This document shows positions 1 through 64,000 of a DNA stretch of 64,000 bases, piece by piece; the stretch's first letter is position 1, and each line of letters begins with the position of its first letter. Below the pieces are notes generated by a model that worked only from the letters and a program-made list of their open reading frames with translations, had not been told where the DNA came from and ran no database searches. Source of the DNA: Tricholoma matsutake (Eukaryota > Basidiomycota > Agaricomycetes > Agaricales > Tricholomataceae); contig AP026544.2 of the NCBI GenBank assembly GCA_026075535.2, positions 1,736,001 to 1,800,000 of the forward strand, read 5' to 3'. Made by a program: the position numbers and the translations under genes.

Positions 1-1103
1 ATACTGTAATGCTGCCCAACATACAACTTAAACCATTCCTCCAGCTCTTTTTTCTTGTACAGTGAGCCTTTCCATGGTGTGGGTAGGATGGGGAACCCAT
101 CACTAGTCATCTCAAGTCAGATTTGTGTTGAGTCACCATGCGCTGTTGACCTTGAAGCAATGTCTGATGCACGTAAAGCCTTGATATAGCCCATGAAGTG
201 GTGCTTGAGCTCTGTGATCTCATTATTATATGTGTCCTTGAAGGATTGTGCAGGGGTGGCCATCAACGATGAAATATTTTTGTGACTGTGATTGGGAGCG
301 GGATCAGCAATGGCAGCGGAATATTTTCACTCACGCATCAACAACCATCAAACCATCAGGTGCAGTGTAGGCTGTGAATGTCACAGAAAGCACCCCCACT
401 TCTAGCCACTGTTGTCATGCAGTCTCCTCCACATGCTTAACCAGGTTCTTCTCTGCTCGACTGCGAAACATCAATAACATCATTGGCAGCAGCAATGGCA
501 ACAGCAACAGGTTAACATACATTCACTTTGTTTTCTCTGGATAACCTTCCCCCTTGATTTTCTCCTGCTCAGCCTCAAGCACTGCCTTTTCCTCTGCAGT
601 CATGCTTTCAAAAACCCTCTTGATGGCTGGCAGTCAGTTCTGGAACCATCCAGCCATACTTGTGGATGCATCCTGAACACCTAACATATCTCCAATCTCT
701 TTCCAAACTTGGTCCTGGTGTAAGCTCCAGATCACTTCTGATCACTTCACTTTGAAGTTGTTTGACTTCCTTGAGGAGCCTTTCGTCATTTGCTAGTTGT
801 TTGAAAGCCAGTTTGTTAGTTCCTAGCAATGTGATCAATAATACAACATTGAATGGGATGATAGCCAACCTTGGCATGCATGCAACTCTCCTCTGGATCT
901 ATTGGGGTCATCTCAATTGACGCCCAGTAATTAAAGATGGTGGGGAGAATGTCAGTCTTGAGTATTTGCAATCAGGCAGCTTTTGATTCCTGAGATCGGA
1001 ATCCATCTTTATAAGGCTTGATGATCTTCCGCTCTTTGACCGTATATCAGCTCCCCTTCCAGTACCGTCTGTGTCCTGGGTTCTCTGATGGCTCAGGTGG
1101 CAT
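1..1103 (-). pseudogene. KDZ-element partner gene, copy 1 (3' part beyond window edge)
   Basis: Conserved protein of unknown function, encoded divergently from the KDZ transposase at 1,244. The ATG lies at 1,103 and opens with a short proline-rich stretch. Segments homologous to copy 2 (37,977-40,649) follow: a KERKIIKPYK region, a GWF motif region, an EEKAVLEAEQEK helix near 560-600, a VTFTAYTAPDGLMVVDA block near 350-420, and the ELEEWFKLYVGQHYS block at the window edge. The frame is broken by several stops, including one after KHVEETA near 425, so the copy is decayed. Intron-like gaps near 480-520 and 270-340 contain GCCATT-type hexamer repeats. I recognise no catalytic domain. Similar proteins accompany KDZ transposases in Agaricomycetes (recollection). 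Function unknown. Confidence 0.6.
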
Positions 1104-1243
1104 TGGAGGGGATTGATGTGGAGGAAGGAATTGTCCTTGCCATTGGCTTCACTTGTTATTTGGCATGAGGATCACATGAGGATCACATGAAGTCAATAGT
1201 ACAATAAATAGCCCATCACCACAATTGATTCCCCCCAATCATC
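1104..1243. promoter_or_regulatory. Divergent promoter of KDZ element copy 1
   Basis: A 140-bp spacer separates the partner gene (-) from the transposase (+). It contains a tandem repeat of the unit CATGAGGATCA at about 1,163-1,190, followed by GTCAATAGTACAATA. The same motifs occur in inverted orientation in the matching spacer of copy 2 (37,828-37,976). Conservation in two copies that have otherwise diverged suggests a shared control region for both genes. That role is inferred. Confidence 0.5.
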
Positions 1244-4200
1244 ATGAGCCTGACAAAAGCTCCTTACAAGCAAAAGAGAAGATCAAAGAACAATGCCACC
1301 CTGCATGAGGATGATGATGGTGCAGTGGATACTGTCACACATAAGGAAGTTGAGGTCAACACGGGACATGGACCAAAAATGAAGCATATCAAGGTTCCCT
1401 TTCTGGTTACAAAAGAATGTGGTGAATTGAGTTCAGCTGGTATCCATGACAATCCAGGTCTTGCTCCAGAATGGGATATGCAAGAACCTCAGGTGGCCCA
1501 TAAGCCGGTTCAGCCACAGATTTGCATGGTCAGTTTCTGACATTGATTGACTTACCGAGGCTCATGTACAAATAACAGAAGCAGCGAGACTATGTCTTGG
1601 AGTTTGTCAGATGAATAGATGAGCTGCTGCAAGCATCCCTGTCTCGGCAGGCATGGTCAATCGACAAACAAGTTTGCAATCACTGTTCATTCAATAAATG
1701 GGCAATTTGGAGATGTGTCAATTGTTCGCTAGGAAGAACACTTTGCCAAACATGTATGTGGGTAACACACAGGCAAAATCCCTTCCATCACATTGAATCT
1801 TGGACTGGCATGCACTTTTGCAGGGCCAGGTTATGGGAGGTTGGCACATACCTCTTGGTTCAGCACCAGACAGATCAACCAATTTGCAATGCTCTTCAGT
1901 TCCAAATGGAATATCTGGAAACATTCAAGGACATGAAGGATAAAGCAGAACAAGAGTCGGCCAATTGGGAAGGTGATGATCAGCATCAGCCTTCATCACA
2001 TCAATCAGCATTGGCCCCATATTATGAGTCAGGAGCAGCAATGGCAATGGCAACAGCAGATGAAGCAGGGGACAATGAAGCATTTTTTGATTCCCTTGAT
2101 GAGCTTCTGATTCAAGGGCACAATACATATGTTGATGATAGCCTACAAGACTTCTTTGATGGCAATGATGCACATGAAGTTGAACATGCTGATGAAGACA
2201 TCCATGGGTTTGATTGATATTTGCCTAATGCTACTGAAACAGCTGTACACATGAGGACTGATGCCGCTCCTGCTCCCAGTGCCAATGCCAATATTATATT
2301 CAGACCACCCACTGCCGATGCCTTGAGCAACAGTTACATCCATGTGGTGCATACAAATGGAATACATCACTTGGTGATTGTTACCTGCCAGTGTCAAGGG
2401 GAGCACAGAATTCCCTTGGACCTGGTAAGCAGTAACTTGCTATCCACCAGCTTCAACAAAATATGCACTCTTTTCACCATGCATGTCCTGGATCATTTTC
2501 AGCTCTGTAATCTGGAATTGAAGGCATCAGCCTACCAGTTTTACCAATTGATTCAGCACATCACATTGCCAATGAGGCCTGCAGAAGTGGTCAACCTCTA
2601 CCATGAGCTTCGGTGCATGTCCCACTTATGGTGTTGGATGAAAAGATTGAAGTGGGCTGGGTATGGTCACAATCAAAAAGATCCATTGAAACCTGAACCA
2701 GGATCACTTGCCAACTTCTGTCCAGCTTGTCCTCAAGTAGGCATAAATATACTGGAAAATTGAAAGGACAATGAGAACTGGTGGGTGATTAAGCACCTGC
2801 TTTGTGCAGTGGTCTCTAAAATGATATTACACCTTAAATTTGTTTTTAAATGTGTATTTGTGGCTGATGGCAATTTCAAAGCTGACCATGTTTGGCAGAA
2901 AAACTCTGATACTGATATATGGCTATGGGATGGAGCTGGGATGGCCCCAAATCAGGCTGAATACAAGCAGTATCTCCAAGATGCCAGAGAACAATTAACA
3001 GTAAGTACACTTCCCTTGCCATTGCCACTGCCATTCCTGTGGCTGTGGCCATTCCCACACCCACTCCCATGCCCGCTCCCAATCTGATCTGATCTGATCC
3101 ATGCCCCTTTTGCAGAAGGCACCTTGTGAAAATAAATTCCTAGCAATTGTGAATGCTTTTCTGGCATCAAAGGCATGTGATAGGACTGGAGTAGCTGCCA
3201 TTGCATGTGCGCGACGTGGATGTTATGCACCCAATGCATTGGTAGACTTGTTCTGGGGAGAACAGCAAAAGAATGTTGACTTTGCTTTCCTTCAAGCACT
3301 GAAGACTACCAGGGTTGACCCTCAACAGGGAGTAATGCTGATTTACAACATTGTCTGCCAGTACATCATCTACCTTCTGGAGCACATCCTTCTGGAGCGC
3401 ATTGGTCCACATCTTCCAGCTGACCTGACCATTGACCAGGCCATTGGGCTTATGCATGTACATGGTCACAAGGACAAATGCTTCTATCTTTCATTCCAGG
3501 CTCTGGCATCATAGCAGGAGAAATACTAGAGTCCCTGTGGTCATCGCTGAATTCCATTTCCCCAACAGTCAGGACAGCGACCTTGCCACATCAGGCAGAA
3601 ATGCTCAACAATCATGCTATGGACTCAAATCACAAGAAAATGCTTGGCATGACTGCTATGCTGTGTGCAAAATGCTAAGAAGCCCTTGAGATCTCCACAC
3701 AACTCGGCAAGCACCATGCTGACCTTACAGCAGCATTTGGTCAACAGGTGGTCCAAAGATGGGAGGATGAAGTGACTGCAGCAGAATCACTCAGACTGAC
3801 AGATGTTAAGGCCATGGATATCTATGCCACTCAGGGATCGGGAGTGGGAGTGGGAATGGCATTGGCATTGGCAATGGGAGTGGCACCGGCACCGGTTCAA
3901 TCTGCAGTTGAGGAGTGGAATGATTTTGCAATCATCGTTCAACAAATGCAGTAAGTACTGCCTAACATACTCATATATCACAACCCATTGTTGGAGTACA
4001 CCAGGATTGAATTACGAGACAAGTCCGCCAACTTGGTACATCACCAAATGTTTCTGACATGCAATCTGTTGAAAGGGAAAGGGAAGCTCTCGCATCCCAC
4101 ATGGAAACCTTAACAGATTTACAAAATGCTGCCAATGTTGCTGACCATGACATTGCTCCATCACAAATTAGCCATTACAATGTTGACAACTCTGATGACT

Positions 4201-6932
4201 TAGACCCTTCAGACAAAGACACACCTACAGCATTGGGGCCCTCACATCTTCCAGCTGATAGAAATGCTATTCCAGTCAAGGAGCAACAAGTATACCTCCC
4301 ATTTAATGGCCCTCTGGCAGAGGTGGAGATTCAGCTCAGGAAGAATCAGGCAAGCCGACTGCTGCATCGGCTGTGGGAGCTCATTGTGGACAAGTCATTT
4401 CAATATTCACACATTATTCAAGCGGCCCCAAGAAAGGTAGTTCACACATGAGCATGAGCCACTGTCCATGAGTTGGTTAACAAAATTGCCCTGCATTCCC
4501 AAATGTATAACCATTGCCAAAGCAGATTGGTGGCACTGGATTGTGACACTGACACCTTAAATATGTCTCAGCAGTTAAAAAATGATGACCTCAATGCTAG
4601 CACAGCTATTCTGAACCTGAATATGCCAGGCTCCACTAATATTTGTCTGTCCTGGATTTGGCATAATTCTCACATTTGGACTGGTGTTACTACCTTCCCC
4701 GATGCTACTGCTGCTGCCGTACCCGCTTCCACTCCCATCCCCACTCCCACTTCCTTTAACAGCCCTGATCCCAGTCCCGCCGATCAATTCTGGGAATGTA
4801 CATCTATTTTGTGGCTATTCATTTGCATTGCACTGAACCTCTTGGATAGTCAGGTGAGTACATTGGCTTAGATGGAAGGAGGAATTTCTGCTGGTCACAT
4901 ATGAAATGCAGTGGACTGTGTGGTATTTCATTTATCACAGTGAATGGTGGCAGTCAGCCTTGCACTCAGAGAATACCTTGCCTGGCCCCCTAGCCTATGC
5001 TAACCATCAGTGGGCTTTATGGCATGAATTAGCGTTCAGGGCTGACACTGGGTTTACATCAGCAAACATCGATTACATCTCCCCTCTATGACCCTCTATT
5101 ATGTAAACTTGATCATCTTGATCTCTAATCATGATCAACATGTCAAATAAATGTCTCTCAGTCTTCAACCCTTTTTCTTTACAATCGGGGCCGAAAGGTC
5201 CACTCCAAATACATACACAGCAGATCATTTGGTATGCAGAGTCCTGTTTCCATCAAGTCCTGTTGCACATGCAAGGGGCAAATGTCTTAAAGCAAAAATG
5301 GATGCAAAAGGTTCTATATTGTGAGCTTGTAAGCAGGATCTTTTATGAATCAAGTAAGAGATTTGTCACTGAAAAATATTGCAGCTGTGCATCATGTCTC
5401 AAATCAGCTTCACCACATCAATCAGCCTGGTGTTTGAGGTGCCGATCCTGGTTCATTCATTGGCTGACAGTCTTGCTGAGGTAAACTTTGACCACCTACC
5501 ACTCAGATTCCATCCATCCCTCTTGGCTGTGTTGGATGATGGTGTCACCCCCAAACTTACAAGCAGTCTAGTGCCCTCATATGCCCTGAATTGGTGGAGA
5601 CATTATAGCAAACCGGCAGTGGACAGCATTATGGGCATCGACACCCTGGATCAGTGCCTTGATCACCATAAGCAGTACTTCACTGAGTCTGACTCTCCCA
5701 CTCCCGCTTTCCAAGCCATTGCCAATCCTGCATCAACCTCCAGGGTCTCTTGAATGATATGCTGCATGAAACATGCAGTACACTTCAGTTTATAGATGGC
5801 TGCGAATCATCAGCAGATGCTGTGTTGAATGCCAATGTCAGGAAAGCAGCAGCATTACACCGAGTTCATGAGCTTGCCCTGCTGAAGGAGCTCCAGGCTG
5901 AACCACAGGCTTTGGCAACGGGATCAAAGCCCCCTCAATGCACTGGGCAACCTTCAAGGCAAACAGCAGTAAGAAGAAAATCAGAACTGGTGGCAGCAAA
6001 TGCACAGGTGGAACTTGAGTGTCTGAAGTCCCATCCCTCCAACTCCTACAAGTGGACCTGGGGTGTTGACATCACGGAAAGTGATGTTTTGGGTGCTAAT
6101 GAGAAGACCAAGAGCAAGGGCAAACAACAGCATTCCAGGTATCAGTTGTCTCTGCCTGATGGTGCAAAGGGAAGAAAGGTGTGGTCAAGCACACCAACGG
6201 TCTCACCAGCTGCATCCAATGTCTATGGTTGACCACCCACAGTATCAGGTGATGGAGCAGACAATTCATTGCCTCCCAGCCCCGCTCCCAGCCCCACTGC
6301 TTTTCCCACTCCCTCTCCCACTCCCACTCCCTGTCCCTTCCCCTCTCCCCCTCCCCCTCCCATCCCCAATGCCTTGCCCAATGCAGAAGCTGGCCAGCCC
6401 ACTGCCATGGTTTGGCAAGGCGAAGATGATGCATCAAGTGCAGATCAGCCCACTGCCTTTCAGGCAGCCATGGCATGGCAAGGCAAAGACAATGCGTCAA
6501 GTGATGCTGATCAGCCCACCACCTTTCAGGCACTCATGGCATGGCAGGGCAACAATGATCAGTCATTGTCTTCCCCTACAGGTTCCCTGACTGGCTTTGA
6601 TGCTGCTCCCTTTTATCTTTCCAATTCTACCTCCTCATCTCCAGCCGCCAATCCAACTTCAACAGATGCAGCTGCTTTCCCCACTGCATCTGATGCTGCA
6701 GATGCTTTTCTGTCATCCTCAGAGACTGGATCTAATGGTGAATCCGATGCAAAGGCTGATTCTGAAGATTCAATTACCACATCACAGATAGAGAACCCCA
6801 CTCCTTCTCATATCACTTTGCCAACCTACCCTCCTGTTCACTCTGCCAATCTACACTCCTGCAGACTTCAGTTATGTTGATGAGACTTGGTTGTCTAGCC
6901 CTGATGAGATGATGGACACTGACATTGAATGA
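1244..6932 (+). pseudogene. KDZ-family transposase, copy 1 (CxC2-KDZ), decayed
   Basis: Relic of a Kyakuja-Dileera-Zisupton DDE transposase. The start MSLTKAPYKQKRRSKNN is rich in basic residues. A CxC2-type cysteine cluster (CNHC, CVNC, CQTC) lies at about 1,676-1,760. The KDZ core spans about 2,400-3,670: PLDLVSSNLL, CPACPQVGINI, FVADGNFKADHVW (first acidic residue), TGVAAIACARRGCYAPNA, IYNIVCQY, HVHGHKDKCF and GEILESLWS (last acidic residue). A canonical intron lies at about 3,001-3,116. The C-terminal part is rich in Ser/Asp/Ala and ends in a TWLSSPDEMMD motif. Defects are stops at 1,538 and 2,761, a short deletion with frameshift near 3,485 just before the GEILESLW motif, and Asn in IYNIVCQY where copy 2 has Asp. 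It is therefore very unlikely to be active. Confidence 0.85.
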
Positions 6933-7975
6933 TGCATCATGTATATATAGTGTTGTGGGTAGTAGTACATTGTACATAGTAATATCATTGTTTTTGTGGT
7001 CCTGTCAAGCCCCGATGTCAGTGCCACTTCCTGATCCTGGTCCCTGCCCCTGCCCCCACCCCTGTCCTCTTCCCCTGCAATTGCATTTCAAACATTACTA
7101 ATGTCTGTACTATGGTCTTAATGGACGTCTATCTGTACAGTACAGCAAGTAAAGTAGTAATGTAGTCATTGGCTAATTAATAGCATGTACAAATATATAG
7201 TGAGTTCGACAGCATCCATCGAAACAGATAATACAATGTATACAGTCAATAGTCCCCATCCCTGCTCCCATCCCTGCCCCCATCCCCTTCCCCTGCAATT
7301 GCATTTCAAACATTACTAATGTCTGTACTATCTGTACAGTACAGCAAGTAAAGTAGTAATGTAGTCATTGGTTAATTAATAGAGTATGTACAAATATATA
7401 GTGAGTTCGACGGCGTCCATCAAAACGGATAATACAATGTATACAGTCAATAGTCCCTGTCCCCACTCCCATCCCTGCTCCCATCCCAATCCCCATCCCC
7501 TTCCCTGCAATTGCATTTCAAACATTCCTAATGTCTGTACTATCTGTACAGTACAGCAAGTAAAGTAGTAGTGTAGCCATTGATTAATTAATAGAGTATG
7601 TACAAATATATAGTGAGTTCAACAGCATCCATCAAAACAGATAATACAATGTACAGTCAATAGTATTCATAGGTTAATATTGCCCATTCCCATGTCTGTG
7701 CCTGATGGCGATGCCGTGGCCATCCCTGTGGCCATCCCCATGTCTGTGTCCATGTCTGTGCTTGTTGCATTTCAAACATTACTAAGGTCTGTATTACATT
7801 TCTAATGCATGTCTATTGTAAGGTATAATAATCAGTATACAATGTAGTCATTGGTTAATATAATATAGTGACTTTATATAGTGAGTTTGACAGTGTCCAT
7901 CGAACCTGTATCATTTGATACAATGTATGTGTTTGATAGGTCATATCATTTGATACAATGTAGCTTACCTGTGTG
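6933..7975 (+). repeat. KDZ downstream tail with four ~0.2-kb tandem repeats
   Basis: Non-coding. Units begin with a TTTCAAACATTACTAA motif, with repeat starts near 7,076, 7,297, 7,506 and 7,767. Each carries a CCC-rich patch, a short TGTACAGTACAGCAAG segment and a GTCCATCGAA-type segment. The last part (about 7,880-7,973) ends in GTAGCTTACCTGTGTGA. The same ending occurs at 28,956-28,980 (-) and 48,170-48,192 (+), so it probably marks an element terminus. No ORF of note. Confidence 0.6.
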
Positions 7976-8176
7976 ACCAAAACCCTTTCTGAGGACCCCC
8001 TCCTCCACTCCCGAGTCAAACATGTGGATATCAAGTACCACTTCCTTCACAAACATGTCCAATCTGACAACTTGTGTCTCACATACATTAATACATGGGA
8101 GAACATTGCCGACATGTTCACAAAAGCCTTGGATGTTAAACAATTCACTTACCTTTGGGACTCCCTTGGATTATGA
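7968..8176 (+). pseudogene. Ty1/Copia pol C-terminal fragment
   Basis: About 65 residues match the C-terminal end of Copia RNase H. They include the KHVDIKYHFLHKHVQ block, the region around the last RNase H motif, and the typical ending ENIADMFTKAL. Only this end of the polyprotein is present. It abuts the KDZ tail directly and is followed by a purine-rich GCAAGGAGGAG tract and an LTR. It reads as a 5'-truncated element or the right half of an element split by the KDZ element. Confidence 0.8.
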
Positions 8177-8217
8177 TAATACAATTCCATGCAAGGAGGA
8201 GTATTCACAGTGAGGAG

Positions 8218-8563
8218 TGTTGAGAGACACACCATGAATGGTGCATTACCAAATGTGGAAGAGTTGGCTGCACTGATTGATGCATGCACTATTTTTAGTG
8301 CACCCCTTTGTTATGTGTGCAACAAACACACTTAGGTCACCTTTCTTATCTCTCCTCTTTATCTGTCTCAATGTATATATATCAGTAGACAGACAGTCTA
8401 ACACCTCAGTCTCTAATACAAGGACTGAGGTGAGTACGATCTCAGGTTTGACATTATCATGTCTTGCTAACTGTACCTTAGTTTAATCTTGTTTACACTA
8501 GGTACAGTATAATTGAATATAGTCTCTAATACAAGGACTGAGTTTAATCTTGTTTACACTAGG
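8218..8563 (+). repeat. Copia 3' LTR
   Basis: Starts TGTTGAGAGACACACC just after a purine-rich tract and the Copia stop codon. It contains a TATATATAT segment near 8,373. A block of about 20 bp (TCTCTAATACAAGGACTGAG) and a second (TTTAATCTTGTTTACACTAGG) each occur twice near the right end, so this end has suffered a short duplication. The right border is uncertain. Confidence 0.6.
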
Positions 8564-8572
8564 ATCAATTCT

Positions 8573-9663
8573 CTATATCCAGAGCTTCATCTATGCAGTT
8601 TTTGATTGCATCCCAAATGACAACAGATGTGGCTGGGCATTTATGCATGAGATCAGGATGTTTTGCTTCCTGCTCCTTACAAATCCAAAGAGCACCAAAA
8701 AAAGTTTTTTCAGCTGTGACTTGTAGTGTAGAATGGACCAGTTAGCTCTAGAGATTATATGTCATGAGAAAAGAAACAATATGAACTGCACCAAGGAAAG
8801 TCCCTTGGATATCACCTCCTCAGCAATCCTGGTTGCACTGTTCAGCTGAGAAATTGATGAAGCACAACAGTGAGTGCTCATTGACAATGGAATCCTGAAT
8901 GTTGCCCTCATGAAGTGCTCTGAAGAAATTCCTAAAATATCTTTCAGTTCAAACTTCTAAAAAATATATGCCATGTACCTCCCATGCCCTCACCATGTCA
9001 TGCTGTGTCCTCAAATCACCAGTGCGGCAATTTCCTTCTGCTCTCTTTGCCACATGTGTTTGAAAAGCTTGGAACCTCTTGTGGGGCTTAGCTCCACTAT
9101 CTTCATCAGAGTTTTCTTTGTCTTCTTCACTAGACTCCACCACTGCTGGGTCAATGCTGGCTGGATTTCCTTCTCTGTCATCATCAACATCATCATTGCT
9201 GCCACCCCTGCCATTTTCACCATCACCATCACTGTCATAACCAAGAACTTCAGCTGCATTGGCACCATCCACATTAAACTCATTGACCAGTGTCATCTCA
9301 TCATTGCCCCCATTGTCCCCAAAGCTGATCTGTTTGGGAGTGTGGGGCAGATAATTGATGGGAAGACTTGCATCAGGTGTCATGGGGCATGAGGTGTTGA
9401 CAGTGGGAGGTGGATGATCAGGTTGTGGTTCATCAACAAAGTCCAGATACCTTTAAATTGATGAGTTTCATGGTAGACAGATTAATGTATTATATGTTTA
9501 CCAGTAATTAGCAAGGAGATCCCTCAGCTGTTCCAAGTTGGCCAACTTTGGAAACCCCACTTCAGCAGAGCACAACACATCTTGAAGGAGTTGTTTTAAT
9601 TTGATGGCTTCTCTGGTGTACATGAATATGCATGTGGGACGCATGGCTCTGAGAAATAAAAGT
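8573..9663 (-). pseudogene. Crypton-like tyrosine recombinase, N-terminal remnant
   Basis: Reading leftward there is an exon ending in LRDLLANYW, then a GT-AG intron (about 9,455-9,510). Next comes an acidic exon (residues like DSDGDGENGRGG) running to a stop at 8,949. In the same direction follow NFFRALHEGNIQDSIVNEH, FINFSAEQ, and after a second intron FFGALWICKEQEA and ATSVVIWDAIKN. From memory these blocks resemble the region before the catalytic domain of Agaricomycete Crypton-type recombinases. The catalytic domain itself is missing, because the sequence ends at the Copia LTR border. Stops at 8,949 and after SAEQCNQDC show decay. The family call is tentative. Confidence 0.45.
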
Positions 9664-9710
9664 GTTACTTACAGCGACTCATGAAATTCATATCCAGTTG
9701 GGATCAGCTG

Positions 9711-10281
9711 TGTCAAGACCAATTCCTCTGACCAGAATTCCAATTTGTTTTCCACCACCTTTCCCAGCTGCCTTGCATCACAGTCCACCTCCTATCAGCA
9801 CCACCACCTAGAGATGAAATTCTCTCATTTCCAATTTGATGAAACAGTTTCAGGATAATTGCCTTGGAGGCTGGTTTGCAAATTATCACAGCCTCGGAAA
9901 TTCTGATTGCCTCCAGCCCTTAGTATTTAAGCTAGCTACTTTTGCCTTGTAATAGGCAGTTTGTAAATCAACAAAGTCTTGACCCAGTGAAACACTCCAA
10001 ATAATCTCCAAAGTCTATCTCGAACTTTAGCTTGTTCCCCCCCAAAAAACCTCTGGACCTCTGATCATCCTCTTAAAACTCTTGTCTTGAAATTAGGACA
10101 CTTGACAAGGAGAAGGGTGCAACTTCTTATAAGTTGAAGCTAAGTCCTTTCTGTCCCCTCATGCTTGGTGCAGCACATCAAGTGAACTCTGTCCTGGAAT
10201 CCCATCAGGTTCCCTTCCTTGTTTCTATCCTCCCCCTAACCTTCTAGCTCTACTGACCAGGTATGACCAGAAATCTGATGA
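9711..10281 (+). repeat. Gypsy LTR (5'), family 1
   Basis: Starts TGTCAAGACCAATTC. It is closely similar over its whole length to 18,367-18,929, including the promoter-like segment TAGTATTTAAGCTAGCTAC and the segment AGGACACTTGACAAGGAGAA. It ends near GACCAGAAATCTGATGA. It is followed by a leader and the gag at 10,558, so it is best read as a 5' LTR. No 3' partner in the right place is seen. Confidence 0.75.
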
Positions 10282-10557
10282 CTTCCTTTGTCCATAAGTA
10301 TTTACAAACACTCACTTTTCTCATCAAATTCATCCCATCTTCTATCTTCTAAAAACTCTCCCATGATTCCCACTGAATCACAGACTCAACAAACTACAAG
10401 AAACTCCCACTGTGCTGGTGCAGTACCAGGATTATCAGCAATCTGCCGATCTATACTTCCATCTCCTAGGCATGCTTCGACTTTTGGTGCATCCATGAGA
10501 CCATCCAATATTTTCTGACAAATCAGTTCTGGAGCACCCTCCATCAGTGCAAACCTC

Positions 10558-11519
10558 ATGTCTCAGCCTCTGGAGACCCCTCAGAATATGACTCCACTTG
10601 AGTACATAGAGAATGTTGGGCAGCCCAGCCCCTTTGACAAGGAAGGTCCAGGTAAAGTGGATGGACTTCCTGGAGGACCTGACAACCATAGTGGTTTTGA
10701 TGGCCCCAGGGATTACCCTGATCCTGACATCCCTGTTGATCCTCAACCTCCTGGTGGTGGGAATCCTGACCCAGGAGATAGGTTCCTCAATGCTCTCTTT
10801 GACCTCTTGGATAGTCTCCAAACCCTCTGGCAGAGCCAAGCACCCAAAACTGAGAAGATCAAAGTCTGGGATCCTGACACTTTTGATGGGGCCAATCCCT
10901 GGAAACTTTGGGACTTCCTGGTCTCATGCAACTTCACTTCTGCGATCTTTGCCTCTGACAAAAAGAAGATCCTGTTTATCTTTTTCTACCTCAAAGGGTC
11001 AGCCCTTAGCTGGTTTGAACCTGGGCCCAATGTTCCAACAAGTTCTGCTCATTGGATGTGGAACTACAAGGAATTCCTCAGTGAGTTGGAAGGTAATTTT
11101 GGTCCACACAACCCTGTTGGAGACACAGAGAAAGCCCTTTCAGAACTCACAATGAAGAAAGGTGGACAAATAGTCAAGTACAATGTGGACTTCTGGGAAC
11201 TCATGTCCTGGGTCAACTGGAATAAGGCTGCTCTTCAGGACTGGTACTTCTGAGGTCTTCTGCTCCACCTTCGCATAGAAGTCTTGTGAGGGGGGATGAC
11301 CTGAAACCCTAGCATCCTTACATCTTAAAGCTCAGGATGCTGACAACATCTATTGGATGCAGGAAAAAGAAACCTGCTTTGAAGCAAAGACCCCCAGAAA
11401 TTCTGCATACCACAGGAAAAAGGAATCTAAAGGTTCTCCTAACTCCAATTCTAACTCTGACACTCAGTCCAAACCTCAGTCCTCATCCAACTCTAATCGC
11501 ACAAAGCAAACCTCCTCTG
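10558..11519 (+). pseudogene. Ty3/Gypsy gag, family 1, broken
   Basis: Gag polyprotein N-terminal and capsid region. A Gly/Pro/Asp-rich leader is followed by the capsid blocks VWDPDTFDGANPWKLWDFL, KILFIFFYLKGSALSWFEPG and EFLSELEGNFGPHNPVGDTEKA, typical of basidiomycete Gypsy gag. The frame stops at 11,251 after QDWYF. The expected continuation (RLAQALD-like region, then a Ser/Asn-rich linker with SNSNSNSDTQSKPQSSSNSN) is still visible up to 11,519 in a shifted frame. TIR element A begins there and the zinc knuckle is lost. A related knuckle sits at 18,983-19,123. Confidence 0.8.
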
Positions 11520-12063
11520 TAGTGTTTCAAGGTCCAGTCTATAGGACAAAAATAACCATAGGACTGAACTGGACTGAACCTTGGTCCGATCTTTTTTTTG
11601 GTTGCAGTTGCCTATATTTGGGGTCATTCCGGTTGCCAGTTGCCTCATTTTAAAAATATTTGAAAACCATTTGAAGACCAGTTGCAACTGATTGCAACTG
11701 GTCTTCTTACAGTATTATATACTCATATAAATGTATCTACTTTACAACAAAAATACAACTAATATGTACTAAATTAATAGTATTTACTATTTATACTAGA
11801 TAATATGTCAAGGAATGGACAATGGGACAAGCCTGGGGGAAAAAGCATTCAAAGAAATGAGTGTTTATATACCCCATGGCTGCGCACAGACCACTTGGTT
11901 GTGCTTGCGCCCCAAAAAAAGAAAGTGGCACCACTTGCCAATTAATTCCCATGACTGCCAATGAACCACAATGCTGCTTCCACCACCACTCTCTCTCCAC
12001 CCACCCACAACACCCACAGCGCCAACCTCAAAAACCCTGCACCACAACAGAAAGGACACACAA

Positions 12064-12161
12064 GGGCCCAAATGATGGACTGGCATCATTTGGGCCCACA
12101 GGTATATTTGTATCTTCATTGTTTTCTTTTCTTCTACTAACTCATTTGATTTCTTTTTTAG
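12064..12161 (+). other. Hairpin-plus-intron module, element A
   Basis: Stem GGGCCCAAATGATG (12,064-12,077) pairs perfectly with CATCATTTGGGCCC (12,084-12,097) around a 6-nt loop. A donor-like GTATAT follows at 12,101. Then comes a T-rich segment with CTACTAACT (branch-point-like) and an acceptor TTTTTTAG at 12,161. Confidence 0.7.
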
Positions 12162-12801
12162 TATCTTACCATTACCATTCTCCCTTCCACGTACCCCCAT
12201 GCCACTGCTGTGAGCCTCTGCTTGCAGGGTGGGAATGGGTTTTGTTTCTGGCCGACACAACAACAATTGCACCTGACAATGACTGGCAACACCAACAAAA
12301 GTGGTGGCCAACAACAATGGCACCACCACCAGCACCAGCGCCAATGCCAACGCCACATCACAGAACCACCACCCCACCTACAAGCCACTGCTCGTAGGGG
12401 AAAATGGTGGTGCTGACAACGATGGAATGGGGTTATCAGACAGCAGGCACGATGGGAACAACAAGGAAGAATGGGGGGGACAACAAGAATGCAGGACAAC
12501 AAACGTGGGACAATGAACATGGGACAACAAATGTGGGACAACAAATGTGGGACAACAAATGTGGGATGACAATGACAACATCGACATCAACACAAATGCA
12601 GGACAACAACAACATTCACGAATGCAGGAGAATGATGAACACGGGGAACGACCCCACCAATGTGAGTGCAGGGTTGTTTCTCCTTTACCTTTTGTCTTTT
12701 TGTCTTTCTTTTTTTTAATCTGAATAACCCCTCACTGCTGCGAGCGGCTGCTCACAGTGTTAAGACTATTGGTCTTTAACTCAGCCTCAGCTTCATGTGT
12801 T

Positions 12802-13051
12802 ACAGTTGGAGGCTTTCCAACTGTCTTGTATCGCACTAGGAGACTTTCCTAGTGTATCGGGCTTCCTGCCTTTACTTGGGTACTTCCTCAAGTAGTCATG
12901 GCTATCCATACTCAGAGGCTTTCTGAGTAGACCATTCATTCGTGTATCACAGTTGGAGGCTCTCCAACTGTTGAGTTCGGGTTATCACAGCTAGGGGCTT
13001 CCTAAGCTGTCAAGTTCAAGTGTATCACAACTAAGGGACTTCCTTAGTTGT
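12802..13051 (+). repeat. Seven-unit periodic hairpin array with fixed loop
   Basis: Hairpins start at 12,802, 12,834, 12,874, 12,910, 12,949, 12,987 and 13,027, a spacing of 32-40 bp. Arms (left/right) are ACAGTTGGA/TCCAACTGT, CACTAGGA/TCCTAGTG, ACTTGGG/CTCAAGT, ACTCAGA/TCTGAGT, ACAGTTGGA/TCCAACTGT, ACAGCTAGG/CCTAAGCTGT (one bulge) and ACAACTAAGG/CCTTAGTTGT. Six of the seven have a 5-nt loop reading GGCTT, GACTT or GGCTC. The third has TACTTC. Most units are preceded by TATCAC or TATCGC. Stem sequence changes from unit to unit while pairing is kept. Function unknown. Confidence 0.85.
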
Positions 13052-13790
13052 CGAGTGTTCTGGTTGAGTCTAAGACTGTTGGTTGAATTAGGTCAAGCTG
13101 GAGAATACACAGAGTGTAGCTACAGCCTATATACTGTTCCAGGACTACCTATTGTCCAATCAGAAAGTGAGATGCTTATCAGGTAAATATAGACAAGAAC
13201 AATAGAGACAATAGGCCTCATGCCCCACATGAGGCGTCCAATGTCAAGGAGTGCTGCGGCACAGCATATCAGAGAACAATAAGAGAATAGCCTCATGCCT
13301 GGCATGAGACGTCCGATGTCATGGATCCAATGTTGAGGATCCGGTGTCAAGGACATGCTGCAGTGCAGCATGTCAATTGTGAGGGTCCAATGTCGCGGAC
13401 CTCATGTAGAGGGGGTGTCGTACCACGGTGCGTGTGAGAGTGGGTTTGGGTGCATGGAGTCACCATGCATCAAGGTGTCTTCCTGTCGGAAGAGAGTCGA
13501 GTTGAATAAGAAAAATGAACTACCCGTACTTGCAGGTTCCTATAGACAAATCATAACATGCAGGGTGAATGTGAATAGTTGTATTTAATATATAAATTAA
13601 ATTACATATTGAAAAGTGCTGGAAAAACTGGTGGCAACCAGTTTTTCGAGGGCAACTGAACCGATTAGGACCGGTCCTAATTGGTTCGGTTGTGGTCCTT
13701 CCAAATTGGGTGACCATTTGGACTGGTTGCAGTCCACGGTTGCCCCTTTTGGGGGCAAAAAACTGGACTGAACTGGACCTTAAAACACTA

Positions 13791-14108
13791 GCTGAGAAGC
13801 TTGCTACCAAAGAGGCTGCTGGTGGGTTGGTAAAGAAGAGGAAGGAGAGGTCAGACAAAGGGAAACTGAGGGGGAGCTTGAAAGGTAAGAAAAAGGCTTC
13901 TGCAAGTATGAGCAGCACACAGGATGACCAGGTTCAGGGACCAGGGGGAAGTGAAGATGACGAGGATGATGAGGACGAGCCCAGGCAGCCAGCAAAGAAG
14001 AAACGAAAGCATTCACCTGCTGCCAAGGTGTGTGTGGAGAAGAAACTGCCACCTGCTCCAAAGAGCAGGGCGTTTATTGCTGACACCGATGATGAGGACG
14101 ACGAATAG
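13791..14108 (+). pseudogene. Basic/acidic low-complexity protein, C-terminal remnant
   Basis: An open frame runs into the right end of element A and ends at 14,108. It encodes AEKLATKEAAGG, then Lys/Arg-rich stretches (KKRKERSDKGK, KGKKKASASM), an Asp/Glu run (SEDDEDDEDE), a nuclear-localisation-like KKKRKHSP, and a final DTDDEDDE. Fungal nuclear and TE-associated proteins often end this way, but no domain can be named. There is no start of its own, so this is a 3' fragment. Confidence 0.4.
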
Positions 14109-14544
14109 GGGCTGCTGTCACCCCCATAGTTCTTGTGTTTATCTGCCATCTCATGTACTCGCCTTCAATTATATGCATTGTGTAGACTCTCTAGTATAGC
14201 ATTCAAAGGGTGCATGAGCAGCACACAGAATAATACCAGCAAACAGTACTCATATGTCTATTTTAATGGGGACAGCGGGAGGCTGGGAAGTTGGGAAGAG
14301 GGTGGTGATTGAAGTGGTAGTGATGCGGCAGTGATGTGGCACCATCAGAGGCATGTTGCCAAGCAGTGCCATCAATGATCGGCACATGCCAATGGTGAGT
14401 AATCATTTGACTAAGTGTTCTCAAGCATTAATGAAGGTATCTTGAAAGAGTCCTGTACTACTCCAACCCCCTCCTGTTAGAGGGGGATACTAATGCCTAT
14501 ACCACCTCTAACAAGAGGTGATTTGTGGGATTATCAGGTGTCCC
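14109..14544. other. Unassigned spacer
   Basis: About 430 bp between the acidic ORF and the Gypsy integrase remnant. It contains a short GTGGTGATTG-like repetitive patch near 14,310 and no ORF, hairpin or terminal repeat I can support. Confidence 0.4.
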
Positions 14545-15323
14545 AAAGGTGATGGACAGACTGAACACCTCAACCAGACCCTTGAACAGTACTTGCATAT
14601 TTTTTGCAACTACTGACAGGATAACTGGTCCCAGTTGTTACCTTTGGGGGAATTTGCTTACAACAATGCTCCCTCACCTTCACCAGAGTTTCACCTTTTT
14701 TTGCCAACAAGGGTTACCACCCAAACATCACGGTTCTCCCGGAGCGCGAACTAGCCTTGCAACGCACATGCCATTTTGTGGTTGACCTTGATGACCTCCA
14801 CCAGGAACTCCAGAAGCAACTCACAGAAGCACAGAAGCACTATCAAGGTCCTGCAGACAAATGATGGGCTCCCACTCCTGACTTCAAAATCGGTGACTAT
14901 GCTCTCATCAAAGGCAAACACTTACTCTCAGAGAGGTTCTATGGCCCTTTCAAAATCATTGCCTGTCCAGGTACCCACTCAATTACCCTTCAACTTCCAG
15001 ATCACCTCTGGGCTGTCCACCCAGTATTCCATCTCTCCCAACTGGAAGCAGACACCCCCAACACAATTCCTAATCGTATCTAACCCCCACCTCCTCTGGT
15101 CATTATAGACAATGAACTGGAATACAAGATTGCAGAAATCCTTGACTCAAAGATTGACAACTGCTGCCAATGCAAGTTACTCTATTTCGTGTGGTGGGAA
15201 GATTACCAAGGAACCGATGAAGAAACCTCCTGGCTTCCAGCTATGGAATGTGATCATGCCCAGGAACTCATTACAGACTTTCACACTTGTTACCTGGGGA
15301 AACCCAGACCTCTTTCCACTTAA
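14545..15323 (+). pseudogene. Ty3/Gypsy integrase C-terminus plus chromodomain, frameshifted
   Basis: The start matches the end of the integrase core (GDGQTEHLNQTLEQYLHIFC, then NWSQLLPLGEFAYNNAPS). The linker follows (FKIGDY-like, FYGPFKIIACPGTHS-like, HLWAVHPVFHLSQLE-like) and then a chromodomain-like end (LEYKIAEILDSKIDN, LLYFVWWEDYQGTDEETSWLPA) finishing CYLGKPRPLST and TAA at 15,321. Correct reading needs several frame changes, so it is a dead 3' fragment. It may belong to the same family as the gag at 10,558. Element B sits 90 bp downstream. Confidence 0.75.
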
Positions 15324-15711
15324 CACTCCTTCATTTTGAAACAAAATTCTAATTCATTCAAATAAAGAAAAAAAATATATAGAAATCTAAAGAAACTCTG
15401 GATCCCTGCCAGATCAAGGTCTTTACACTCCCCCCCATATTCCTGTAGGAACCCAATCTGAATCTGACCATATTCCAATGTCATTTCACCAGCCAAATTG
15501 ACATGAAATAGCAGGTTTAGTCCTAGTCCAGTCCGATGTGAGTCCAATCAGACTATTGGAATTTCCTAGGAATTTCCTAGGAACTTCTGGTCATAGGAAT
15601 CACATGGGACTATTCCGAAGTTATGCTAAGACATCAGACAACATAGGATTCCGATAGTAATGAAAGCAGCCTTGCTTAGTAATATAGTATGAAAAAGTCA
15701 ATGTGCACACC

Positions 15712-15788
15712 AGAATTGAACCCTTGACATTACAGAAGATTATGTAAGCCTAAACTGACAACAATACCATTAGGCTAAACAGTCATTA
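15712..15788 (-). other. tRNA-like segment, left side of element B
   Basis: On the minus strand a box A-like TAGCCTAATGGTA (15,765-15,777) is followed about 42 nt later by a box B-like GGGTTCAATTC (15,713-15,723), the spacing expected of a tRNA or tRNA-derived SINE head. It points to the left end of B. The acceptor stem is not convincingly paired, so it is not called a functional tRNA. Confidence 0.6.
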
Positions 15789-16037
15789 CAGGTAAGTGAT
15801 CATACTACACTACATACCATTCCCACGGGTGTGATGACAAAGCACATGGCTGCATCATCACACCTGCCAGCTCATCACTTCCACCACCACCACCAACAAT
15901 GACAAGCACACCACCTCCATCCCCCACCTCAACCACCTCAACCACCTCAACCCAGCAACTCCCACCACTCCCACTTCACCCCCATCTCTAGACGAGCCCC
16001 CAAGACCGGAAACGACTGGTTTCGATGCCAAACAACA

Positions 16038-16134
16038 CCCAAACAATGCAATCGTTGTTTGGGCCTGTAGTAAGTTTTTTTTTCATTTGTTTTTTACTTT
16101 TGTAAACTAACTAATTCATTTGTTTTGTTTCTAG
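16038..16134 (+). other. Hairpin-plus-intron module, element B
   Basis: CCCAAACAATG (16,038-16,048) pairs with CGTTGTTTGGG (16,053-16,063), 11 bp with one G-T wobble and a 4-nt loop. Donor GTAAGT follows at 16,070. The T-rich intron includes AACTAACTAAT, and the acceptor TTTCTAG ends at 16,134, making 65 nt. Confidence 0.7.
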
Positions 16135-16785
16135 GTTCTAATCTACATGAGTAACGATGGACTGACACAAGCCAAACCCACACCCAACAACACCCCTGAC
16201 AACCCCCCTCCTCCCCATCAAAACAGGATGTGAGGGTATCGATCATGGTCAGGAGCAAGGGGAGCAACACCAGGAGACCCCAGAAGGGGAATACCCACCT
16301 GGTAAGCACCACCTGACCCCTCCCCTCATGCCATGTCACTGACGAACTGACAATGCACACACCCCATGCCTACGAGCTGCTGCTTGTAGGGTGGATTGTG
16401 AGTGCATGGACCCCCCACAACACCGATGACATCCAGCACCCCCCATCACTGCCATGAGTGACTGCTCAGGGGGTGTATATGGGGTGTGAGAGCATGGGAA
16501 CAGCGTGGAGGGACGACAATGGCACCAAATGACATGCCTATGAGCAGCTGCCCATAGGGTGGTTTGTGGGTGCAGACGACGAGGGGGATGAACTACGAGG
16601 GTGACAAGGGGGGGTGGACAAAACGACAAGGGGAAAGGGAGACAATGACCAGAAGAGGAGGGAGGGGAGACAAGGGAGTGGAGGGAAGCCATGGGGGAGG
16701 GGAGGTGAGAGAGGCAAGACACAATGGAGACGAGAGGGAGGGGAAATGACGGGACAGGGCTGACAAGACAGCCAACATGATGCAC

Positions 16786-16945
16786 CACCACCCCCTCCCC
16801 CCTGCGAAACGGGGGGGTGGGTTTTTTTTGTAGAATTTAAAATAGTATAATTAAATAGTATAATTAATTCTCCCCCCCATGTTTGCGTGGGGTTTTTTTT
16901 TTAAATCTATATTAGTTATCTACTCCCTCGCGAAGATGTGAGGGC
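16786..16945 (+). repeat. C-rich hairpin array with T runs, element B
   Basis: Three C-rich/G-rich inverted segments follow one another near 16,786-16,832, 16,871-16,895 and 16,923-16,942. The first two are followed by long T runs. The third is CCCTCGC...GTGAGGG. Comparable arrays occur in C, D, F and G. Confidence 0.55.
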
Positions 16946-17035
16946 TCAACAATTTTTCTTCAAGCTCTTGTGAGAGAGGTTAAAAATAAGTGAACTAATT
17001 ATAAGTGCTGGACTTTATAGTACATATTTATTAAT

Positions 17036-17120
17036 GCTCCTGTGGCTCAACTGGTTGAGCACTTGTTTGGTAGTCATGTCACTTATATCCCAAGGTCTGG
17101 GGTTCAATTCCTGCTCTGCC
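17036..17120 (+). other. tRNA-like segment, right side of element B
   Basis: Box A-like TGGCTCAACTGGTTGAGC (from 17,043) and box B-like GGGGTTCAATTCC (17,099-17,111) with tRNA-like spacing, pointing to the right end of B. The similar sequence at 20,622 (element C) and the reverse-strand copy at 44,170 (element G) share the TCCTGTGGCTCAACTGG start. Confidence 0.7.
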
Positions 17121-17392
17121 CATTTATTTTGTAAGCACTTTCACCAAGTTAAGTCTTCTGAGTATTCCGACTACTACCTGTTGGAATTGCATAGGACTTT
17201 ACTTGAAATTTACTAGGAATTTCTTGGAAATAAAAGTACATGGTCATCAAGATACATTCTGATTGAATTCCTATCGGACTCCTAGGACTAGTAGGACTCC
17301 TATCAGATTCTGATCGGACTCTTATCGGAAAACTCGGACTCCTAGGACTCCGATAGGAATACGGGGGGGAGTGCAAAGTTTATGCCAGATCC

Positions 17393-18210
17393 CTACTCCT
17401 CCTTCACTCCCTCACCCTCCGCTTCTTCTGCCAGTCCCAGCAGCTCCCCTTGCACCTCGATCTCCTCCTCCTCTCCATCCTCTTCTTCTTCATCCCCTTC
17501 CTCCTCAGACCCCTGCCTCCACTCCGGATCCAGTGCCCTTTGAATGTCCAACATTGTATCTTGAATGCCCATTACACCCTCACTTATGACCTGGAACTCC
17601 CGGAGCTCCTGGAGTTCCCTCTGCACTCCTTTGACTGCCCCCACCAACTCCCTGAGCAACTCTATTACTCCCTTGTTGTTCCCCAGCAAGGATCCCCCTG
17701 GCAACTCCTGCCCCTCCCACACTACCTCCTTGCACTTGTGCTTTGCCTTCATACAGGGCTCGCACATGCAACCCTGGGTTCCCATCTGGAATCATGACAG
17801 CTTTTGATTAGAACATCTACTAGGAGTCAGCTTGGAATCACAACAAGTTAATCAGGACTCACCTTTTGCATGAAATCATGGCTTGAATCCATGCAGCCTC
17901 AGTTTTGGCCCCCTCTGCCCTCGCCTTCCCTTTCACCTTCTTCTTGGGGGAGGCACTCCCCTCCACTTCTTTGAGCCCCACTTCCCCACTTTTTTTCTGC
18001 CCTTTTGGCAGCAGCTGCTTTCCTCTGCTCCTCTTCCACAGCCTCTTTCTCCACCTCAAGTCAGCCTGCCTCCACCCTCACAGCCTCCTCTGTGACCCAG
18101 CGCTCTTCTGCCTCCCTTGCCTCTTCCTTGAGCCAAAGTTCCTCCATCAACCTTTCTTGCTGGGCCCTGAGGGCCACTATCTTCTCTGCGTGCGAGGTTA
18201 CGGAAGACAT
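17393..18210 (-). pseudogene. Coiled-coil / cysteine-cluster protein, decayed
   Basis: Reading leftward from an ATG at 18,210 is MSSVTSHAEKIVALRAQQER and a long Glu/Arg-rich, coiled-coil-like segment. An in-frame TGA lies near 18,063 and a frame change near a run of A/T at about 17,995. Then come a Lys-rich stretch (SPKKKVKGKARAEGAK) and a canonical intron (donor GTGAGT near 17,860, acceptor CAG before 17,785). The next exon opens MGTQGCMCEPCMKAKHKCKE, a CxCxxC...C cluster, followed by a Glu-rich tail. The order of cysteine cluster and acidic tail recalls the gene at 40,850-43,069. Possibly DNA-binding by analogy with fungal zinc clusters, which is inference only. Element B inserted one base beyond its stop codon (17,393-17,395). 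Confidence 0.55.
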
Positions 18211-18366
18211 AGTGGTGTGGTAGGTGCAGGTGTGAGTGATAGTGGTGGTGGTAGTGATAGTAGGAAGACCTGGTAACCCCATCAAAATCAACAAAGAAGA
18301 AATAATTGCCCAATTTGGATTTGAACCTTCACGTGCCTCATAGGCTCAGCACTAAGGGGGAAATAC

Positions 18367-18929
18367 TGTCAAGACTGATTCTCTCGACCGGATTTCCAAT
18401 TGTTTTCTGCCACCCTTCCTGGCCACCTTGCATCACAGCCCACCTCCTATCAGCAGCACTGCCTAGAGGTGAAATTCCCTCATTTCCAATTTGATGAAAT
18501 GATTTCAGGATATTTGTCTCAGAGGCCAGTTTGCAATTATCACAGCCTCAGAGACTCCAATTGCCTCCAGCCTTTAGTATTTAAGCTAGCTACTTTTGTC
18601 TTGTATCAGCAGTTTGTAAATCAACCAAGTCTCCCACTTAATTCCATCCCAATTATGCTCCAACTACTCTCTTAAGTCTATCTCAAACTTTTGCTCATCC
18701 TCTCCAGAAGATCCCTGGACCTCTGATCATCCTCCTTACCCTTGTCTTGAATCAGGACACTTGACAAGGAGAAGGGCACAACTTCTTATAAGTTGAAGCC
18801 AAGTCCTTTCTGTTCCCCACTTGGTATGACACATCAAGTGAACCTTGCCCTGGATCCCCATCGGGTTCACTGCCTTACTCAATCCATCTTATTGACTTCT
18901 AATGTCCGGGTATGACCAGAAATCCAACA
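18367..18929 (+). repeat. Gypsy LTR, family 1, second copy
   Basis: Starts TGTCAAGACTGATTC, ends near ACCAGAAATCCAACA, and is similar along its length to 9,711-10,281. It is preceded by a purine-rich AAGGGGGAAATAC, which looks like a polypurine tract before a 3' LTR. It is followed 50 bp later by gag sequence, as expected after a 5' LTR. The context is rearranged and the role cannot be decided. Confidence 0.75.
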
Positions 18930-18982
18930 ACTTCCTTCCCCCAGCTCAGCACTTAACATAAACTAACTGGTGATGAACACAA

Positions 18983-19175
18983 ATGCCGCATGAAGGAGGG
19001 CTTTGCATCTACTGCAGCCAGAAAGAACATGCAGCCAGAAATTGTCTGAAATCTAAAGTGGCAAAAGCCCATGCTGCAGCAGCCACTGAATCCAAGCTGG
19101 ACTCTGCGGACTCAAAAAAATAGTCTGCAAACCTTGGGAACATGCCATTGGTGCTGAGGGTTGCATTGACCTTTT
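18983..19175 (+). pseudogene. Gypsy gag zinc-knuckle fragment
   Basis: A 46-residue frame (18,983-19,123) contains the CCHC knuckle CIYCSQKEHAARNC, followed by an Ala/Lys-rich end and the stop TAG at 19,121. The knuckle binds genomic RNA in gag proteins. The capsid part is missing. After the stop, the start of the next region (PLVLRVALTF-like, as at the protease start) runs into the left end of element C at 19,176. Confidence 0.7.
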
Positions 19176-19417
19176 GAGTACTTTACACTCCCCCACCTAT
19201 TACAGCTGGATTCCGGTTATTCCAACTGGAATTTCTGGAATTTCTGGAATCCAGTAGAGTTTTTGTTGTATGTAGTTCTCCCTATGCAGCATGATTCCAG
19301 TCAGAATAAGCATCAAATTTACACCTGGAATCCCTGGAATCTGACTGGACTCATCACAACTGGACTAACTGGAATAACTGGAATGCACGTGCTTTCCCAA
19401 ATAAAAGTTTGATGTAT

Positions 19418-19486
19418 AACAAGAATTGAACACTCGACCTTGGGTCTGCAAACATAACAGTGCACTTAACCACTGAGCTACCAAGT
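19418..19486 (-). other. tRNA-like segment, left side of element C
   Basis: On the minus strand box A-like TAGCTCAGTGGTTAAG (plus coordinates 19,465-19,480) and box B-like GTGTTCAATTC (19,422-19,432). It points to the left end of C. Confidence 0.65.
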
Positions 19487-19756
19487 AATCATTCCTCTAC
19501 ATACATTTAATACCTTTATTACCCAACCAAGGTGCATAGTTAAGCACAGCCATTAACAGAATATGCATACATACATTGCATGACACATGACATATGACTG
19601 CCAGCTCACAACTGCCACCACCACCACCATCGTCAATGCTGCCTCCTCCTCCTCTCCACTCTACCACCACCACTGCATGTGCACCTGCCACCAGCACTCC
19701 CATGCCCACTCCCACCATCACCACCACCTTCCAATGAGCTGACTGGTTGGAACGCA

Positions 19757-19879
19757 GGCCCAAACAATGGCAACTGTCGTTTGGGCCATAGATAAGTTTT
19801 TGTTTTTTTTGTTTTTTGTTTTGTTTTGTTTTTGCTTTGTGTTTTATCAATCAACTAATTGTATTTTATTGCTTTTTAG
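19757..19879 (+). other. Hairpin-plus-intron module, element C
   Basis: GGCCCAAAC (19,757-19,765) pairs with GTTTGGGCC (19,779-19,787); inner bases pair partly. The donor region reads ATAGATAAGT, one inserted A away from the TAGTAAGT of other copies, so the donor is probably lost. The acceptor GCTTTTTAG at 19,879 is kept. Confidence 0.6.
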
Positions 19880-20261
19880 GTTGTATACTACTGGGGATGA
19901 CCTGCCAAAATGAAAAATGTGCAACCCATGCCCATGCCCACCTGATCTCCTCCTCCCCATTCAAATAGGATGTGAGGCTGTTGACATGGGCTAGGGTGCA
20001 GAGGGATGCCAGGAGACCCCAGAAGGGGGGAACCTGCCTAGTAAGCACCCACCAACCTCCATACTCATGCCATGTTGCACTGACATGCCCAGACCCCCCC
20101 CCCCCCAAAAAAAAAAAAAAACAGAAATCTGAATGGGGGATGACAGTGATGAACAACAACAAGCCACCCACCCCCAGCCTCATGAGCAACTGCTCATGGG
20201 GTAGATTGTGGGTGGAATGACAGACAACACACGGTCACCTAGCACAGTGGGGTCGCATCCC

Positions 20262-20522
20262 CTCCCCCTCCCCTGCACTTCATGTGGGGAGGGATTTTTC
20301 TGTACTTTTAATTATTTATTAGTATTGTGCCCCCCCTCCCCCATTTTGCATGGGGGAGGGATTTTTTTCTTCATGTTTTTACCTCCCCCCTTGCACTGAA
20401 CACAAGGGGTTAGGTTTTTATGTATATAAATAAAACTCCCTCTTGCATCTTGTGAGAGGGAGGATTTTTTGTTTATGTATGTAATCACAATCATCCCCAC
20501 TCCCTCACATTCAATGTGAGGG
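20262..20522 (+). repeat. Five-unit C-rich hairpin array, element C
   Basis: Hairpins near 20,268, 20,334, 20,385, 20,436 and 20,502. The second is perfect: CCCTCCCCCAT (20,334-20,344) pairs with ATGGGGGAGGG (20,350-20,360). The fifth is perfect: CCCTCACAT (20,502-20,510) pairs with ATGTGAGGG (20,514-20,522). The first four are followed by T runs. Confidence 0.7.
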
Positions 20523-20621
20523 ATGTGGTTAATTAAAAGAATTTGATCTTAATTACTTCAAAAAAAGTTAAGAGTTGTGAGTTTGAGTGTCATGAATAAA
20601 CCTTATATTGCTAACTAATAA

Positions 20622-20714
20622 TTCTCCTGTGGCTCAACTGGTTACATACACATGTTTGGTTTGTCATGTGATCACTCTCATCAAGATGCCATGAGTTCAA
20701 TCCTTACTCTGCAC
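20622..20714 (+). other. tRNA-like segment, right side of element C
   Basis: Box A-like TGGCTCAACTGGTTAC and a box B-like GAGTTCAATCC near 20,693, pointing to the right end of C. Confidence 0.6.
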
Positions 20715-20955
20715 AAATATGTTTTGTAGGCACTTTGACAACTTAAGACTCGAGATTTGACTATCCATTAGAGTATATACTCTAAGTTGAGCATCTGGTG
20801 TAACCGGAATCCAGTCAGAATAACTGGAATCTTGTTAGAATAACTGGAATTTTGTTAGAATAACTGGATTCCAGTTGGAATAACTGGAATTTTGTTAGAA
20901 TAACTGGAATTTTGTTAGAATAACTGGATTCCAGTCGGAATAGGTGGGGGATATT

Positions 20956-21344
20956 ATATTACAAGTTATGTGGGATTCGACTGTAGTAATGAACAAACCA
21001 GGGGGGCAATGACAATGTAGTGCAGAGGAAGGAAGTGAGTTGACAATGCTTGTGGTGAGCAGGGTTAGAGGGGGTATTGGGAAAGGCAGGCAGCAGTGCT
21101 GAGCTGGAACAGGCTTGATTTTCATTGTTCTGTGCACTGGCCTTTGATGTGATCGGTTTAAAAGGCCTTTGAATCATGAGGTCAAGCAGAGATGGAGGTT
21201 TTCATTAAAATGAACATTGATCCTACCTAGAACAACCTTCATCTGGCCATTTGTTGCAAGTCCAAGGGCTTGTGTGACATCCTGTAGGGCAGGATTTGAT
21301 TTTGAGGCCAACATACCAGTGAATGGCTGGTTTGGATCCCTCTC
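20956..21344. other. Unassigned sequence between element C and a Gypsy LTR
   Basis: About 390 bp without a credible gene, hairpin or repeat. It ends where the sequence shared with 27,490-27,525 begins. Possibly flanking host or older element DNA. Confidence 0.3.
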
Positions 21345-21792
21345 CTACCTATAAGGGCAACCTTAGAAGCCACTTAATTAATGGACTAGCAAAGGGAAAT
21401 TCGAAGTTAAAATTATGGTACATATTACAGGGAGTGAAGGTGCACCTGTCAAAGGGAAATCCAAAGAGAAAACTCTAAGGACCCCTTTGCCAATGCCCAG
21501 TATGTGTGAAGATTGCAAAAATCAAATAATAACCTACAAATAGAAAAGGCAGAAATAGTCAGATCAAGGCCACCAAATGACATCATACCAAGAGGTAAAT
21601 GTTGGGAAGGGTACTCTGCCTCTAAATTATAAAACTGTCAACATGCACAAATGTGATAGAAAGGAAAATTAGTAATAAAATAAGGAAAATCATAGAAAAT
21701 GAAGAATAGAAGGAAATGAAGTGAGGAAAGATATAGGATGAACATAAAAAATAGGAGAAACACATGGGGTACCCCCTAGTCCCCTTACATCA
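21345..21792 (-). repeat. Gypsy 3' LTR, family 2
   Basis: On the minus strand the LTR starts TGATGTAAGGGGACTAGG at 21,792, right after the purine-rich AGAGAGGGGG. A segment of about 30 bp near its other end (AACCTTAGAAGCCACTTAATT on plus, 21,357-21,377) is repeated at 27,502-27,522, marking the other LTR end. The exact inner border is uncertain. Confidence 0.7.
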
Positions 21793-21830
21793 CCCCCTCT
21801 CTAAGATGCATTGCCCCGATGCATTCACAA

Positions 21831-23816
21831 TCACGTACAACCAAAGTCAGTGACTTGAATGCGATGTGGTGCAGCAGTGTGCCTTCGGTGGAATTCCTTG
21901 ACTAACCGAGGGGTGTTCACATTGGACTCTTTGACCCATGAGTTCTCCTCATACCCATAACCCTTCTAGTGCACCAAATACTGGAGTTTTCCTTGACACA
22001 ATGGGCTGTCCAAGATCGACTCAACTTCATACCGGGGTTCTCCCTCAATCACTGTAGGCAGCGGTGGTGGATTTGAATGGCATCCTGGGAATGGATCTGT
22101 GGGAGCTGGAAGGAGTGTGACAATGTGGAAGACTGGGTAGAGTGTGGACATGGAGGCTGGGGGGCACAAATGATAGGCATGCATTCCAATGCACTTGACA
22201 ATGGGGAAAGGTCCCAGGAAGCAATGAGCGAGTTTCTTGGACAGACATGTGGTGGAGATGTCACTGGATTCAAGATAAACTCAATCACCAACCTTGTACT
22301 GAGGGGCCAGAGAATGGTGTTGATTTTAAAAGTGCACCATGTCGTCCTTCACCTTTGCTAAGGCTGCCTTTGCCTCCTCCAAGCTATCCCTCATGTGCTC
22401 TGTGAACTCATTCACCATCTCGATGTGTGAGGGAGTTTGGCGAGGTTTGAATCCCATGTGTGGATGCTGTCCAGTGTCAAAGAGGAAAGGGGTCTGTTGA
22501 GTGGAAGCATGGACATGATTGCTGTATGCAAACTTGGCCAAGGAGAAAAGATTGTCCCAATTGTCCTGGCACTCATTGACAAAGATGCAGATGTACTGCT
22601 CCAGTTCCTGGTTGACTCGCTCAGTCTGGCTGTCAGTTTGCAGGTGATAGGCAGTTGAAGCAAGGAGTTTGATCCACAGAACTCAGTACAGCTTGTGAGT
22701 GAACTCTGCCACAAACTAAGGGCCATGGTCAGAGAGGAAAGCACCAGGAAGTCCATGTAGTTTCCACACATGGTGGAGATAGAGTCAGGTGGCACCCAGG
22801 GAACTGACAGTGGTGTGAGTGGGAATGAAGTGAGTGTGTTTTCCCACTGAATCAACTGTGCACATCACTGTATCAAACCCATTCGACTCTGGCAACTCCA
22901 CCACAAAGCCAACACTGACCACATCCCAATGACTCTCTGGAACAGGAAAAGGGTGTAGCTTGCCAATGGGTTTGCAATGAGGAATCTTGGTGCATAAGCA
23001 AAGGTCACAAGTATGACAATACTGACCAATGAGCCATGACATTTGTGGCCACCAATAATTCGTTGAGGTGAGCTCCAAAGTCTTCCAGCATCCAGGATGA
23101 CCAGCAATCTGTGAGTCATGGTGTTGGGATATGATGTGCCGGTGAAGGTCTGGGTCATTGGGGACAACGATGTGATCCCTGAAATACAACAAGTCCTCCT
23201 TTTCAGCCCACTCAAGGAAAAAGTGAATTCCTTCCTCAGTTCTTTAACAGCTCAGGCAACAACATCCTCGTGTAAACTGCTATGGTTTGTGTGACAAATG
23301 TCATATAGGATGTCCTGCTCCTTGCCCTGGGGTGTGATGCCTTCTAGTGCCTGAATGGTGAACAGGTCTGGCTGCAACAACACAATGTTTTGATTGTCAT
23401 CGCTCCCATCCCCATGGCCTGGATGTCAGGAGAGAGCATCAGTCTTCCCCAAGCTGCAACCTGGATGGTGGTGCAAGGAGAAGTCAAATCTGGATAGATA
23501 GAGGGATCAACAAGCTTGACAATGGTTCAATTTCTTGGCCGTCATAAAATACTTGAGATTCTTGTGATCCATCCAAATTTCCACCTTGTGTTGGGCACCC
23601 TCAAGAAAGTGTCACCATCCCTTGACCGTGTGCATTATCGCCAACATCTCCTTGTCATGGATCTCATAGTTTCACTCTATGGCACTAAGGCTTTTAGAGT
23701 AGAATGCAACAGGATGCCACTTCTGGTCCTCCAGAGACTGCTGAGACAACATAGTGCCCATCGCAAAGTCAGAACTGTTGGCTTCTACACAAAAAGGGCA
23801 CAAATCATCAGCAAAT
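21831..23816 (-). pseudogene. Ty3/Gypsy pol, RNase H to chromodomain, family 2
   Basis: In reading order: RNase H (FCVEANSSDFAMGTMLSQQ, HDKEMLAIMHTVKGWWHFLEG-like); an integrase zinc-binding region (IISQHHDSQIAGHPGCWKT, YWWPQM, CDLCLCTK); the integrase core start (WDVVSVGFVVELPESNGFD; Gly replaces the usual first catalytic Asp in VDF); late core (EFAYSNHVHASTQQTPF-like); the linker (HCFLGPFPIVK-like, LYPVFHIVTLLPAP); and a chromodomain-like end (YEVESILDS, LQYLVH, GYGYEENSW). The frame is broken at several points. The stop lies at 21,831. The fragment is joined to 25,983-27,327 across inserted element D, whose 8-bp duplication lies in the codons after TSTPIL. Confidence 0.85.
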
Positions 23817-23871
23817 GTAAGAATTAGGGCATGGCACGGGTATGGGTAACACCATGTGTTTCCAGTCATGG

Positions 23872-24923
23872 TGATAGGTTGTCTCCTGGGCTCAAAGGCT
23901 GATTCACCATTTTGACCACATTCTAATCACATTGGATAACTTGCACGAGGTCCCAGAAGCAGCACAACCACTCCCGACCAAGTCTACCGAGCGCGATATC
24001 GTATCGAATGCAGTGGAGCATCGTGGAGCATTATCAATTGATATTGAGAGACTGTGAGCAACATCAGGCGCTGCATTTGTTATCTATATGGTGGAATACC
24101 ATGTGCCAGGAAGTATTGCAACTCGTGCTCAAACCTGCTGATAGTAGGTCAGCCTTGTTCCAAGTCCCTATCATGCACAGAACCCGTTGGACAAATTATT
24201 GCGAGACTTAGCACGATTTATACACAAAGGACAGTCCCCTTTTAGTTCTATACTCTTTATTACTCTCTCATCATATGATATATATCTTTCTTGTTTGGAT
24301 TCCAGTCTCCTTTTTGGCCTTGTGCCTTAACTCATATCTTTTGCCTCATGTTCTACACATGTTTCTCATTCCATTTTAGGAAGTTTCTTTAAAATATATA
24401 AAACTCTGTAGTATCTACTTGGAAAGAAAAAGAAATCGTCTTCACCTATCATCTCATATCAAGTTCTAAGAATCAGATCAACTTTCTAAAACAATCTAAG
24501 TCTCTATGGGTTTTCTTGATTGATGAGAAACCTCTGTGATCATTGCATCCTTGATCCTCCTTCGATCCTCTTGTTGCTAGCACTAGTAACCAGTTCAACA
24601 CTTCATAGCCATTTGCTATACCCTTCGTATACCATCGACCTAGTGAAAAGGTCCTCGGAATTCACACATCGACCATTGACGATAGAACTTGTTTGCCGTC
24701 AATCTCATCGATTGTCCTCGATATCAATCAATACCCAATCAGACCACGCCAAACACCTTTGTCTCCTATAGCACTACCTTCACGACTAGTATCAACTAGT
24801 TATCTTTCTGTAGGTTTGACCACAAACATTCAGAATGACTCGCACCCTTCCTCTGACTTGTCGCAAACATCATTGATTGCCTCATTGGCTGTTTTGGTGG
24901 TTTTCCCAGGTTGAGTATCATCA
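23872..24923 (+). repeat. Solo LTR (Gypsy family 3-like), nested in element D
   Basis: Starts TGATAGGTTGTCTCC and ends GGTTGAGTATCATCA. It is similar to 32,877-34,041 along most of its length and more distantly to the 5' LTR at 54,686-55,671 (shared TGATAGG start, CTCGCACCCTTCCTCTGACT segment, ATCATCA end). It contains a TATATAAAACTCTGTAG promoter-like segment near 24,400. No internal sequence is attached. The flanks do not show a perfect short duplication. Confidence 0.8.
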
Positions 24924-25121
24924 ACGGGTATGCATGGGTACAGGTACGGGTATGGGATTGCCATACCCGGGCAACAATGTACCCTTTTACACAGTGTTAT
25001 GGGTATGTGTGGGTATGCTGGTACCCAGATTTTGGTCAGGTGAGTAATCATCTGACTTTGTTGAATACTCATGACACATCTAATTCTAAACTATATGACG
25101 ATCCAACCACCACCATAGCAT

Positions 25122-25221
25122 GGCCCAAACGACGATTCACGTCGTTTGGGCCTATAGTAAGCTTTTTTGTGTTTCATTTCTTGTTTTTTTAAACTGATTG
25201 ATTATGTTTCTTCTTTTTCAG
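25122..25221 (+). other. Hairpin-plus-intron module 1, element D
   Basis: GGCCCAAACGACG (25,122-25,134) pairs perfectly with CGTCGTTTGGGCC (25,140-25,152), 13 bp around a 5-nt loop. Donor GTAAGC at 25,157 and acceptor TTTTTCAG ending 25,221. Confidence 0.75.
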
Positions 25222-25287
25222 GTTCTAAACTACTGATAACGACGGATGATGACAGCTAATGACACACCCAACAGTGCCACATCACCT

Positions 25288-25388
25288 GGGCTCAAACAAC
25301 GTGATTGCGTTGTTTGGGCCCATGGTAAGTTTTTTTTTGTTTGTTTCTTTTTTTGTAAACTAACTATTTTGTTTGTTTTATTTCCTAG
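25288..25388 (+). other. Hairpin-plus-intron module 2, element D
   Basis: GGGCTCAAACAACG (25,288-25,301) pairs with CGTTGTTTGGGCCC (25,308-25,321), 14 bp with one wobble and a 6-nt loop. Donor GTAAGT at 25,325, AACTAACTA inside, acceptor TTTCCTAG ending 25,388. Confidence 0.75.
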
Positions 25389-25606
25389 GTTGGAATTCCC
25401 TTGGAATGAGTTCACATGGAATGACCCCACGCCAACGCTGCCATGTCACAATGGCACACCACCCACCCCAGCCTCACGAGCAACTGCTCGTGGGGTGGAT
25501 AGTGGGTGGAATGACAACAATGACCAGGAGGAGGACCCGAGGACTCAACTGCCGCCATGAGCAACTGCTTGTGGGGTGAAAACGGGGATCAATGACTACA
25601 GGCACC

Positions 25607-25792
25607 ACCCCCCTCCCTTGCTCCAAATGTGAGAGGGGGGGTTTTTTGTTTTGTTTTCATTGACTACAGGCACCACCACCCCCTCCCTCATTCGAAATGC
25701 GGAGGGGGGGGTTTTATATAAATTTAATGTAATCCATTTATTAGGATAGGTCCACCACCCCCTCCCTCGCTCCAAACGCGAGTAAGGGGGTT
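25607..25792 (+). repeat. C-rich hairpin array, element D
   Basis: Three units near 25,613, 25,676 and 25,754. The middle one nests CATT/AATG inside CCCCTCC/GGAGGGG. The last nests CTCGC/GCGAG inside CCCCCT/AGGGGG. Each is followed by T-rich DNA. Confidence 0.65.
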
Positions 25793-25982
25793 TCTATGTA
25801 TTAACTTTGTTTAGTGTAATAAATTATTAAAATATGTATTCTTCTCAAACCCTGCATATAACCATGGGTAACCCATGGAAACCCACAGTAACACCGTACC
25901 CATACCCGTGCAGGTATGGTGTTCATGGGTACAGGTAAGGGTATGAGGACATATACCCAAGGGTTACCCATGCTGTGCCCTA

Positions 25983-26856
25983 GTAAGAATGGGAGTGGAA
26001 GTGACCATCTCCTTAAGCTTTTTAAATGCCTCCTGTTGTGCATTATCCCACCTCCATGCCTCCTTTCATGTCAAGTTGAACAGTGGTCATGCATGATGTG
26101 AGAAATCCTTGATAAAATGCTGATAGAAATTGATGAATCCCAGGAAAGACTGCACCTCTTTCTTGTTTGTGGGTGTCAGCCAAACTGTGACCCTGTTCAC
26201 CTTGATAGGATCTATCTCCACCTGACCCTCCAAGATAATCAGGCCGAGGTACTTGATCTTGGTCTTCTCAAACTCACACTTGTCATGATGAAGGTAGAGT
26301 TTGTACTGTCAAAGTCATTCCAGGACAAGGCATGTGATGTGATGATGCTCTTCAACCATGCAAGTGAAGATGAGGATGTCATCGAGATAGATACAAACAA
26401 TGCCTTCAAGGATGAGGTCATGGAAGATGTCATTCATCATGGTCTGAAATGTGGCAGGACTATTAGTAGGGCCAAAGAACATGACAAGCAGTTCAAAAAG
26501 ACCACAGTTGGTACGAAGCTGCCTTCCACTCATCTCCCTCCTTTATCCTCACATTATTGTAACCCCAATGGATGTTGAGCTTGGTGAAGTATCGGGCTCC
26601 ATGGAGCTGGTTCACAAGTTTGGAGATGAGACATAATGGGTAGCAATTTTTGACCACAAGGGTTTGATTGAAGGTGTAGGGTGCATGAGTAGTAGTTGGA
26701 GCACAGAATGCAGCATTAAACACCACATTTGTGAGTCGGTTCTCATCCCAGATTGAAGCAGCTTCATACCAAGCATAGATATCATCATCTGCTGGGCACC
26801 ATTCCAACATCTGTGCAATCTGGTCCTGAATCACTCGATTGAGGCCCCATCAGTGC
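25983..26856 (-). pseudogene. Ty3/Gypsy gag end fused to reverse transcriptase, family 2
   Basis: Reading leftward: a gag C-terminal block ([29 protein letters not shown]) runs into [21 protein letters not shown], the start of reverse transcriptase. The zinc knuckle and protease are absent, pointing to an internal deletion. The RT then shows [38 protein letters not shown] and the catalytic YLDD ([12 protein letters not shown]). A connection region (HHDKCEFEKTKIKYLGLII, VQSFLGFINFYQHFI-like) follows until element D interrupts at TSTPIL. Several stops make it inactive. Confidence 0.85.
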
Positions 26857-27327
26857 TCAATGGTGCTCATTGAGGGGACAAAAGTGACGTACAAATTCTG
26901 CTTGAAAGTCACCCCAAGTGGAGAAAGGTAGAGAACCAAGCTCTTTAGTTTGGCACAGAATATGGTCCACGTAGAGACAGGCATATTCAGATTTCATGTA
27001 TGTGAAGGCCCAATAAATCTTTACAGCATCATCAATGAATTGATGCGACTGGAGACTGATGTACAACTCACAGGAATTAAGGAATGCATGCACACCATTA
27101 AATTTGGTGGGGGGGGACAGTTTGATCTGGGCATGCTCCTTAGTGGGCATGTTAGGTGGTGTGTTGTTATTGGGTACACTTGGAGTCATAATGGGGGGAA
27201 TATTGGTTGTGGAGCTAGTCTGAAGGGTTCTGACAAAGTTTTCAATCATAGATTTAAGTGAATCAATTTGCACGTGCATTCCAGTAACATCACCTTCAAG
27301 CACGTTAAGGCACTCAGATGCATCCAT
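26857..27327 (-). pseudogene. Ty3/Gypsy gag N-terminal part, family 2
   Basis: The ATG at 27,327 gives MDASECLNVLEGDVTGMHVQID, a short helical leader. A Pro/Thr/Asn-rich linker follows (NIPPIMTPSVPNNNTPPNMP), then capsid blocks KLSPPTKFNGVHAFLNSCELY, KIYWAFTYMKSEYACLYVDHI and TWGDFQAEFVRHFCPLNEHH. It stops at 26,857, and the next capsid segment (RLxGTxYYQG type) is missing before the gag end at 26,834. Capsid assembly is the family role. This copy is deleted. Confidence 0.8.
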
Positions 27328-27527
27328 GGCACTAGGGGGCACATTAAGTGAAAATGGCAGCACACTAAAGGTGGGAGTCTTGGGAACAGTGTGTAGGGAG
27401 TCTATGGATCTCTGGGAAGTGTCATCCACTCTGTACCTGCCTATCTTGGGCAGTGGGTTCGCAATTTTGGGCCTTAGGAGAGAGTTTTCTACTATAAGGA
27501 CAACCTTAGAAGCCACTTAATTAATGG
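27328..27527 (-). repeat. Gypsy family 2 leader and 5' LTR edge
   Basis: Between the gag start and 27,527. The segment AACCTTAGAAGCCACTTAATTAATGG (shared with 21,357-21,382 in two blocks) marks the inner end of the 5' LTR. The rest of that LTR is missing. Confidence 0.55.
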
Positions 27528-27771
27528 ACAACAACAATGCCAGGACCAATGACAACAAGGGCAGCAGACAAATACACTAATACCAACACCAGATGACAGC
27601 AAGGGCAGTGGACAACAATGACAATGGTGATGCTCCCCCTCCTCGAATTCACTCATCGGGTGGGTGTGTATTTTTTCTTCCTGTCCTTGGCCCCCCATCC
27701 TGCTTCATACTACTGTTTTGTTTTATTATCCATATGCTCATAGGCCCTGTGAGGGGTTATTTTGGAGTAGT
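27528..27771. other. Remnant related to hairpin-element cores
   Basis: Contains GACAACAATGCCAGGACC-type short repeats (27,528-27,625) and a degenerate C-rich hairpin (CCCCCTCCTCGAATTC...GGGTGGGTG, 27,638-27,668) followed by a T-rich run. Probably an eroded fragment of the same non-coding element group. Confidence 0.35.
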
Positions 27772-28735
27772 TAGGTCACGGCACAGGTAACCCCCAGGTG
27801 AAATTTGCTGTACCCATACCTGTACCCATGAACACCATACCCATTTGGGTAAGGGTATGGTGTCCCCCATGGGTTTTGGGGGTCACCCACAATGTTTGTG
27901 GGTTTCCGAGTACATTACTCCAACTATATGAATATCTATTATATATTACTCAAGAAGATTGGCACCTAGGACAGAAACAGGAGAGTGCGGCCCTCTCGTC
28001 TCTTTGGGAACTTAAAACGGCTGCTAAATAGACTAAGATCAAGTATAAGATCACTAGAAATGAAGGGGAACTCACCAAGAAAGAACACACCTCATCCCCC
28101 CTCCTGACACCAATAAACACCTAGCGGAAAAACAGGAGGGCGCAGCCCTCTTGTCTCTTCGGGAACTTAAAACGGCTGCTAAATAGACTAAGATCAAGTA
28201 TAAGATCATTAGAAATGAAGGGGAACTCACTGAGAAAGAGTACACCCCACCTCATCCCCCCTCCTGACACAGATAAGCACCTAGTGGAAAAACAGGAGGG
28301 CGCAGCCCTCTCGTCTCTTTGGGAACTTGAAATGACCACTAAATAGATTTAAATCAAGTATAAGATCATTGGAAACAAATGGGAACTCACCAAGAAAAAG
28401 TATACCCCACCATGAGACAGATGAGCACCTAGTGGAAAAACAGGAGGGCACAGCCCTCTCGTCTCTTTGGTAACTTGAAACGACCACTAATTAGATTGAA
28501 ATCAAGTATAAGATCATTGGAAATGAATGGACAACCCACCATCCCCCCCTCCTGAGACAGATAAGCACCTATCAGAAAAACAGGAGGGCGCGGCCCTCTG
28601 GTCTCTTCAGTCAACTACTAAATAGATTTAAATCAAGTATACAATTACTGCAAACAAGGCAGAACTCACTATAATATGATGGATTGGATACCTGTAAACC
28701 CATGGTTAGGGGTACGGTGTTGCACGGGTATAGCA
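27772..28735. mobile_element. TIR element H, right end truncated
   Basis: The left end TAGGTCACGGCAC followed by AGGTAACCC matches the D terminus in position and sequence. The subterminal region has ACCCATACC/GGTATGGG repeats like D and F. The interior is five tandem units of about 139-161 bp starting near 27,962, 28,117, 28,278, 28,425 and 28,564. Each has a GAGGGC/GCCCTC palindrome, except a weaker form in unit 1. The right subterminal part (ACCTGTAAACCCATGG, 28,690) is like F but stops where a Copia LTR begins (28,741). Confidence 0.6.
27962..28675. repeat. Five tandem ~150-bp units in element H
   Basis: Each unit reads through CACCTAG, AACAGGAG, the palindrome GAGGGCGCAGCCCTC, a TCTCTTTGGGAACTT segment, ATCAAGTATAAGATCA and GGGAACTCACC. 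Units diverge by substitutions and small gaps and the last lacks some segments. The minus strand is open across several units, but the frame follows the repeat and is not taken as a gene. Confidence 0.8.
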
Positions 28736-28740
28736 ATCTG

Positions 28741-28955
28741 TGTTGGAGCAGACTATATACACTGCACAGCAGAAGAGACAACACGTTCCTTACAACCTAC
28801 CTGGGGTTTAGTTAGACTTACAGCTAGGGTTAGCAGAGGTAAGAACACTGTATTCCTACTATGGTACAGGTTCTCCTTATATACATAATAATAAGGATAT
28901 CACATGACTCTGGAGGAATATGGATATGAAACATGTAACAATATTGGTAATTAAT
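28741..28955 (-). repeat. Copia solo LTR
   Basis: On plus it begins TGTTGGAGCAGACTATATAC, identical to the Copia LTR edge at 54,640-54,685, and continues through ACAACACGTTCC to AATATTGGTAATTAAT, the inverse of the LTR start seen at 48,226-48,252. Length 215 bp. It directly abuts the KDZ tail of copy 2. Confidence 0.75.
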
Positions 28956-29671
28956 CAGATAGGTAAGCTACAATGTACTGAATAATACGGTCTATCAAAC
29001 GCATACAGTGTACTGAATGATATGGGTTTGGTGGACACCATTGAATGCTCTCATAGTATGTATAACATGTACTAGTATCAAATGAATACATTTTTACAAT
29101 TCTTGCTTGTGATACACTATGAAGAATGTTAATATACAGATCAGAGATAGCGTTGGACACGGTACTCAGCAATGGCAATGGCAATGGCATTGGCATAGAT
29201 ATACAGCATCGGCATCAGGCTAATGGTCTTGGTATAGATGTGCATAGGAAACTGTATGGGCTAGCTATAGGCAATTGATTTTCTATGTAGTGCAGACCTA
29301 CCAAACAGGATCAGCTTGCCAACCCAATTGGTGTTGGTCAATGCTGCCGATGCCGCCTGAGGAAATTTCCTGATGCTGAAGGTTATATAGTGACATGTAT
29401 GATAAATGCCTCAATTAGCAATCATTCATTTGTTGTATGCAGACCTATGAAATGGGTCGGCACTGGCACCGGCAGAAATTAAAAATTTACTGACATTGGC
29501 AGCAGCAGACACGTAATACAGACCTTCATGAAATCAGAGATCGGCATCAGAATTGAGCATGGCACCAGCACCAGGATTAGGGATTGGGTAGAAAATGTTC
29601 AGTGTTCCAGAAGCACCAACAATTATTACTACATGTTCATGTACAGAATATGTAAATGAAATAAATGAGCA
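28956..29671 (-). repeat. KDZ copy 2 downstream tail
   Basis: Non-coding tail of the minus-strand KDZ element. On minus it ends GTAGCTTACCTATCTG at about 28,960, matching the tails at 7,957-7,973 and 48,174-48,191. It contains GCCATT/GCCGAT-type hexamer tracts near 29,170-29,215, 29,350 and 29,465-29,510. No ORF of note. Confidence 0.6.
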
Positions 29672-31561
29672 TCATCCATCATCCATAATGTCCATATCAT
29701 CAGAGCCACGCAACCAAGTGTCATCAACATAAAGTCTGCATGAGTATAGATGGGCAGCGTGATGTGAGAAGGAGTGGGGGTGCTCTATCTGGGAGGTGCT
29801 GGGGGACTCATCACTAAAATTGTGCTCCAAGTCAGAATTGGCACTGGCATCATCAGCATCAGCATTGGATTCACCCTGAGGTCCAGTAGAATCTGTCTCT
29901 GATGATCAGAGAAAAACATCCGCTGCATCAGACGTGGTGGCAAAAGCTGATAGGGGATTTGAGGGTGGAGATGAAGAGGTAGAATCATTGAGGCAGAAGT
30001 CAGCGGCATCAATGCCGGTTGGGGAACCCGTAGGGGCAGATGATGAATCAGAACCATATGCCATGGCTGCCTGAAGGGTGGTATGCTGATCAACATCATT
30101 TGCTACATCATCTTCACCTTGCCAAACCATGAGTGCCTTGGCATCATCAGTGGCAGTGGGGATGGGATCGGTAGTGGGAACAGGGACCCAATCAGAATCG
30201 GCGTCGGCAGCGGAGAGAGGATCAGCATTGGCAATGTGGACTGAAGCAATGGGAGTTGGGACAGGAACAACAGGAGCAGTCCCAGCATTGGACACATCGG
30301 ATTCAGCATCTGAAAAATATAGGCCAGCATCATGACCAGTAACAGTGGGTGGTCGACTGTAGGCAGAGACAACTGTTGGGAGACTTGGTGCATCTGACCA
30401 CTCCTTCTTTTGGTGCATCTGACCACTCCTTCTTTTGCTGCACACCATCAGGTAGAGACCCTGCATACCCAGAATTCTGTGCCTTTCCCTTGCCCTTGGT
30501 TGCCTGATTGATTGCTAAAACCTCATTCTCTGCAATATCAATGCCCCAGGTCCACTTGTAGGAGGTTGGGGGAAGGGCCTTCAGGCGCTCAAGTTCAGCC
30601 TGTGCATGTGCAGATACCAGTTCCGATTGTCTTCTTATGGCTGACCATCTCCCAGCATGTCCATGGTTGTTTTTTGATGCCAATGCCACTGCTGCTGCTG
30701 ATGCTGCTGCTGGTGCTGTTGTTAACTTATGTGGTTCAGACTGGGGCTCCTTGAGCAGGGCTAGCTCATGAAGCCATTGGAACCCTGCTGATTGCCTGAC
30801 ATTCGCATTCATCGCAGCCTCTGCTGATGATTCACAGCCATCTATGAAGTCCCGCATCCCGTGTGCTTCATTGAACAAATCCCCAATGAGAGCCTGCAGG
30901 TCAATGCAAGATCGGCAGTCGGCTTGGCCATCGGCAGCATTGTCTGCTGGCTGGCTATTGTTGGGTGGCGAGCTGGTGATCACAGGGGCAGGGATATACT
31001 GCCAATAGCTATTGAGGCACTTATCCAGGGTGTCACTGGCGAAAATTTGCCCCAGTGCCAGTTCACTATTGTGGCTCCACCAATCACATACATATGAATC
31101 CACCAGACAGCTAGGAACATCGCTGGCAACACCATCATCCAACGCGGCCAAGAGAGATGGATGGAATCCAAGGGGTAGGTGGTCCAAATTCACATCGGCA
31201 AGACTGTCGGCCAAGGACCAAAGAAGGATCAGCACATCCATCATAAGGCTGATGGAGGTGCCGATGCTGATCCAAGACATGACATACATCTGTCATACTT
31301 GTCAGTGATGTATACTTACTTCCTTTAGGAAAGATCTCAACATACAAGCTCGACATAGAGAATTTTTTGCATCCAACGTTGTTTTACAAATTTTGCCTGG
31401 TCTAACTCCAACAAAACTTGATGGAATTGGGACTCCACATACCAAATGATCTCTTGTGTCCACATTTGGAGTTGCCCTTTCAGGCCCGATTGCAAAGAAA
31501 AAGGGTTGAAGATTGAGAGACTGTTGTTCGACATGGTCGTGGTTGGTGGTCAAGATAATTG

Positions 31562-31658
31562 TGTTTACATCATGTTTACATCATGTTTACATCATGTTTA
31601 CATCATGTTTACATCATGTTTGCATCATGTTTACATCATGTTTACATCATGTTTACAT
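31562..31658. repeat. 11-bp microsatellite in KDZ copy 2
   Basis: About nine head-to-tail copies of TTTACATCATG. Eleven is not a multiple of three, so it cannot be coding without shifts. It probably lies in an intron or spacer. No counterpart in copy 1. Confidence 0.9.
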
Positions 31659-32876
31659 AATACATGTGGCCCTTTTCAGTCACAGAGGGGAGATATAATT
31701 GGCATTTGTTGATCTAAATGCATTGTCAGCCCTCAATGCTAATTCATACCATGAAGCATGCTGGCGATTAGCATAGGCTAGTGGACCAGGAAGGGTATTC
31801 TTGGACTGTAAGGCTGACTGCCACCATTGGCTGTGATAGATGAAATACTGCACAGTCCACTGCATTTCATATGTGACCAGTAGAAATTCCTCCCTCCATC
31901 AATTTCTCTGAGCCCATGAATGAAGCCAATGTACTTGCCTGACTATGAAAATTGTTAGTACAATGAATACAGATGGTTACAAAATATCTTTACATTCCCA
32001 GAATCGGCCGGCATCGGCAACAGCATTGGCAACGGCATTGGCATCGGCCATGAGACCAGTACGAATGTGGGAATTATGCCAAATCCAGGACAGATGAACA
32101 GAGGTGGAACCAGGTACATTTGGATTCAAAATAGCTGGGCTGGCATTGAGGTCATCCTTGGATAACTGCTGAAACATACTCAATGTGTCATCATCACAAT
32201 CTAGTGCCAGCATTCGGCTATGGCAATGGTTATACATTCAGGCATGCAAGCTAATTTTGTTAACCAACTCGTGGACAACAGCTCATGACTGGGTGCGAAC
32301 TCCCTTTTGCAGCACCGCTCGAATGATGTGTGAATATTGAAATGATTTGTCGGCAATGAGCTCCCGCAGCTGGTGCAGCAGTTGGTTTGCCTGGATCTTG
32401 TGGAGGTTAATCTCTACATCTGCAAGATTTCCATTAGAGGGGAGGTATACTTGTTGCTCCTCAACTGGAATAGCATGTGTGTGGGCTGGGAGATCTGACA
32501 GGCCTGATGCCACAGCACTGTCATCATCCAGGTCACCGGGGGTATCAAATTCCCCTTCATTATCATGGGTGATCCATGAGGGAGCAATGTCATGATCGGC
32601 AATGTTGGCAGCATTCTGTAACTGCATTAAGGTTACCATGTGAGATGTGAGAGCTTCTCTCTCCCATTCAACAGCTTGCATGTCAGAAATGTGAGGTGAT
32701 TTACCAAGTCAATGGACTTTGTCTCATAATTCAATCCTGGTGACGATCAATGATGGGTTGTGATTGGTGGTAGGCAGTACAACTCACTGCATTTGTTCAA
32801 AAAGAATAGCAAAATCAATCCACTCCTCAACCATGGATTGAACCAGTGCCAATGCCGAAGTTAAGGCTGATCCCAT

Positions 32877-34041
32877 TGATAGGTTGTCTCCTCGGCACAA
32901 AGGTTGATTCACCACTTTAACCACATTCTAATCACATCGGCTAACTCCTATGATGTCCCAGATGCAGCATGACCCAGTCTATCGAGCATGATATCGTATT
33001 GACCACATCAAAACATCACCAGCAATGTCGATCGTACTTAGAAACCACATCGCACAACTTTAGGACTACCTCGAAACGCCCTAAGATCCCTCTGAACGAA
33101 CATCAAACATCCCCAATCAAACCTCAAACAACTGTGACCACGATCAAGCATCATTGAGCTTTGTCGATTGATATCGAGAGACTATGAGCAACATCGGGCG
33201 CCACATTCATTATCTAAATGGTGGAATACCATGCACCAGGAAGTATTCCAACTCATGCTCAAACCTACTGATAATAGGTCAGCCTCGTTCCAAGTCCCTA
33301 TTGTGTACATAACCTGCTGGACAAATTTAGTGCAGTTTATACACAAAGGACAGTCCCTTTTTAGTTCTATACCCTTTATTACTCTTTCATCATATGATAT
33401 ATATCTTTCTTGTTCGGATTCCAGTCTCCTTTTTGGCCTTGTGCCTTAACTCATATCTTTTGCCTCATGTTCTACACATGTTTCTCATTCCATTTTAGGA
33501 AGATTCTTCAAAACATATAAAACTCTGTAGTATCTACTTGGAAATAAAAGAAATCGTCTTCACCTATCGTCTCGTATTAAGTCCTAAGAATCAGATCTAT
33601 CCTCTAAAACAATCTAAACTTCTACGAGTTTTCTCGATCAACAAGAAACCTCTGCAACCATCGTTGTCCTTGATCTTCCTACGATCCTCTGGTCATTAGC
33701 ACTAGCAACCATCCCAACACTTCCTAGCCATTGGGTATAGTCTTTGTACACTATTGACCTATCAAAAGGTCCCCAGAATTCACACATCAACCATCGACAA
33801 TCAACATCGTCCACTGTCAATCTTGTTGATCGTCCTCAATATCAATCGGTACTTGATTGGTCCATGCCAAACACCTTCAGTTCCTATAGCACCACCTTCA
33901 CGACTAGTACCAACTAGTTATCTACCCATAGGTTGGACCACGAACATTTGGAACGACTCGCACCCTTCCTCTGACTCGTCGCAAATATCATTGGTTGCCT
34001 CATCGGCTGTCTTGGTGGTTTTCCCGGGTTGAGTATCATCA
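32877..34041 (+). repeat. Solo LTR (Gypsy family 3-like), nested in KDZ copy 2
   Basis: Starts TGATAGGTTGTCTCC, ends GGTTGAGTATCATCA, and is 1,165 bp. It matches 23,872-24,923 except for about 110 extra bases near 33,000-33,150. The promoter-like ACATATAAAACTCTGTAG lies near 33,515. Flanks do not show an exact short duplication. It sits in the hexamer-rich segment of the transposase gene. Confidence 0.85.
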
Positions 34042-34572
34042 CCGTCCCCACTGCCGATCCTGTGCCTGCTGCCTCTGCCATTTCTGATATGTGAGTGGCA
34101 TACATATCCATTACCCTGATATCTGTGAGCCTCCAGGATTCTGCTGCCCTCACTTCATCCTCCCATTGTTTGATTGCCAGTTGGCCAAATGCTGCTGTTA
34201 GTTCACCATGGTATTGGCCAAGTTGTGTAGAGTTCTCAAGGGCTTCCCAAGATTTTGAGCAGAGTGTGACTGTCATGCCAAGCATTTTCTTGTGATTTGA
34301 ATCTGTAGCATGATCATCAAGCATTTCTGCCCGATGTGGCAAGGTCGCTGTTCTGACCATTGGGGAAATGCCATTATGGAATGCCAGGGGTAACCCTTGG
34401 GTATATTTTCCCACACCTGTACCCATACCTGTGAACACCGTACCCGTGCGGGTATGGGTATGGTGTTACTGTGGGTTTCCGCGGGTTACCCATGGTTATT
34501 TGCAGGTTTCAAGAAGAATATGTATTTTAATAATTTATTACACTAAATTAATTTACACTAAGTTAATAGAAA

Positions 34573-34752
34573 CCCCCCCACTCACATTTGCAGCGAGGAA
34601 GGGGGTGGTGGTGCCTGTTGTCACCCAGAACAAGATGAGAAACCCCCCCTCTCACATTTGGAGTGAGCAAGGGGGTAGTTCCTGTAGTTGCCAAGAATGG
34701 AACAAAAAACCCCTCCCTCTCGTGTTTGGAGCGAGGGAAGGGGGGGGGGGGG
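34573..34752 (-). repeat. C-rich hairpin array, element F
   Basis: Three C/G-rich inverted units near 34,573-34,612, 34,639-34,677 and 34,708-34,752. On the minus strand each is followed by a T-rich stretch or poly-T. Confidence 0.6.
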
Positions 34753-34939
34753 TGCTTGCTCCCATTCTCATTGTCCCCATCCTAGTTGCTCCCTGTTTCC
34801 ACCCCGCGAGCAGTTGCTCACGGTGGCAGTTGAGGGTGCTATGAGTGTGGTGGTGGTGGTGGTGGTGGCCATCATCCTTTTCTCGTTGTTGTTGTGCCGT
34901 CCTGTCGTTGTTGTTGTTGTCAATAGTTAGAACTAATAC

Positions 34940-35035
34940 CTACAAAACTTTGTTAGTAAAAAAAGAAAGGAATGAGAAAACAAATTAAAAAAACTCACCT
35001 CTGGCCCAAGAGACATCATTGACATCTCTTGGGCC
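34940..35035 (-). other. Hairpin-plus-intron module, element F
   Basis: On plus, GGCCCAAGAGA (35,003-35,013) pairs with TCTCTTGGGCC (35,025-35,035), 11 bp. On minus the donor GTGAGT follows (34,998-34,993), then a T-rich segment with a perfect TACTAAC branch-point consensus, and the acceptor TTTTGTAG ending at 34,940. Confidence 0.75.
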
Positions 35036-35059
35036 TTGTCCCATTGTCCCGTTGTTCTG

Positions 35060-35290
35060 TCGTCTCATTGTCCTGTTGTTCTGTCATCTTGTCATCTTGT
35101 CGTCCCGTCATCCCATCGTCTTGTCGTCCCGTCATCCCATCGTCTTGTCGTCCCGTCATCCCATCGTCTTGTCGTCCCGTCATCCCATCGTCTTGTCGTC
35201 CCATCATCATCTGGTCATCTGGTCGTCTCATCATCCGGTCATCTTGTTGTCTTGTTGTCTTGTTGTCCCGTTGTCCCATTGTCATCTCGT
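35060..35290. repeat. Minisatellite in element F
   Basis: Head-to-tail copies of a unit of about 27 bp built from TCGTCTTGTCG and TCCCGTCATCCCA, degenerating into shorter TTGTTGTCC repeats at the right. All forward frames are open through it. A simpler GGGACAACAAAT repeat occupies a comparable site in element A. Confidence 0.8.
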
Positions 35291-37827
35291 CATCCACATC
35301 TTTGTTGCTCCCTGTTTCTACCCCACAAGCAGTTGCTCACGGCGGTGGTTGGGGGTGCTATGGTGGTGGTGGTGGTGGTCTGGATTGTTTAGAAGTGTGC
35401 CATGAGTGAATCAACAAGGTCATCTGACCACTCACCTGACCGGAAATTTGGCACCTGAATACCTGTAAACCCACAGGTACGGGTACAGTTTTCCATGGGT
35501 ACAGCAATCCCATACCTGTACCCGTACCCGGGCATACCTGTGACTGGAAACCCACGGTGTTACCCATACCCCTGCTATTCCTTAAATGGAATTCAGTGAT
35601 GCCCACAGAGACTCAAGTATTTCTCCTGCTACAATGCTGGACCCTGGAATGAAAGACAGAGCATAGCAAACAAAGCATTCATCCTTGTGGCCATGAACAT
35701 GCAAAAGCCCAATGGCCTGGTGAATGGTCAAGCTGGCTGGAAGATGGGCACCAATACGTTCCCAAAGGTGGATAATGTACTGGCAGACAATGTCATAAAT
35801 GAGCATGACTCCCTATTGAGGGTCAACTCTGGTGGTCTTCAGCGCTTGAAGCAAAGCAAAGCTGACATTCTTTTGCTGTTCTCCTTGAAACAGGTCTACC
35901 AATGCATTGGGCACATAACATCCATGCTGTGCACATGCAATGGCTGCTACTCCAGTCCTGTCACATGCCTTCAACACCAGAAAATCATTCACAACAGCTA
36001 GGAATTTATTTTCGCAAGGAACCTTCTGGAAACCCAAATACAAATCAGACCGGCTTTGGGGGCGGCATCGGGAACGGCATTGGCCACCACCAAGGGAAGG
36101 TACCTACCATTAATCATTCTATGGCGACTTGGAGAAACAGCTCCTATTCAGCCCGATTTGGGGCCATCCCACCTCCATCCCATAGCCATATATCAGTATC
36201 AGAGTTTTTCTGCCAAACATGATCAGCTTTGAAATTGCCATCGGCCACAAATATGCATTTAAAAACAAATCTGAAATCCATAGTGTATCATTTTAGATGC
36301 CACTGCACCAAGGTATTTTGACACCCACCGGTTTGCATCGTCCTTCCAATTTTCTGGTATATTAATGCCTACTTGAGGACAGGCTGGACAGAGATCTTGG
36401 TTCAGGATTCAAAGGATCTCTTTGATTGTGTCCATACCCTGCCCACTTCAATCTTTTCATCCAATGCCATAAGCAGGACATGCACCGAAGCTCATGGTAG
36501 AGATTGACCACATCGGCAATGTTACATGCCAAATCAGCTGGTAAAACTGATAGGCTGATGCCTTTAATTCCAGATTACAGAGCCAAAAAATGGTCTAGGA
36601 CCTGCACAGTGAACAGAGTCTGTATGTTGGTGAAGCTTGTGGGTAGTAAGTTACTGGTTACCAGGTCCAAGGGAATTCGGTGTTCCCCCTGACACTGGCA
36701 GGTAACCATCATTAAGTGATGTATTCCATTTGTATGGACCACATGAATATAACTGTTGTTCAGGGCATCGGCAGTGGGCATGGCATCGGCAGCTGGTATG
36801 GCATCAGCAGCTAGGATGGCATCAGCAGTTTGATTAGGATTAGGCAAATATGGTTGAAACCCATGGAGGTCATCATCGGCATGCTCAACTTCAGATTCAT
36901 CATTGCCATCAAAGAAGTCTTGAAAACCATTCTCAACATCAATATTCCTCTTCCCTTGACGCCAAAGGGCATCAAGGTGATTAAAAAATGCTGAGTCAGC
37001 CCCAGTTTCATCTTTGGCCCAGTCATCAGCCTGAGACTCATTCTATGTGTCCGAGGTTGAGTCAGGTGAAGAGGGCCAGTGCCAGTGCCATTGCTGATCA
37101 TTTGCCTGCCAATTGGCTGACTCTTGCTCTGCTTTATCCTTCATGTCTTCAAATGTCTCCAGATATTTCAATTGGAAGTTCAGTTCAGAGCGTTGCAAAT
37201 CAGCTGATCCATCTGGTGCTGGACTAAAATGTATGTGCTGACCTCCCATAGCTCAGCCCAGCGGAAGTGCATGCCGGTCCAGCATTCAATGAAATGGAAG
37301 GGATTTTGCCTGTGGGTTACATGCATGCATGTGCAGCAAAGCATGCTTCCCAGTGAACAATCAATGCATTGCCAAATTGCCCGTTTATTGAATGGACAGT
37401 GGTTGCAAACTTGTTTGTCAACTGACCATGCCTGCTGAGTGAGGGATGCTTGCAGCAATTCATCTACTTGTTTCAAAAACTCCAGTACATAGTCTCGCTG
37501 TCTCTATTATTTGTATATGAGCCTCACTCCATAAGCAATCAGTGTCAGAAACTAACCATGCCAATGTGTGGCTAAGTTGGCTCGGTGGCCACCTGAGGTT
37601 CTTGCATGTCCCATTCTGGAGCAACATTGGGATTATCCTGTATAACAGAATGTGATTGACCCAGTTGTCAGGGGGACCTTGATGTGCTGTGTTTTTGGTC
37701 CATGTTCCGTGTTGACCTCAACTTCTACATGTGTAACAGTATCGACTGCATTGTCATTGTCCTCATGCAGGGGGGCATTCTTCTTTGATCTTCTCTTTTG
37801 CTTGTCAGGAACTCTTGTTAGGCTCAT

Positions 37828-37976
37828 GATGATTTGGGGTGAGTCACAACGACACCCAATTATTGATGGGGGTATTGTACTATTGACCTCATGTGATCCT
37901 CGTGTGATCCTCATGTCAATGATATGTTTTATGTGATTGACAAGAATGAATCTTTCCTTCACATCAGTCCCCCCCA
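37828..37976. promoter_or_regulatory. Divergent promoter of KDZ element copy 2
   Basis: A 149-bp spacer between the transposase (-) and partner (+). It contains TATTGTACTATTGACCTCATG followed by two tandem GTGATCCTC units, the reverse of the motifs in copy 1 (1,163-1,210). Confidence 0.5.
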
Positions 37977-40649
37977 ATGCCACCTGAGCCATCAGAGAAC
38001 CCACGGTTGAGACAGTACCAGAAGGGAAGCAGATATATGGTTGAAGAGTGGAAGATCATTGAGCCTTATAAAGTTGCATTCTGATCGCAGGAATTGAAAG
38101 CTGGCCGATTGCAAATACTCAAGTGCAACTCTCCTCCTCATCCAAAGGGGCCCTGTCAATTGACACCCAGTAGTTGAATATTGGTGGGAGGACGCATTTG
38201 TGCCAAGGTAAACTCACAAGCATGTGAAGGTTGTATTATTGATCACATCGCCAGGAACTAACAACCTGGCTTTCCAACAACTGGTGAATGACCAAAGGCC
38301 TCTCACAGAAATCAAACCACTTCAAAGTAAAGCGGTGGGAAGTCATTTGGAGCTTGTACCAGGACCGAGTTTTCCAACAGATTGCAAACCTGTTAGGTGT
38401 TGAGGACGCCACCACAAGTACACCAGGATGGTTCCAAGCGCAACTGCCAGCTATCAAGCATGTTTTCGACACCATGAATGCAGAGGAGAAAGCCATCCTT
38501 GAAGTTGAACAGGAGAAAATGATGTGGGAAGGATATCCCAAGCAGACGAAGCGAGTGTAAGTTGAAGCCGATGCCATTGCCATTGCCGGACATAATGAAC
38601 ATTTCACAGTCTAGCAGACAAATACCTCCTTAAACATGTGGTGGAGAATGCATGACAACAGTGGCTGGAAATGGGGGTGTTGTCTGTGACATTTACAGCC
38701 TATACTGCACCTAATGGTTTGATGGTTGTTGACATGTGAGTCCCTGAATCATTTACTGCCAATGCGATGCCGATGCCGATGCCGACTCCAGTCACAAAAA
38801 TGTTGCCTCTCTGATAGCCACCCCTGCACAATTGTTTCTGGACACATATCATGATCAAGTAACTGAACTGAAGTGAAACTTTATGGGTTATATTAAGCTT
38901 TTATGCCCATCACACCTTGCTTCAAGGTTGGCAATGCAACATAATGCAACACTAACCCGATTAACAATGACTAACAATGGCTTCCCAATCCTTCCCACAT
39001 CATGGAAAGGATCACAATTCAAGAAAAAAGAGCTGGAAGAATGGTTTATGTTGTATGTTGGCCAGCATTATAGTATGTTGACTTCCTATTCCACAAACCA
39101 TTACTTATCTCCTGCAGAACTAGCAAACAATGGTCGTAGTCACCATATCCCATTCAAAGCAATTGCAGATTGGACATCATCATTTGTCAGTCCAGAATAT
39201 CTCCCAGCTAGGTTCAAAATCAGAGACCCACAGAACATGCACAAGAGTGTCATAGAAGACTTCTTTGACCATGTTCTGCAACAACAAATAGTGCAGGGCC
39301 CTGAAAGAGTGTTCCGGTTCAAAGCAATCAAAGCCATGGATGGGAGTGTGGCTCCTACACACTATCCAAATGATTTGAATAACCCTTCACCCTCCTGACA
39401 CATTTCCAAATTCAGGGGCCAAAGAAATGATGATCCTGATCCTCATAGTGGCACCGAGCTCGGGGCCATTGCCGATGCCGAACTGCCTTCTGCAAACCGC
39501 AGGGGCCAAAGAAATGATGATGCTGATGCCGATCCTCAACCCAGCACCGAACTGGAGGCAGTTGCTGCTGCTGAACTGCCTGCTGCATCAAGAGGCAGAA
39601 AAGTTGTCAAAGGCAAACCCAAGTGCAAGGAAGCTTGCCAAATATCAACAGCAGGACAGACCCCAAATTCTGATACAACTGAATCACAATATGTCCAAGT
39701 GGATCACATGACAATGGACAGCCTCTGCATGGTTGGTGTCACTCAACCACAGCCAATTAATGGTCCTAGTGATGGTGAACCAGAATATCTTGTTCCTTGA
39801 CACATTTACATGAGATACATCACGCCTGGATCAGCTGGAAATGCCATTGTAAATGATCCCCCATGCCCAATTGATCCATTTTTGTTAAATATACCTCAAG
39901 AGAGCTCACAGCGCCCTAAGCCTTGACCACTTTTAGGGGGAAATTGGACAGAGCATCCTATTGCAAGGGCAAGGGCTTTAGCAGTGTTAGTGGCATCAGC
40001 AATGGCAACAGTGGCATTGGCAACGGCAACAGTGGCATTGGCAACAGCAACAGTGGCATTGGCAATGGCAACAGTGGCATTGGCAATGGCAACAGTGGCA
40101 TTGGCAATGGCAACAGTGGCATTGGCAACGGCAACAGTGGCATTGGCAATGGCAACAGTGGCATTGGCAACGGCAACAGTGGCATCAGCAATGGCAACGC
40201 CAATATCAGCAATGGCAACAGTACAATCGGCAATGGCAGCACCAATATCGGCAATGGCATCTCTAAGATTGGCAATGGCAACACCAATATTGGCAGCAGC
40301 ACCAGTAGGATCGGCAATGGCAACACCAATATTGGCAATGACAACAGTACAATCGGCAACGGCAGCACCAATATCAGCAATGGCATCTCTAAGATCGGCA
40401 ACAGCAACACCAATATTGGCAGTGGCACCAGTAGGATCAGCAATGGCAACACCAATATCGGCAATGACAACAGTACAATCAGCAATGGCAACATTGGCAA
40501 CGGCAACACCAGGATCGGCAGCAAATCCATCCTCAGCATGAGCATGACCTATCTGAAGGACAGCCAATGACCTTGCACAGCAGGAAGCCATTTCAACCCA
40601 GGCTGTTGGGAGGAGACGGAGAATTAAAAAAGTGACATTTGCCACATAG
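37977..40649 (+). pseudogene. KDZ-element partner gene, copy 2
   Basis: Unknown-function gene divergent from the transposase. MPPEPSENPRLRQYQKGSR starts at 37,977, with a stop after EPYKVAF. Conserved blocks are SNHFKVKRWEVIWSLYQDRVF (38,318-), TPGWFQAQLPAIKHVF and EEKAILEVEQEKMMWEGYPK. An intron follows at 38,558-38,610 with GCCATT repeats. Then come LADKYLLKHVVENA, VLSVTFTAYTAPNGLMVVDM, a second hexamer-containing intron, and a long exon from 38,883 with KKKELEEWFMLYVGQHYS. A single TGA at 39,396-39,398 (a likely CGA change) interrupts the frame, which is otherwise open to 39,800. The region 39,990-40,540 is a minisatellite. The end VTFAT lies at 40,649. Confidence 0.6.
39993..40525. repeat. 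18-bp minisatellite and higher-order repeat in partner gene copy 2
   Basis: About ten copies of an 18-bp unit GGCAACAGTGGCATTGGC are followed by two copies of a longer unit of about 126 bp (CAGTACAATCGGCAATGGC start). It is built from GGCAAT/GGCAAC/GGCATT hexamers. Several frames on both strands are open (Thr-Val-Ala-Leu, Asn-Ser-Gly-Ile, Val-Ala-Ile-Ala repeats), a property of the hexamer rather than proof of coding. Confidence 0.9.
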
Positions 40650-40849
40650 ATTTACAAATAAAACACTATGTAATGTGAAAAAAAAGATAGTCCAACTTTT
40701 ATGTACATGCCGAATCACATCTATTCTTTTCTGCCTTGCTTTGTCTCCCCTCTGTCCTCAGATTTTCCTGCTCTCTTCCTTGGGTTCGGCTGAGGAGTGG
40801 TACTTCTGGAATGTAGTCCAGATGGACCAGGGGTCAGCCCACATGGGGA

Positions 40850-43069
40850 TCAGCGCAGCTGTGCAGGGGGAGGGGAGGGCTGGGGTGAGGTGATTATGTT
40901 GACTGCTGATGCCAGTGGGGTAAGTGCCGATGCCGGGGCGGCAGGCTTGGGCTCAGGGAGCGACGTTGGGGGGAAGAGGAGAGGGAGTGGTGGGGCCATT
41001 GATGTTGTGGGCTGTACCATTTCTTGAGAATCCTGTGGTGTGGCGGGAATAATTTGGATGGGGGGGGCGCCAGCCAAGGATGCTTCCCCCACCACCTCTT
41101 CCAGCACAGCCAGTCCCTCCTCACCATGCTCAGGCTCAGTGTTAACCTTGACAAATCCCCCCTCCTCAACCAGTTCTGCCATCTGTTCATCTTTGTTGCC
41201 GGCAGTGGCAATGGGAGTGGGAGCAGGAGTTGGGGCGGGAGCAGGAGCAGGAGTGGCAGTGGCAGCAGGAGTGGGAGCAGGAGCAGGAGCAAGAGCGGGA
41301 CCAGGAGCAGGAACAGGAGCAGAAGCAGGAGCAGGAGCGGCATTGCCTTCCTCGGCATCTGTCATTTCTTCCCAATCTGCCTCTGCCCTCCTGCTTGGAG
41401 TCCTCTCGAGGCGAACCACCTGCCCAGCCATGTAACCATTGTACAACATAATGGGCTGTGTGCCCACCTGCAACCTAAAGTATACTTCAATGTCATTCAC
41501 CCTGTTTTGAAGCAAGTCGACCATCTCCCAGAGTTCTTGTATGTGGAGTTGGGACTCTTGGAATGACTCTTCATTCCACCGTGCATGCTTGTACATGTCT
41601 TCCTCCAGTTGGTATAGACATCCAGTGAAGGAGGCATAGTCACCGGCAGAGGGGTAGGGAGTCATGGCAGGGAGGGCAGTCAGCTCGGGCTCAGGATCGG
41701 CCATGTCGATATCCTCTTCCACAGCTATGGGTATATGTGTTAGTGGTTTTATGTGTCATGATATGGAAGAACTAACCTTTGGATTTTCCTTTTTGGCTTG
41801 CAGTGAACTGCCTAGACGATTCCTCTCCACTGTCTTCACTGGAAAATTGTGCCTTCTTTGCTTTTCTTCTTGCCAATCCTTTTGCTTTCTTGGTTCTCAG
41901 CACTCGATCCATGTCCTCTGCATCGCACTGAACTTTCTCTTTCCCACAGAAGTAGCAGGCCATTTTCCCATTCACCTGCTCCCAACACTCACACCTAAGC
42001 CTGACACATTGTGCACATGGCATCGTTCGCAAACTCCCTCGCTAGGGTGCTCCTTGTGCCACCCTTGCTGTGTTGTGCCACTTCCACTCCATCCTGGGAT
42101 TGGCACTGGCATCGCTCTCCATCTCCTCATCAAAATCCTCCTCCGATCCCCTGCTACTCTGCACCTCTTGTGGCCTGGGTCTCACTGTGATTGCTGGCAG
42201 CATTAGTCACTGGGCTGGGGCTGGAAGTCTGGATCCTGATGCTTCTGGTTGGGCCCACATCTTGGCCGGTGCCAGTGCTGCTTCTATCCTTGTTGGTGTT
42301 GGCATTGCTGCTGCCATTGCCACTGCTGCTCCTCATGCCTTTGCTGCTGCCACTCTTCCTTTCTCTGCTGCTGCCGTCCCTGTCTTTGCTGCTGCCGTCC
42401 CCACTTTCTTGGCCAGTGCCATTCCCGCTGCCATTCCTGTTCCTGTTCCTGTTCATGTTCCTGTTCCCATTCCCGTTCCCTGTGCCAGTGCCATTCCCGC
42501 TGCCATTCCCATTCCCATTCCCGCTCCCACTGCTGGTCCTGTCCCTGCTGTTGTTCCCATTCCCGCTGCCATTCCCATTCCTGTTGCCATTCCCATTCCT
42601 GCTGCCATTCCCATTCCCACTGCCATGGCTGTTCCACCTGCCCTTCCCATTCCACCTGCCCTTTCCATTCCAACTGCCATCGCTGCTGCCGTTGGTCCAG
42701 CCAATGTGGACACAGGACCTGTTATGCCCTTTTTCTCGTCGAAGGTCTTCATTGCCCTCAATTGACCTTCAATAAACTTCTGGTCCACTGTCCTGTCTGA
42801 CTTTGACCATGCTACCACAAATCCCCACAAAAAGGCATCGGCCCAGAAGATGGCCTGCACATCCTCTGTGAGAACCTCTCTTTGCCAGGCAAATAATGTT
42901 TTCTACAATTGGTAAGTGCATTGTTGATCTGATAGCATGCCAATCCACTCACAAGGGCCGATTTTCTTTCCTTCATCATGGCCTGGATACTTTGGTCCCA
43001 AAGGCCATTGCAGATGGATTGCTCGATCTCGCTGATCTGGCCGAGCACTTGTTGGCATGTAACATTCAT
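40850..43069 (-). pseudogene. Cysteine-cluster protein with coiled coil and Pro/Ala-rich tail
   Basis: The ATG at 43,069 starts a helical exon (MNVTCQQVLGQISEIEQSIC, 39 codons). A 50-nt intron (42,952-42,903) is followed by KTLFAWQREVLTEDVQAIFWADAF, then a Met/Gly/Ala hexamer-repeat linker with a frame change near 42,455, and an acidic segment (EEDFDEEMESDASANP). A TAG lies just before MPCAQCVRLRCECW (42,023). The cysteine cluster CAQC-RLRCEC plus CYFCGKEKVQC resembles fungal zinc-cluster spacing. A KKAKGLARRKAKK nuclear-localisation-like stretch follows. A canonical intron (41,776-41,725) leads to a coiled-coil exon (LEEDMYKHARWNEESF) and a Pro/Ala repeat tail, stop at 40,850. The 3' half alone would make an intact spliced protein of about 373 residues. 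A nuclear role is a guess. Confidence 0.6.
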
Positions 43070-43230
43070 GGTTGATGAGTCAGCTGCGGCAGCAGGGTTG
43101 ATGTTGAGATGAAAAAGAGTGAAACACTGAAAATCAACAATCACATGTTGTTGATCGATATACAATATATACAAACAAATAATGTCCTGATTAAACGGTA
43201 TCACTTGTTATCATCTGTGTTATCTATACC
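43070..43230. promoter_or_regulatory. Divergent promoter between two TE-associated genes
   Basis: A 161-bp spacer separating the minus-strand cysteine-cluster gene from the plus-strand gene at 43,231. It contains a TATATACAATATATAC-like A/T stretch (43,157-43,175). The arrangement parallels the KDZ/partner spacer. Confidence 0.45.
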
Positions 43231-43981
43231 ATGAGCCATCAGCAAACTGACACATACATTCCTGATGGATATGTTGTTATCCAAGGTGACAATGGGCAGC
43301 ACTATCTAGTGCCCCATTTTATGATTCCAGCTACCCACCAGGCAATGGAGGCCTATTGCAAGAAGGTTGAATTCAATGTACACATGGCACATGGGGGGGT
43401 AAGATTTCCTTCTTTTCATTCTTGTTGCCGCCAGCCTAGCCATCTTGGCCTGATGCCATCCTTGGGCCGATGTCATCCTGTTAACCAATGCCGTGTCTTA
43501 GCCGATGCCACGTCTTGGCTGATGCTGTGTCTTGGCCGATGCCAAGTCTTGTTTGCCTCATCTATCCTCTCACTGATGACTTTGCAGTCTGGAAACATGA
43601 CTGATAAACTGTACTACTATGCATTGGCCCGCAACCAGCTAATGCTACCTGCTGATCCAGTAAGTGCCTTGTCCTCATTTGTATGACTGTAAGTTCATCC
43701 TGTTGCAGAAATTGACAGACAGGGAGCTGTTGAGCTGCCATGCCAAAGTGAAAGCCCTGCAAAACAACCTTGGCACCTCATACAAGGATGCCAGTCATCA
43801 TCTCTACATGGCTGAGGTTGAGAAGCTGGAACATCAAGATGTCACATTGAAGACATATGCGACCTTGAAGGAAAGGATGGAATATAATCTGAAATTATTC
43901 AAACGCAGGTTCTCAGACATTCAAATGAGATCATTGTCCCATGACAACAACATGGCCAATCCCACTGGTTCTCACAATTAG
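43231..43981 (+). CDS. Conserved TE-associated protein, intact three-exon gene
   Basis: Three exons join cleanly with GT-AG introns and no stop: 43,231-43,398 (56 codons), 43,588-43,659 (24 codons) and 43,709-43,981 (90 codons plus TAG), giving 170 residues. The first exon encodes YIPDGYVVIQGDNGQHYLVP, a beta-rich patch, and VPHFMIPATHQAMEAYCKK. The last is helical, with LTDRELLSCHAKVKALQNN, SYKDASHHLYMAEVEKL and KTYATLKERM. From memory, similar short proteins occur near repeats in Agaricomycetes. I cannot assign a function. Intron 1 (188 nt) is full of CCGATGCC-type repeats. The stop codon lies inside the 8-bp target duplication of element G. Confidence 0.7.
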
Positions 43982-44169
43982 CCAGTAATTTACAGTGCCC
44001 CACATGTCCTAGCAGACTCCGCATGGACTGTGTGGAGTCCAAGCTACTCCACAGGGACTGTGTGAAGTCCAAGCTGGTCTGTATGCAGAATCTGGGTCAA
44101 TTTGATATCTTACGAGTTCCAAGCTTTTCAGACTTTATGAAAGTCATGACATGCCTACAAAATATAGGT

Positions 44170-44256
44170 GTGCAGAGCAAGGATTGAACCCAAGACCTCC
44201 AAGTCATCACACAACAAACCAAACACATGTGATCAACCAGTTGAGCCACAGGAGAA
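44170..44256 (-). other. tRNA-like segment, left side of element G
   Basis: On minus, TCCTGTGGCTCAACTGGTT (box A region) and GGGTTCAATCC (box B, plus coordinates 44,181-44,191). It points to the left end of G and is very similar to the right-hand segments of B and C. Confidence 0.7.
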
Positions 44257-44349
44257 TTATTTGTTAGTGATACATAGTTTATTTATGACAGTCAAACTCA
44301 AACTCAAGTATTTATCTTTCAAAAATTGAACAAATAAATTTTATTAACT

Positions 44350-44475
44350 GCATCCCTCGCGTTAGACGTGAGGGAGTATACAATACAATCAAAGAAATAC
44401 AAAAAAAACTAATAATAATTACATTACAAACTATAGATTTTTAAAAAAAACTCCCCCCGAAATGTGGGGGAGGGC
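44350..44475 (-). repeat. C-rich hairpins, element G
   Basis: CCCTCGCGT (44,354-44,362) pairs with ACGTGAGGG (44,366-44,374), 9 bp with one wobble. It corresponds to the CCCTCACAT/ATGTGAGGG hairpin of element C with a paired A-T to G-C change. A second unit is CTCCCCC...GGGGGAG near 44,451-44,474. Confidence 0.65.
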
Positions 44476-45065
44476 TAAAAGAAAAAGAAGAAAAAAAGCC
44501 CACCCCACGACCCCACGATGGAGGCAGGTGGCTTGTCGTCATTGTCATTCCACCAGCGATCCACCCCACGAGCAGTTGCTTGTGAGGCTGGGGGCGGGTG
44601 GTGCACTGTCGTCTCCTATCCCTGCACCTAGGTGTTGTTCCACCCACTCTCCACCCCACGAGCAGTTGCTCGTGAGGCTGGGGGTGGGTGGTGCATTGTT
44701 GTCATCTCCTTTCCCTGCATCTGGGCATCGTTCCACCCACGTTCCACCCCACAAGCAGTTGCTCGTGAGGCTGGGGGTGGGTGGCTTGTCATCATTCATT
44801 GCCATCGTTCCCCGTTTGGGTTTCTGTATTTTTTTTGGGGGGGGGGGGTTTGGGTGCATCAGTGCGATGTGGCGCGATTACAGAGGTTGGTGGGTGCTTA
44901 CTAGGCAGGTATCCCCCTTCTGGGGTCTCCTGGCATCCCTGGGCACCCTCCTAGCCTGTGTCAACAGCCTCACATCCCGTTTGAATGGGGAGGAGGGGAT
45001 TGGGTGGGCATGTGCGTGGGTTGCGCGTTTTTCATCGTGGCAGGTCGTGCCCAGTAGCATACAAC

Positions 45066-45163
45066 CTAAAAGGCAATAAAATACAATTAGCTGATTGATA
45101 AAACAAAAAACAAAAAAAAACACTTACTAGGGGCCCAAACGATGATTATCGTTGTTTGGGCCC
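45066..45163 (-). other. Hairpin-plus-intron module, element G
   Basis: GGGCCCAAAC (45,131-45,140) pairs with GTTTGGGCCC (45,154-45,163), and inner bases pair partly. On minus the donor GTAAGT (45,127-45,122) follows at once, then a T-rich segment containing AGCTAATTG, and the acceptor CCTTTTAG ending at 45,066. Confidence 0.7.
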
Positions 45164-45417
45164 ATTGTGTCAGCTTGGCTCATTGGGTCCTGTTGCATCG
45201 GCTCAGCTAGTTTGCTGTTTGTTGCTGATGGTGCAAGAGGCGTCGGAGGCAGGGGCTGACTGGGTGGTGGTGGTGGTAGAGGGAGGTGGGAGGCAGTGGC
45301 GTCGAGAGTGATGGTGGTGATCAACATCAACAATGATTGTTGACACATCTTGAACTTGCACATGAGTCACGTGATTTAAATACGGTTAGATAATGCAATT
45401 GTTTGCACTTACTGATA

Positions 45418-45490
45418 ACGGCTCTGTGGTGTAGTGGTTAGTTGCACTATTTATGCTTGGCGACAAGGCTTGGGGTTCAATTCTACTTTA
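45418..45490 (+). other. tRNA-like segment, right side of element G
   Basis: GGTGTAGTGGTTAGTTGC (box A-like, 45,428-45,445) and GGGGTTCAATTC (box B-like, 45,472-45,483), 73 nt overall, pointing to the right end of G. It derives from a different tRNA-like sequence than the left-hand copy. Confidence 0.65.
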
Positions 45491-45859
45491 ATACATAATT
45501 TTTCTGTAGTCAGCTAAGCCTCTGTTGTGCATCCACGGACTCAACTCAGACTTGACTTGGACATGTATCTGTCCGAGTCTGTCTGAGTCCGAGTAAATTG
45601 ATGTTGCTCGGACAAAGTCTGTGCGCACTCCGAGTAAAAGTCCAAAAATAGCTCAGACTCCACAAAAGTCTGTGTGGACTCTCTAGGAGTCTGAGCAATA
45701 TACAGGACATTTGAGCCAAATGAGTGGGTCCAGTCTGAGCTAGTCTGTGCAGAGTCTGAGCTAGTCTGTGCGGAGTCCGAGCTAGTCTGTGAGGAGTCCA
45801 CCAAATTCTGCGTGGACTGGCTCGGAATATGTGGGGCACAGTAAAGACCTCCAATTAGC

Positions 45860-46397
45860 TAGTACCGACATTGTTATTTTAGCTAGGATGAACACTGCTG
45901 TTTTGTTGATTTTGTTCATTCATACTGCCTGCCCATTGTGCATCTGGTTTGCTAATGCCCATTGCCAATGCTCTTGATATATAGATTTCCACCCCAAAGT
46001 GTCTGTCTGCTGCTGCCAATGTTGACATCAATGTCGATTTCTGTGCCGATGTGTCTGCTGATGCTGATGCTGATGGCTGTGACTATTTCATCAAGGGTAT
46101 TAGATTCTTACCGCACATCTATGCCAATGCCAATGCCAAATACTGTGTCCAATGCTATCTCATAGGTACAAGCAAGAATTGTAAAAGACCTGTTTGGTAG
46201 GTCTGCACTACATAGAATGAATTATTGCATCATTGCCCATAGCTAGGCCATACAGTCTCCTATGCACATCTATACCAAGCATTGTAATTCACTATAGTAC
46301 ACACAGCTAGGTTGTACTGTTATGGCAAAGTGGTGCCTGATGCCAATGCCATACTTCTGTGCCAATGCCATTGCTGATGCCAATGCTGTTGCTGATG
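45860..46397 (+). repeat. KDZ-type tail, third copy, left part
   Basis: Non-coding. GCAAGAATTGTAAAAGACCTG and TTTGGTAGGTCTGCACTACA near 46,170-46,215 match the tail of KDZ copy 2 (reverse strand, 29,220-29,310). It has many GCCAAT/GCTGAT hexamers. It follows the gene at 43,231 across element G, so the divergent pair 40,850-43,981 may belong to an element with this tail. Confidence 0.5.
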
Positions 46398-47974
46398 TGG
46401 TAGGGTGATGGGTTCCACTTGTCAACCCCTACCATTTCCAGAATTTTCCAGGAAGCCCTTTGTTACACGATGATGACTCCATGTCATGGTACATTCTTGA
46501 TGTGTCCCCATATACCCAACAGCTTCATTTTACTGGTTAACCATCTGATATCTTTGTTTTGCAGATTATTATATTTTATTTAGAACGATATTTCACCCAT
46601 GCGGTCACATCAGCCATGTTGCCGCATTCTCAGCTCCACTGATCCTTGTGCTGACACAACATCGTCGACCTCCTGCAGATGACTTCCAAGTTTGTGTGTT
46701 CCTTGGCTAATGCTTTACAATAATTGCTTGGACCGTTTTCTTTTTGTTTCTGTCCTTTATTCCAGCATGATGAGGGCATCATGCAGAGTCTCCCCCACCT
46801 GTGGTAGGGTGACAAGTTCCACTTGTCAACCCCTACCATTTCCAGAATTTTCCAGGAAGCCCTTTGTTACACGACGATGACTCCATGTCAAGGTACATTC
46901 TTGATGTGTCCCCATATACCCAACAGCTTCATTTTACCAGTTAACCATCTGATATCTTTGTTTCGCAGATTATTATATTTTATTTAGAATGATATTTCAC
47001 CCACGTGGTCGCATCAGCCACGTTGCCGCATTCTCAGCTCCCTTGGCCTTCTCGTCGACAGCATCACCAGTTTGAAGGATCGGTGCCTTTAACAGTTTCA
47101 CTTCTTGTACCTTTTGCTTTGATGATCTGCAACGTCAGACTTCAACACTTTGGCCGGCTAAATCCAACTCGATGGGTTGAACCACTGGACAATAGGGTTG
47201 AGGGGTATCATTTGGGTATCCTCTGCGCTTGCAGGGGGTACAGGTGACGCAACATCAATAGAGGAACTCAGTGACAACCTCTCCCCAAGCCATTCCCAGT
47301 GGCAAGACTCTTAGATGAGGATTTGACAAAAGCCATCTTGCTTTCCTCAAGGATGATTAGTTAGTATAGAACCTTCCCATTACCACCCCAAATCCAGCAA
47401 TTCCTTCCCCTTTTTATTGTTCATTTCTGGTTGCTCAGGCTGTCGGCACAAGAGAACATGCGCGATCAGATTTAGCTCGTAATTACAGTTCATTTGTATT
47501 TAGGTGTCCTCCCACCTGTCGAATGGAGCGTGTGTTTTTCTTCCTGACCCTTCACCTTAATGCTCCCTACACAAAGTTTCTCCTTAGTCTCTCAAGTCTT
47601 CTGCACACCAAGGTGCAGAAACCAAGTTAAGTTCCCAAGTTCTTAAATTCATGGGCTCATGTGGCTCTTCTCTTCTTTTTTTTCTCCTCATACATAAGAA
47701 CCTCATTCACATAACATTCGACTCAACCCATTACGTTGAGTTTACCTACTGCCAAACAGCCCCATTGCACTTTGCGTTCGACGACCTGTGTTTCTAATGT
47801 GTGCCTCATGTGACTCTGTTGAACACGTTTGCATTGCCCATTGTACCTACTATCTGTCGAACTCCTCCCTGCACACTTTCCTTTCTCCACTCATCCACGT
47901 GTCTACGCTTACCTCATTCTTTGCAGTGTGATGACCTTTGTTAACAAACTTCCAGTAGACCATTTCCCCTCCCA
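46398..47974 (+). repeat. LTR-like insertion with internal 0.24-kb duplication
   Basis: Starts TGTGGTAGGGTG, ends CCTCCCACA (inverted TGTGG/CCACA), and is flanked by CTGA on both sides. The first 240 bases recur at 46,800-47,043. Most of 47,160-47,960 is related to 52,690-53,530. It includes a TCTGGTTGC...GGCACAAGAGAAC segment and CCCTTTTTATT promoter-like DNA. Interpreted as a solo LTR of about 1.17 kb (46,800-47,974) preceded by a partial tandem copy. No coding domain is recognisable. Confidence 0.5.
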
Positions 47975-48192
47975 CACTGAGTACCGTGTACACTATCTCT
48001 GATCTGTATATTATTAACATTCTTCATAGTGTATCACAAGCAAGAATTGTAAAAGTGTATTCATTTGATACTAGTACATGTTATACATACTATGAGAGCG
48101 TTCGACGGCGTCCACCAAACCCGTATCATTTGATACACTGTATGTGTTTGATAGACCATATTATTTGGTACAGTGTAGCTTACCTATGTGAA
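47975..48192 (+). repeat. KDZ-type tail, third copy, right part
   Basis: Matches the terminal 200 bp of the tail of KDZ copy 2 (GTACCGTGTACACTATCTCTG onward), including GTATCATTTGATACA palindromes, and ends GTAGCTTACCTATGTGA. Confidence 0.65.
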
Positions 48193-48252
48193 TTAATGTG
48201 GGAGAATATACATATGCAACATGTAACAATATTGGTAATTAATTTCAACACC
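48193..48252 (-). repeat. Copia 3' LTR, 5' edge only
   Basis: On minus it starts TGTTGAAATTAATTACC immediately after the purine tract TGAGGGGGGG. Only about 60 bp remain before the KDZ-type tail begins. The matching LTR start is at 28,930-28,955. Confidence 0.65.
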
Positions 48253-48282
48253 CCCCCTCAAACTGTACAGTGCTCTAAGCAG

Positions 48283-49987
48283 CTAAGTTTGAACCTCAAA
48301 AGTAATTCTGAGAGAGTCTCTAAATTTCCTGAATAGGATGGCGCCAAGGTTCTTTGTGAACATGTCAGCCAGATTGTCACTTCCAGGAATGAAAATGACT
48401 GTGACTTTGTCATTTTCTATGCATTCATGGGTATAGTGGTAGTGAATGTCGATGTTTGGTCCTTCTTTCCTGAACTGGATTTGATCTGATAAAGATGGAT
48501 CCCTGATTATCAGTGCAGATTGGTATGCGCTTCAGTATATATCCAAGTTCCTGGAATAGGGACTCTATCCATGCTATCTGTTGACAAGTGTTGGAGAGAG
48601 CCATATATTTGGCTTCTGTGGATGACAGTGCTACAGTTTTTTGTAAATGGGACTGCCAGCACACAATGCCACTTGCTAGAGTAGCAAAGTAACCCATTGT
48701 AGATCAGCGCTTGACAGTGTCAGCTGCCCAATCAGAGTCTGTGAAGGCCTGTAGCCCTTTGGATTTCTCTCCATTGTAGACAATGTTATATTTCTGGGTT
48801 CCCACCAGATAGCGCATGATGTACATTGCTTTGTCTAGATGTTCTTGGCTAGGATTAGCCAAGAATCACAACATCTTGATTACTGCGTAAGCAATATCAG
48901 GTCGCGTTCCAAGCATCAGATACAATAAAGATGCAATCACAGACTGATATTTTGATCTAAGCAACATGTTTGGCATCGCTGTGTTTCCGATGGTTTGTAA
49001 CCAGTTGGGAGTGGAGTGGGGGCAACTTTGGCATTTGTCATCTCAAACCTCTCGAGCACTTTGGGAAGATATTCAGTTTGATTGAGTTTGACTTTATTTG
49101 TGGTCTGGGTGATGTGCATGCCTAAGAATTCCATGACTTTTTCAGTACTATGGCACTCCCAATGCTTTAGACAAGCATTCTTCTTTTCATCCACAAGTTT
49201 CTTGTTCTTCCCCATGAACAAGCCATCATCAACATAGACCAGCACAATAACAATCCTGCCTGTCTTAGGATCCTTGTGTATGAAAATGCTGGCATCGGAG
49301 CTGGCGCACACGAACCCAATGGTGCACATAAATGCCTCTAGCTCTTTCCACCATGCTAGTGAGGCCTGTTTAAGGCCATACAATGCTTGGCATAAGCGCA
49401 CTTTGTGCTCTTTTCCCTCGAGTCTGAAACCTTTGGGTTGATCCATATATATCTCCTCATCTAGTTTGCCATATAAAAATGCAGTTTTTACATCTAGACT
49501 GTTCATATACATGCCTTCTAGAGATGCAAGTGCAAACATGAGGCGTACAGTCTCGTAGCGGACTACTGGTGAGAAAATCTTATCAAGTCAATGCCTTCAA
49601 CTTGTGAAAAGCCTTTGGCCATGAATCTGGCTCATTTTCTTCCATCCAATTTCATGGAGAAAACCCATCTATTTTTGATCATTTTCAATCATGTGGAAGA
49701 TTGACAATGTCATAGACTTGTCACTTGTGAAGAGCCTCTAATTCTTTGCGACAAGCCTGTTTCCACTCAAGTTGCTGCTGCTGTGGTAGGCACACAATAT
49801 CGCAAAATTGGTTTGGAACTTGGCTTATTTTGCTTGATGGTGTGACTGCTTTTGACAACAGCCAGCAAATAAGCTTATCTCCACCTTTTTTGGTTATCTT
49901 TTGAATATAACCTGCTTGATCCAGTTCCCCCATTGGGTGATCATGTTCTTGATTATTGGAATCGGGCACACTCTGGTGGGGTGCCAA
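48283..49987 (-). pseudogene. Ty1/Copia reverse transcriptase and RNase H
   Basis: Reading leftward: RVT_2 start region (LEWKQACRKELEALHK), then YETVRLMFALASLEGM, DVKTAFLYGKLDEEIYM, KEHKVRLCQALYGLKQA and the catalytic VYVDDGLFMGKNKK. The thumb region follows (LGMHITQTTNKVKLNQTEYL). RNase H blocks are ASLLYLMLGTRPDIA-like, AFTDSDWAAD, KTVALSSTEAKYMALS and IPICTDNQGSI, ending FRDSLRITFEVQT with a stop at 48,283. Several stops and frame changes make it non-functional. A purine-rich tract and LTR edge follow. Confidence 0.9.
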
Positions 49988-50074
49988 ACTTGGTCCAGCA
50001 ACCAGTTCTTGCTGTTGAGATCATGGTCATGTTCAGTTATGATCCAAATCTTGACCCACAGATCTCTTCCAATA

Positions 50075-52071
50075 TCAATCACGTGCAATGTCTCTCTCTA
50101 TGTCAGAGGGGAGTCGCTTCTCTCCATAGGTATTGCCAGGACAGTTTGGGATGTTCCTCTGCCTGCCTGATTGATGGGGCAATTGCTGCCATTCCTGTTG
50201 ATCATCACGTCTTGGATGAAAGTCCTCAGTGGTTACTAGAGACAGTGGAGGAGGAGTGTCAGTCACATTGTCATGTGCCTTTTGCTCGCTTGGTACATCA
50301 TCATCATCTTTTTCTGATGATGGAGGAAGGGGCAGATTTTGTGGCGGTATAGAATCATTGCCATCTGTTCCTGATGAGTGGTCATCATCTTCTGGTTCTG
50401 GAGGTGGAAAATCACCAAGGTCTGTCTTGGCAGGAGTTTTAGTGCTGGGACAGCATGGGAACAATGTTTCCTCAAATAGTGCCATAGCACCAATGAATAT
50501 TGCACCACTAAGTCGCATGAAATGGTATGCTTTAATGCCATCTTCTAATCCAAGGTACGTCATTAACTCCGATCGAGGAGCTAATGTGGTTGGACATTTC
50601 TCCTTGGGTAGATAGATGTAAGCACCGCAACCAAAGACCTTCAGATCATTTAGATCTGGGTGGACTTTATTCAGGTCCTCAAAAGGTGTCAGCCATTTCA
50701 GGCGCCTTATTGGGGTTCAGTTGTATAGGTGTGTTGCATGTTCAATGCAAAATTCCCACCATGATTGTGGTAGACAAGTGGTAAATCGCAGGGTTTGCAA
50801 CTTTTCCATTATTGTCCTTATGGTGCGCTCTGCACACCCATTCTGTTGGTGAATGTGGGGTGCAGACATCTCTATTTTGATGCCAAAATTCTTGAGCATA
50901 TTTTGTAGCTCATGATCTTTGAACTCCCCCCCTGGATCAATACGCCAGCGCTTGATTGTAGCACCAAACTGGGTCAAAGCCATTGCCTGAAATTGCCTAA
51001 TCACTGCAGCAGCGTCAGACTTCTTTCTAAGCCACTGGACCCAGATATGTGACATTTTGTTGTCCAGAAATACAAGTATTTATGTTTGTGGTACGATAGT
51101 ACTGGGAGTTCCTTTAGATCGGAATGTATTAATTCAAAGGATTTCTCTGCACATGAATTTGATTCGGGAAAAGATTTTGATGTCATTTTCCCTTCAGTGC
51201 ACCCTGGACATATAATTCTGTCTTTAGGAATAATTAAATTCCTTGGGAATCTTATGGTGCTGTTAGGCATTTTCCCTAGCGCCTCTTTGGATGGGTGTCC
51301 AAGTTGCCTATGCCAAGTCAAGTAGTCAGTGACATACATGGTTGCAACATTGATCCTCTTGGTGCTCAATATATGAGTCCGAGCCCAATAGATCATGTTG
51401 CGTCTCCTAAGAGGGACACAATCCATTATTGGGTTTCCTTTCTCAAAAAATGAAATGTGTGTGGAGGAACCATGCACATCACTTCTGTCTTGTAAAAAGA
51501 TGCCCATTGACAGTAGTTGAGTATTACAGTCAGGTATGTAGTAGATGGGGTATAATTGTGTTTCATGCATCTCTGACCTCCCATGACATACTACCTGATG
51601 TCTAATGAAGACTGCTCCTTTTCCTACTATATGAGTAGTACCTGTGGCTGTTTGAACCAAGGTAGAGTCCTTTCTCGGTAAAGGCTCATAAGAAGCGAAA
51701 TCTTTCATTTCACCAGTGAAGTGCTTTGATGCACCTGAATCCATGATCCAGTTGGCACCTTTCTTACAATTTCTGTTTGCACACATAACACATATATTAA
51801 GATCTACATATTTCCATGATACATTTAATAGCAGTAAGATTTCACATGAAAAGTTCACTGTAATCATTGGAATATTAATCTTTGTGCTTGCAGCAGGGAA
51901 AAGAACTGACCTGTCATCATATCCTCCTGTTTCAAGTGGTTCATCGATGAGCATCTCATCGATGGCTTTCCACACTTCTTCATCAGAAACCGGAGGCTCT
52001 GATCTGAGGGAGATGGTATCATCTTTGACCTCCATGATCCTAGGTTCTTCCAGTTCGATCCTCCTTCTCTT
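50075..52071 (-). pseudogene. Ty1/Copia protease and integrase
   Basis: From the acidic linker (SDEEVWKAIDEMLIDEP) to protease WIMDSGASKHFTG (catalytic DSG), then NTQLLSMGIFLQD. A GAG-pre-integrase HRQLGHPSKEALGKM...CPGCTEGKM zinc region follows. The integrase core has FELIHSDLKELP (first Asp), a frameshift near 51,060 at FWTTKCHISG, RIDPGGEFKDHE (second Asp) and HQQNGCAERTIRTIME (Glu). After SELMTYLGLEDGIK the acidic interdomain linker (PPPEPEDDDHSSG) runs to 50,075. The catalytic residues are present but the frame is broken. Confidence 0.9.
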
Positions 52072-52077
52072 ACCTTC

Positions 52078-52368
52078 TCACACCATCAGGTGCTCTTCCA
52101 GCGGTCGCAGATTTTTTGTGCTGCATGGAAGTTGCATTTGCTCAAGGGTGTCTTGAGCTTGCTGATATTCAGCATAAACTGAATGAGAGGTAGAGGCCGT
52201 GCCTGTATATGCCTGTGCAGGCAGTCGGCGGCAAGGGTCCCTTGTGGGAGTGTGGTCATGCTGTTCGATGCGCTGAATGAGTGGCATCAGTGTGGACGGG
52301 TCAGTTGGCCTGTTCGCCAACTTACCCATTCCTGGGAATTTCATCGCAACTGTGCCATCACACACCAT
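52078..52368 (-). pseudogene. Copia gag-protease linker fragment
   Basis: A 96-residue frame (MVCDGTVAMKFPGMGKL, then IQRIEQHDHTPTRDP and AQDTLEQMQLPC) between the inserted repeat and the protease. In position it is the gag C-terminal part or linker. I recognise no domain in it. It stops at 52,078 and the protease region continues in another frame. Confidence 0.5.
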
Positions 52369-52375
52369 AATCCAC

Positions 52376-53535
52376 AGGTTACCATATATGTTTACTCCCT
52401 TTTGTTTTTATCAATGCTTCACGCCTCTAACCTCGTTAAAATCCCTTATAGCTTCAATGTATAGTTTGAGATTAGACCAAGCTGACATCTCTTCACACGA
52501 TGTGTACATCATGCGCTAAATCATGTTTTGGCGCTTCCTCGGCTTTCGTGCCAACAGCTCTGCTTCCAATGAGATGGAACAGTACCAGGTTTTTCATTTA
52601 TCATTTTTTAGTTGTTACTTGACATCAAATTAATGAGACTCAGCGACGATCCAGCAGTTGGCCCAGGAACTCCTGCTTGGCTAGCAGACATCTGACTCGA
52701 CAGGTCTAGCAACTGGACGGTAAGGTTGAGAGGCTTCATTCAGGTGCTCTCCATGCTTGCTGGGGGCACAGGCTGCATAATGACAATAGAGAGCCTCGAA
52801 GATAGCCACTCCCTGAGTCATTCCCAGTTGCAAAACCTCGAGATGAAGATTCAGCAGTGCCATCATCCAAAGACTTCTCACATGAACAAACACCCTTCTT
52901 GGACTTCCACAAAAAGAATTCTTTCCCTTTTTATTCTACTTTTTCTGGTTGCGTGGACAGTCAGCACAAGAGAACGTGTGCAATCAGTTTTCACTTTGTA
53001 ACTACAAATGATTGTATTTAGGTGACTCCCCACCTTTCAAATGGGATGGTCCAATTTTGACTCAATCTTTACATTCCCTACTAAGTTTCTCTCTCAAGTC
53101 CCCCAAGTCCCCAAGATTTCTGCACACTAAGGTGTAGAGTTTAAGTTAAGTACTCAAGTTCACTGGACTCCCAATCAAGTTTGTCCAGGTCCTCCTATAC
53201 TCCCATTGCTACAAGTCATTTACAAAGTAAAGTGGTTCATTTTGATACCTTTCACACTGATTCTTGAGCTGTCCTACTCTCGACATGACCAATCTTCTCT
53301 TTCAATGACGTGGACATGTGACTTAATAGATTGCCTATGTGTCCATCACCCAGTACCTCTCCTAGTGTGCATATCACAATGGGCCAGGACTTGCATCCCA
53401 TTTACCTCCCCTCAACTAACTAAAAGGGCAGACAAACAAGCACTTTGTTTTTCTCCCTCCCTTTTTAGTGCTCGCTTACTTGACCTCCTGCAACTTGACC
53501 ACTTGGTCAATGGACTACCAGCAGACCATATTCCC
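52376..53535 (+). repeat. ~1.16-kb repeat inserted in Copia gag
   Basis: Separates the Copia gag (53,538) from its C-terminal part (52,368). From 52,690 on it is related to 47,160-47,960 (shared blocks include CTTGCTGGGGGCACAGG, CCTTTTTATT, GCACAAGAGAACGTG and AGTAGACCAT-like ends). Probably a solo LTR of the same family. Borders on the left are uncertain and no clear duplication is seen. Confidence 0.55.
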
Positions 53536-53537
53536 TG

Positions 53538-54392
53538 CTATATTGGCAGTATGATGGTGCCATTACAATTTATGGTGGTAAAGGCACTGGAGGTGAGGTG
53601 GGTATGCTTCTCTTTGGGCTTATCCTCCTTAGTCTTCTTGTCCCCATGTTGTCCATGCTTTTGGGATGACTCTCCATTGTTGTTTTGCCCTTCTTTGGGC
53701 TGCCATTTGGGGTTTCCCCCTTTGCGCTTGACAGCAGAAAGCTTATTGGCCTGAGGTGGGCCAGTGGGCTTTCCAACTGCCGTGCACCTTGAGGCTTCAG
53801 TGACAATGGAGTCCTTGACATGTTTAAAGGTCAAGGCACTAGTAGCAGTCATGTTAAGAACCGTGGATGATAATGAGTCATACTCATGTGGCATCACAGC
53901 AAGTAGAATCATTGCCTGTACTAGCTCAGGGATGGCAACATTGGCAGCTGTGAGGCGCTCAAATTTGTCAGCCATCTTAGCAATCTCTGGCACTGGGTTC
54001 GCAGCCAGGATTTTGATCGCTATTGCAGACCCAAAGTCTGCAAAGACTTGGGAGGGGCCATCGACACCATAATCGGTGTGAATGAGGTCCCACACCTCCT
54101 CAGCAGTATCCTTGGTGTTGGCACACTGCTGAATGGAGGGGGCCAGGCAGAGCACTAGGCTACCAATGGCCTGGTCATTTTTGTTGCTCCAGGTCTGGAG
54201 CTTGGCAGTAGCATCCACTACAAGAGTAGCATTCATCACCGTCAAAGGAGGCGCTGGAGGCAGTTTGATTTCCACCCCACTAGTTATCTGCCAGAGGCCC
54301 TGAGACCTGAGCCACACCTTCATTGAGTCAGCCCATTGAATGTAATTGGATCCGTCAAAAGTTTGTATGAGTTTTTCAAGAGTTGAAGACAT
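53538..54392 (-). pseudogene. Ty1/Copia gag (UBN2-type)
   Basis: The ATG at 54,392 gives MSSTLEKLIQTFDGSNYIQW, the typical Copia gag opening, followed by WLRSQGLWQITSG, WSNKNDQAIGSLVLCLAPSI, DTAEEVWDLIHTDYG and a helical region (MADKFERLTAANVAIPELVQ). Then come VMPHEYDSLSSTVLN and a basic, Gln/Lys-rich tail (RKGGNPKWQPKEGQNNN). Open over about 285 residues; it runs into the inserted repeat at 53,535, so the end is lost. Gag packages the element RNA. Confidence 0.85.
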
Positions 54393-54599
54393 GATCTGTG
54401 GTGGCAGCTGGGGTAAGCGCTCAATCAGTCTTTTACTCAATAAAAATGTTTTAACAATCTCAGGAGAAAACACTCCTTCAGAGTGTGTAACCCTAGTCAA
54501 CCTAGGTTTTATGTGCAGCTCACAGGGAGCTCGATGCAGCTCACAAAGAGCGCAAGGTTATAATTTGGAGACTATGAAGTCAACATTGTTCACAGCCAG

Positions 54600-54685
54600 T
54601 TAAGGCACATTCATGACATGCCCAGCAGGGCCCATAACCTGTTGGAGCAGACTATATACACTGCACAGCAGAAGAGACAACACAT
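54600..54685 (-). repeat. Copia 5' LTR edge and primer-binding region
   Basis: On minus the LTR ends TATATAGTCTGCTCCAACA at 54,640 (same as the solo LTR at 28,741), followed by GGTTATGGGCCCTGCTGGG, the usual position of the primer-binding site. Upstream LTR sequence is cut at 54,685 by the Gypsy LTR that starts at 54,686. Confidence 0.65.
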
Positions 54686-55671
54686 TGATAGGACCACTAT
54701 GGCAGCAGAGCTCTGAAATCAAGAAATCACACTCGGACACCTCCTTCCCAAAGTCCTACAATTTCTCAAATGCTTACGAACGCCTATGAATGCACAAAAC
54801 AACGAAATGACACTTCGAAATGTTTTAAAAGACTTCGAACCATTTTGAATGACTTCAGCCACCGTATTCCTATTGTACCAAACCTCAAACACATGCTCCC
54901 ACCATTACACACACTAACACATTGTGTTCCTGCCACCACAAACACAAGGAAACACAATGGCTAGCAACTTAGCACACATCGAGGTGCTTTTAGACATATT
55001 CATGATTTATTGGAACCACAAGACAAGGAGATTTGATATATCATGTATATGGCATGTTTCTTTCTTATCATTTTCTCATTTCTCATTTACTTCATGATTT
55101 CGACACCTTGTTCACTGCCTCATGTTTACCACATGTTTTGCCTCATGGCCTTTTACCTTTTTAGAACTATCTCTTTGAAACATATATAACCTTGTACTAT
55201 CTACTCCTTTCAACAAGAAATCATCTTCCTCTATTGTATATTGTCAGATTTAAGGGTTCAGCTCTTGAGTCTTAGCTCAGTCTTAGTCCAAAGCACTCCA
55301 GTCTTCTGTGAACTTCTTTGTTCCACTGCTTAGCTTCTCAAAAGTATCGTCAATTGTCTATTGACTTTCTCATCATCTTCATCTATCGTGATCATCTCAT
55401 GAACCTCTCAAAACTGTTTCAAATCTCTTCAAATTCTTTTGCACTGCTTCTAATTCTTTCATATCGCTTCAAAACACTTCATAGTGTTTCGTACTACCTC
55501 ATACTGCCTCACAGGACTTTGCATCAGTTTGGCACACATCACACGATATATACCAACCTTGGTTAGCATGGTGATATTTGGTACCACCTCGCACCCTTCC
55601 TCTGACTCATGTTATATCTCCTAAGACCTGTTTGGTTGGTTTTGGTTGAGTTTCTGGGTTGAGCATCATCA
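54686..55671 (+). repeat. Gypsy 5' LTR, family 3
   Basis: Starts TGATAGGACCACTATGG and ends TTGAGCATCATCA, 986 bp. It contains ATATATAACCTTGTAC (TATA-like) near 55,180 and the CTCGCACCCTTCCTCTGACTC block shared with the solo LTRs at 23,872 and 32,877. It is followed by a primer-binding-site-like TGGTGCCCACCACGAGG at 55,675. Confidence 0.85.
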
Positions 55672-55709
55672 TTCTGGTGCCCACCACGAGGGGTTTCTGA
55701 ATCATTTCA

Positions 55710-57561
55710 TTGCCTAATCCATCTCAAATCTCCCAGCTTAGGCCAACACAAGCCAGAAACCTCCAAATTGATACTCACCACACCTTCGAATCTCTCAAAC
55801 AATCGGGAAATATCTTAATTCCAGTTACCAAAGCAGAATTGACTCATTGTCAACTTTTCCCCTCACCTATTCCATTGTCTTCACCATCATCTTCTACCTC
55901 TTTGTCCTCATCTTCTACCTCTTTGCTTATCCTTCCAATAACTTCGACACCTCTACCATCTATCACCCAAGTCCTAACCCTTACCCCAAGAGCTATCGCA
56001 CTCATGACTACACAAGCCAGTATGCCAGCTTGTGGTCATTCCACAGCTCTGAAGTTTGAATCTGCTCAGCCTCGAGAACTTCACAGGTACTTCAATGAAC
56101 TCGAAATGTTGTTTCCAGCATGCAGAATTACCGATTCTGAAGATATGAAGAAGCACGCCTGTCACTACATCGACATCAACTTTGGGAATCAATCCCAGAA
56201 TATGATGCAGGAGTCTTGTTCAACACCTTTCATACTGCTATTCATAATTTGTACCCTGGATCCAAAGATGACCACAAGTGGTCAATCACAGATATGGATA
56301 AGCTTATCAGTGAACAACTTTTCATTGGTATCTACAATGCAAACAAATTAGGATTATATTATCAGTCTTTCTACAACATCACTAAATTCCTCACCACAAA
56401 AAATTGACTCTCAGCTGCTGAACAAAGCAGGGCTTTCATTCACAGCTTTCAACCAGGATTATGGATGTGAATTGCGCACCATCTCAAACTCAAATTCCCC
56501 GATCATTACCCAGATGACCCTTATCCTATCAATGACATCCATGCTGCTGCAAAATTTGTTTTAGCAGGCACCACATCTTTGCGAGCTCTCTCAGCCACAA
56601 CTTTGCAAGTCCCATCCTCATCTTTGACTTCAACTTCTATCCCTACTACTTCTATGTTGTCCCCACAAATCAAAACAGAGGATTTATCAGTGATTCTTGA
56701 GAAATTCACAACCACTCTTGTCACTGCCTTGGCAGGATCTTGTGCCAACAATAGCAACAACAATTCCCCTCATGTTAATCAGGGATTTTGCCAGGACCAA
56801 CTCGAAAATCTGGTCTGTATTTTCTGTGGTCTTTTGGGACACTTCATTAGCAATTGTTTAGTCTGTCAAATGTATATTAACAATGGAAAGTGCAAGAAGA
56901 ACACTGAAGGAAAGGTTGTGCTTCCAAATGGACAGTTTATGCCTCAAAACATTCCCAGGCATTGCATCAAAGATTGCATTGATGAGTGGATTCATCAAAA
57001 CCCAGATGTAAACATTGTCCCCACCCTCATGTACAGCATCGCACCTTCATCTGCTCCATCTCTTGCTCCTAGGGGGATCTACCAGATCGCTGACATGAAT
57101 ACCTCAGCTGATATTTGTATAGCTCATTTAGAACAAGAGCTATATGCCTTACAAAGTGGTCAAAACTTCGCTCGACCAGATCCCAATCCAGCTGCAGCTC
57201 CTGTGGTTCAGCCATCGATCTTGTCTGCCCCACTGCCATCAGTACCAGTTGTGCTTCCCATTCTGACCATTGCTGCTCCTTCAATATCATCCACTGCAAC
57301 CAATCCACCTACTTCCCATATAGCACCAGCAACGGCTTCACAGCCAATTTGAATTCAAAACCTACCCCAAGTTTGCAACCTGCCATGAGTTTGCAACCCC
57401 CAGTCCATCCCTATGCCGCCACATCAGAGAACACTTACCTCCCACCTCACAAACAAAACTTTGCCTCTACTAGTAAAGGCAAAGAATGTGATGGTCCTTC
57501 ATACCACACAGTAGCCCTCATTCAGAATGACAAAATCACTCAGGACATATTTTCGCGTTAA
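55710..57561 (+). pseudogene. Ty3/Gypsy gag, family 3
   Basis: MPNPSQISQLRPTQARN starts a Ser/Pro-rich leader. The capsid follows: QPRELHRYFNELEMLFPACR, KKHACHYIDIN, then, after a frameshift near 56,185, HTAIHNLYPGSKDDHKWSIT, YYQSFYNITKFL, stops at 56,405 and 56,470, and FPDHYPDDPYPINDI. The CCHC knuckle CIFCGLLGHFISNC lies at about 56,815-56,856, followed by KNTEGKVVLPNGQFMPQNIP and a Pro/Ala/Ser-rich region. The gag reaches DDxxxxR-like repeats before the protease. Several stops make it inactive. Confidence 0.85.
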
Positions 57562-60500
57562 ATGAAGACACTGATTGTCACCCTCACTACAGAAGAACTT
57601 CTTTTGCTATCGCCCAAAGTTTGCATGAAATGGAATGAACAGCTGACTCCACGTCACATTCTGAATCAGGACAGAAACAATGCTGCACACCTCATCAATG
57701 AAGAAGTACTTATGATCAATGACCCTTACAAAACTTATATCAGCACTCTTCATATCGGCAATATTCCTAAACCCTTTGTCACTGCAAAGGAATCCCATTC
57801 AATCAGATCTGTTATGATGAACATCAACAGTCAAAACCCCATTGAAAGTGTAGTTGATCCTGGTTCTTCGATTATCACTATGTCCAAAGAAGTCTGTCAT
57901 GAACCTGGTCTTGCATATGACCCTTCCATCCACATTCCACTTCAATCAGCCAACCGTGGCATCAACAAAAGTTTAGAATTAGCACAAAATGTCCCTTGCA
58001 AAGTCAGCACAATCACAATCTATATGCAGATTCATATAATCTGAGACCCTGCCTACAACATCTTACTTGGTCAACCCTTTGACATCATCACCACAAGTGC
58101 AGTCAAGAACTGGAGCGATGAATCGAAGACCATCACTATCTACGATCCTAACTCGACACGCTCTTCTACCATTCCGACCTTCCCTAGATCTATGAAATGT
58201 CGAAAAGTCATTCGTGAGGATTTTTGCAACTAGAGGATGACATTTCGGAGACCAAACAGTGCATGTTCATCATTTCTTTTGACTTTTTGACTTCTTCTAT
58301 ATTTATTGCATGCACTGCAAACATTCCCAAGTTTGAATCCTCGCCTTCTTCAAGCTCCACTCCTACTTCAGATATTATAGCCCATCTCTATTTGACAGCT
58401 AGTGAACAGTATGCTACATTTTTATCAGCCTTGACGGCCCCCTCTATGCAAGATTCATTAATATGTTCCACATCCTATTTATCCTCTGACTCTCTATACC
58501 CTGCCTTTGTAGCCACTAAGAAGAAGTACAAGCCTGTCACATTGAAAGTTTGACCAGTCATCACTGACCTTCCTGATCGATTTCACATTACTTGTACTAT
58601 CACCGGAGATCCTCTCAAAGAAATGCCAAAACTTAATCCTAAACCTCCAACATTTTTGCCATCTTCCCAATACACTCTCAAACATAAAGCTATTATTGAC
58701 AATAATCATCCCAGCAATTTTCTTTGGCCCAAAGAACGATACCTCATGCACAATTTTATTTGAAATCACAAAACTGGTTTTGCATGGACTAAACAAGAAT
58801 GAGGAAGTTTCTGCCCTGACTTCTTCCCTCCTATCGAATTCCCCATCATTCCCCACACCCCTTGGGTCGAACATAACATCCCCATTCTGCCAGGGATCTA
58901 CGAAGATGTTTGCGCCATGCTGAAGAAGAAAATAGAAGCAGGTGTCTACAAACTTTCAAACTCATCTTACCATTCACATTGGTTTTGTGTCACACAGAAA
59001 GATGGCAAAGCACTTCACTCAGTCCATGGTCTCAAACAACTCAACAAAGTCACTATCCAGCACTCAGGTGTGGTTCTGATCCCCAAACACTTAGCAGAAC
59101 AGTTCAGAGGACGCGCTTGTGGAGGAATGTTAGACCTTTATGTTGCCTTCAATGAATGAAAAGTTGCAAAATCATCTCGAGACCTTACTACTTTTCAAAC
59201 ACCTTTCAGTGCACTTCGCATTGTCACACTACCAATGGGTTAGACAAACTCAGTACCCATCATGCACGATGATGTCTTGTTCATCCTACAACCTGAGATT
59301 CTCCATGTTACGATCCCCTACATCGATGATGCATGCATTAAAGGTTCGAAATCATGCTACACACTCCCCAGTGGAGGCTACAAAACTATTTTGCAGAACC
59401 CAGGAATTTGTTGTTTCATTTGGGAACACTTCAACAATCTCAACAGAGTCATCCAATGCATGAAATATTGCAGAGGAACATTCTCTGGTCCCAAACTATT
59501 CCTTTGCATCCCTGAAATCACTGTCTCAGGGCATCATTGCAACATTAAAGGTTGCATGGCTGACCCAACTCGGATTGATGCAATCAGCAAATGGGGACCT
59601 TGTAAAAGTCTCACTGAAGTCAAAGCCTTCTTAGGAATCATTGGAGTTTGTCACATTTTCATACAGAACTTCACTAAACATGCAACTGCACTTATCAACC
59701 TCACTTGTAAGGATGTTCCATTCAAATTTGGTCCAACACCAATTGCAGCACAAGAAGATCTCAAACTCGCTCTCATCAACTCTCCCACCATTTGCGCCAT
59801 CGACTACACTTCGCCTGCTCCAGTCATTCTATCTGTCGATACTTCACATATCACTATTGGTTTCTTTTTAGCACAGTGTGATCCCAAAAATCTTTGCAAA
59901 CACTACTATAGTTGTTTCGGATCCATTACCCTCAACACTTGCAAATGCAGCTTTTCGCAGCCAAAGCTCAAACTATACGGACTCTATTGTGCACTTGGCG
60001 CACTTCAACTCTACATTATCAGTGTATGAAACCTCATCATCAAAGTCGATGCCAGATACATCAAAGGCATGCTAGCAAATCCGGACATTGCACCAAGCGC
60101 CAGCATCAATCGATGGATTGTATCCATCCTTACCTTCCACTTTATGCTCGTACATATCACAGGAACACACCATGGTCCAGATGGACTTTCACAACATCCT
60201 CCACAAAGCAACTCACTCACTACATGCCCATTCCCATCCCATTCACTTCAACTGACATTTGCCCTCCCTTCAGATTTCAGTAAGGAGGAGGATGTCACCT
60301 ATGAAGATGTCCCTTGTTCCAAACATGCCAAACGAGATGATGAAAGACTTCTTCACATTCGAAAATGGCTCAAATATTTACAACAACCACCAGACCTCTC
60401 AGAAGCTGACTACATCACTTTCATGCAATATTGCACTGAGTTCAAGTTCTTTTTAGAATCTGGAAAACTTTGGCAAAAAGATTTGCAAGGAGCCCACAAG

Positions 60501-61570
60501 ATTGTCACTATCCCCGAACATCACATCAAAATTATTTGTGCAGCTCATGATGATATCGGTCACAAGATGGTGTTTGCTATGAAAGCCCTCATCGCATGAT
60601 TTTGGTTGCCCAATATGAAAGCTGACATTGCATGGTACATTCGCTCTTGCCACCTCTGCCAACTTTGACAAACCCAAAATTTATTCTGCCCACCATTGCA
60701 ACTCCCGCTCCATTATTCAGCAAAGTCTATATCGACACTATGCATATGCCCCCATTGGGTGGATTCAAGTACATCATCCTCGCTCATGACTTGGCCTGAG
60801 TGGCACAGCCTGCATTGCAAAATTGTGACTACTATCAGCGATTGGATCTACAAAGACATCATTTGTTGTTGGGGATTCCTCTATGAAATCATAACTGACA
60901 ATGGCAAACCCTTTCTCACCACCCTCGAATATTTGGTGAAACAATATCACATCAATCATATTTGCATCAGTGGCTACAATTCCTGTGCCAATGGACTGGT
61001 CGAAAGAATGCACTTTGATGTTCGACAATCACTATTCAAAGCTGTTGATGGAGACCAAAAGAAATGGTCCACTGGAGCACACTCTGTGTTCTGGTCAGAG
61101 TGGGTTACAGTTCAAAAATGCATGGGTTGTTCACCCTACTTTGCAGTTACCGGATCACATCCCTCATTCCACTCGACATTTCCAAAGCAACATATCTACA
61201 GCCCCCTCCCAGTTCCATCCTATCAACTCCCAACCTCATTGCCCGATGAGCTATTGCACTTCAAAAATGATCTGCTGACCTCAAAATGCTCTATTCAAAA
61301 GTCTACACTGTGCAACTCAAAGCCGCAAAACATTTTGAACTAGCCCACAAATGTACAATGTGTGACTACAACTTTGAAAAAGGTGACCTAGTCCTACTTC
61401 GAAACACACAGATCAAAAAGTCCCTAAATCGCAAAATGTGACCTCAATACTTAGGTCCCCTCATTGTCATCAATCGAAACTATGGAGGAGCCTACATCCT
61501 TTGCAAACTCAACAGATCAGTACTTCATCGCCCCCTCACTGCCTTTCATCTACTTCCTTACTTAGTTTGA
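57562..61570 (+). pseudogene. Ty3/Gypsy pol (protease, RT, RNase H, integrase), family 3
   Basis: The protease has IESVVDPGSSIITMSKEVCH (DPG in place of DSG/DTG, common in this Agaricomycete group as I recall). RT: HNFI and FPPIEFPIIPHTPWVEHNIP leader, KKIEAGVYKLSNSSYHSHW, HSGVVLIPKHLAEQF, GGMLDLYVAFNE, and catalytic YIDD (ILHVTIPYIDDACIK). A connection with VKAFLGIIGVCHIFIQNF follows. RNase H: VILSVDTSHITIGFFLAQC. Integrase: KMVFAMKALIA and CHLCQL zinc region, then core EIITDNGKPF and HICISGYNSCANGLVERMHF. The end is PLTAFHLLPYLV, TGA at 61,568. At least eight stops or frame changes. No matching 3' LTR is found downstream. Confidence 0.9.
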
Positions 61571-62269
61571 AAATCCATTCCACTCTCTCTGAACTTCCTC
61601 GACATTGACTCAGAATGTCTCGAAACACTTTGAAAATCTTTGGATGTTGTTCTTGCTTTCTTTTAGTGTACAATACAAGTCATGATATCACATTATAGCA
61701 TGGTCGCACAAACTCCAAAAAGGGTTTTCTGGCCATGATGATTTACTGAGCCTTTCCCTTATTTCATAACATCTTTTCCTTTCATCTTCTCTTACAATAT
61801 TCTCGGAACACTTATGAACACTTATGAACACAAGTCCCAGAAACAGATCTTATTCTGAACATCTCGAACCCTTTCTTACTTATACAGAGTTTATTCTGAA
61901 CAATTTCAAAACTTTTTCTTTTTACTTGTACTTATTTCTTATTGACTCATTACAGTTTTGCGACTCCACAAAATTTTATATTCATGAACAATAAAAATGA
62001 AACAACAAAAACAGCAAAAGTCTGCTATTCTACTCTTGTTTGTCTTCTAACATCATCTCCAGAGCATTGAGCTCCCTCCCCAACATCTCCATCTTGACCC
62101 TTTTCCTCGTCACTGCCTCCGAAATCATCCAAAAGGGAACTCCCCATTTGCTGCTAACATCTTTGCCCCCACACTGTACCTGCGACAATTTCCCCTCTCG
62201 ACCTTTACCCTTCCCCTCTCACTTTTACCGTGCATGTAAGTCTGGCCCCACAGACTCACAACATTATGA
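61571..62269. other. Unassigned sequence downstream of Gypsy family 3
   Basis: About 700 bp, AT-rich, with ACACTTATGAACACTTATG direct repeats near 61,808 and repeated TTCTGAAC segments. The expected 3' LTR (TGATAGG start) is absent, so the element was truncated or its right end lies outside the window. No credible gene. Confidence 0.4.
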
Positions 62270-62690
62270 CAAGTTAATTTACCTATGCTGCCATTACACA
62301 CTTCCACGGCGCCGGCACACCATACACATTGCTGACACAGCCACCTACGGCACATAAACAACTCACCAACACCAGACATACCAATGTCTGTGTTACATTA
62401 CTACACCATCATTAAACACTTCCACGGTGCCGGCACAGCCACACACATCGCCAACACAACCACCCTTACCGCCGACACAGCCACCAGCGATAGCATAGCC
62501 ACCTACAGTGCATAAACTACTCACCAACACCAGATATACCAATGTCTGTGTTACAGTGAGTTATGGCCACCCTATGCCGCCAACACACTCCCACAGCGCT
62601 GACACAGCCACACACATCGCCGAAACAATCACCCTCGCCGCAGGCACAGCCACCGGCAAATACGACAACAACAACTGGCAACATGCATCC
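62270..62690. repeat. Tandem repeat with GCCGACACAGCCAC units
   Basis: Units include CACTTCCACGGCGCCGGCACA, a run of ACACAGCCACC/ACACATCGCC segments, then GCATAAAC.ACTCACCAACACCAG and ATACCAATGTCTGTGTTACA. They start near 62,298, 62,418 and 62,580. The third is partial. CG dinucleotides are more frequent here than in most of the window. Confidence 0.7.
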
Positions 62691-63337
62691 TGGCAACGGC
62701 ACCATACATCCTTATTACCCTTCTATCCACATCCAGCAGTGCCGACATTATCCTATTGATGCAGTACCTTCCTATTTTGTGACTATGCCCGATGCGGCCT
62801 TCCCAAATCACACACTACACTTGATGCAGCCTTTTACTTACATGGTCAATCTTTTTCTTATATATTACTTATTTTTTATTCCTTAACCTTCGTTCCTACT
62901 TCCATGCAATGAAGGTATAGTAACTTCCTATTCTTTTATTTGTAGTAACTTATGGTTCCTACTTCCATGCAACGAAGATAATTTGATCCTGTCTTTTAGT
63001 AAACCTAAGTCTAGTGTAGGCTGCCAAACTCGGCAACCTTCCACTTTTTTTTTGACACCGACAACTTTCTTCACCTACTGAACCAACCCTGTCTTGACAA
63101 CCTTCCACCCTCATCCCACTCCTCACCAGAAGCACAAGAAGAAGTTTACAGGATTCTGGCCAACCAGCCGAATTCAAGACACTACCAACCACACAATGAA
63201 AGCGCTGGCACCTCTGCCAATCACCGCCACCATCACCACCAAACACTGATACTGACTTGTCCACCGATGAAAGTACACCAACCATCACAATTAACCATCC
63301 CAACTACCGGGCCACACCACCTGTCACTCGAACCAAA
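62691..63337. other. Leader-like region before a gag gene
   Basis: About 650 bp without a supported gene. A GTTCCTACTTCCATGCAA(C/T)GAAG block is duplicated at 62,889-62,913 and 62,956-62,979. From 63,200 the frame of the downstream gag is open without ATG (LPPSPPPSPPN-like). It may be the LTR or leader of the element that continues beyond the window. Confidence 0.35.
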
Positions 63338-64000
63338 ATGTTACCCTCCACACAACCCCTCGCCAAAGTGAAGGTCACAAAGATGAAGGAATGCCCGATG
63401 CTCACCACTGGAAAAATCACCCCTCTCATCATGCAACTGTGGACCCTTGCATGCAAACACTACAAGAAGCACGGTGGGAAGACAGATGATGCAATTGTCA
63501 GCTATGTCGCCAAGGGCATGTTTGAACCTCGCCTTGTGGCATGGTACCAAGCCAACCAAACTCGGATTGATGCCCTCTTTCTGGATGAATACCTTGGTGA
63601 GCTCTCCCAACTTGTCCTGAAGAACTGGGCCCACGACATCCTCAAAACCATCCTCTCCTTATCGCAAGGCGACCAGGTCTTCATTGACTGGAAAATTGAG
63701 ATTGAGAACCTGAATGCCATCCTCGCCACCTCTGCACTGGCCAAGGCCCTGACCAAGGCTGAACTCAAAAACCAACTCCAATCCAACCTCCACCCTGACT
63801 TGAGACTCAACATCAGTCTCGAGCCTGTCCTGGCTACTGAAATTGCCCCCTGGGCCCTCGAGGTAAAGGAACGCGATGACTGCATGCATGCAGAAGATGC
63901 ACGCACCCAAAAACTCATTGACGCCTCCACCGCTGCACGTGCCACACGCCGCGGTGAGAAGAAAGACCTACTTTCTCGACTCACTGACCTGCCGGCAAAG
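63338..64000 (+). CDS. Ty3/Gypsy-type gag, 3' end outside window
   Basis: An uninterrupted frame from ATG at 63,338 to the edge, at least 221 residues. MLPSTQPLAKVKVTKMKECPM is followed by LTTGKITPLIMQLWTLACKH and AIVSYVAKGMFEPRLVAWYQ. A capsid-type helix set follows (FLDEYLGELSQLVLKNW, DWKIEIENLNAILATSA, LKNQLQSNLHPDLRLNI). This order resembles capsid regions of basidiomycete Gypsy gag proteins (recollection). Unlike every other gag here it has no stop or frameshift, so it may belong to a younger copy. The zinc knuckle would lie beyond the edge. Confidence 0.7.
   Translation, partial: MLPSTQPLAKVKVTKMKECPMLTTGKITPLIMQLWTLACKHYKKHGGKTDDAIVSYVAKGMFEPRLVAWYQANQTRIDALFLDEYLGELSQLVLKNWAHDILKTILSLSQGDQVFIDWKIEIENLNAILATSALAKALTKAELKNQLQSNLHPDLRLNISLEPVLATEIAPWALEVKERDDCMHAEDARTQKLIDASTAARATRRGEKKDLLSRLTDLPAK

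Follow-up and report, generated by a model that had tools for sequence, protein, structure and literature searches.

The window analysed here, a 64,000-nucleotide stretch of the Tricholoma matsutake genome (contig AP026544.2, positions 1,736,001 to 1,800,000), contains a series of short hairpins whose loops recur from unit to unit while their stems vary, and we asked what kind of sequence this is, whether its pairing is under selection and how its units could have arisen. A preliminary description, made from the sequence alone, had suggested either selection on structure or a copying process able to generate palindromes about a constant core, and knew of no described element with this plan.

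The hairpin array and the element that carries it

Seven hairpins are indeed present at 12802..13051, with starts 32-40 bp apart (Table 1), and six of the seven plus-strand loops (in order GGCTT, GACTT, TACTT, GGCTT, GGCTC, GGCTT and GACTT) belong to the set GGCTT, GACTT or GGCTC that had been claimed. That the arms differ almost completely proved an overstatement, since stems 1 and 5 are the same and several others have a loose pattern in common, and the TATCAC tag said to precede most units is exact before three of them (12945, 12983 and 13023) and approximate or absent before the others. Two stems (12873 and 12987) contain a one-base bulge. Read as RNA, most loops are AAGCC or AAGUC, with AAGUA or AAGCA in hairpin U3, whose stem pairs least well among the copies (85.6% of cells, the lowest of the seven hairpins).

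The array stands out from resampled and shuffled sequence. The window has 29 perfect hairpins of at least 8 bp, whereas 10 Markov-resampled windows average 8.3, and five of the 29 start within 260 bp at the array, compared to a maximum of two in the resampled windows. The region 12790-13060 folds better than shuffled sequence by 5.8 standard deviations on the plus strand and 7.1 on the minus strand, while the leader in the window has six stem-borne AAGYM pentaloops; 5000 dinucleotide shuffles of it gave 0.03 on average and never more than 1. The Rfam 15 covariance models gave no match at E <= 1 to window positions 12700-13700, which rules out a known Rfam RNA as the identity of the array.

Table 1. 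Coordinates of the LTR, its putative signals and the hairpins in the window.
Feature	Position	Strand	Description
LTR of Ty3/gypsy chromodomain retrotransposon	12758..13558	-	One copy in the window
Long-range helix, 3' arm	12771..12782	-	From predicted folds
Hairpin U1	12802..12824	-	9 bp, RNA loop AAGCC
Hairpin U2	12834..12854	-	8 bp, RNA loop AAGUC
Weak mini-hairpin with GGAAGCC	12859..12870	-	3 bp; 86% of cells paired in 36 copies
Hairpin U3	12873..12894	-	6+2 bp, one bulge, RNA loop AAGUA
Hairpin U4	12909..12929	-	8 bp, RNA loop AAGCC
Hairpin U5	12949..12971	-	9 bp, RNA loop GAGCC in the window, AAGCC in most copies
Hairpin U6	12987..13010	-	6+3 bp, one bulge, RNA loop AAGCC
Hairpin U7	13027..13051	-	10 bp, RNA loop AAGUC; absent from many copies
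Long-range helix, 5' arm (U5-IR-like)	13066..13077	-	From predicted folds; closes the array
Self-primer AGCUUGACCU	13090..13099	-	At putative RNA 5' end; complementary to sequence after the 5' LTR
TATA box TATATAGG	13126..13133	-	34 nt upstream of putative RNA 5' end

When the Tricholoma matsutake assembly (161,040,721 bases in 13 contigs) was searched with positions 12780-13080, 1072 candidate places were obtained, and the best 40 of these 1072, which were scored, had identities of 94-100%. Twelve of these 40 best places formed six pairs 6.5-7 kb apart, and self-comparison of six loci with pairs at this distance (L009-L014) identified the direct repeats as LTRs of ~800 bp. Target duplications of 5 bp surround L009, L012 and L014. 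The LTR in the window is flanked by CACAG and TGCAG, which could be a single CGCAG duplication decayed at CpG; because the flanks can be read in this way, the copy is apparently a solo LTR.

The long gag/pol open reading frames of the full copies are antisense to the plus strand of the window, so the array, read in the coding sense, sits close to the LTR's 3' end, i.e. in R-U5. Pfam matches in the open reading frames of L009 and L012 comprised Ty3_capsid, RVP_2, RVT_1, RT_RNaseH, Integrase_H2C2, SH3_Tf2-1 and Chromo; the full-copy frames also carry a Retrotrans_gag match, and the protease is of the aspartyl type. Among the best 120 of 4312 matches to the pol protein, the named relatives come from Lyophyllum shimeji, Moniliophthora roreri and Sparassis crispa, and some are annotated as Tf2 elements. 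A scan of viral_contigs with the pol protein confirmed none of three pattern stretches.

The surroundings of the LTR are themselves repetitive. Two repeats with 81% identity (9711-10220 and 18367-18876) resemble the two LTRs of an older gypsy element, one with a gag open reading frame at 10558-11253, and the LTR that carries the array seems to have been inserted between them. A short tandem array of ACAACAAATGTGGG-like units with a 14-bp period lies upstream of the LTR (12500-12572), and a further tandem array occupies 39989-40493, where overlapping self-matches are displaced by multiples of 21 bp.

Putative RNA start, self-primer and leader fold

Transcription is predicted to begin at ~13099 of the minus strand, which would make the array part of the R-U5 leader. 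In the family of this LTR (family A), AGCTTGACCT begins 34 nt past the start of the TATA box, and the full copies have AAAGGTCAAGCTGATC directly after the 5' LTR, in which AGGTCAAGCT is the complement of AGCTTGACCT. A related family (family B) was recognized among 20 places hand-sampled across the scores of 150 listed Ty3_capsid places, 15 of which belonged to it; the two families have a common U3 region, and the primer and PBS of family B are AGTTTAGATCT and AGATCTAAACT. The 34-nt spacing was found at 99 of the 103 family-A sites and all 20 family-B sites with a TATA box, a count that excluded 77 family-A and 17 family-B matches to the primer string without a TATA box in the preceding 45 nt (truncated stretches and opposite-strand PBS sites contain this string as well). 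Complementarity of 9-12 nt between primer and PBS was present in 18 of 20 leaders and absent from the other two (L094 and L111); in self-priming chromoviruses of the Tf1/sushi kind it covers about 11 nt, and the primer is made by cleavage of the RNA 5' end. Such a match between the PBS and the putative RNA 5' end is the hallmark of self-priming in Tf1 and Tj1, and the carrier is thus apparently a self-priming chromodomain element of the Tf1/sushi type.

Unconstrained folding of single leaders is consistent with this arrangement. In the predicted fold of the L012 leader (z -6.6), the first nine nucleotides pair with the PBS, and a long-range helix of GGUCUUAGACUC with GAGUUAAGGACC encloses the hairpins; the L087 leader (z -6.2) has the same primer-PBS pairing, long-range helix and hairpins, while in the L091 leader (z -5.2) primer and PBS pair and the long-range helix appears in the centroid structure only. 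RNAalifold applied to 36 family-A leaders recovered the long-range helix and hairpins U6, U5, U4 and U1, but only three pairs of U2 and neither U3 nor U7, the last of which is absent from 24 of these 36 leaders.

Family B differs in much of this. The unconstrained fold of its leader L074 pairs primer with PBS (z -4.8) and has a long-range helix different from that of family A. This helix is missed by RNAalifold on the family-B alignment, which did not include the PBS and in which the primer pairs with an internal CTAGATC instead. The family-B hairpins, for example CACUAAGG-AAGCC-CCUUAGUG and CGAGG-AAGCA-CCUCG, number one in 7, two in 8 and three in 4 of 19 leaders, so that repeated hairpins with the same loop characterize family A while 7 of 19 family-B leaders have just one. 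L074 contains three AAGYM hairpins against a shuffled mean of 0.014 and a maximum of 2, although counting hairpins of at least 7 bp with any 5-nt loop gave one, against 0.1 in shuffles with a maximum of 2, and thus no excess over chance. Since primer, PBS and long-range helix differ between the families and the AAGYM loop is kept, the former have been replaced while the loop stayed; as the families are related and have their U3 region in common, this conservation of the loop is one seen between relatives.

The U3 region itself contains palindromes, located in the window at 13215-13235 and 13352-13374, of the forms GCCTCATG-N5-CATGAGGC and GACATGCTGC-AGT-GCAGCATGTC. Related palindromes occur in many family-A and family-B leaders, though R-U5 and PBS differ. 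They are possible dimer binding sites, and their presence in both families is a possible sign of modular LTR exchange.

A further gypsy family in this genome, represented by L151 and L153, is taken to be marY1, judged from the 426-bp LTR of L153 alone. This LTR is unlike the ~800-bp LTR studied here in sequence as well as in length, and marY1 was thus ruled out as the carrier. In L151 and L153, AGAGTTTTCT precedes the LTR end and AGAAAACTCT lies just after it, a primer/PBS match by which this family, too, may be self-priming. No AAGYM hairpin was found on either strand of three 951-base stretches (L151-L153), of which that of L152 covers just an edge of the element. The stretch L151:435-560, beginning within the primer, is no more stable than its shuffles when folded (z +1.8), and primer and PBS do not pair in this fold. 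A primer/PBS match in a family without the array suggests that self-priming as such does not require the array.

Covariation, loop conservation and unit number

Loops and stems were compared in 102 leaders (83 of family A and 19 of family B) in which the exact primer string and the LTR end were required. Among the leaders excluded by this rule are L094 and L111, two of 20 leaders, which have neither hairpin nor primer match, as well as L084 and L096, in which hairpins are present, and the family-A copies of L017 and L022. Unbulged hairpins of at least 7 bp with a 5-nt loop in the 102 leaders carried AAGCC in 263 cases and AAGUC in 90, with every other loop occurring at most five times, and the same leaders contained 44 distinct 8-nt arm pairs. 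Examples of stems whose two arms have changed together include CACUAGGA/UCCUAGUG in the window versus CAGUAAGA/UCUUACUG in L098, CUACUCAGA/UCUGAGUAC versus CUACUCUGA/UCAGAGUAC in L150, and ACAGUUGGA/UCCAACUGU versus ACAGUCAGA/UCUGACUGU in L079.

Covariation was measured in two subsets, with the proviso that unit exchange and recombination can inflate such counts. In 36 of the 83 family-A leaders, with the weak mini-hairpin included, 13 of 75 pairs and 29 cells had changed on both sides, compared to shuffled means of 3.3 and 5.1, and none of 500 shuffles reached either count; 96.8% of cells could pair, against 31-42% when the partners were slid. The number of further pair types in this subset (29) was not higher than in shuffles (mean 28.6, with 254 of 500 shuffles reaching 29). 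The second subset of 60 leaders, from which the mini-hairpin was excluded, combined 27 of the 83, hand-picked for diversity, with 33 of the 37 loci L114-L150, the other four being lost to primer or end mismatches. Here, both sides had changed in 81 cells belonging to 15 of the 72 pairs (20.5 cells and 7.1 pairs on average in shuffles; at most 5 pairs and 11 cells in slid controls), and further pair types were more numerous than in shuffles (41 versus 36.8). On a tree built without the stem columns, we counted at least 26 changes from one Watson-Crick pair to another over 16 pairs, 15 in hairpins, a count that is approximate because of recombination and whole-unit exchange.

Diversity among 68 close copies followed the same division. 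Over all sites, nucleotide diversity was 0.0193 in stems, 0.0221 in loops and 0.1233 in spacers, a raw contrast between stems and spacers that largely reflects CpG decay in the spacers, the stems having few CpG sites; at non-CpG sites, it was 0.0098 in stems and 0.0362 in spacers. Taken together, the covariation in both subsets and on the tree, the loop counts in the 102 leaders and the lower diversity of stems than of spacers indicate that the stems covary while the loop is kept, and support the earlier suggestion of selection on structure.

Selection acting on the coding-strand RNA alone would be expected to leave more G-U than A-C intermediates. The 68 close copies contained 8 G-U and 6 A-C types in 65 and 11 cells, respectively, whereas the 36 leaders contained 12 of each type in 25 and 32 cells, and the hairpins on the tree 28 G-U and 25 A-C events in 42 and 51 cells (the outermost, mostly unpaired pair 216-237 was excluded from this tree count only). 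With no clear excess of G-U across the three sets, the comparison is compatible with a role at the DNA level as well.

The number of units varies. AAGYM hairpins numbered seven in 20 of the 83 family-A leaders, six in 53, five in 6, four in 3 and three in 1, the leader in the window scoring six by this fixed rule because one of its loops reads GAGCC, and 37 further loci had two to six. One subfamily cleanly lacks one unit, and a GAUA tag lies 3' of 310 of the 666 AAGYM sites in family-A leaders. The variation in unit number, the clean loss of a unit and the GAUA tag fit tandem duplication and loss. The common arm patterns, common spacer tags, gain and loss of units and pair changes on one side led us to reject a mechanism that copies palindromes around a fixed core, for which we find no support; the best reading of these sequences is ordinary tandem duplication followed by compensatory drift of the stems under selection for a fixed loop.

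Possible functions and relation to known systems

Location, predicted fold, covariation, loop conservation, unit-number variation and primer/PBS complementarity are read from the sequences themselves; we infer from them where transcription starts, that the hairpins work at the RNA level and that Gag binds them for packaging. We tentatively propose, at somewhat less than an even chance, that the array is a feature of the R-U5 leader of a self-priming chromovirus and that its hairpins most likely dock Gag for packaging. With a start at ~13099 (minus strand), the RNA would fold its initial ten or eleven nucleotides back onto the PBS after the LTR, and a second long-range helix would close a large multiloop around two to seven hairpins, each showing an AAG(C/U)(C/A) pentaloop. 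Units would arise by tandem duplication and be gained or lost by recombination, and their stems would drift by compensatory change because selection acts on pairing and loop only. Each hairpin would thus be one docking site for the element's own Gag, and the array would mark genomic RNA for packaging or seed assembly while primer and PBS are kept together.

An RNA-binding protein that reads the loop would be expected to leave just this trace, a loop conserved in sequence on stems conserved in pairing alone. A zinc-knuckle-like motif, CFVCHQPGHRAT[EK]H, is present in the C-terminal part of Gag in six of six elements, and, according to the available text of PMC4974528, the Gag zinc finger of Ty3 is critical for RNA packaging; this motif and the role of the Ty3 finger lead us to rank Gag docking first and structural compaction second. 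In a fuller version, which we put forward as no better than possible, the array would be a multivalent signal in which the loop alone is informative, the stems can be rewritten and the units adjusted in number, and Gag or another zinc-knuckle protein of the element counts, packages or nucleates genomes in a manner coupled to primer annealing.

Downstream of the chromodomain, four of six inspected elements contain additional coding sequence, in which there are two zinc knuckles (CFICHQIGHFGLIC and CRYCKRRGPGHYSPDC). The frame is open in L010:1969-2655 (minus) and L014:6483-7046 (plus), while L011 and L013 have the same knuckle sequence with stops beside it. The 228-aa L010 frame matched no Pfam model at E <= 0.1, and none of 52 candidates was a homologue at E <= 1e-3; the L014 frame had a weak zf-RING_10 match alone (E 0.04), below the cut-off. 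A possible reading of this frame is an accessory RNA-binding protein.

The hairpins might instead merely fold a long leader so that the RNA 5' end comes near the PBS, their loops being unread by any protein. Their position inside the long-range helix between primer and PBS, and the persistence of the primer-PBS match despite widely varying unit number, fit such compaction, but it leaves unexplained why the loop letters are kept while the stems change, and the marY1-like family does without such hairpins in its short R-U5; we consider compaction unlikely. A little less probable in our judgment is control of translation, with the hairpins binding a host RNA-binding protein or helping ribosomes past a long, structured leader with upstream AUGs to reach gag. 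In one copy, L009, the predicted leader up to and including the ATG of a long gag open reading frame measures 634 nt and has five ATGs upstream of that one, and the five hairpins folded reach -9.8 to -12.4 kcal/mol; this reading, however, offers no candidate protein.

We give the same small weight to selection on double-stranded DNA, whether the units are near-palindromic transcription-factor sites downstream of the start or form cruciforms. The wobble test, with its lack of a clear strand preference, and the palindromes in the U3 region of the same LTRs speak for this reading, but a dimer binding DNA would be expected to keep the arms, which here change in concert (44 pairs in 102 leaders), the kept loop is asymmetric, and a site between self-primer and PBS fits an RNA role. 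Least probable by far is that Dicer or a similar enzyme cuts the hairpins as a source of small RNAs that silence the element: short stable hairpins in a high-copy element would suit it, but a conserved loop would not be expected, and Dicer substrates usually have longer stems than the 8-10 bp seen here. The family provides a set of natural variants, with two to seven hairpins, 44 arm pairs (in 102 leaders) and one kind of loop, that can be used to identify the protein reading the loop and to ask if copy number has an effect, and a case of a repeated structural signal evolving by tandem duplication and compensatory drift.

The assertion that no described element has this plan holds for the array, which is undescribed in the literature searched, but not for the carrier, which by sequence is of a known kind, a self-priming chromovirus. 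Like the Tf1/sushi group (Tf1, Tf2, Tj1 and Tosmo1-3), the carrier has a chromodomain integrase, here with a Tf2-1-like SH3 domain, and, as far as the accessible accounts go, a PBS complementary to the putative RNA 5' end with long-range pairing around both. Self-priming is described for Tj1 in the portion of PMC4600332 available, and the "pretzel" fold of Tf1 consists, in the available part of PMC10085805, of long-range pairing around primer and PBS with three duplexes, two of them adjacent to the PBS; here, a primer-PBS helix and one long-range LTR helix are predicted. Measured against those same texts, an array of two to seven hairpins with a common pentaloop is a feature of the matsutake family's own. 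The marY1 element of Tricholoma matsutake (683 copies and a 426-bp LTR in the accessible text of PMC10211490) is likewise of the gypsy group and resides in the same genome, while the marY1-like family differs in its LTR, its short R-U5 and its lack of AAGYM hairpins.

In Ty1, Ty3 and retroviral packaging leaders, as covered by the available texts, genomic RNA is selected by Gag or NC, whereas the role of Gag here is putative, and the portions of that literature on encapsidation and packaging leaders yielded no tandem array with one repeated pentaloop. The literature searched as a whole, seen in part (including PMC10211490, PMC3601003, PMC4600332, PMC10085805, PMC10627285, PMC7925004 and PMC4974528), describes self-priming folds and no such array, which is weak evidence as it covers few subscription papers. 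The nearest analogue in these sources is coronavirus SL5, in which, according to the available part of PMC7925004, hairpins SL5a/b/c have a UUYCGU loop and a packaging signal has been proposed but not validated. It likewise places several hairpins with the same apical loop in a 5' leader but, on that account, belongs to an unrelated virus with an unrelated loop and has at most three hairpins on one junction rather than a variable tandem array, so that the likeness is an analogy of working and not of descent. Taken together, these comparisons point to a known kind of element, an apparent self-priming chromovirus, with an apparently new leader feature.
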